The notes beneath the pieces were generated by a model. The model saw nothing but the letters and a program-made list of their open reading frames with translations, made no database searches and was not told the DNA's origin. A DNA stretch of 34,822 bases from an uncultured Actinomycetes bacterium (GTDB lineage Bacteria; Actinomycetota; Acidimicrobiia; Acidimicrobiales; RAAP-2). Location of the stretch: assembly GCA_903825765.1 (NCBI GenBank), contig CAIKBU010000068.1, forward strand, positions 1 through 34,822. The letters run 5' to 3'. A program made the position numbers and the translations under genes. Positions 1 through 34,822 of the stretch are shown piece by piece; the first letter of the stretch is position 1, and each line of letters opens with the position of its first letter.

Positions 1-321
1 AATCAAGCGGCCGCGCACCAGGTTAATGAGGTTGCGGGCGAGCAGGTCTTCGGCGAGCAGGAGCTCACCGGGGCGGCGCTCGAAGCGCCGAAGGTCGACG
101 CGCTTACCCTGAAACGTCATGCGCCCTTCGTCGAGACCACCGATTTTGCGGATGGGCACGAAGGTATTACGCCCTTCGATTTTGATCACCGCACCAACAA
201 TCGGCGGGTGGGCATCGTCACCGAGACGCGCGACTAAGTCCTGCACTCGACCAATGCGACCACCATCTTGGTCGTACATCGGTCGCTTCAAGAACGTGGA
301 AAGGTGCAAAATCGTCGTCAT
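1..321 (-). CDS. PRC-barrel / MgtE N-domain-like protein, C-terminus cut by the window edge
   Basis: The reading frame is open from an ATG at 321-319 to the left edge, giving the first 107 residues. The segment looks like a PRC-barrel: an N-terminal GRIGRVQDLVARLGD stretch, then VGAVIKIEGRNTFVPI, then VDLRRFERRPGELLLAEDLL. This order is typical of actinobacterial proteins in which a PRC-barrel precedes an MgtE-type intracellular N domain and CBS pair; in some relatives a magnesium or Nramp-type transporter follows. Which version this is cannot be seen because the rest lies outside. A weak AGGGCAG ribosome site precedes the start. It follows the threonine aldolase gene on the same strand after 77 bases. 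Family assignment comes from recalled sequence pattern; transport function is not shown here. Confidence 0.7.
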   Translation of the reverse strand, partial: MTTILHLSTFLKRPMYDQDGGRIGRVQDLVARLGDDAHPPIVGAVIKIEGRNTFVPIRKIGGLDEGRMTFQGKRVDLRRFERRPGELLLAEDLLARNLINLVRGRLI

Positions 322-398
322 AGTGGGCTGCCCTAAGGCTACCCCTTCACCCGCCACTACCTCCAGCCCCTACGGATGAACTCTTGGTGGCAGGAGAT

Positions 399-1418
399 CT
401 AGTGTGAGCGAAAGTGTGCCAATACCTCGGTCACCCGCGAGACGTGATCATCAGTGACGCCGGCGTGGACGACGAAACGTGCCCGCTTAGGGCCAACCGT
501 GCCGCCCATGACGCCATAGCCCTCGAGCTCGTGCACAATCTGTCGAGCCTGCGGGTGGGTAAAGGCCACGATGTTCGTGCGGCACGAGGTGGGGTCGTAC
601 CCCGACTCGGGGAAAGCCGCCGCGAACGCCTCCGCCAAGGCCGCGGCGCGGGCGTGGTCTTCGGCTAACCGGTCAATCATCGTCAGCGCGACGAGGCCGG
701 CGGCGGCCAAAAAACCAACTTGACGCATCGTGCCACCGAGACGTTTGCGTTCCATGCGAGCCCGCTCCATCAGCGCCGCGGGACCGGCGAGAAGCGAACC
801 GACCGGAGCACAGAGACCCTTCGACAGGCAGGCCATGACCGTGGTGGCGGGGGCCGCAATGGTCGCCGGCGCAACACCGGTGGCCACTGACGCATTAAAG
901 AGTCGAGCTCCGTCGAGGTGCAGCGGGCGATCACCAATTGCTCGAGACAGCGCGACAATGTCGGCGACATCCCACGGGGTACCGCCCGAGGGCATGTGGG
1001 TATTTTCAATGGAAATGAGCCCGACGTGTGGTTGATGATCCAGCTCGGCGTCGAGGTAGTTGAGTACCTCATCGAGGGCCAGTGCACCCAACGAGTCGTC
1101 GACGAGCGCAAACTGCACGCTCGAGTTCGCGGCCGAAGCGCCGTATTCGAAACTCACGACGTGTTGATTCCGACCAGCGATGATGAGATCACCGCGTTGC
1201 GTATGCAGGCGCACGGCAATCTGGTTCGCCATGACGCCGGAGGGGACAAAGACGGCCGCCTCCTTCCCCACCAGGGCCGCGAACGTGGACTCGAGCGTGG
1301 CCACCGTCGGGTCATCACCGAAGCCGTCATCACCCACGACGGCCGTGGCCATCGCCTCGCGCATCTCGTCGGTGGGTTGCGTGACGGTATCGCTGCGAAG
1401 GTCAATGAAGTCGTTCAT
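399..1418 (-). CDS. ltaE: Low-specificity L-threonine aldolase (PLP-dependent, fold type I)
   Basis: This is a cytoplasmic enzyme of 339 residues that cleaves L-threonine or allo-threonine to glycine and acetaldehyde. The N-terminus [19 protein letters not shown] and the following [12 protein letters not shown] are signatures of the family. HLDGAR (Asp169) should contact the pyridine ring of PLP, and LSKGL supplies the Schiff-base Lys200. Length is normal for the family (330-350). The frame is open upstream to 1532, but the ATG at 1418 matches the usual [10 protein letters not shown] start, and the longer version would run into the divergent thioesterase gene. With glyA at the other end of the window the cell has two glycine-forming enzymes, but the two genes are not linked here. 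Confidence 0.93.
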
Positions 1419-1501
1419 GATGGCAACTTTAGCCACGACGCTTTCGTGGGCCCACCTCACCTGCATCGCGGCGAAGAAACCAGCAGTCCTAGGATGAGAC
1501 C

Positions 1502-1930
1502 ATGACCATTGACTGGACCACGCGACTGCCAAAGGCGCACAACGTGCACGCCGTCTTGGGGGTCGAAACCGAAGAAGTCACCCCCGATCGCGTCGTTCTT
1601 CGCCTCGAGGTGACGCCTGACGTGCACCAGCCCTTTGGCATCTTGCACGGTGGCGTGTCGGCCCTCTTGGCCGAGGGGGCCGCCTCAATCGGCGGCGTGG
1701 TGAGTGTCCCCGAGGGCTACGTCGTCGTTGGCACCGAATTGAACTGCTCCCACCTCCGCCCCGTGAGTAGTGGCGTGGTGCGCGCCATTGCGACGCCAAT
1801 CCGCAAAGGTCGCACCGTGCAGGTCTGGGCGGTCGAAATTCTTGATAGCTCCGGGCGACAGATTTCGGTGGCCCGTTGCTCACTCCAAGTGGTGAAAGAC
1901 CCCTCATCAAAGCCTCAGGGCGTAGAATAA
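1502..1930 (+). CDS. PaaI/YdiI-type hotdog-fold acyl-CoA thioesterase
   Basis: This 142-residue protein has the single-domain hotdog layout. The family motif is seen at residues 44-60, [17 protein letters not shown], with the HGG turn at 49-51 and Glu58 as the likely catalytic acid. Relatives hydrolyse aryl- or acyl-CoA thioesters, including 1,4-dihydroxy-2-naphthoyl-CoA in menaquinone synthesis and phenylacetyl-CoA intermediates. The exact substrate cannot be read from sequence. It is divergent from the threonine aldolase gene and lies 33 bases before fabH on the same strand, so co-transcription with fatty-acid initiation is plausible. That linkage is inference, and no menaquinone gene is nearby to support the DHNA-CoA role. 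Confidence 0.85.
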
Positions 1931-1963
1931 AGCTATTCAGCTAGCCAGTTAAGGGGCTCCACT

Positions 1964-2884
1964 ATGGGCGTACGTTTCACCGGCTGGGGCATTGGCCTTC
2001 CAGAACGCATTGTTACCAACGACGAGCTTTCTCTCACCCTCGAAACATCCGATGAGTGGATCGCCGAGCGCACGGGAATTCGTGAGCGCCGCATCGGTGG
2101 CACGACTCGCTCACTCGGTGCCGAAGCGGCTCGAGCTGCCATCGCAGACGCTGGTCTAACGCCGGCCGACATCGACTTCATCCTGCTGGCCACAACGACC
2201 CCCGACCGTATGGCGCCCGCCACCGCGGCCATGATTCAGTCCGATATTGGCGCCACCTGCGCCGCCCTCGACATCAACGCGGCCTGCTCGGGATTCATGT
2301 ACGGCGTGCGTGTCGCTCAGGGACTTATTGAAACGGGCACCCGTCGCGTACTGCTCATCGGATCGGAGCAACTCTCGGGCTGGGTTGACTGGACCGACCG
2401 TCGCACCGCGGTGCTGTTTGGTGATGGAGCCGGCGCCTGCGTGATGGAATTCAGCAGCGTTACCAATGACTTGATTTCTTCGACTCTGGGCTGCGATGGT
2501 GGCGCCGCCGAAATTCTCTCGTGCCACCACAACGCGACGTTCACTATGGATGGCCAAGAGGTCTTCCGTCGGGCCGTTCGGGCCGTGGTTGAGTCCAGTG
2601 AAGACGCTATGGCGAAGGCCGGCATTACCGCCGACGACATTGCGCTCATGATTCCCCACCAGGCCAACGTGCGCATTATTCAAGCCATGGCCGACCGCCT
2701 CTCCATTCCAATGGAACGCGCCGTCATCACGCTCGACCGATACGGCAACACCTCGGCCTCGTCTATTCCGCTGGCCTTTGACATCGCTCGAAAGGAAGGC
2801 CGTATCAAGCCGGGCGAGTACGCGTTGGTCACTGGCTTCGGCGCCGGCATGACCTGGGCATCGTCAATTATTCGCTGGTCCTAG
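1964..2884 (+). CDS. fabH: Beta-ketoacyl-ACP synthase III
   Basis: This enzyme of 306 residues (family 310-335) condenses an acyl-CoA starter with malonyl-ACP to begin fatty-acid elongation. The full Cys-His-Asn triad is visible: Cys108 in DINAACSGF, His232 in IPHQAN, and Asn262 in YGNTSAS. The C-terminal GFGAGMTWAS loop is also typical. An AAGGGG ribosome site sits 7 bases before the ATG. It ends 12 bases from the convergent amidase gene. No other fatty-acid synthesis gene is adjacent. Whether it prefers acetyl-CoA or branched starters cannot be told from the sequence; FabH is the common housekeeping identity, but a lone FabH paralogue with another acyl substrate is possible. Confidence 0.93.
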   Translation: MGVRFTGWGIGLPERIVTNDELSLTLETSDEWIAERTGIRERRIGGTTRSLGAEAARAAIADAGLTPADIDFILLATTTPDRMAPATAAMIQSDIGATCAALDINAACSGFMYGVRVAQGLIETGTRRVLLIGSEQLSGWVDWTDRRTAVLFGDGAGACVMEFSSVTNDLISSTLGCDGGAAEILSCHHNATFTMDGQEVFRRAVRAVVESSEDAMAKAGITADDIALMIPHQANVRIIQAMADRLSIPMERAVITLDRYGNTSASSIPLAFDIARKEGRIKPGEYALVTGFGAGMTWASSIIRWS

Positions 2885-2896
2885 ACCACCTCGCCG

Positions 2897-3733
2897 CTAC
2901 GAGCGGTGAACTACGCCGTTGTAGAGGATGGGACGTCGAAGATGGAGCGTGTCGATTTCCGCGCGAACCTCATCAACTTCGACTAAATCAATGGTGGCCA
3001 TGATGACGTCGGCGCCCCGCGTCGTGGTTTCGGCGAGCACCTCACCCCAGGGGTCGATAATCATGGCGTGTCCGTGGGTCATCATCGCAGACGGTGACCC
3101 GGCGGATTGGGCGGCGGCCAGAACAAAGGCCCCGTTTTCAATGGCCCGGGCCCGCAATAGCGGCTCCCAGTGCGCCGGACCCGTCACTGATGAAAACGCG
3201 GCCGGCACGCACAGGACGTTGGCCCCGGCCACACTAAGGGCGCGGTAGAGCTCGGGAAAGCGAATGTCGAAGCAGATGCTGAGTCCGAGTTGGGCCACGC
3301 CGGTACTCGCGATAACCATCTCCTCGCCGGCCTTGATGGTGTTCGACTCTCGCCACGTGACGCCATCGGGGATGTTGACGTCGAAGAGGTGCATCTTGCG
3401 GTAGAGAACGTGATGACCGTCGGGGTAGAGCACGACGCTGGTGTTGTAGTAACGACCGCCAGTACCGACCTCAAGAAAGCTCCCGATGTGGATCACGATG
3501 CCTCGCTCGATGGAGAGGGCCCGCAGGGTCGAGACGAACGGTCCATCAAGCGTCTGCGCACTCTCCTTATAGAAGCGTTCGGCCCCGAAGAACGATGCCC
3601 ATTCGGGTAACTGAATGTACTCAGCGGCGCGATCGGCGGCGTGATTGACGAGGGTGAGCGCCTGCTCCAGATTGGTGTCCAAGGTGGCCCCCGAGGTCAT
3701 CTGTGCCACCGCCACCCGAAAACCCTTAGTCAT
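2897..3733 (-). CDS. Carbon-nitrogen hydrolase (nitrilase superfamily, deaminated-glutathione amidase/Nit-like)
   Basis: This 278-residue amidase has the nitrilase Glu-Lys-Cys triad: Glu44 in LPEWASFF, Lys113 in YRKMHLFDV, and Cys154 in SICFDIRFPELYR. The KMHLFDVNIPDG stretch and CFDIRFPE are closest to the Nit1/Nit2 and YbeM type, which repair deaminated glutathione or omega-amides. Actinobacteria often use other thiols, so the substrate is open. The frame continues upstream to 3919, but the ATG at 3733 starts the conserved beta-strand (FRVAVAQM) and follows a purine-rich AAGGGGAAAA site. It begins 35 bases after the dnaE2 stop on the same strand and may be co-transcribed with the SOS operon. 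Confidence 0.87.
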   Translation of the reverse strand: MTKGFRVAVAQMTSGATLDTNLEQALTLVNHAADRAAEYIQLPEWASFFGAERFYKESAQTLDGPFVSTLRALSIERGIVIHIGSFLEVGTGGRYYNTSVVLYPDGHHVLYRKMHLFDVNIPDGVTWRESNTIKAGEEMVIASTGVAQLGLSICFDIRFPELYRALSVAGANVLCVPAAFSSVTGPAHWEPLLRARAIENGAFVLAAAQSAGSPSAMMTHGHAMIIDPWGEVLAETTTRGADVIMATIDLVEVDEVRAEIDTLHLRRPILYNGVVHRS

Positions 3734-3768
3734 TACTTTTCCCCTTTTCACAACTAGCACCACGTTAC

Positions 3769-6700
3769 CTATCTCCAATCTCGTGAGGGCACCGTTGGAC
3801 CGAGAACCAGGGGCTCCACAAACTCCGCAGTCAACGACATGGTGCCCTGACCGCGCTGCAGCGACCCTCGAATCAACAGGGCCGGCGAGGAACGGGCCAC
3901 ACTCCCCCAGCGCGCCCATGCGCCCTTCGAGAAGACCACGTTCACGTGACCGGTCTCATCTTCGATATTCAAAAAGACCGCCCCCTTGGCCGTTTCGGGG
4001 TGTTGCCGATGGGTCACCACTCCCCCCACCGTCACGCGAGGGCTCTCCACGCTCGCCAGCGCGGCGGCGGCCACGACCCCCCGCTGGCGCAGTAGCGGGC
4101 GCAGTAGCGCCATTGCCGTGGCGTCGGGGGTAAGGCCCATGGCCCAGAGATCATCGGCTACCCGCTCGAGCGCCGTTGGTGGGGCGAGGACCGGTGCCGT
4201 AGCGCCAGTGACGACGCCCTCCAGGCGATCGGTCGTACTCTGCGCGGCCGCTCCCGCTACCCAGACCATCTCGCGTCGCTTCGTCGAGAAACAGTCGAGC
4301 GCCCCCGCCGCCGCCAGCGCCTCGAGGTGTTGCTGTTGACATCCCGCTCGACGCACGAGATCCTCACTATCGCGCCACGGCGCCCCCGCGACAATACGGA
4401 GTGCGAGTTCTCGACTAATACCCCGCACGGTGGTGAGACCGAGCCGCACGAACGGTGCACTACGGTCACCAGCCAAGGTGGCGTCGGCGTTAGACGTCTG
4501 GACGTTGGGCCGCTCCACCTCGACGCCGTGGCGCTGGGCGTCGGCCACGAGCGACTGCGGGGACCAGAAACCGAGGGGCTGGGCGTTGAGTAGTGACACC
4601 AGAAACGCCGCGGGGTAGTGATGCTTAATCCACGCCGAGCAGTAGACGAGGTGAGCAAACGATACCGAGTGGGATTCGGGGAAGCCAAAGTTAGCGAAGG
4701 CCGAGAGTGCGTCGAACAGCTGATCCGCCGCTTTGCCAGTAATGCCGTTGGCGGCCATACCGGCGTAGAAGCGACTCTTCAGTTTAAGCATGCGGATTTC
4801 GGAGCGCTTGGCGGCCATGGCCTGGCGAAGCTCGTCAGCCTCAGCCGGTGAGAACCCCGCCACCGCGACCGCCATCTCCATGAGTTGTTCCTGAAAGAGT
4901 GGCACGCCGAGAGTACGCGACAAGATTGGTTCGAGTCGTGGGTGCAGGTACGTAACTGGTTCATCGCCGTTGCGGCGGCGCAGGTAGGGATTCACGGCGT
5001 TGCCCTGAATGGGGCCAGGGCGAATGAGTGCTACCTCAATCACGAGGTCGTAAAAGCACCGTGGCTTCATGCGTGGCAGCGTCGCCATTTGCGCTCGCGA
5101 CTCCACTTGAAAGACCCCGACCGTGTCGGCTCGACACAAGAGGTCGTAGACGGCCGGTTCCTGTTCGAGCGCCCCGAGATCAAGGGTCACTCCGTGAAAC
5201 GCCGCCACCACGTCAACGGCTCGGTGAAGCGCTTCGAGCATGCCGAGGCCGAGCAGATCGAACTTAACGAGGCCAATAGCCGCACAGTCATCCTTATCCC
5301 ACTGGAGAACCGTCCGACCTGGCGTCCGACCCCACTCCACGGGACAGACCTCGAGTACGGGTCGGTCGCACAGCACCATACCGGCCGAGTGAATACCGAG
5401 GTGGCGTGGGCGGTGGAGTAGTTCATTGGCCATCGTCACCACCATCGCCGGGACCTCATCACTCGCCGCCGTCATCGTGGCGCGGTCCACGCCGTCACGA
5501 ATCTGGTTGGCCTCCGCCTCGGAATATCCGAAGGCCCGAGCGACGTCGCGTAGTGCTGACCGTGGTCTATACGTGATGACGGCTGCCACCTGGGCCGCGT
5601 GGTGGCGACCGTAGCGTTCGTAGACGTACTGAATAACTTCCTCCCGGCGACCCGACTCGATATCGACGTCAATATCGGGGGGACCGTCTCGCGCCGGTGA
5701 GAGAAATCGCTCGAAGAAGAGATTTAGTTTTACCGCGTCGGCATTCGTGATCCCGAGTGAGTAACACACTGCCGAGTTTGCCGCCGAGCCCCGACCCTGG
5801 CTAAAGATGTTTGACCGACGACAGAACTCAGTGATGTCCCAGACGGTGAGAAAGTAGCCCGCGAAGCCAAGTTGCTCAATAACGGCGAGCTCGTGATCAA
5901 TCTGACGCCAGGCGCCCGGCACTCGCTCGTTCTCGCGCGTGCCGTAGCGCTGGGTGGCCCCGTCGTCAACGAGTTCTCGCAAGTAGGCCTGCTCGCTCAT
6001 GCCCGAGGGCGTGGCGAAGCGGGGCAACTGTGGGGCAACCAGCCGTAGGTCAAAGGCCAACTCGGCCGCGAGATCACCAGCCCGGTCCACGACCCCGGGC
6101 CAGCGTGCGAAGCGACGACGTTGTTCAGCATCACTGCGCAAATGAGCCAGCGGTGAGGCATTGAGCCAGCCCTGCATATCGTCGAGCGCTTGGCGTGAAC
6201 GAATCGCGGCGAGCACATTGGCCCGAGGGAACGCGTCTGGTGTGGCGTAATGCACATTGCCCGTTGCCACCACGTCAACTCCGTGACGCAGGGCGATACC
6301 GACAAGTACGTCGTTGCGTGCGACGTCGTCAATCTGACCGTGGTCCCATATCTCGACCGCGAGCGCGTCACGGCCGAATCGTTCAATAAGGGCATGCATC
6401 GCCCGCTCGGCCGCTCGAGGTCCCTCGGACTCCAGCGCCCTCGTCAGTGGCCCTTTGCGACAGCCGGTGAGGACGACGACGTCACGCAGTGCACTCGCGA
6501 CCTCGTCGTACGCGAACACGGGTGCGCCCTTCTCACCTCGGATGAGGTGGGCCTCACCGAGCAGCGTTGAGAGACGGCGATACCCCTCGGGAGAGCGGGC
6601 CAAAAAGACCAAGTGCTCCCCCGTTGGATCTGGAACCCCCACGCGATCATCAACTGCGCCAAACGTCAGTTCGGTGCCAAAAATAGTGGCGAGACCCAGT

Positions 6701-6870
6701 GCCCGCGCCGCCTCGGCGAAGCGGACAACACCGTAGAAGCCGCTGTGATCAGTCAGCGCCAGGGCACCAAGACCGAGTCGTACCGCCTCGGCGACGAGCT
6801 CCTCAGGGTCGCTCGCTCCGTCGAGAAAGCTAAAGCCCGAATGAGCGTGAAGTTCACCGTAGAGCGCCAT
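3769..6870 (-). CDS. dnaE2: Error-prone DNA polymerase DnaE2 (ImuC)
   Basis: This C-family polymerase of 1033 residues acts in SOS translesion synthesis with ImuA' and ImuB. The N-terminal PHP domain opens with ELHAHSGFSFLDGAS (His8, His10) and ALTDHSGFYG. The palm contains GRGSAANS at 359-366 and PPDIDVDIES with catalytic Asp401 and Asp403; a third acidic residue lies in VKFDLLGLG. A helix-hairpin-helix region follows, then a C-terminal OB fold around VTVGGVVTHRQHPE. Length fits DnaE2 (about 1030-1100), shorter than replicative DnaE1. The ATG at 6870 is chosen because it overlaps the imuB stop as TAATG and begins the conserved MALYGELHAHS; the frame is open 9 codons further. Expression is presumably driven by the LexA-controlled promoter upstream of imuA'. 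Confidence 0.95.
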   Translation of the reverse strand: MALYGELHAHSGFSFLDGASDPEELVAEAVRLGLGALALTDHSGFYGVVRFAEAARALGLATIFGTELTFGAVDDRVGVPDPTGEHLVFLARSPEGYRRLSTLLGEAHLIRGEKGAPVFAYDEVASALRDVVVLTGCRKGPLTRALESEGPRAAERAMHALIERFGRDALAVEIWDHGQIDDVARNDVLVGIALRHGVDVVATGNVHYATPDAFPRANVLAAIRSRQALDDMQGWLNASPLAHLRSDAEQRRRFARWPGVVDRAGDLAAELAFDLRLVAPQLPRFATPSGMSEQAYLRELVDDGATQRYGTRENERVPGAWRQIDHELAVIEQLGFAGYFLTVWDITEFCRRSNIFSQGRGSAANSAVCYSLGITNADAVKLNLFFERFLSPARDGPPDIDVDIESGRREEVIQYVYERYGRHHAAQVAAVITYRPRSALRDVARAFGYSEAEANQIRDGVDRATMTAASDEVPAMVVTMANELLHRPRHLGIHSAGMVLCDRPVLEVCPVEWGRTPGRTVLQWDKDDCAAIGLVKFDLLGLGMLEALHRAVDVVAAFHGVTLDLGALEQEPAVYDLLCRADTVGVFQVESRAQMATLPRMKPRCFYDLVIEVALIRPGPIQGNAVNPYLRRRNGDEPVTYLHPRLEPILSRTLGVPLFQEQLMEMAVAVAGFSPAEADELRQAMAAKRSEIRMLKLKSRFYAGMAANGITGKAADQLFDALSAFANFGFPESHSVSFAHLVYCSAWIKHHYPAAFLVSLLNAQPLGFWSPQSLVADAQRHGVEVERPNVQTSNADATLAGDRSAPFVRLGLTTVRGISRELALRIVAGAPWRDSEDLVRRAGCQQQHLEALAAAGALDCFSTKRREMVWVAGAAAQSTTDRLEGVVTGATAPVLAPPTALERVADDLWAMGLTPDATAMALLRPLLRQRGVVAAAALASVESPRVTVGGVVTHRQHPETAKGAVFLNIEDETGHVNVVFSKGAWARWGSVARSSPALLIRGSLQRGQGTMSLTAEFVEPLVLGPTVPSRDWR

Positions 6871-7949
6871 TAGTCGTACATCCCCGTGAGCCACCACTGG
6901 CCACCTTCGGTCGTTACTAACATCGCCTCACCGGTCTCGAGGAGGACCTGCGCGTGCGCCCGCCGTCGTGGCGCCGTCCACCATTGCTCAACGAGTAGCC
7001 AGGGACCGGCACACCACGTGATGCGCCGGCGTACTCCGCGCTCGAGGAGCAGTACCGACGGTGTTCCCGTCATGGCGCCGCGCACGCCAAGCCGCACCGG
7101 CGCGTCATGTTCGTCAAGGACCTCCACCCGTACTGGGCATCGAAACGACGTGGTCGGGGCCGGCGAGCCGAGCTGACCCGGCCAGGGCGCATTGTCACGA
7201 GCGGGTGGGCGGGGGGCACCCCAGGGCACGAGTGTCGCTCGATCATCGGGACTGCGACCACCGCGAACGTCGGCCACGAGGACACCATCAACACCGAGTC
7301 GGTGTCGGAGTCGATGGGCAGCGGCCTGGGCACGGTCATCGCTCGCACTGCGCTGTCCGAAGAATCCCATCTGTTCTTCCGCTCGCACATCCTCACCGCG
7401 CGCAGTGCGTAGTCGCGTCAACAGTTGTTTGTCTCGCTGACTAGGGAGTTCATGTAACTCACCGCGGGCTACCCGATGCAGCACCTGCACGGTACGACTA
7501 AAACGCTCCGCCACGCGGGCCGGTGCGAGCTCAGCGAACTCCCCCACCGTCACGAGACCGAGGCGCCGCGCGGTCATCGTTAGCTCCTTGTGGCCGAGTG
7601 TTGCGAGGGGCTGCACACGCCGAAAGAGTGACGTACCGCCAGCGGGAACAACAGTCCGCTGGCGAGCGGCGAGTTCGGCACAGAACAGTCCCTCCGCTAC
7701 GCCAAGATTGACCTCGTGCCCAGTGACGTCGCGAACGGCGGCGGCCACCGCCGCCATCACCGCTTCATCGCCGCCAAAAAAACGACTCGGGCCGCGCATT
7801 GGCATTGTGATGAGTCCGAGGCGTACCGGCTCCACAAAGGGGCAGACGCTCACAAGGGCGTCCAGAACCGCAACCAGTGATCGCAGCGAGGAACCGTCGG
7901 CTTTTTCAACGGCGAGTTCCTCAATCCAGAGAGCGAGAAGTCGCTCCAC
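6870..7949 (-). CDS. imuB: ImuB, catalytically dead Y-family polymerase homologue, unusually short
   Basis: This is the adaptor that links DnaE2 and ImuA' to the beta clamp. It has 359 residues; ImuB proteins are usually near 500. The start MERLLALWIEEL corresponds to the first palm strand, and GLITMPMRGPSRFFGGDEAV (about 45-64) is the conserved segment after the fingers. The roughly 50-70 residues normally between them are absent. The thumb (GLVTVGEFAELAP) and little-finger regions are present. QMGFFG at 193-198 fits a clamp-binding motif of the QLxLF type. The C-terminus has the Trp-rich EQWWTAPRRR and GGQWWLTGMYD tail seen in actinobacterial ImuB. The GTG start directly follows the imuA' TAA stop in the same frame; the stop overlaps dnaE2 as TAATG. 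Confidence 0.88.
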   Translation of the reverse strand: MERLLALWIEELAVEKADGSSLRSLVAVLDALVSVCPFVEPVRLGLITMPMRGPSRFFGGDEAVMAAVAAAVRDVTGHEVNLGVAEGLFCAELAARQRTVVPAGGTSLFRRVQPLATLGHKELTMTARRLGLVTVGEFAELAPARVAERFSRTVQVLHRVARGELHELPSQRDKQLLTRLRTARGEDVRAEEQMGFFGQRSASDDRAQAAAHRLRHRLGVDGVLVADVRGGRSPDDRATLVPWGAPRPPARDNAPWPGQLGSPAPTTSFRCPVRVEVLDEHDAPVRLGVRGAMTGTPSVLLLERGVRRRITWCAGPWLLVEQWWTAPRRRAHAQVLLETGEAMLVTTEGGQWWLTGMYD

Positions 7950-8609
7950 TTAACTCGCGACCGCCCGTCCACGCCGGTCCGGCACAACGACGACGCGCTC
8001 GGCGCCACGACCGGCAGCACCACGACCACCCACGCGCACGGTGAGTGAACGTGACTCGAGTCGTGACGAAGCCACCCACTGTGTATTGGTCACATCGAGA
8101 GAAACCTCAACGGGCAGTGGCCACGGCGCTGATGGCTCAGTCAAAGCGATGAGAACCGTGCCGCGCTCACGAACACGGTCCATCAACTTTCGCGCCGCCG
8201 CGTGAGCCGGTCGTGAGGGGGGTCGCACAATCAGTAGATCGACACCGTCGACTAAATCAGCCGCCGACTCTGCCCAGGCGCCACGGGGGCGGGGTACGAA
8301 GAGGACGCGACGGAGGTCCAGGCCGAGATCGGCAATGGCCACGACACCGGGATCATCGACGCCTACGACCGCGGACCAGTGACCCTTGGCACTGGCCTCG
8401 CTGAGCAAACTCAGGGCCACGCTAACCCCACCCCACCCCGCGGGTGACTGTACGCCGACCGTAGCCCCACGACGGAGACCGCCGTCGGGCAGAAGACTCC
8501 GCCAAGGCTCGCCCACGGGCAATGTCTTGGTTTTCGCGAGGGTGACGGGGCGGATAGCGGCACGAATATCATCCGAAAGGGCAGGTCGTTTAGTAGAAAA
8601 AGCGAACAT
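7950..8609 (-). CDS. imuA: ImuA'-type RecA-like mutasome accessory protein
   Basis: This 219-residue protein is the first gene of the mutasome operon. The region GATVGVQSPAGWGGVSVALSL sits where RecA has its P-loop, but the Walker A Lys-Ser/Thr is replaced (GWGGVS), so ATP binding looks lost. LLIVRPP resembles a degenerate Walker B strand. In mycobacteria the equivalent protein pairs with ImuB and is needed for damage-induced mutagenesis; a RecA-fold relation is known for ImuA proteins. The ATG at 8609 lies inside the LexA palindrome, just where the predicted promoter would start transcription, so a leaderless mRNA is likely. An upstream in-frame start at 8648 and downstream GTG/TTG codons near LPVGEPW are alternatives. 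The identity rests largely on operon position. Confidence 0.8.
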   Translation of the reverse strand: MFAFSTKRPALSDDIRAAIRPVTLAKTKTLPVGEPWRSLLPDGGLRRGATVGVQSPAGWGGVSVALSLLSEASAKGHWSAVVGVDDPGVVAIADLGLDLRRVLFVPRPRGAWAESAADLVDGVDLLIVRPPSRPAHAAARKLMDRVRERGTVLIALTEPSAPWPLPVEVSLDVTNTQWVASSRLESRSLTVRVGGRGAAGRGAERVVVVPDRRGRAVAS

Positions 8610-8618
8610 ATGTTCGCT
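8601..8618. promoter_or_regulatory. LexA (SOS) box, perfect 18-bp palindrome
   Basis: The sequence AGCGAACATATGTTCGCT is its own reverse complement. Its core GAAC-ATAT-GTTC matches the actinobacterial/mycobacterial LexA consensus TCGAAC-N4-GTTCGA, differing only in the outermost base pair of the 14-bp core. It lies between imuA' and the divergent SRAP gene, so one operator could repress both. The imuA' ATG (8609-8607) is inside it. Confidence 0.92.
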
Positions 8619-8648
8619 AGAGTACACACTCCCCGTGACGTACGACAA
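8619..8648 (-). promoter_or_regulatory. Candidate imuA'-imuB-dnaE2 promoter
   Basis: On the minus strand a TTGTCG -35-like element (8648-8643) and a TACTCT -10-like element (8624-8619, pattern TANNNT) are separated by 18 bases. The -10 abuts the LexA box, so the predicted transcription start falls at about 8613-8609, at or within a few bases of the ATG. LexA bound there would block both the start site and the translation start region. The elements are read by eye. Confidence 0.55.
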
Positions 8649-8719
8649 ATGACCTGCTCAGGGTGGTTAGTTGTGACGCAGAGTGTCGTGCGAAACTGTG
8701 GAGAAGAAACGGAGGCACT

Positions 8720-9430
8720 GTGTGCGGTCGCGTAACACTCTTTAGCCCACCGAGTCGCCTCGCTCGCTTTCTGGACGCCACATTGGCCGCGGGACTCGAT
8801 CCCCAGGGCCACCCCAGCTGGAATATTGGCCCCCAGCGCCAGCTCTTTGGCCTCACCATGGTCGATGGGCGGCGCGTGCTTGATGGCTATCAGTGGGGGC
8901 TTATCCCTAGTTGGGCCACCAGTCCGGCTATCGCCAATAGCTGCATCAATGCGCGAGGCGAAACCGTCGCCGAGAAACCCTCATTTCGTGAGGCCTTTCG
9001 CACTCGCCCGTGCGTGTTGCCCGTTGACGGCTTTTACGAATGGGCTATCCAGGGTCGTCATCGTCAGCCCCACTATTTCACCCGGCGAGACGGTAACCCC
9101 GCTCTCTTCGCGGGGCTCTACGAGTATTGGCGAGACCCCACGTTGCCCATTGACGCACCACTACGACAAACCTGCACGGTATTAACGACCGAACCGAGTG
9201 ACGATATCGACGGTGTGCACGACCGCATGCCGGTCATCCTTGATCCGCTCGACGTGGCCGAATGGCTGCGCATCGATGAAAAGGGTGCTGGCGTGCGCCA
9301 AGAGCTCATTCGTCCAGCACCGCTAGGAACGCTCACGCACCTGGCGGTAAATCCCGCAGTGGGCTCAGTGCGCAATGACGGGCCCGAGATGATCGAGCCC
9401 GCCACTGCGCGTACTGAACGACTCTTCTAA
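8720..9430 (+). CDS. SOS-response-associated (SRAP/HMCES/YedK-type) abasic-site DNA-protein crosslinking protein
   Basis: Members of this family covalently trap abasic sites in single-stranded DNA through the N-terminal Cys left after Met removal. The GTG at 8720 is chosen because it puts Cys at position 2 (MCGRVTLF) and follows GGAGG by 4 bases; the frame is open upstream to 8663, but that would bury the essential Cys. Other active-site residues are visible: Asn77 in CINARGET, Glu107 in DGFYEW, and His167 in GVHDRMPVIL. Length is 236 residues, normal for the family. It is divergent from the imuA'-imuB-dnaE2 operon across a LexA box. Its stop is directly adjacent to the convergent collagen-like gene's stop. 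Confidence 0.95.
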   Translation: MCGRVTLFSPPSRLARFLDATLAAGLDPQGHPSWNIGPQRQLFGLTMVDGRRVLDGYQWGLIPSWATSPAIANSCINARGETVAEKPSFREAFRTRPCVLPVDGFYEWAIQGRHRQPHYFTRRDGNPALFAGLYEYWRDPTLPIDAPLRQTCTVLTTEPSDDIDGVHDRMPVILDPLDVAEWLRIDEKGAGVRQELIRPAPLGTLTHLAVNPAVGSVRNDGPEMIEPATARTERLF

Positions 9431-11410
9431 CTACGCAGCAGGATTCGGACGAACCGCGACACTGTCGAGATTCAAGTACTGCGTTTCAATGGGAATCACC
9501 TTGAAATTCAAGATCAGCTGACTGTCGTTGGCGGGTGAACCCAGATAGACGTACTCCGGCAACGCCAGTGTTGTGCCATCGTTCATCGTGAAGATGCCGT
9601 AGGCCAACGTGTAGCTCGTGAGATTCACCGTTTCGTTTATTGGTGGCAGTGTCTCCGTCGTGGTGTACAGCGTTGGCATTGGCGCAACCGTCGTGGTCGT
9701 AACGGCGCCCGATGCGCCACTGCTTCCACTCGCTCCAGATGCACCGGTCGCACCGGTAGATCCAGCCGCCGTGGCCGAGCGCTCGAGGGAACTCGGCGAG
9801 GCTGAGGAGAAGTCGTAGGCGAGAATCGGCTGGACAGCTGACGTTGGCAAGACAAGGGGTTGGGGGGTTGGCGTTGTAACACCTGTACTACCCGAGTCAC
9901 CCGTAGCTCCCGAAGGCCCAGTCGCACCCGTGGTTCCGGTAGCGCCAGAGGGCGAGCCGAAGCCGTACGGCGTGGCTACCGGGCCAGTGACACCGGTCGC
10001 ACCAGACGCACCTGTTCCACCGAAAGAGCCACGGCAATCAATACACATTGGGCCCGTCACGCCGCTGGGGCCCGTCACGCCGGATGCACCCGAAGGAAGT
10101 GGGTACGGGAGAAAAACGGGACCAGGGGAACATACGAAATCAGAGATCATGGGACACACCACAGGGGTAGGGCCCGTCGAGCCAGTTATCCCAGTAATGC
10201 CCATCGGCCCAGTGACACCAGTGGCGCCGGTCGGTCCAGTGACACCAGTGGCGCCCGTCGATCCAGTAGCGCCGGAGGTGCCGGTCGCCGTCACATCGAG
10301 CGCACTGAAGGTGGTCGTAGCAACTGAACGCATGGCGAGGTGTGGCATCTTGACCGATCCCGAGGACGACGGCGTAACCATCGAGGAGCCGAGGGCCGGA
10401 GCACCCATGGCGGGAGCTGGTTGTGGGGTTGCCACGCCGTGGTCCATGACAGCGCCACCGCTGTACGCCTGGTTCACAATGGCCATCTGTGCGGTGATCT
10501 CACTCGTCGCACTCGCTGGCGACTGCAGCGGGTACGTGTCGACAACCGTGGCGGTGAAGGCGACACCGTTCGCCGAGAGAAGTTCGCCCTGCGCGTTGAA
10601 GGTGAAACTATCCTCGAGACTCGTTGGTGCGCCGTTGAGATCAACAGGGACCGAAATCGAGGTGTCAGGGGCACCCGCCGATGACGTCACCGTCGCGGCA
10701 CCGAAGTTCAACCCCGGACTCGTCGCGTTGGCGAGGGCAACTGCGTTATTGATGAACGACGCTGATGCGGCGGGGTCGTTGGCACCGGTCGTGCCGGTCG
10801 CACCGGTCGTACTAGCGAGGGGCGAGACGTTGGTATCGTCCCGCGAAACGCCCCACGCGGCGTAACCGCTGTTCGAGGTGATCTCACCGCTGTAGCTCAC
10901 GCCATTCGTTGTTGGCCCTTGCGACGTGACGACGCCGGGGGTTGTCGAAGTAGTGGGTGTACCAATGGCCACGTTTAAGGCTTGACCAACCGACTGCAGC
11001 GTTGCCACCAGATCAGTTGGTGCGCTCAGCGAGTAGACAGGTGCCGAGGACGTAGCCGACGAAAGTGCGTCAAGACCAGTGAAGGTGTAGTTCGTCGGGT
11101 GAATTGGGGCTTCTACTCCCGCAAACTTCATCGCTGATGAAGTTTGTGCGTGACCAGTAGCGGCTGCGGCGAAATTCAGCACCGGCAGTTGCGAGCCCAG
11201 ACCACCGAGTGCGGTTACTGCGCCAGTCATGAGCACGGCGACGGCACCCACCGAGGCGGCGACGCGCAGTTGCAATGTTCGCCACAAGGCACGTGAGGCC
11301 TCGTTGCGAGTGGCCATCGTCGCGCCGTACAGGTGCTGGAATGAAGCGGCGTTGTACGTGGACGATGCCACGGGATTCGCGTCGCTGAGTCGTTCTTCAA
11401 TGGACTTCAT
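9431..11410 (-). CDS. Single-pass membrane protein with collagen-like Gly-X-Thr blocks, downstream of an ECF sigma factor
   Basis: This 659-residue protein has a short N-terminal part (about 1-46, beginning [14 protein letters not shown]), one membrane segment (about 48-72, [20 protein letters not shown]), and a long external part. Collagen-like Gly-X-Y runs rich in TGxTGA occur at about 201-210, 376-415, 440-454, 464-477, 488-511 and 550-569, separated by Pro/Ser/Thr linkers; a Cys cluster lies near 419-459. The C-terminal 80 residues ([20 protein letters not shown] onward) are not repetitive. AAGGAGG precedes the ATG at 11410. Position 49 bases after the sigma-factor gene, plus the cytoplasm-membrane-outside layout, suggest an anti-sigma or sensor role. 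No HxxxCxxC zinc motif is present in the N-terminal region, so a classical ZAS domain is not supported. Function is inferred only. Confidence 0.75.
10140..10290 (-). repeat. Short tandem repeats encoding collagen-like triplets
   Basis: A 20-base unit (CCAGTGACACCAGTGGCGCC) occurs identically at 10209-10228 and 10236-10255, a 27-base period equal to nine codons or three collagen triplets. Degenerate copies flank it, and similar GGxCCxGT units recur between about 9700 and 10290. Such runs can expand or contract by slippage, so the number of triplets may vary between strains. Confidence 0.8.
11122..11146. repeat. Perfect 11-bp inverted repeat inside the collagen-like gene
   Basis: CAAACTTCATC at 11122-11132 and GATGAAGTTTG at 11136-11146 are exact reverse complements with a 3-base loop, inside codons for residues about 88-97, just outside the membrane segment. 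No T run follows on either strand, so it is not a typical intrinsic terminator. Confidence 0.7.
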
Positions 11411-11459
11411 GAGGCCTCCTTAGTCTCTACATGCTTCATGTCGCGAGCGGCGAAAACTT

Positions 11460-11966
11460 TCACGAAACTTCGACCGTCTCGATGTGACGACGAAAACGCT
11501 CCTGCGCTCGTGACAGTCGCACCGCGGCCGCGTTCTCACTCACCCCAAGGACAGTGGCGATAGCACCGGCGGAAAGCCCATCCCAAAAGTGAAGCATGAT
11601 GATCTCTCGGTCATCGTCACTCAGTGCGAGCAGGGCGCTCTTGACTCCCTCGTCACCAATGACTGCGTCTTCGGCCGATGCGGTGGTGCCCGACGAATGA
11701 AGTTTTGCGGCGGTAATGGCCGCGTTGGTGGACTTGCGCACGGCATTACGACGAACATTGCGAGCGACACCAATGGACCAGGGGATCGCCCCGTCGACGG
11801 GCACGTCATCTAACCGTCGCCACAGCACCAAGAGCACTTCGGCAACAATGTCGTCGAGGTCCGCCTTGGCCAAGGGGTATTGACGGCGCGCCACGTAGGC
11901 GGCGACGGCCGGCGTCACCTCATCGGCGAGTTGGCGAAATCGCCTTTGTCGTTCTGCTTTCACCAC
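11460..11966 (-). CDS. ECF-type RNA polymerase sigma factor
   Basis: This 168-residue protein contains the two essential ECF regions. Region 2 spans about 20-75 (YPLAKADLDDIVAEVLLVLWRRL, then PWSIGVARNVRRNAVRK). Region 4 spans about 108-160 (ALLALSDDDREIIMLHFWDGLSAGAIATVLGVSENAAAVRLSRA), with a clear helix-turn-helix. The start is the first of two consecutive GTG codons, with AGGA 5 bases upstream. It is followed after 49 bases by the membrane protein with collagen-like blocks, the usual sigma/anti-sigma order. ECF factors often transcribe their own operon; upstream, two CTGAGAAA copies on the minus strand (12042-12020) and a GTAAGAA stretch are visible, but I cannot assign a promoter. Confidence 0.9.
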   Translation of the reverse strand: MVKAERQRRFRQLADEVTPAVAAYVARRQYPLAKADLDDIVAEVLLVLWRRLDDVPVDGAIPWSIGVARNVRRNAVRKSTNAAITAAKLHSSGTTASAEDAVIGDEGVKSALLALSDDDREIIMLHFWDGLSAGAIATVLGVSENAAAVRLSRAQERFRRHIETVEVS

Positions 11967-12042
11967 GGGTTCCTGTCTCGGTCGCTGCCATTCTTACAGG
12001 GACGGCAGAAACAATTCGAACTTTTTCTCAGATTCTGATTTC

Positions 12043-13110
12043 TCAGTGTGGCGAAAAGCAGGACTTAATCGCGGCGAATCCGGCAGGTTGGATTTGACCC
12101 GGGCTCGAGGGTGTTGGCACGCTCATCGACGGCACGTTCCCACCGAAGAACAGGGCCCAGAACCTGAGCCCGCGGTAGCCATGGTCCTTGGCGTACTGAC
12201 ATCCGGCGCTAAACCAATTGGCCTGAATGGTTTGGTCAAAGGTGCCATTGAGTGACTTCAGCGAGGACTGCGCGTACGCGCCGTCGGTGGCCAAGATGCC
12301 GACTTCGCCAAGCACCGATCCGGCGGCAGTTGCGGGAAAGGTGTACTGGGCCGCGAAACTGTTCCATCCGGCGACGAGGTCACTGACGGATGAGGACGGC
12401 GTTGCCGACGGGACGCGTGGGTAGAAGTCGAACCAATTCTGAATATCCGTCGATGGCGCACTCGTCATGATCCGATTGACTGACATGTCCCACATGAGTT
12501 GCCCTCGGAAATAGTCGTGCACCCAGGCCACGAAGCTGCCCCAGTGCGGGTCACGAGACAAATTGGAGAGTTCGGACTGAATCACGATGCCGTCAATGTT
12601 GGTCGTTCGTGCCATTTCAAGATAGGGCCGCAGCACGCCTTCGTAGGAGCGAAACCATGCTGACGGGTTTGAGGGAATGATCAATCCCCGCCACTGCGAA
12701 CCCAGGCGTTGTTCGCTCAACAAGGGACGAAGGGTTACCCGAAGCCCCTTGCTCTCGAGGCCACGAACGACGATTGCCAAGTCCTGAGGGCTCGGCGTGG
12801 TGCCGTCACTTGGCGACCACGACGTCGTCGTCACCACATTGGAGTGAATTGAATCAGTGAAGAGAGGAAAGACGAGTGTGACGGCGTTGGCGTTCAAATT
12901 CGAAATGAAGGTGCCGTAGTTCGTTGCGTATCGTGTCAGTTGCTGCGGCGTGGGCATCGGGTTCGATCCGTAGAACACGAGGTTCATGCCGCGTTGGGCG
13001 AAACTCGGCGCGGCATCAGCGGCGTGCGCGACGGTGGGGAGCAGACCGCCAATCAAGGCCGCAATCGAGAGAACGAGGCGGTGGTGGCGACGAACAGTGG
13101 TGTTTGACAT
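12043..13110 (-). CDS. Secreted TIM-barrel glycosidase-like protein (GH113-like)
   Basis: This 355-residue protein has a clear Sec signal peptide (RRHHRLVLSIAALIGGLLPTVAHA, cleavage near residue 30). The mature part begins with RGMNLVFYG and has alternating strands and helices of a (beta/alpha)8 barrel: NANAVTLVFPLF, KGLRVTLRPLL, IDGIVIQSELSNL. Glu180 (in IQSEL) and Glu269 (in LGEVGIL) sit at the ends of strands where GH113/GH5-like enzymes hold acid/base and nucleophile, so a retaining endo-glycosidase is possible. Substrate is unknown. The ATG at 13110 is preferred (GAGGAA before it) over an upstream start at 13167. It lies on the same strand upstream of the ECF gene and is divergent from the repeat protein. 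Confidence 0.68.
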   Translation of the reverse strand: MSNTTVRRHHRLVLSIAALIGGLLPTVAHAADAAPSFAQRGMNLVFYGSNPMPTPQQLTRYATNYGTFISNLNANAVTLVFPLFTDSIHSNVVTTTSWSPSDGTTPSPQDLAIVVRGLESKGLRVTLRPLLSEQRLGSQWRGLIIPSNPSAWFRSYEGVLRPYLEMARTTNIDGIVIQSELSNLSRDPHWGSFVAWVHDYFRGQLMWDMSVNRIMTSAPSTDIQNWFDFYPRVPSATPSSSVSDLVAGWNSFAAQYTFPATAAGSVLGEVGILATDGAYAQSSLKSLNGTFDQTIQANWFSAGCQYAKDHGYRGLRFWALFFGGNVPSMSVPTPSSPGQIQPAGFAAIKSCFSPH

Positions 13111-13282
13111 CGGGTTCCTCTTGGTCGTGGGGCACGACGTGCCTCCCCTCCTCACGATACCGGTCAACCCAGCGCACGAACGAGGTCAGTGTCGAAATTG
13201 CGAAACAATTGGGCTGGTGGTGGGATTGAGTGCGATGTTCGACTGCTACTTTTCTGTGTAGGTCACCACCAAAGGACAAGTC
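13111..13282. promoter_or_regulatory. Divergent intergenic region between two secreted-protein genes
   Basis: This 172-base gap must hold the promoters of the glycosidase-like gene and the repeat-protein gene. Two short perfect inverted repeats are visible: GGCACG-A-CGTGCC at 13131-13143 and AATTG-CGAAA-CAATT at 13198-13212 (approximate). Neither can be tied to a known regulator. No convincing -35/-10 pair with standard spacing was found. Confidence 0.35.
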
Positions 13283-15760
13283 GTGTACGCACTCCCCCTT
13301 CTCACTCCTCGACGTCTCGCACTCCTCCTCGCAGCCGCGCTCTGCGTGGCCCTCATGTCACCCTCCCACGCGGCAGAGGCCACGCCATCACCCACCGCCC
13401 AGCCAATCGCCACGACGACAACGTCGGGGTCGGGCATTCTCAGTGCCGTGAGCTGCGTGAGTACCATCTGCGTGGCCGTCGGTCAAGATCAAGTGCTCTC
13501 ACAACCACTGGTGACAACGCAACACGGCGGTGTCTGGTCCGCGTCGACCGATCAGCCCGCCCCTTCCTCCGCGGGCTCAACCCTTTCGGGTCAGGGGGCG
13601 TACTTCGGTGTGAGTTGTGCCACCGAAGGAACCTGTGTCGCCGTCGGCGCTGACACGGCCACCGGCGCGCCGTTAGTCGCGACGGCAGTGAACGGTGTCT
13701 GGAGTCCGTCACGGGACCTACCACTTTCTGGCACTCTCTTCGCCGTGAGTTGCCCGACGACGACGTACTGCGTAGCGGTCGGCTCGAATCGGAGCACCGG
13801 GGCTCCGATGGCCGAAGTCTTTTCGTCTGGTCAATGGTCACCAACGACGTCGTGGTCGCAGTCGGGCGCCCTCTACGGCGTCAGTTGCGTCGGGGTGGCC
13901 GACTGCACCGCAGTCGGCGTCGACAGCGACACCGGGGCGCCACTATCAGTCAACCTGCGCACCGCTGGGTGGAGCGCCGCGACGGAGGCGTCGTTCTCGG
14001 GCACCTTCAATGCCGTCAGTTGCACCACGAACAGCGACTGTGTCGCCGTTGGGGTTGACAACAACTCCCAGCAACCGGTGGTCGAGATCGAATCAGCCGG
14101 TACGTGGGGCAACCCCGCGCTCGCCAGCACCGCCGGCACCTTCAACGGTGTCCACTGCACGACGACTTCCTCGTGCACGGCCGTTGGGCAAGACCTTGCG
14201 ACGTCAAGTCCAATGACCGTCGCGATCACCTCGGGTGTTCTCGGCAGCCCCGTTGACGCAGCGAGCTCTGGTGTCTCTACCGCAATTGACTGCACCTCCG
14301 ACAACTCGTGTGTCAGCGTCGGCCAAAATGTCGCCACCATTGCCATTGCCATCACCGGCGCATTGACGACCACGATTGCCGCGAACGGGAGCGGCCTCGG
14401 TGCATTGAGTGGCATTTCCTGTATCGACACACGCAACTGTGTCGCGGTGGGTAACAATGTTGCCTCGCTCGCCCCGATGTACGTCAGCGAAGTCAACGGC
14501 ACCTGGGGGTCGCCAACCGACGTCGCACTGAGCGGTTCACTGGGTGGTTCGCTCAACGCCATTAGCTGCCCCGCCGCGGGCAGTTGTGTCGCGGTCGGCC
14601 AAGACAACAACACCCTTCTTCCAATCGTTCTGACCCAATCGCACGGGGTCTGGGGCGAGGCGCAGGACCTCATCAGTCCCGCCCTGAGTCAGGGGCGCTT
14701 CACCGCAGTGAGTTGCGCAGCACCGGGCAACTGCGTTGCCGTCGGTCACGAAGTGGTGACTAATACGCCCTTCGCCGTGCGCGAACAGAGTGGTGTCTGG
14801 GGCGCCGTGACGCTTTTAGCAACGATTTCCATCAACGGAAAGACCGGTCCTCTGGCTGGCTACTTCACGGGTATCAGCTGTCCCACCACGACCGCCTGCA
14901 CCGCCGTCGGTTACGACGTCGAAACGGCTTTGCCCTTTACCGCCACTCTCTCCAGTGGTACCTGGTCTACCCCTCTTCAAGTGGCGACAGACCACGCGAT
15001 CCACGGCGTCGAACTCAATGGCATTTCGTGCGTTACCGCAACGACCTGCATGGCCGTCGGTGTCGACCACGGTTTGAATCAAGCCGCCACTCTGTCTGAG
15101 GCCAACGGCCAATGGGCGCCACTGAATGATCTCTTGACAACTCGAATTCGTGGCAACCTGCACTCAAATCAGGGGGCGTTCAATGCCGTGAGTTGCGCCG
15201 CTCCGGGCGACTGCACGGCCGTTGGCCTCGACACCGCAACCAACAAAGCCTTCTTCACCACGCAGACCAACGGGATCTGGGACAACGCGACCGATGTTGG
15301 TGTGAGCGCTGCAACCACATCACATGTCTTTTCGGCGGTGAGTTGCACTATTGCCGCGACCTGCACAATGGCCGGTTCGGCCCAGGGGGCCGACGTGGCC
15401 ACTGTCTTCACCGAAACAAATCACGGTACGCGTGATGTTGGCCCCGCCACTCACGTGGTATTTCTCCGTCAGCCCAGCCTGAGCACGCCGAAGGGCAAGG
15501 TTATGCCTATTCAGCCCCTCGTCGCCATTGAAGACGCCAACGGCAACATCGTGACGAATGACAGTTCGACCATCGTGACCCTCCGTCTTTCCACTGGTAC
15601 GGGGGCGAGCATCTGCAAAGCACTCGACATCAACGGCATCGCCCACCTCGCGTCATGTCACGTCACGTCAACCGGGTACTTCCGCTTCGTCGCCACGACA
15701 TTGCCAGCCTTGCGCCCAGCTCGCTCGCACTGGTTCCGCATCACGCCCAAGCGCTCGTAG
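13283..15760 (+). CDS. Large secreted protein with 14 Cys-paired beta-type repeats
   Basis: This 825-residue protein starts at GTG 13283 with AAAGGAC before it and carries a signal peptide (RRLALLLAAALCVALMSPSHA, cut near residue 30). About 14 repeats of roughly 45-55 residues follow, each centred on a motif like FNAVSCTTNSDCVAVGVDNN: hydrophobic pair, V/I-S-C, four or five residues, C-x-A-V-G, then a P-L/M strand and G-x-W. The last repeat degenerates (CTMAGSAQ). The paired Cys in every repeat suggests a disulfide per unit, and the spacing suggests propeller-like blades or a beta-solenoid. The final 100 residues (THVVFLRQPSLSTPKGK onward) resemble a bacterial Ig-like/invasin-type domain. Similar repeats are common in actinobacterial secreted proteins; no function is known to me. 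Adhesion or surface binding is a guess. Confidence 0.8.
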   Translation: MYALPLLTPRRLALLLAAALCVALMSPSHAAEATPSPTAQPIATTTTSGSGILSAVSCVSTICVAVGQDQVLSQPLVTTQHGGVWSASTDQPAPSSAGSTLSGQGAYFGVSCATEGTCVAVGADTATGAPLVATAVNGVWSPSRDLPLSGTLFAVSCPTTTYCVAVGSNRSTGAPMAEVFSSGQWSPTTSWSQSGALYGVSCVGVADCTAVGVDSDTGAPLSVNLRTAGWSAATEASFSGTFNAVSCTTNSDCVAVGVDNNSQQPVVEIESAGTWGNPALASTAGTFNGVHCTTTSSCTAVGQDLATSSPMTVAITSGVLGSPVDAASSGVSTAIDCTSDNSCVSVGQNVATIAIAITGALTTTIAANGSGLGALSGISCIDTRNCVAVGNNVASLAPMYVSEVNGTWGSPTDVALSGSLGGSLNAISCPAAGSCVAVGQDNNTLLPIVLTQSHGVWGEAQDLISPALSQGRFTAVSCAAPGNCVAVGHEVVTNTPFAVREQSGVWGAVTLLATISINGKTGPLAGYFTGISCPTTTACTAVGYDVETALPFTATLSSGTWSTPLQVATDHAIHGVELNGISCVTATTCMAVGVDHGLNQAATLSEANGQWAPLNDLLTTRIRGNLHSNQGAFNAVSCAAPGDCTAVGLDTATNKAFFTTQTNGIWDNATDVGVSAATTSHVFSAVSCTIAATCTMAGSAQGADVATVFTETNHGTRDVGPATHVVFLRQPSLSTPKGKVMPIQPLVAIEDANGNIVTNDSSTIVTLRLSTGTGASICKALDINGIAHLASCHVTSTGYFRFVATTLPALRPARSHWFRITPKRS

Positions 15761-16113
15761 TCAGCCTGAAGGGATCATTGCGCAGCGGGTCACTGAAGGC
15801 TCTTCGAGAGACGGGGTCACTTGGCACCAGATCATTACGGCGCTGCGGGGCGTAGCCTTGTTGGCCTTCTTCGCGAGTAAGGCTCTTCAAACGTTGGGGG
15901 GTCACGCGTCAGGGCGCTCGGAGCGTGAGGGATGCACTGAGTTCGTGAGTCTTTAGCGCGGTTGCAGGGGGCTCTCGTCGAACGCGCTGGTCGTGGCAAC
16001 GCCAACGTGAGGTTGTCCCGCGTGTGCCATTTCCGGCTCACGGGCGGCTGACCCGCTCTGACCCGGACGGACACCTTGCCCACAGACTTCTATTCTGAGG
16101 CAATTGATAGATT
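15761..16113. other. Gene-poor stretch of 353 bases
   Basis: No convincing gene is seen. The longest minus-strand frame (15835-16083) has low-complexity Arg/Pro-rich content, no ribosome site and no recognisable family. GGGTCACT/GGGGTCACTT near 15787 and 15814 is a short direct repeat. A TATTCT element at 16091-16096 could serve as -10 for the DUF2200 gene. No terminator with a T run follows the repeat protein. Confidence 0.5.
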
Positions 16114-16476
16114 GTGTTCGTGGGTCAAGGTCACCACCGCATCTACGGAGTCAGTCTGGCCGACGTCTATCCCCACTACATCGCGAAAGCCGAACGGAAG
16201 AGCCGTTCGAAGGCTGAGGTGGACGAGATCATTCGTTGGCTGACGGGATACAGCCAGCAGCAGTTGGAAATGTGTCTACAACACAAGACCACGCTCGAGG
16301 ACTTCTACTCGAAGGCACCGCACATGAATCCTGGCCGGTCGCAAATTACCGGCGTGATATGTGGTGTGCGTGTCGAGGAAATCAAGGAACCGATTATGCA
16401 AGAAATTCGCTATCTCGACAAGCTGATTGATGAGTTGGCCAAAGGCAAGACCATGGAGAAGATTCTGCGAACGTGA
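16114..16476 (+). CDS. DUF2200 family protein
   Basis: This 120-residue protein closely follows the DUF2200 pattern: [20 protein letters not shown], then [58 protein letters not shown], and the Lys-rich ending [14 protein letters not shown]. The family is small, cytoplasmic and widespread, with no established role. The frame starts at GTG 16114; a second GTG at 16120 is equally possible, and no strong ribosome site precedes either. It stands alone between a gene-poor stretch and tRNA-Ala, on the opposite strand to the tRNA. Scattered occurrence of this family and the tRNA-side location are compatible with horizontal gain, but no integrase or attachment repeat is visible. Confidence 0.88.
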
Positions 16477-16603
16477 GAATGGTGGTTCGCCCTAGCCGTG
16501 ACGGCCACGGCGAGCCAGCCCACCTTTTGGGTCCCCAACATCTCCGACGTGGGTGGCTATGCCCACGAAGGAAGTTCCTGAGCGGTTCGCATAGAGGTCT
16601 CCT
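16477..16603. other. Intergenic segment with short hairpins
   Basis: Between the DUF2200 gene and the tRNA there are small inverted repeats, including GCCGTG-ACG-GCCACGGC near 16495 and GTGGG/CCCAC near 16550-16565. None is followed by a T run, so they are only weak candidates for convergent transcription stops. Confidence 0.3.
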
Positions 16604-16679
16604 TGGTGGAGGTGATGGGAATCGAACCCACTACCTCTTCATTGCGAACGAAGCGCTCTGCCAAATGAGCTACACCCCC
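16604..16679 (-). tRNA. tRNA-Ala (anticodon CGC), CCA encoded
   Basis: All arms can be folded by eye. The acceptor is GGGGGTG with CACCTCC, including the G3-U70 pair that marks alanine tRNA. The D stem is GCTC/GAGC, the anticodon stem CTTCG/TGAAG with loop TTCGCAA (anticodon CGC), and the T stem GTGGG/CCCAT with loop TTCGATT. A73 is followed by CCA at 16606-16604. It decodes GCG, a frequent codon at this GC content. Confidence 0.95.
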
Positions 16680-16693
16680 GAGGGACTCTTAGT

Positions 16694-17305
16694 TTAGCCG
16701 ACGGCGTACTGGCGAGGTTCGACGTCGAAGTCAACATCCATTGGCTGGTCATCCACCATGGCCGGGTAGGCAGTAGCAGTTGAGCGAATGCCTAACGAGG
16801 AAGGCTCCAGATACCCGAGGGCGACGGCGACCAAGGCCAGGGCAACAAAGCCAATCAAAGCGCTTCCCGCGACGAACGCGCCATCGACGAAGAGCGACCC
16901 ACCGCCCAGAGCGGCTACCGCGGTCAACAGCACGGTGGACAGAGTGAGGCCAACAAACATTCGCGAGCGGCGAACGCGCATCGACGTCAGCGGACGAAGT
17001 GGCGCCTCCATGTCGATAAGCGCGTTCGGCACTGTCGCGTAGGCGGCGTAGGGATTGACTTTTTCGACCTCTACCAGATCCTCGTCGCGCACGACGCGCA
17101 GGTGTGGTCGGTTGTGACCAACCTCAAGTGGCACCTCATCTTCAAGGATGCGGGCGGGCTGCACGGAGTAGCCCTGGCGGCGCAGAATCTGCACGCCCTC
17201 GCGGAAGTTCAACATCGGCTTGTCGCCATTGGCCTCACGAAAACGGCGAACGGCGAACGGCGTGAGAAGTACGACCCACACGACGACGATGATGAGGACA
17301 ATCAT
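16694..17305 (-). CDS. Actinobacterial three-segment membrane protein, N-terminus like SepX-type proteins
   Basis: This 203-residue protein has a membrane segment at the very N-terminus (MIVLIIVVVWVVLLTPFAV), then a basic RRFRE and a cytoplasmic part of about 90 residues (MLNFREGVQILRRQGYSV, HLRVVRDEDL). Two further membrane segments lie at about 116-136 and 144-165, with an acidic C-terminal tail. A start of the type VVW-xxL-xP-xxxRR followed by F-xxxM/V-xxL is seen in actinobacterial membrane proteins including the Streptomyces cell-division protein SepX; that resemblance is from memory and limited to the N-terminus. Function is not assigned. It is downstream of cysH (97-base gap) and 15 bases from tRNA-Ala on the same strand. 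Confidence 0.6.
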   Translation of the reverse strand: MIVLIIVVVWVVLLTPFAVRRFREANGDKPMLNFREGVQILRRQGYSVQPARILEDEVPLEVGHNRPHLRVVRDEDLVEVEKVNPYAAYATVPNALIDMEAPLRPLTSMRVRRSRMFVGLTLSTVLLTAVAALGGGSLFVDGAFVAGSALIGFVALALVAVALGYLEPSSLGIRSTATAYPAMVDDQPMDVDFDVEPRQYAVG

Positions 17306-17402
17306 CGGTACGCCTGGTCAGATGAGCACGTATTCATTGAAGTCAAAAATACTTCTCGACCTGTTTCTAGTGGTGGATACTAAGCAACATTTCCTCGACG
17401 CT

Positions 17403-18080
17403 CTACGCCTCGTGGAGACCGCACTCGACCTTGTCCGCACCCGCCCAACGACCCGACCGACGATCGCCCGGGTTCAGTGGTTTCACGGTCACCGGAGCGC
17501 AACCAATCGAGGCGTAGCCCTGTGCCCACAGCGGATGCTCGGGAAGCTCATTCGAGGTGAGGTAGTAGGCAATGTCCTCGTCGGTCCACGTCGCGAGAGG
17601 ATTCACTTTCACGAGACCAAACTTGTCGTCCCACTGGACGATCGGCATGGTCGCTCGCGTTGCCGCATCGACCCGCTTCACCGCCGTGATCCATGCGGCG
17701 CGTTGCTCCACCGCGCGCTGGAGGGGCCCCACCTTGCGCACCTGACAGCAGCCCGTTGCGCCACACGGCGTATCGGCGGCGTCGAGGCCTGGGGCAGTCA
17801 CGGTGACGTTCAGACTCCACAACGCCGCAATCTCGTCTCGAAAGGCCAGCGTCTCGGGGAAATGCGCCTCAGTGTCGAGAAAGACAATCTCCGTGTCGGG
17901 CTGTTGTTGGTGAATCATGTGCAAGAGAGCGAGGTCCTCGAAGGAGCAGGCCATGGCGACATCGCTGCCGAAGCGCTCAAAGACCCAGCGCAGAATCTCA
18001 CTCGGCGCAGCATTGGCCAAGGCGGCATCAGCCGCAGCGATCTCGGCGAGGAGTTCGGGAGTTGGTGTCGTCATGCTCAT
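17403..18080 (-). CDS. cysH: Adenylyl-sulfate (APS/PAPS) reductase, thioredoxin-dependent
   Basis: This 225-residue enzyme reduces activated sulfate to sulfite. CSFEDLALLHM, VFLDTEAHFPET and the C-terminal ECGLHEA (catalytic Cys220) are standard CysH features. The Cys pair Cys111-Cys112 in TGCCQVRK and Cys194 in SIGCAP belong to the [4Fe-4S] subgroup that uses APS directly. The usual fourth ligand, at position 197 of CAPC, is Val (GTG codon) here. No cysC kinase is seen in the window, which fits direct APS use. It is divergent from cysDN across 103 bases holding an inverted repeat. The ATG at 18080 has a second ATG two codons later; no strong ribosome site separates them. Confidence 0.92.
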   Translation of the reverse strand: MSMTTPTPELLAEIAAADAALANAAPSEILRWVFERFGSDVAMACSFEDLALLHMIHQQQPDTEIVFLDTEAHFPETLAFRDEIAALWSLNVTVTAPGLDAADTPCGATGCCQVRKVGPLQRAVEQRAAWITAVKRVDAATRATMPIVQWDDKFGLVKVNPLATWTDEDIAYYLTSNELPEHPLWAQGYASIGCAPVTVKPLNPGDRRSGRWAGADKVECGLHEA

Positions 18081-18106
18081 AACCCTAAACGGTTGCTTTC
18101 TCTTAC

Positions 18107-18131
18107 ATTCTCTAGTGACTTTGTAGAGTAT
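18107..18131. promoter_or_regulatory. Candidate operator between cysH and cysD
   Basis: ATTCTCTA (18107-18114) and TAGAGTAT (18124-18131) form an inverted repeat matching at 7 of 8 positions with a 9-base spacer. It sits centrally in the divergent control region. A further CTAGAG follows at 18133-18138. A shared sulfur-responsive repressor is the obvious idea, but I cannot name the protein. Confidence 0.45.
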
Positions 18132-18183
18132 CCTAGAGCGTTGTGTCTACCACTGCCCACTCCCTCTCCTTAGGCTCTCTCTG

Positions 18184-19077
18184 ATGACTGATCACCTCGA
18201 CCTGCTGGAATCCCACGCAATTTTCATTCTTCGCGAGGTTGTCGCTGAGTGTGAACGTCCCGTGCTCTTGTTCTCAGGCGGCAAGGACTCAGCCGTGCTG
18301 TTGCACCTCGCGGGTAAGGCCTTCGCCCCAGCCGCACTCCCCTTCCCCGTTATGCACATCGACACCGGCTACAACTTCCCCGAGGTGCTGGAGTTCCGCG
18401 ACCGTGCCGTTGCGCGACATGACGCTCGCCTGATTGTGGCCTCCGTTGAGGAGACAATCCGTCAGGGCAAGGCCGCCGACCCCGGGCACCTCGGTTCACG
18501 CAACCGTATTCAGACGACCACGCTGCTCGACGCCATTACCGAGAACCGTTTCGACGCCGCCTTTGGCGGTGCGCGCCGCGACGAGGACAAGGCTCGCGCC
18601 AAGGAGCGCATCCTGTCCTTCCGCGATGCCTTTGGTCAGTGGGACCCCAAGGCCCAACGCCCGGAACTCTGGCAGCTCTACCACGGCAAAGTCAACGAGG
18701 GAGAGCACCTTCGGGCCTTCCCCTTGTCGGACTGGACGGAACTCGACATCTGGCAGTACATCGAACGTGAAGAGATGGACCTGCCGTCGATCTACTTCGC
18801 CCACGAGCGCGACGTCGTGTTGCGTGACGGCATGTGGCTCGCCATTGGTGACTTCGTCGAACTACGCGACGGCGAAGTCGTCGAAGTGCGTTCCGTGCGC
18901 TACCGCACGGTTGGCGACGCCAACTTGACCGGGGCCGTCTTGTCCGACGCCGCCACCCGATCAGACATTGTCGCCGAGGTCGCGCTCGCCAATGTTTCTG
19001 AGCGCGGGGCTACTCGAGGAGACGACAAGTTCTCCGAGAGCGCGATGGAAGACCGCAAGCGAGAGGGCTACTTCTAA
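18184..19077 (+). CDS. cysD: Sulfate adenylyltransferase subunit 2
   Basis: This 297-residue ATP-pyrophosphatase subunit forms APS from sulfate and ATP together with CysN. The PP-loop SGGKDS is at 31-36 (VLLFSGGKDSAVLLHLAGKA). FPVMHIDTGYNFPEVLEFRD, the AFGGARRDEDKARAKER stretch and WTELDIWQYI are all typical of CysD. The C-terminus MEDRKREGYF is the family's conserved tail. Length matches the usual 300. The ATG at 18184 has only weak complementarity upstream. The stop overlaps the cysN start by one base (TAATG), so translation of the two subunits is probably coupled. Confidence 0.96.
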   Translation: MTDHLDLLESHAIFILREVVAECERPVLLFSGGKDSAVLLHLAGKAFAPAALPFPVMHIDTGYNFPEVLEFRDRAVARHDARLIVASVEETIRQGKAADPGHLGSRNRIQTTTLLDAITENRFDAAFGGARRDEDKARAKERILSFRDAFGQWDPKAQRPELWQLYHGKVNEGEHLRAFPLSDWTELDIWQYIEREEMDLPSIYFAHERDVVLRDGMWLAIGDFVELRDGEVVEVRSVRYRTVGDANLTGAVLSDAATRSDIVAEVALANVSERGATRGDDKFSESAMEDRKREGYF

Positions 19078-20330
19078 TGTCATTTGCCACCAAGGACCTC
19101 CTGCGTCTGGCCACGGTTGGATCGGTAGACGACGGAAAGTCGACGCTGATTGGTCGACTCCTCGTCGACACGCGCCAACTCTTCGATGACCAACTCGACG
19201 CGGTCGCCACCGCCTCCCAGAACCGCGGCGTCGGCGACCTCGACCTGAGTTTTGTGACCGATGGCCTGCGCGCCGAGCGTGAGCAGGGCATCACCATTGA
19301 CGTGGCCTACCGTTACGCCTCAACCCCGACGCGCAAGTTCATCATCGCGGACTGCCCCGGACATGTCCAGTACACCCGCAACATGGCCACGGGTGCCTCG
19401 ACGGCCGACCTCGCCCTCGTGGTGCTCAACGTGGCCCACGGCATCAAGGAACAGACCCGCCGTCACCTCTGCATTGCCGCCCTGCTGGGCGTGCGCACGG
19501 CCATTATCGCCATCAACAAGATGGACGCCGTTGACTGGTCCGAGTCCACGTTCCGTGCCGTTGTCGACGACGTCACCGCCTTAACGACGCAACTGGGCTT
19601 CACCTCAGTGACCGCCATCCCCGTCTCGGCCCTGCTGGGCGAAAACGTGGTCGACCGCTCGGCTCACCTCGAGTGGTATGACGGTCCCACCGTTCTTCAG
19701 GCACTCGACGCCGCGCCCGCTGGCACCTGGGCGACCTCCGCGGGGGCCCGTCTGCCAATTCAGCGTGTGCTGCGCCAAGTTGGTGGCGGACGCACGTACG
19801 CCGGTATGGTCGCCGGCGCACCGCTGCGCGACGGTGATGAAGTCGTGCTTCTCCCCGCGGGACTCACGACCACTATCAATGCGATGCAGTCAGGATCTGG
19901 CCCTCGCCACGCCGCCACGGCTGGCCTCTCTATTGACGTAGGGCTGGCCCACGAGACCGACGCTGGCCGTGGCGACATGCTCGCCACGGCTCCTCTCCCG
20001 ACCGTGACCAAAGAGTTCGTGGCCACCGTGTGTTGGTTTGGCGACGCCACCGTTCGCGCGGGACAGCGCCTGCGCCTCAAGCACACCACTCGGCTCACCC
20101 CCGCTCGCTTGGGCGCCATCGAGGGGTCGGTTGATATCGCCACCTTGAGCGTCACGGCAACTGAGACGTTGACCACCAACGACATCGGGCTCGTCACCAT
20201 GCAAACGGCCGATCCGTTAGTGGTGGATGACTACCAGGTCAACCGCGTCACCGGGAGTTTCGTGCTCATTGATGAAGTCACCAACGCCACCGTGGCGGCC
20301 GGCATGGTCGGACGGGCGTCCTTCCTCTAG
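19077..20330 (+). CDS. cysN: Sulfate adenylyltransferase subunit 1 (GTPase)
   Basis: This GTPase subunit of 417 residues drives APS formation by CysD. The G1 loop GSVDDGKST is at 15-23, the switch region EREQGITIDVAY follows, then the G3 DCPGHVQYTRNMATGAS and the G4 INKMDAVDW. Elongation-factor-like beta-barrel domains 2 and 3 complete the protein. There is no C-terminal APS-kinase (CysC) domain, so PAPS formation is not encoded here. It is somewhat shorter than the E. coli protein (475). The TAG stop falls in a CTAG shared with the stop of the convergent membrane-protein gene. Confidence 0.95.
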   Translation: MSFATKDLLRLATVGSVDDGKSTLIGRLLVDTRQLFDDQLDAVATASQNRGVGDLDLSFVTDGLRAEREQGITIDVAYRYASTPTRKFIIADCPGHVQYTRNMATGASTADLALVVLNVAHGIKEQTRRHLCIAALLGVRTAIIAINKMDAVDWSESTFRAVVDDVTALTTQLGFTSVTAIPVSALLGENVVDRSAHLEWYDGPTVLQALDAAPAGTWATSAGARLPIQRVLRQVGGGRTYAGMVAGAPLRDGDEVVLLPAGLTTTINAMQSGSGPRHAATAGLSIDVGLAHETDAGRGDMLATAPLPTVTKEFVATVCWFGDATVRAGQRLRLKHTTRLTPARLGAIEGSVDIATLSVTATETLTTNDIGLVTMQTADPLVVDDYQVNRVTGSFVLIDEVTNATVAAGMVGRASFL

Positions 20331-20791
20331 TTCAGAGGCTGCCAAATCATCACGATGAACGCGAGCGCCACGAGCGTGAGCAGAACGTCAACGGACCGAC
20401 CAAATGTGGCCCCGCTTTGCGGCGAAGCAACGCCGTCCGAAGCGATCGTCGCCGCGAGGCGACGCTCAGCGGGCAAGACGCGCGCCTCCAGGTGACCAGC
20501 CGCCAGGAGCCATAACAGCATGGCAATGCCGATGTAGGCGTGCTTGAAACTCACGGTAGCTCCGCCGATGCCGACCAACGCCATACCCGTTACTGGCATC
20601 AAGTGCACGACCCGAGCGGCCATGTTGCTGCGCTGAGGAAACTGGCGCTTCTGCACCTCAGCACTGGCACCCTTGGCGACTTTTGCTCCCGCCATACGCA
20701 GCACGACGAACACGGCCATGGCGGCGACCGCCAGAATGATGTGAAGGGCCAACATGATGTCGTAGGGAACGGAATTAAAGGTTGCGATCAT
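20327..20791 (-). CDS. Four-segment integral membrane protein, DUF2269-like
   Basis: This 154-residue hydrophobic protein has membrane segments at about 11-30 (MLALHIILAVAAMAVFVVL), 63-80 (LMPVTGMALVGIGG), 86-104 (AYIGIAMLLWLLAAGHL) and 133-150 (VLLTLVALAFIVMIW). A His in the first segment and a Pro-x-Thr-Gly in the second are reminiscent of DUF2269/CopD-like proteins, but the match is loose. No function is assigned. Its stop and the cysN stop use the same palindromic CTAG (20327-20330), so the genes overlap by four bases tail to tail. It lies 22 bases upstream of nothing on its own strand except murA, which ends the opposite way in order, so it is likely transcribed alone. Confidence 0.65.
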   Translation of the reverse strand: MIATFNSVPYDIMLALHIILAVAAMAVFVVLRMAGAKVAKGASAEVQKRQFPQRSNMAARVVHLMPVTGMALVGIGGATVSFKHAYIGIAMLLWLLAAGHLEARVLPAERRLAATIASDGVASPQSGATFGRSVDVLLTLVALAFIVMIWQPLN

Positions 20792-20813
20792 AGAAATGAA
20801 TGGTACTCGGACT

Positions 20814-22076
20814 TTAATTACTCAGGCGGGTCACGTTCGCCCCGAGCGAGGCCAATCGTCCGGGAAGGTCGTCGTAGCCACGTTCGACGTGATCAATACC
20901 GCTCACGGTCGTTGTCCCCGCCGCCACGAGTCCCGCCAGCACCAAGGCGGCGGCCGCTCGAATATCGCTCCCGTAGACGGTGGTGCCCCGCAACTCGTCA
21001 ACGCCACGAATCATGGCGTGGTGACCCTCGGTGGCGATACTGGCTCCGAGTTTGATGAGTTCGTCGACGTAACGAAAGCGCCCCACAAACAGATTCTCGG
21101 AGACGATTGACACGCCGTCGGCGGTCGACAGCATGGTGGTAATCAGTGGCTTGTAGTCCGTCGCGACGCCCGGATAGGGCAACGTCGAAACGTCACAGGA
21201 GCGGATGCGGGCGGGTCCCCGCACCCGAATGCCGTCAGTGCTGTCCACGTCGCCGCCCATCGCAGTCAACTTGCGAAGCAACGTCACCATGTGTGCGCCA
21301 TTCGCATCGACCACGTGGACGTCACCGCCGGTGATCATGGCCGCGGCGAGGTAGGTGGCCGTGACGATGCGATCGGTCACCACGTGGTGGCGAGCGGGCT
21401 GCAGCACCTCCACGCCCTGAATAATCAGGCGAGAGGTGCCCAGCCCCTCAATCTGAGCCCCCATGGCGACGAGTTGACGTCCGAGGTCCTCGACTTCCGG
21501 TTCGCGTGCAGCATTGTCGATGACCGTCCGACCGTCGGCGAGCACCGCGGCCATCAGCAAGTTATCAGTGGCCGTGTGGCTCGGGTATTCGAGAGTGATG
21601 TGCGTCGCCTGGAGCCGACCGGACACTCGAGCCCGAATGAAATGGCGATCATTCTCAAAGACGGCCCCCATTGCTCCGAGTCCGTCCGTGTGGAAATTGA
21701 TGGGACGATGGCCAAAGTCATCCCCTCCCGGTAACGCCATGGTGGCCTCGCCACAGCGAGCGAGCAGTGGTCCGAGCACCACGATCGAGGCTCGCATCGC
21801 TTCAAACAGATGAGCGGGCGCCTGAGGAATAATGTCGCTTGTTTCGGGCACCGTAATAGCCAACTCATTGGGACCAACCGTGGCCACGCGGCAGCCAAGT
21901 GCTTCGAGCAGTTCGCACATTGTGACCACGTCCGCGATGGCGGGGACGTTGGTGAGGTGATGCGTGCCCGACGCCACCAGACAGGCGGCCATCTGCTTGA
22001 GTACAGCATTTTTCGCCCCCAGTGCCGTTATGGCGCCCGAGAGAGGCCCAGAGGGTGTCAAAACAACAGAAGTCAC
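20814..22076 (-). CDS. murA: UDP-N-acetylglucosamine 1-carboxyvinyltransferase
   Basis: This 420-residue enzyme makes the first committed step of peptidoglycan synthesis, adding enolpyruvate from PEP to UDP-GlcNAc. GAKNAVLKQM at 20-29 contains the conserved Lys-Asn pair. The catalytic loop reads ALPGGDDFGHRPIN, placing Asp119 where most bacteria have the fosfomycin-reactive Cys. HTDGLGAMGA, ITLEYPSHTATDNLLMAA and PYPGVATDYKPLI are further family motifs. The start is GTG at 22076. It is divergent from glpX with 62 bases between. The Cys-to-Asp change is known from mycobacteria and chlamydiae and predicts intrinsic fosfomycin resistance. Confidence 0.95.
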   Translation of the reverse strand: MTSVVLTPSGPLSGAITALGAKNAVLKQMAACLVASGTHHLTNVPAIADVVTMCELLEALGCRVATVGPNELAITVPETSDIIPQAPAHLFEAMRASIVVLGPLLARCGEATMALPGGDDFGHRPINFHTDGLGAMGAVFENDRHFIRARVSGRLQATHITLEYPSHTATDNLLMAAVLADGRTVIDNAAREPEVEDLGRQLVAMGAQIEGLGTSRLIIQGVEVLQPARHHVVTDRIVTATYLAAAMITGGDVHVVDANGAHMVTLLRKLTAMGGDVDSTDGIRVRGPARIRSCDVSTLPYPGVATDYKPLITTMLSTADGVSIVSENLFVGRFRYVDELIKLGASIATEGHHAMIRGVDELRGTTVYGSDIRAAAALVLAGLVAAGTTTVSGIDHVERGYDDLPGRLASLGANVTRLSN

Positions 22077-22124
22077 CCTGACAGTATGCCCGAGTCCACA
22101 CCACCTCTGTCCTCGCCGGAGCGG

Positions 22125-22138
22125 TAGCCTACTGTTCT
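22125..22138 (+). promoter_or_regulatory. Possible -10 element for a leaderless glpX mRNA
   Basis: TAGCCT at 22125-22130 fits TANNNT and ends 8 bases before the glpX ATG, so transcription would begin at about 22137-22139. No ribosome site precedes the ATG, in line with a leaderless message. No good -35 element was found, so this is tentative. Confidence 0.35.
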
Positions 22139-23125
22139 ATGCTCCGACCAAGTCACCCCGACCGCAACCTCGCCCTCGAAATGGTGCGCGTTACCGAGGC
22201 GGCGGCCGTGGCGGCCGCACGATGGACGGGTCGCGGTGATAAGAATGCGGCCGACGGCGCGGCCGTTGACGCGATGCGATTCGTGCTTGGCGGCGTCACG
22301 ATGGACGGTGTGGTCATTATTGGTGAGGGTGAGAAAGACGAAGCCCCGATGCTCTACAACGGTGAGCGCATTGGCAATGGTGAACTGCCGCAGATGGACA
22401 TTGCCGTTGACCCGGTCGATGGTACGTCGCTCACCGCCTCGGGACGCAACGGAGCCCTCTCGGTTATCGCCCTCGCGGAGAAGGGCTCTATGTTCAACCC
22501 GGGACCCTGCTTTTATATGAACAAGATTGCTGTCGGCCCCCGTGGCCGTGGCGTCATTGACATCACGGCCAGTGCCAGCGACAACATCAAGGCATTGGCG
22601 AGCAAACTGAAGAAGTCGGTCCAAGACGTCAGCATCGTCGTTTTGGATCGCCCGCGCCACCATGCGCTCGTCGCCGAAATCCGTGAACTCGGTGCCCGCG
22701 TCCTGTCTATTTCCGATGGCGACGTCGCCGGTGCGATTGCGACGTCGTGGCCCAACTCCGGCGTCGACCTCCTCATGGGCATTGGCGGGACTCCCGAAGG
22801 AGTAATTACCGCGGCCGCCTTGAAGGGCCTCGGTGGGGAGATTCAGGGGCGGTTACACGCGACCTCACCCGAGAGCCAAGCCCAGGCCGAAGCGTTGGGC
22901 TACGACTTTTCTCGCGTGCTGCACACCAACGACTTAGTTGCGAGTGACGATTGTTTCTTCGCCGCCACCGCGATTACCGACGGTGACGTCTTACGCGGCG
23001 TCCGTTTCCACGACTTTGGCGCGACCACGCAATCGTTAGTGGTGCGTAGTCGTTCGGGCACGGTACGAACCATTGAGACATTCCACCGGCACGACAAGTT
23101 ACAGGAATTCACCAACGCAATTTAA
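22139..23125 (+). CDS. glpX: Fructose-1,6-bisphosphatase, class II
   Basis: This 328-residue enzyme hydrolyses fructose 1,6-bisphosphate in gluconeogenesis, and in some bacteria also sedoheptulose 1,7-bisphosphate. Metal-binding motifs are clear: GEGEKDEAPMLYNGE at 62-76 and AVDPVDGTSLTASG at 89-102. The segment GIGGTPEGVITAAALKGLGG and the late FSRVLHTNDLVASDDCFFAAT are further GlpX hallmarks. Length is normal (about 320-340). It is the usual gluconeogenic phosphatase of actinobacteria. It is divergent from murA; the CBS-pair gene follows 73 bases downstream on the same strand but has its own ribosome site. Confidence 0.96.
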   Translation: MLRPSHPDRNLALEMVRVTEAAAVAAARWTGRGDKNAADGAAVDAMRFVLGGVTMDGVVIIGEGEKDEAPMLYNGERIGNGELPQMDIAVDPVDGTSLTASGRNGALSVIALAEKGSMFNPGPCFYMNKIAVGPRGRGVIDITASASDNIKALASKLKKSVQDVSIVVLDRPRHHALVAEIRELGARVLSISDGDVAGAIATSWPNSGVDLLMGIGGTPEGVITAAALKGLGGEIQGRLHATSPESQAQAEALGYDFSRVLHTNDLVASDDCFFAATAITDGDVLRGVRFHDFGATTQSLVVRSRSGTVRTIETFHRHDKLQEFTNAI

Positions 23126-23198
23126 CGTCGTCTCTTCGTTCGGTATAGAGTGAACGGACTGTGACAAAACAGTGCTTACGACACCGGGGGGAGTCAGT

Positions 23199-23630
23199 AT
23201 GAAAGTTGCCGCAATGTTGGCCGCGAAGGGGCGAGAGGTCGCCACTATTTCACAGAGTCAGTCGTTCGCCGACGCTGTGCACATGCTCAAGGAACGTCGA
23301 ATTGGTGCACTGGTTGTCACCGGTGGCTTTCCACCACTCGTCGGCATCTTCTCCGAACGTGATGTTGTGCGTGCGATCGCCGAGCATGGCGCCGCGGCAC
23401 TCACCATGCCGGTCTCGGCCTTCATGAGCCCGCAGGTAACAACTTGCACCGAGTCAGCCAGCGCCGACGGACTTATGGCGCTCATGACGGACCAGCGCAT
23501 TCGCCACGTTCCCGTTATCGACAACAACGTGCTCGTCGGCATGATTTCCATCGGTGACGTTGTCAAGTCGCGACTCGCCGAACTCGAACACGAAAAGCGC
23601 GATCTCTTGGATTACGTTTCGGCTCGCTAG
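23199..23630 (+). CDS. Stand-alone CBS-pair protein
   Basis: This 143-residue protein consists of two CBS motifs. The first spans about 7-63 (VATISQSQSFADAVHMLKERRIGALVV, GIFSERDVVRAI) and the second about 75-130 (VTTCTESASADGLMALM, RIRHVPVIDNNVLVGMISIGD). Such pairs bind adenosyl ligands such as AMP, ATP or SAM and act as energy sensors. The partner is unknown. The ATG at 23199 is preferred over 23172 because GGGGGGAG precedes it by 5 bases and the family begins at KVAAML. A short helical tail (VVKSRLAELEHEKRDLLDYV) ends the protein. A bidirectional terminator follows. Confidence 0.9.
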   Translation: MKVAAMLAAKGREVATISQSQSFADAVHMLKERRIGALVVTGGFPPLVGIFSERDVVRAIAEHGAAALTMPVSAFMSPQVTTCTESASADGLMALMTDQRIRHVPVIDNNVLVGMISIGDVVKSRLAELEHEKRDLLDYVSAR

Positions 23631-23669
23631 CCGTTCCCTCACCGGGTCACGCACGCTCGCCTTAAATGA

Positions 23670-23702
23670 AAAAATGCCCACGATAATCGCGTGGGCATTT
23701 TT
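23670..23702. terminator. Bidirectional intrinsic terminator
   Basis: A perfect 13-bp stem (AAAAATGCCCACG, 23670-23682, with CGTGGGCATTTTT, 23690-23702) has a 7-base loop. It gives a GC stem with a T run in both directions. It separates the CBS-pair gene from the convergent ATP synthase gene train and marks the end of both. Confidence 0.95.
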
Positions 23703-23711
23703 CATGAGTAC

Positions 23712-23990
23712 TCAATTGAGCTGCTTGGCAACTCCCGCGAGAATGGTCGCGCGAGTCACGCCCTCTTCACCCGACGGGCCCACCTGGAAGTAGCCACTCT
23801 CGATTTCAAACGAGAGCACGCCTTCCGGGGCCGCCACGCGGACAATGCCCGCGACGAGGTCACCCACCGTTGGGGTGTGCTGCGGCATCACCGTGAATTC
23901 GCCCTCGGAGGAGCGAGCCATAACGGCCGACGCGCTCCCCTTCCAGAGAGCCGCCTCGGGCGTCACGATTTCAACGAGCAGCGAACCCAT
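23712..23990 (-). CDS. atpC: ATP synthase F1 subunit epsilon, short form
   Basis: This 92-residue protein is the N-terminal beta-sandwich of subunit epsilon: LLVEIVTPEAALWKGSASAV, EGEFTVMPQHTPTVGDLVAG, then LSFEIESGYFQVGPSGEEGVTRATILA. Most epsilon subunits have about 130 residues, with a C-terminal helical hairpin that can inhibit ATP hydrolysis; that hairpin is absent here. The remaining part still binds gamma and the c-ring. It begins 2 bases after atpD and is the last gene of the train before the terminator. Confidence 0.93.
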   Translation of the reverse strand: MGSLLVEIVTPEAALWKGSASAVMARSSEGEFTVMPQHTPTVGDLVAGIVRVAAPEGVLSFEIESGYFQVGPSGEEGVTRATILAGVAKQLN

Positions 23991-23992
23991 CG

Positions 23993-26327
<2,335 letters not shown>

Positions 26328-26361
26328 TGCTCCTCCTTTCTTTCTCGATCGTTACGTTGAA

Positions 26362-27879
26362 CTAGTTGCTACGGGCGAAGCCGTCAAGGAACGTCTGCAG
26401 CGCCGTGTTGATCTTCTCAACGTCGGGCAGCTTGCCAGTGGTGCGAATCTCACCGAGCAAGTCAGCGTGCTTGGCGCGCAGGTAGGTCAAAATCTCCTGC
26501 TCGAAGCGACGCACGTCTTCCACGGGAACCGTGTCCAACCAGCCACGGGTACCGGCGAAGATGACGATGACCTGCTCTTCGAAGGGCATCGGCGCATTGA
26601 GCCCCTGCTTGAGCAGTTCCGTCAGGCGGTAGCCGCGGTCGAGCTGCGACTGTGACGACTTGTCGAGTTCTGAACCAAAGGTGGCGAAGGCTTCGAGGTC
26701 ACGGAACTGGGCCAGGTCAATCTTCATTGAACCCGACACCGACTTCATGGCCTTGGTCTGAGCGGCTCCACCGACTCGTGACACCGAGTTACCAACGTTG
26801 ATCGCGGGACGAACACCCGAGTAGAAGAGGTCCGACTCGAGGAAGACCTGACCGTCGGTGATCGAAATCACGTTGGTCGGGATGTACGCGGTGATGTCAC
26901 CGGCCTTGGTCTCAATGATGGGCAACGCGGTCAGTGAACCGCCACCCAACTCGTCGCTCAACTTCGCGGCACGCTCCAGGAGCCGGCTGTGCAAGTAGAA
27001 CACGTCGCCGGGGTACGCTTCGCGGCCCGGTGGGCGGCGCAGCAAGAGTGAAATCTGGCGGTAGGCCTCGGCCTGCTTCGACAGGTCGTCGTAGACGACG
27101 AGGGCGTGCTGACCCGTTTCCATCCACTCCTGGCCAATGGCGCAGCCGGCGTAAGGGGCGAGGAACTTGAACGGCGCGGGGTCACCAGCAGAGGCGACCA
27201 CCACCACGGTGTACTCCATAGCGCCGTGGTCTTCGAGCAACTTCACGGTCTGAGCCACCGAAGAGTTCTTCTGGCCAACGGCCACGTAGATGCACTTCAC
27301 GTTCTGACCCTTCTGGTTCAGAATCGTGTCGATAGCCACGGTGGTCTTACCAGTCTTACGGTCACCAATGATGAGTTCGCGCTGGCCACGACCGATTGGC
27401 GTCATGGCGTCGATGGCCTTAATACCGGTCTGCATCGGTTCGCTGACGGGCTGACGTCCGACGATACCGGGGGCCTGCACTTCCATGCGGCGCTCCTTGG
27501 CGCCAACGAGTGGACCCTTACCGTCGATTGGCACACCGAGGGCGTTGACCACGCGACCGAGCAACGCGTCACCGACGGGCATCGAGAGAATGCGACCGGT
27601 CGAGCGAACAACCTGCTCTTCTTCGATGTGGTCGACGGAGCCGAGCACCACTGCACCAATGGTCTCTTCGTCGAGGTTCATGGCGAGACCGACGGTACCG
27701 TCTTCGAACTCGAGGAGCTCGTTGACCTTGGCCGACGGAAGGCCGGAAACGCGCGCAATGCCGTCACCGACTTCGACCACGCGGCCGACCTGTTCGGCGC
27801 CGACGACTGGCGTGAATTCGGTGACGTGCGTACGAAGCGCGTCGGTAATTTCGTTGGCACTAATGGTGAGCTCAGTCAT
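26362..27879 (-). CDS. atpA: ATP synthase F1 subunit alpha
   Basis: This non-catalytic nucleotide-binding subunit has 505 residues. The P-loop GDRKTGKT is at 172-179. [35 protein letters not shown]-type sequence (here [20 protein letters not shown]), [18 protein letters not shown] and the Arg-finger region in that segment are all present. The ATG at 27879 is preceded by GTG at 27882; AAGGAAA lies 5-8 bases upstream, so either may serve. It starts 15 bases after atpH ends. Normal length for the family. Confidence 0.96.
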
Positions 27880-27894
27880 CACAGTTTCCTTTTC

Positions 27895-28800
27895 TTAGTC
27901 GTTCAATACAGATTCGAGAACACGGCCGCTCATGACGACGTCGTGCAGGGCGCCGAGGCGACCCTTGGTGGATGCATCGAGACGCAGATCGCCGACTTCA
28001 ACAATCACGCCACCCAGGAGTGATTCGTCACGAGCGATTTGCAGTTCAACATTGGTGCCGGTGAGGACCGCGAGGGCCGCCACGAGCTGGGCTTCACTGG
28101 CGGCATCGAGGTCACGCGCCGTGTGCACGCGAGCCACACGCCAGTTACGCGCGAGAGCCACGCAGTCCACGAGGTAGTCGAGGGTACCGACAATGTCGCG
28201 AGCCCGACCGGCGCGAACGACGTATCGAGCCAGTGAGAGCGTCACTTCGTGTACCTTGCCAACGAGAAGCGCGTCCACGAGGCCACTGCGCGAGGCCATT
28301 GGCGCATCACGGTCGACCAACGTGCGACGAAGGTCGCGGTTTGCTTCGATGGTGCGAGCCCAGCGGAAGAGCTCCTCCTCCACCTGCGCAAAGACCGCCG
28401 TATCGACGCCGGCCAACACCGCATCCGCGGCGCCGGCAACGCGCTGACGAGCCGCCAGCAAGCCGAGCGACAAGAGTTCGATCGAGCCGGTCTCACTAAG
28501 GACGAGCGCAGTCACCGCGAGTTCCGAGATGGCGTGGGGTACGTCCTGAGCGGCACAGTGCACCGCGGCGTAGGACGCGATGTTCTTCGTAGCGTCAGAT
28601 ACCCTGCCGGTGAGCAATGTGCTGACAACACCTGATCGCACCACCGCGCTGAGCGCCGTGTCGGTCAAGACACCGCGCAGTTCGGGCTGCGAAAGAATGG
28701 CGCGGTCAAACGCCGACAGTTCAGCCGCCGACGTGGCGAGGCTGGCACTGTCGAGTCGGCCCAAGAGGGCGAACGCGTATCCTTCGAGCTTGGGCTGCAT
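27895..28800 (-). CDS. atpH: ATP synthase F1 subunit delta, long actinobacterial form
   Basis: This stator subunit of 301 residues caps the F1 head and joins it to subunit b. Bacterial delta usually has about 180 residues; actinobacterial forms are longer. Two similar helical segments are visible: about 27-100 (ELSAFDRAILSQPELRGVLT, SGVVSTLLTGRVSDATKNIA) and about 140-215 (EEELFRWARTIEANRDLRRT, SGLVDALLVGKVHEVTLSLA). This suggests duplication of the N-terminal delta domain. The C-terminal part (LVAALAVLTGTNVELQIARD, LLGGVIVEVGDLRLDASTKG) is the standard delta end. It lies 5 bases after atpF. It is not fused to b as in mycobacteria. Confidence 0.93.
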   Translation of the reverse strand: MQPKLEGYAFALLGRLDSASLATSAAELSAFDRAILSQPELRGVLTDTALSAVVRSGVVSTLLTGRVSDATKNIASYAAVHCAAQDVPHAISELAVTALVLSETGSIELLSLGLLAARQRVAGAADAVLAGVDTAVFAQVEEELFRWARTIEANRDLRRTLVDRDAPMASRSGLVDALLVGKVHEVTLSLARYVVRAGRARDIVGTLDYLVDCVALARNWRVARVHTARDLDAASEAQLVAALAVLTGTNVELQIARDESLLGGVIVEVGDLRLDASTKGRLGALHDVVMSGRVLESVLND

Positions 28801-28805
28801 ACGAG

Positions 28806-29321
28806 TTAGTTCGCTTCCCGCGCTGATTCAGCCTGGAGTGCGGCCACGGCCTCGGCGACGAGGTCTTGGTGCGCTGCCTGGTCGACTTCACGACCAACCA
28901 CCTTGGCGACGAGGTCAAAGACAATGTCACCAATCTTGGCGGAGGCTTCATCGATGGCCTTCTGGCGCGCGCTGGCGACTTCACCATGCGCGTTGGCGAC
29001 GATCCGGTCGTACTCGACCTGACCACGACCGGCCGATTCGGCCTTGACCTGGTCAGCGAGTGACTGGGCGTTGGCGACAATGTCACGAGCCTGTTCACGG
29101 GCTTCGGCCAGCACGCGAGCACGCTCGTCGTCAGCCTCGGCCGCCGCCTGGCGAGCCTTGTCGGCGGCCTCGAGGGCCGTACGAATCTTGTCCTGACGCG
29201 CCTCGATGGCCGCATTCAGCATGGGCAGCACCTTCTTGGTCATGAGGACCAAGATGACGATGACCACGGCGAGCTCGACAAACCACGTCGCGTTCGGGAG
29301 GAGGAAGATTGAACCAATCAT
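28806..29321 (-). CDS. atpF: ATP synthase Fo subunit b
   Basis: This peripheral-stalk subunit has 171 residues. One membrane segment (about 10-30, TWFVELAVVIVILVLMTKKVL) is followed by a long Ala/Glu/Arg-rich helix (ALEAADKARQAAAEADDERA, onward) that dimerises along the stator, and by a C-terminal part that meets delta (VFDLVAKVVGREVDQAAHQD). Length is normal for b. Only one b-type gene is visible, so the stalk is probably a homodimer. It follows atpE after 67 bases and precedes atpH by 5 bases. Confidence 0.95.
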   Translation of the reverse strand: MIGSIFLLPNATWFVELAVVIVILVLMTKKVLPMLNAAIEARQDKIRTALEAADKARQAAAEADDERARVLAEAREQARDIVANAQSLADQVKAESAGRGQVEYDRIVANAHGEVASARQKAIDEASAKIGDIVFDLVAKVVGREVDQAAHQDLVAEAVAALQAESAREAN

Positions 29322-29388
29322 GTCGTGAGACCTTCTCTAGTAGAGGGTAACCACGGTGCTGTGGCGCGAGGCCCCAGCGCCGAGGAGA

Positions 29389-29655
29389 CTATTGCGCCTT
29401 GAAGACGTAAACGAAGACGACCAAGAACACGAGGTTGATGAAGTACATAGCTTCAACGAGACCAACGGTCAAGAAGAAGTACGTACGAGCCTTGTTCTCG
29501 ATCTCCGGCTGACGGGCGATGGCGGCAATGGTCTGGCTACCGGCCAGACCGTCACCGATCGCGGCACCGATTGCACCGCCACCGAGGGCGAGACCGCCAC
29601 CGACGAGGGCACCTGCGGTCCGTACTGCGGATGCGATGTCGTTTGGATTTGCCAT
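29389..29655 (-). CDS. atpE: ATP synthase Fo subunit c
   Basis: This rotor-ring proteolipid has 88 residues. Its first helix has the Gly-rich [20 protein letters not shown], then the polar loop ARQPE contacts gamma and epsilon, and the second helix carries the ion-binding Glu68 in [14 protein letters not shown]. The residue after Glu is Ala rather than Ser/Thr, which points to H+ rather than Na+ coupling. The frame is open far upstream (to 30021), but the ATG at 29655 with AGGAGGAAAG before it fits the family exactly. A 23-base gap separates it from atpB. Confidence 0.96.
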
Positions 29656-29678
29656 TTTGTCTTTCCTCCTGGGTTGGG

Positions 29679-30431
29679 TTAATGAGAGGCTTCGGGCGCG
29701 TGTTCTTCGTGGCTGGTAGCCATACCGAAATACAACATCGCGAGCAACATGAAAATGTACGCCTGGATCGCACCGATACCAAGGTCGAACGGCTTCCACA
29801 AAATTTCGCCGAATGGTACGGCGAAGATCGGCAGCAGGGCGGTAATAACACCCACCATGATTGCGCCGGAGAACAGGTTTCCGAAGAGACGGAAGGTCAT
29901 CGTGACGGGCTTGGTGATCTCTTCGATGATGTTGATCGGGGTCATTGCCGCCATCGGCTGGGTGTAGTGCTTGAGGTAGCCACCGATGCCGCGAGCGCGA
30001 ATTGACTCGACGTGCACCCACACGATGACCAGTGCGGCCATTGCGAGGGGCAAGTTGATGTCACTCGTTGGCGCCGGCAGAATGTCGCCCGAAACGCCGG
30101 GGTGCATCGAGGAGGGGATAAATCCAATCCAGTTGCAAATCAGGATGAAGAGGAAGAGGGTAACGCCCAGCGGAACAAACTTCTTTCCGCGCTCGCCCAT
30201 GGCGGAGGTGGCGAGATCGGTGACCATGCCAAGAATCATTTCCCAGAAGACCTGGAGTTTGCCGGGCACGCCGTCGGTGATCTTGCTCGTCACGCGCAGC
30301 GCCAGGAAGAGGAAGATCGCGAAGGCCAGTGCCGTGGACATCAGAATGTCGCTGTCAAACGAGAGACCGAAAAGCATGAGGTGCGGGTGCACCCCTACTT
30401 CAATAGTCTTCGCCGCATACAACGTTTTCAC
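29679..30431 (-). CDS. atpB: ATP synthase Fo subunit a
   Basis: This proton-channel subunit has 250 residues and about five or six membrane helices. The essential Arg181 is in [44 protein letters not shown] and the late [15 protein letters not shown] are standard for the family. The start is GTG at 30431 with GGGAG 8 bases upstream. It follows the AtpI-like gene after 12 bases and precedes atpE by 23. Confidence 0.96.
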
Positions 30432-30443
30432 TGACAGTCTCCC

Positions 30444-30833
30444 TTAGTTCGCGACAACTCGTAATAAGTTGACGACAAACACGATTTGGTAAATCACAAG
30501 CCCAGACACAATACCTATTCCCAGAGGGGTACTCAGGTACAGCGCCCCGAAAACAATACAGGTTGCGACAACGAGGCGCTGCAAGGTTTTGCCGCCGAGC
30601 TGGCGACGGACGGCTTTTGATGTTTGTTCACCCTTCAGCTCCACCCCAGCGACCTGCTTGTCGAGGAAACGCAGATTGAAAACCGCCATGGCGACGCCGA
30701 GGGCTTCACCGAGTCCGGCGAGCGGGTCGTAGGTGACCGCAACAAAAAAACCAATCACCCCAACGACAATGGCGCTGAGAATCGTGCGCCGCATGAGACG
30801 CGGCAACGTAGTGGAGGAAATGTTCTCGAGCAT
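30444..30833 (-). CDS. atpI: AtpI-like ATP synthase assembly protein (subunit I family)
   Basis: This 129-residue hydrophobic protein has about four membrane segments: 19-36 (LSAIVVGVIGFFVAVTY), 39-55 (AGLGEALGVAMAVFNLRF), 86-101 (LVVATCIVFGALYL) and 105-123 (LGIGIVSGLVIYQIVFVV). Position directly before atpB is that of AtpI, which helps c-ring assembly or Mg2+ supply in other bacteria. The sequence is poorly conserved across the family, so the call rests on topology and gene order. Confidence 0.75.
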   Translation of the reverse strand: MLENISSTTLPRLMRRTILSAIVVGVIGFFVAVTYDPLAGLGEALGVAMAVFNLRFLDKQVAGVELKGEQTSKAVRRQLGGKTLQRLVVATCIVFGALYLSTPLGIGIVSGLVIYQIVFVVNLLRVVAN

Positions 30834-30836
30834 GAA

Positions 30837-31058
30837 TTAGAGGAAGCGACGAACCTGCTGGACAACACTGACCACGGCCGACGCTGACCCCAACACTATC
30901 CCGAGCAGGAGGCACAGTGGGGATGAATTAAAAAGGTGGTCCGCCCAGACACCCAGGGCGACCCCGAGCGCCACGCAGAGCGCGATCGTCGTCCCCATAA
31001 CCGCGAAGGCCATCCAGCCGAGTTCCTTCGCGTCCGAGTCGCGTTCCGGCTCGGTCAC
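30837..31058 (-). CDS. AtpZ/ATPase-gene1-type two-helix membrane protein
   Basis: This 73-residue protein has two membrane segments (about 15-38, MAFAVMGTTIALCVALGVALGV, and about 46-64, LCLLLGIVLGSASAVVSVV) with a Trp-Ala-Asp turn between, as in the AtpZ/AtpQ family found next to AtpI. Those proteins are linked to ATP synthase assembly or Mg2+/Ca2+ import in other bacteria. The start is GTG at 31058, overlapping the wecA stop as GTGA. It lies 3 bases before the AtpI-like gene. Confidence 0.75.
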   Translation of the reverse strand: MTEPERDSDAKELGWMAFAVMGTTIALCVALGVALGVWADHLFNSSPLCLLLGIVLGSASAVVSVVQQVRRFL

Positions 31059-32194
31059 CGGGGTGTCGATTCGCGCTCGTAGGCCTCACGCTCAGCGCGG
31101 CGGCGGCGGGTAAGAAAGGGGCTGGACCAGGTGAAGAGGCCCACAACCATCAGGCCCAGTGCGGCGGGCAAAAAGACATTGGTACGCGGCTGGAACAGCG
31201 GAAACAGCACGAAGCCGCACAACAGGGCGGTCCACAGCCAGAGCAGCAGTACGGTACGCGCATGGCCGTGACCGAGCCGCATCAAGCGATGGTGAATGTG
31301 GTTCTTGTCCGGCGTGTGAAATCCCTGACCCGACAACGTGCGCCTCGTGAAGGCCCAAATGGCGTCCGTTAGGGGAACGCCCAGAATGAACACCGGAATG
31401 AGCAGCGGAGCAAAGAAGAAGAATGTCACCCCGCCGGCCGGGGCGGTGCGTCCGCCAATCACCATGGTCGAGGCACTCATCAAGAGTCCGAGCATCAGGG
31501 CACCAGCGTCACCCATAAAGAGCTTGGCCGGATGGGCATTGTCCTTTAGGAATCCCAGGCAGATGCCACACGTCACGGCAGCAATGAGGGGACCGACGTT
31601 TGACGTGGGAAGAAAGCCGAGATCTTCGAGGCGAAGACCGTAGACGCAGAGGGTGCCCGAGGCAATAGCGACGATACCGGCGGCCAGTCCGTCGAGACCA
31701 TCGATCAGGTTGACCGCGTTCGATAGGGCAAAGACCCAGACCGCCGTGATGACCGGCAAGATCGAGGGGCCCAGGACAATGAATCCCGCGAAGGGCAGCT
31801 TGAGTTGATACATCGTGCAGCCACTGAAGTAGAGCACGGTGGCTGCCAGCACCTGACCGGCCACCTTGGCCGGGGCGGACATGTCACGGAAGTCGTCCAG
31901 CACGCCCACCACGAACATGACCCCCGTGGCCAGAACGACGCCAAGCATTTCGTGCGATGAGGTAATCACCGCACGCGTCAAGGGAAAGGCGTAGGCCACG
32001 CCAACGGCGAGACAGAAGCCAATCATCATGGCGCCGCCACCACCGTAGGGGGTAACAATCTTGTGGACTTTTCGTTCGTCGGGTTGCGCGCTGTAATCAA
32101 TCTTCATTGACAAACGACGAGCGGGCGGGGTGGCGAGCAACGTGATGATGGCCCCCGCGAGGGCGATCAGTCCGTAGACGCCGAGGCCAGACAT
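31055..32194 (-). CDS. wecA: WecA/TagO-type polyprenyl-phosphate GlcNAc-1-phosphate transferase
   Basis: This 379-residue membrane enzyme with about ten helices transfers a sugar-1-phosphate, probably GlcNAc-1-P, to a lipid carrier such as decaprenyl- or undecaprenyl-phosphate, starting arabinogalactan-, teichoic-acid- or polysaccharide-type polymers. The PNPT family motifs are present: VGVLDDFRDM with Asp100-Asp101, NAVNLIDGLDGLAAG at 159-173, AHPAKLFMGDAGA, and the His-rich DKNHIHHRLMRLGHGH that distinguishes WecA from MraY. It sits between glyA (3-base gap) and the atp genes, the same place as in many actinobacteria. The exact sugar is not shown by sequence. Confidence 0.92.
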   Translation of the reverse strand: MSGLGVYGLIALAGAIITLLATPPARRLSMKIDYSAQPDERKVHKIVTPYGGGGAMMIGFCLAVGVAYAFPLTRAVITSSHEMLGVVLATGVMFVVGVLDDFRDMSAPAKVAGQVLAATVLYFSGCTMYQLKLPFAGFIVLGPSILPVITAVWVFALSNAVNLIDGLDGLAAGIVAIASGTLCVYGLRLEDLGFLPTSNVGPLIAAVTCGICLGFLKDNAHPAKLFMGDAGALMLGLLMSASTMVIGGRTAPAGGVTFFFFAPLLIPVFILGVPLTDAIWAFTRRTLSGQGFHTPDKNHIHHRLMRLGHGHARTVLLLWLWTALLCGFVLFPLFQPRTNVFLPAALGLMVVGLFTWSSPFLTRRRRAEREAYERESTPR

Positions 32195-32197
32195 TCG

Positions 32198-33487
32198 TTA
32201 CTTCACGAAACGGGCATAGGGGTTGAAGTTCGCACATAAGGCGGCGACGTCCTCACGCACGCCCGCCAGTACGGCCTCGTCGACGCGACCACGGAGCGCG
32301 GTGGCCATCAGTGAGGCGATTGTCGCAAACTCACCTTCGGTCATACCGGCCGTCGTCTGCGCAGCGGTGCCCACTCGCAGACCCGAGGTGATGAATGGGC
32401 TGCGGGGGTCGTAGGGGATCTGGTTGCGGTTGGTCGTAATGCCCGCAATGTCGAGCACTTCCTGCGCAACCTTGCCGGTGAGCTCGGCGTCAAAGTCGCG
32501 CAAGTCGAGAATCACCATGTGGTTGTCGGTGCCACCCGACACCGTGCGGAAGCCCTGGTCGGAGAGGGCCGCGGCGAAGGCACGGGCGTTGGCGACAATC
32601 TGGTTGGTGTAGACACCAAACGAAGGCTGGGCCGCTTCTTTGAAGGCCACAGCCTTGGCGGCGATCACGTGTTCGAGTGGGCCACCCTGCTGACCTGGGA
32701 ACACGGCCATGTCAATCTTTTTGGCGTGCTCCTCACGGCACAAGATGGCGCCACCGCGCGGACCGCGAAGGGTCTTGTGCGTCGTGAAGGTAACGACGTC
32801 GGCGTAGGGCACGGGGTTGGGGTGCGAGCCACCCGCGATGAGGCCGGCCACGTGGGCCGAGTCGAACATCAACAAGGCACCAACTTCGTCAGCAATTTCG
32901 CGGAAGATAACGGGGTCAATACGGCGGGTGTACGCCGTGGCTCCCGCAATGATCAACTTAGGTCGGTGCTCGAGGGCGAGGGCACGCACATTGTCGAAGT
33001 CAATGTGCTCACCCGGATTCGCGGGGTCGTCGGTGCGCTCGGTCACGCCGTACGAAACGAAGTTCCAGATCTTCGAGGTCATCGACGCGGGTGATCCGTG
33101 GGTGAGGTGACCACCCTGGTCGAGGCGCAGGGCCAAAATGGTGTCGCCGGGCTCGAGTAGAGCTTGGTAGACGGCAACGTTGGCGTTGGCGCCCGAGTGC
33201 GGCTGCACGTTGGCGTGATCGGCGCCAAAGAGGTGGCAGAGGCGGTGACGGGCGAGGTCTTCAATCTCGTCGACGATCAAGTTGCCACCGTAGTAGCGAC
33301 GACCGGGGTATCCCTCGGCGTACTTATTGGTCAAAATTGAGCCGGTGGCGGCCATGACCGATGGTGACGTGAAGTTCTCACTGGCGATGAGCTGCAACGT
33401 CGAGAGCTGGCGGTGCCACTCACGTCCCAGCAGTCCAACGATTTCGTCGTCGTTCTCAATAAAGGCATCAATGGGGGACGATGTCAT
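32198..33487 (-). CDS. glyA: Serine hydroxymethyltransferase
   Basis: This PLP enzyme of 429 residues interconverts serine and glycine, loading one-carbon units on tetrahydrofolate. LQLIASENFTSPSVMAATGS (31-50), NKYAEGYPGRRYYGGN, and VTFTTHKTLRGPRGG with PLP Lys238 are invariant features. The frame is open to 33619, but the ATG at 33487 with AAAGG upstream gives the normal start and avoids overlap with rpiB. It follows rpiB after 13 bases. Confidence 0.97.
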   Translation of the reverse strand: MTSSPIDAFIENDDEIVGLLGREWHRQLSTLQLIASENFTSPSVMAATGSILTNKYAEGYPGRRYYGGNLIVDEIEDLARHRLCHLFGADHANVQPHSGANANVAVYQALLEPGDTILALRLDQGGHLTHGSPASMTSKIWNFVSYGVTERTDDPANPGEHIDFDNVRALALEHRPKLIIAGATAYTRRIDPVIFREIADEVGALLMFDSAHVAGLIAGGSHPNPVPYADVVTFTTHKTLRGPRGGAILCREEHAKKIDMAVFPGQQGGPLEHVIAAKAVAFKEAAQPSFGVYTNQIVANARAFAAALSDQGFRTVSGGTDNHMVILDLRDFDAELTGKVAQEVLDIAGITTNRNQIPYDPRSPFITSGLRVGTAAQTTAGMTEGEFATIASLMATALRGRVDEAVLAGVREDVAALCANFNPYARFVK

Positions 33488-33500
33488 GAACTGACCTTTC

Positions 33501-33953
33501 TTAGTGGTGCGCTCGCTCGTCGAGCGCCCGCAACTTTTCAATGCGTCCGAGGTGGCGACCTTCGCCGGGAGCGGTGTCGAGCCACGCGGCCACCGCGTCA
33601 GCGGCGACGGTGAGGCCAATCATGCGAGCACCGAGGCACAGCACGTTGGCGTGGTTGTGCTCGCGAGCAAGACGAGCAGTGGTGACGTCGTGGACCAAGG
33701 CGGCGCGGACACCAGGCACCTTGTTGGCGGCGATTGAGATACCAATACCGGTGCCGCAGATGGCGATCCCAGCGTCAGCGCGACCGTCAACGACGGCCCG
33801 ACCAACGGCCTCACCAAAGTCGGGGTAGTCCACCGAGGTGGTGGCGTCAGCCGAGCCGAGGTCGAGAACTTCGTGACCGGCACCGGTCAAAACCTCGAGT
33901 ATGGCGGCCTTCATGTCGTAGCCCGCGTGATCGGAACCAACCGCAATCTTCAT
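33501..33953 (-). CDS. rpiB: Ribose-5-phosphate isomerase B
   Basis: This 150-residue enzyme of the RpiB/LacAB family interconverts ribose 5-phosphate and ribulose 5-phosphate. KIAVGSDHAGYDMK at 2-15, CGTGIGISIAANK with catalytic Cys66, and EHNHANVLCLGARM with His99 are the family motifs. The C-terminus EGRHLGRIEKL is also typical. Length is normal. It starts 9 bases after the tsaC stop. Confidence 0.95.
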   Translation of the reverse strand: MKIAVGSDHAGYDMKAAILEVLTGAGHEVLDLGSADATTSVDYPDFGEAVGRAVVDGRADAGIAICGTGIGISIAANKVPGVRAALVHDVTTARLAREHNHANVLCLGARMIGLTVAADAVAAWLDTAPGEGRHLGRIEKLRALDERAHH

Positions 33954-33962
33954 GACCTCAGC

Positions 33963-34586
33963 CTAGTTCTCGGGCTGGTCGCTCATGGTCGAGACCCCGA
34001 GGGCATCGGCCACGTGCTCTTCGAGCACTCCCCCGTGGCGCAACACCCGCCACGGACCCTCGAGCGACACCACTGTGGAGACAACGCCAGCGCAGACGCC
34101 TCCATCGAAGACGCCAATCAACCCGCGACCGTTGAAGGCCGCCACGACGGCATCGGCAGTCGTGGCGGGTGGCTCACCGTGGTGATTGGCACTCGTGACC
34201 GCGAGGGGGCCCGTCAACTGCAGTAACGCCCGCAGGTCGGCGCGATCGGGAATCCGGAATCCGAGCGTGGCGGTCGCGCCTACGAGGGCAGCGAGTTCGC
34301 CCGGGACCGGGACAACGATGGTCAACGCACCGGGCCAGAAGCGCTCCGCCAGGGCGAGGGCTGGCTCATTAAAAGTGACGCCGAGCGCCATAATCGCTTC
34401 GACGTCCGGCACCAAGATTGGGAGCGAAACGTCACGGGGGCGATCCTTGAGCCGAAAAATTTCGCTGAGCGCTTCGGGTTGATGCAGACTCGCGGCCAGA
34501 CCGTAGACGGTGTCAGTCGGCAATGCGACTACCCCGCCGCTGGCGAGGACGTCCCGGCATTCCTCGGCGCTAAGCAGTGCCGTCAT
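33963..34586 (-). CDS. tsaC: L-threonylcarbamoyladenylate synthase (YrdC/Sua5 domain)
   Basis: This 207-residue enzyme makes threonylcarbamoyl-AMP from threonine, bicarbonate and ATP for the t6A modification of ANN-decoding tRNAs. The YrdC motif PTDTVYGL is at 23-30, with KDRPRDVSLPILV at 47-59 and VPVPGELAALVGATATLGFRI further on. No C-terminal Sua5 domain is present beyond a short tail. The start ATG overlaps the prmC stop as ATGA, showing translational coupling with that gene, a common arrangement. Confidence 0.94.
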   Translation of the reverse strand: MTALLSAEECRDVLASGGVVALPTDTVYGLAASLHQPEALSEIFRLKDRPRDVSLPILVPDVEAIMALGVTFNEPALALAERFWPGALTIVVPVPGELAALVGATATLGFRIPDRADLRALLQLTGPLAVTSANHHGEPPATTADAVVAAFNGRGLIGVFDGGVCAGVVSTVVSLEGPWRVLRHGGVLEEHVADALGVSTMSDQPEN

Positions 34587-34822
34587 GGTCGCCGGCCGAC
34601 GAAAATGCGGGGATGACCACTGAGATCATCGAGGTCGCGCACGTTATGCCACCCCTGCGTGGCGGCGTGGGCCACGATGGCGTCGCGTTGCTGGTCGCCG
34701 TGCTCCATTACCAGTACTCCCCCCGGCCGCAGCCATTCGAGTCCTTGCTCCAAAATGGTGGCGATGTCGTCAAAACCCGTGTGACCGTGGCGATCGGGCG
34801 CAACGAGGGCGCCGAGAGGTTC
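34583..34822 (-). CDS. prmC: Release-factor glutamine methyltransferase, C-terminal fragment at window edge
   Basis: The frame is open from the right edge to a TGA at 34585-34583, giving the last 79 residues. EPLGALVAPDRHGHTGFDD, LEWLRPGGVLVMEHGDQQ, and WHNVRDLDDLSGHPRIFVGR match the C-terminal third of PrmC/HemK, which methylates the GGQ glutamine of release factors. The catalytic NPPY motif lies outside the window. The stop overlaps the tsaC start (ATGA). Confidence 0.9.
   Translation of the reverse strand, partial: EPLGALVAPDRHGHTGFDDIATILEQGLEWLRPGGVLVMEHGDQQRDAIVAHAATQGWHNVRDLDDLSGHPRIFVGRRP

Follow-up and report, generated by a model that had tools for sequence, protein, structure and literature searches.

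The start codon of imuA', the first gene of an operon with an imuB-like gene and dnaE2, lies at the centre of the operon's predicted LexA operator (SOS box). In the window, by which we mean the whole 34,822-nucleotide stretch of DNA that was analysed, an 18-bp perfect palindrome, AGCGAACATATGTTCGCT, occupies positions 8601–8618 and contains, as read from the sequence, the actinobacterial SOS motif CGAACN4GTTCG. The imuA' ATG (8609–8607, minus strand) is at the centre of this palindrome, and a −10 hexamer, TACTCT (8624–8619, minus strand), which conforms to TANNNT, directly abuts it. An earlier, sequence-only reading had described the palindrome as the actinobacterial LexA box, had put the ATG within it and had placed the −10 next to it; all three descriptions hold, and the observation at imuA' is confirmed. 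We consider it highly likely that the site is a leaderless or near-leaderless (0–2 nt) SOS promoter, in which the LexA operator would lie both over the point where transcription begins and over the imuA' start codon. The anatomy of the site, its conservation, its codon bias, a parallel at ruvC and a contrast with lexA are direct observations, and with them the interpretation as a leaderless SOS promoter appears well supported.

A −35-like hexamer, TTGTCG (8648–8643, minus strand), stands 18 bp upstream of the −10. This −35 is weak, and a generic sigma-70 consensus scan scored no promoter in the region upstream of imuA'. The distance from the −10 to the ATG is 9 nt, and inspection of the window revealed no purine-rich Shine-Dalgarno sequence between the two. 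The gene fits the description of a leaderless one, with TANNNT about 6–9 nt before the start (here 9 nt) and no Shine-Dalgarno sequence. The exact motif CGAACN4GTTCG occurs at a single site in the whole window, the imuA' box. When up to two mismatches are allowed, 28 sites are found against 29.6 expected by chance, and thus only the exact match is informative.

The imuA' coding sequence (7950–8609, minus strand; 219 residues plus stop) matches NCBIfam NF058630 at 113.5 bits (cut-off 65 bits), the family of ImuA', the DnaE2-dependent mutagenesis accessory factor, and its product aligns with those of congeners from residue 1. The second gene of the operon is the imuB-like one (6870–7949, minus strand), putatively for an inactive Y-family polymerase, and the third is dnaE2, for an error-prone DNA polymerase (3769–6897, minus strand; NF004225, 1319 bits), a gene order that is in keeping with ImuA'. 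The putative imuB-like identity is based on the location between imuA' and dnaE2 and on weak, sub-threshold Pol IV matches; neither ImuA' nor the ImuB-like protein had a Pfam match at E 0.1. A SRAP (YedK/HMCES-type) gene with a GGAGG Shine-Dalgarno sequence runs divergently (8720–9430, plus strand; PF02586, 201 bits). Both SRAP and imuA' are present in 34 genus genomes, the window's own included, and in 28 of these they are divergent and less than 250 nt apart; in the remaining six they are on separate contigs (three) or 1–4 kb apart (three). This divergent neighbourhood suggests that one operator could serve two SOS units, the imuA' operon and SRAP. No promoter in the SRAP direction was established at this operator, and a SRAP promoter inside the LexA box itself was among the candidates that were dropped as not established. 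Past SRAP are a gene for a 659-residue protein with collagen-like repeats (9431–11410; PF01391, 36.8 bits) and, adjoining it, a sigma-70 region 4 gene (11460–11966).

Matches to imuA' are present in 58 of 61 genomes close to the window (none in G015, G022 and G047). For the comparison of 5′ ends, the 34 genus loci whose 5′ end is complete, the window's own included, were combined with 79 of the best 80 loci (of 85) from the named collection of relatives. The resulting 113 rows comprise 80 distinct loci and 33 duplicates; L313, whose imuA' match runs from residue 47, and the truncated G002 were left out. The named ImuA' relatives are at most 78% identical, and the titles of their assemblies read Acidimicrobiaceae, Acidimicrobiales, Actinomycetes or uncultured actinobacterium or, in a few cases that are probably misnamed bins, Acidobacteria or otherwise; many titles mention palsa, bog or fen. 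The sequence-only reading had proposed aligning the locus in relatives, and in this alignment the ATG stays within the box, as GAACNNATGTTC, at all 80 distinct loci of the Acidimicrobiales clade; a locus from a different genus of the same family (L327) likewise has its ATG within the box. The box reads GAACATATGTTC in 61 loci, GAACGT in 14, GAACAA in four and GAACAC in one. TANNNT ends 8–10 nt before the ATG in 79 of the 80, the exception (L296) having Ns there, and changes in the −10 are confined to the N positions (TACTCT, TACTGT, TATTCT, TACAGT, TAGAGT, TACGAT and others). TTGGCG is the best −35-like hexamer in 38 of 66 aligned loci, CTGGCG in 12, TTGTCA in six and another in 10, at 17–18 bp from the −10. 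Column conservation was assessed on these 66, which had been chosen for a TANNNT spaced exactly 9 nt from the ATG, and the −10 T, A and T are invariant there because of this selection; the LexA box and the columns adjoining it are among the best conserved.

The conservation extends to the choice of codons. ImuA' begins with Met-Phe-Ala in 79 loci and with Met-Phe-Val in one. All 80 have TTC at codon 2, but where residue 4 is Phe it is encoded by TTT in 61 loci and by TTC in two (17 loci have another residue). The exclusive use of TTC at codon 2, set against a Phe4 that is mostly TTT, indicates that the operator fixes ImuA' codons, and the expectation of the earlier reading that the operator would constrain the first codons is supported. 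The half-site GTTCG supplies the G of the ATG and the following TTC-G, and hence the protein must begin with Met-Phe.

The start codon could nevertheless lie elsewhere. If the mRNA started upstream and translation began at GTG 8627 or TTG 8648, the in-box ATG would be an internal methionine and the box would lie in a leader or in a coding region. In the window this GTG and this TTG are each in frame, and some in-frame ATG, GTG or TTG is found within 120 nt upstream in 62 of the 80 loci, often a TTG at 39 nt or a GTG at 30 nt. However, TTG 8648 is the beginning of the −35-like hexamer, and the recurrent TTG at 39 nt belongs to that hexamer. An in-frame stop is visible within 120 nt upstream at 44 of the 80 loci; at least one alternative start lies between this stop and the in-box ATG in 32 of them, and in the other 12 there is no ATG, GTG or TTG in between, which argues against an upstream start. 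So does a −10 that varies solely at its N positions, and so does RNA folding. A transcript that includes the full palindrome folds with its AUG in a hairpin (−11 kcal/mol) and would hide it, whereas one that starts at 8609, 8611 or 8612 leaves the AUG free (−2.1 kcal/mol). We regard an upstream start as quite improbable, and GTG 8627 and TTG 8648 were both rejected as a conserved imuA' start on the 80-locus comparison. A box placed before the −10, with the start downstream, was also rejected for this genus, as inspection showed no −10 and no conserved start after the box.

The leaderless reading agrees with the habits of the genome. A sample of 316,896 bases with 251 long open reading frames has 811 in-frame candidate starts. 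TANNNT stands 6 nt ahead of 33 of them and 7 nt ahead of 15, compared to none of 567 out-of-frame controls at either distance; the background farther upstream is about four per distance. This peak at 6–7 nt indicates that leaderless genes are common in the genome. At 9 nt TANNNT is without excess (8 of 811 candidate starts versus 5 of 567 controls). The imuA' spacing of 9 nt (8–10 nt in relatives) exceeds the genome's modal 6–7 nt, and the imuA' mRNA may thus start 0–2 nt before the ATG. Judged from the spacing, an mRNA that begins AUAUG, 2 nt before the ATG, would be as likely as one that begins AUG. Mycobacterial data, in the part of the source at hand, suggest that initiation is best with RTG at +1 (PMC4633059). 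The prediction that the message begins at the ATG is supported to within about 2 nt: the conservation of TANNNT, the genomic peak at 6–7 nt and the folding back a leaderless message, and the 9-nt gap would allow for a start about 2 nt upstream of the ATG.

We infer LexA binding, SOS induction, the exact 5′ end and the mode of translation at imuA', and picture them as follows. A LexA dimer on 8601–8618, immediately past the −10, would keep RNA polymerase from melting the promoter or from escaping it. Upon DNA damage LexA would be cleaved, and RNA polymerase would begin the transcript on the ATG or very shortly ahead of it; the 5′-terminal AUG (or AUAUG) would be read without a Shine-Dalgarno sequence. 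The AUG would not be trapped in a hairpin, because only one half of the palindrome would be transcribed. The off-switch of a mutagenic DNA-repair operon in these actinobacteria would thus sit on the gene's own start codon, and one short element appears to set repressor binding, message start and protein start. If the mRNA begins at the imuA' ATG, the repressor operator and the translation start are the same base pairs, the regulatory site dictates protein sequence (the invariant Met-Phe, with TTC only), and the result is a compact DNA-damage gene that needs no leader.

The same design is seen at ruvC, which was found in 58 of the 61 genomes (G008, G022 and G037 had no match). For each ruvC, in-frame starts as far as 90 nt upstream were considered and the one with the best box was taken. 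Defined in this way, the start is at the centre of a perfect box in all 35 genus genomes (29 ATG, 6 GTG), and TANNNT stands exactly 7 nt before it in all 35. In other families of the order the ruvC start is in the box at 23 of 23 loci (11 ATG, 12 GTG; 15 boxes without mismatch and eight with one), with TANNNT 7–10 nt before the start in all 23. Of the 58 genes, 56 have TTC as their second codon. At two loci, L110 and L118, the in-box start leads a longer N-terminus before the RuvC motif. In the window's own genome, ruvC (L006:998–1507, contig C47) starts at the box centre and its protein begins MFVLGIDPG. Of 29 further loci scanned across the phylum, 14 have a simple RuvC motif, and 10 of these are outside the class. 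At six of these 10, TANNNT lies within 5 nt before a box, and in our own reading none of the 10 has an in-box start. The box centre is RTG in only one of them, L222, where the gene starts downstream. The start-in-box ruvC appears to belong to the class.

The lexA gene offers a contrast. Thirty lexA loci were examined, of 53 genomes with a match, and in all 30 genus loci TANNNT stands 2–3 nt before the box; the corresponding gap is 3 nt at imuA' in the window's relatives and 1 nt at ruvC. The centre of the lexA box is RTG in one of the 30 and TTG in three, the start codon is in the box in none of the 30, and in every one it follows the box by 12–19 nt with a Shine-Dalgarno-like sequence before it. 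The same abutment of −10 and box at lexA, without an in-box start, indicates that a box over the transcription start is shared, and that the in-box start is particular to imuA' and ruvC.

Beyond the family the arrangement at imuA' changes. The exact box is kept at 23 of 23 loci, but before the −10. The imuA' start is 6–9 nt after a −10-like hexamer in 22 of the 23 by a relaxed NANNNT test; only 12 of the 23 promoters pass the strict TANNNT test, and GATACT accounts for most of the difference. A TTGA or TTGC −35-like hexamer is located 4–6 nt before the box in 15 of the 23. From this geometry, imuA' outside the family looks leaderless as well. For the sequence-only reading, a conserved start codon elsewhere in relatives would have counted against it; there is none within the clade, but in other families of the order the start lies elsewhere, after both the −10 and the box, at 22 of 23 loci. 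By this comparison, the start-in-box arrangement at imuA' is lineage-specific. An RTG is at the box centre in 14 of the 23 outgroup boxes, and in five of these 14 it is in frame and open into ImuA'; an in-box start is conceivable at these five. One outgroup locus, L051, is without another start after the −10.

These outgroup boxes bear on the question of whether the start codon is a by-product. The operator might be placed over the transcription start for repression alone, with the ATG arising from a preference of the LexA motif for ATGTTC and with leaderless translation incidental rather than selected as a unit. The 14 RTG-centred outgroup boxes favour this view, the more so as most of them, judged by their frame or by a start that follows the −10, do not seem to use the RTG; an RTG in a LexA box is thus not remarkable alone. 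Yet the lexA boxes of the same genus have almost no RTG and no in-box start, imuA' and ruvC have an in-frame RTG in every locus examined, and the swaps between ATG and GTG at ruvC preserve start-codon function. We hold a by-product to be unlikely. The evidence for an in-box start, as the alignments have it, is conservation and frame, not a single coincidence.

In the genome as a whole (1.75 Mb in 129 contigs), the exact motif CGAACN4GTTCG is found at 14 sites, versus one for the reversed pattern. By their surroundings, four of the 14 are the boxes at lexA, recA, ruvC and imuA', and seven are inside other reading frames. The genome's LexA protein has both the DNA-binding and the S24 domains. 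The remaining three are of note in their own right. A pair of tandem LexA boxes (L009:249–286, contig C80) precedes a short Shine-Dalgarno-led gene (303–737, MAALELISLAPELTT...) whose one match, to LysM, is sub-threshold. At the third site (L001:869–898, contig C2), TATCGT follows a LexA box, and 6 nt after it comes the GTG of an FtsK/SpoIIIE translocase gene (Pfam FtsK_SpoIIIE, 126.9 bits); this leaderless geometry with the box before the −10 matches that of imuA' in other families.

We searched the phylum with the pattern TANNNTN{1,3}GAACNNRTGTTC, using the reversed pattern as control. By our own count it is found in 94 of 198 phylum-wide genomes (control, 21) and in 79 of 99 genomes of the order (control, 12). 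The loci that were read downstream are those returned by the search plus 40 hand-picked stretches, half of them from one genome. They contain 97 distinct sites with sufficient sequence. In the RTG frame 72 of these run on without a stop for 80 codons or more; 14 and 25 do so in the other frames, and 18 with the mirrored codon. For the search-returned loci alone (n = 60) the numbers are 40, versus 9 and 19 in the other frames and 15 for the mirrored codon. When ruvC, imuA' and the multi-copy genome are set aside, 22 of 42 are open in the RTG frame versus 7 and 11. Given this excess in the RTG frame, a start-in-box class seems real, but beyond ruvC and imuA' about half of the pattern sites may have no role as starts. 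A first control that took every RTGTTC of these loci (133 of 256 open) told little, as the loci are mostly coding, and it was replaced by the frame and mirror controls. Among 10 hand-picked start-in-box proteins, six have DUF222 (two of them also HNH), one has HNH just below the cut-off, two are UvrD helicases and one is mycothiol-dependent isomerase-like. G076, a genome of the same class, has 31 sites with TANNNT, LexA box and RTG. Of the 20 that were fetched (L374–L393), 19 lead similar MFD... frames (one of 99 codons) and one leads ruvC. One MFD... protein was scanned and has DUF222 and HNH. These frames are apparently a large SOS-controlled family of paralogues.

We lean towards the view that leaderless start-in-operator SOS genes recur across Actinomycetota, built from TANNNT, a LexA box, a central ATG or GTG and Met-Phe, and including DUF222/HNH (13E12-like) nucleases, UvrD-type helicases and some 20–30 paralogues in one genome of the same class. 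In the available portion of one report, the M. tuberculosis LexA motif is given as MKWMTCGAAMRYWTGTTCGA, and LexA is linked with 13E12 HNH genes, ruvABC and imuA/B-dnaE2 (PMC4181829); both the motif and these links fit the wider picture. If it is true, the strength of the operator, the starts of mRNA and of translation and the N-terminal residues could change only together, and the bound repressor would lie directly over the DNA of the start codon.

The wider set also bears on whether the palindrome is mainly an intrinsic terminator. The palindrome and the T run that follows it (8618–8591, minus strand) score as an intrinsic-terminator-like hairpin, and one could suppose that 8618–8601 followed by TTTTCTACTA chiefly terminates minus-strand read-through. 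The match itself favours this, as does the good conservation of the T run after the box at imuA'. However, that run includes the TTT of Phe4 and so has a coding role, the same box is found without a T run at ruvC and before the MFD... genes, and the stem is the LexA motif that is also present at lexA and recA. A terminator is, in our view, a highly improbable account of the element. If the mRNA does begin at the imuA' ATG, the simple rule TANNNT plus GAACNN-RTG-TTC could serve to find SOS genes and correct start codons in actinobacterial genomes, mutagenic polymerase and nuclease genes included.

Several published systems share parts of this design. In M. tuberculosis lexA, translation and transcription begin at the same base (PMC2897130). 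Like the predicted promoter of imuA' here, it is a LexA-regulated actinobacterial SOS promoter with coincident starts; unlike imuA', its start codon is not placed inside the SOS box in the accessible text of that report (PMC2897130). The lexA of the genus studied here looks leadered, with a Shine-Dalgarno-like sequence in 30 of 30 loci, in contrast to the leaderless lexA of M. tuberculosis (PMC2897130). Leaderless mRNAs that begin at the ATG, mapped by 5′-RACE, with a palindromic operator touching the promoter, are described for Rhodobacter acuR (PMC3017554) and Mesorhizobium nreAXY (PMC12724321). As far as the available parts of these reports go, their operators precede the ATG and are placed over the promoter or in the interval from −35 to −10, whereas that of imuA' lies over the start codon, and their repressors are of the TetR and CsoR/RcnR types, not LexA (PMC3017554, PMC12724321). 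Leaderless paaR2 is also published, and the sections seen do not place its start codon inside the operator (PMC8630535). In Streptomyces venezuelae, as is predicted here, ruvC, lexA, recA and dnaE2 are under LexA (PMC9380542). According to the portion consulted, their 14-bp boxes are 23–162 nt before the predicted starts (ruvC, −23) and so do not reach the start codon, unlike those of imuA' and ruvC here; an intragenic LexA site in dnaE2 is also reported (PMC9380542). The account of the imuA'-imuB-dnaE2 mutasome covers the same gene set and names SRAP among the neighbours of imuB/dnaE2 genes; the part at hand deals with neither promoters nor start codons (PMC3765255). We found no description of a LexA box that contains a start codon in the open-licence literature, in so far as its texts were available, which is weak evidence of absence. 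The parts of the imuA' promoter are of known kinds; what is new is that operator and start codon overlap in a fixed way, an arrangement that is conserved at two operons and apparently extends further.
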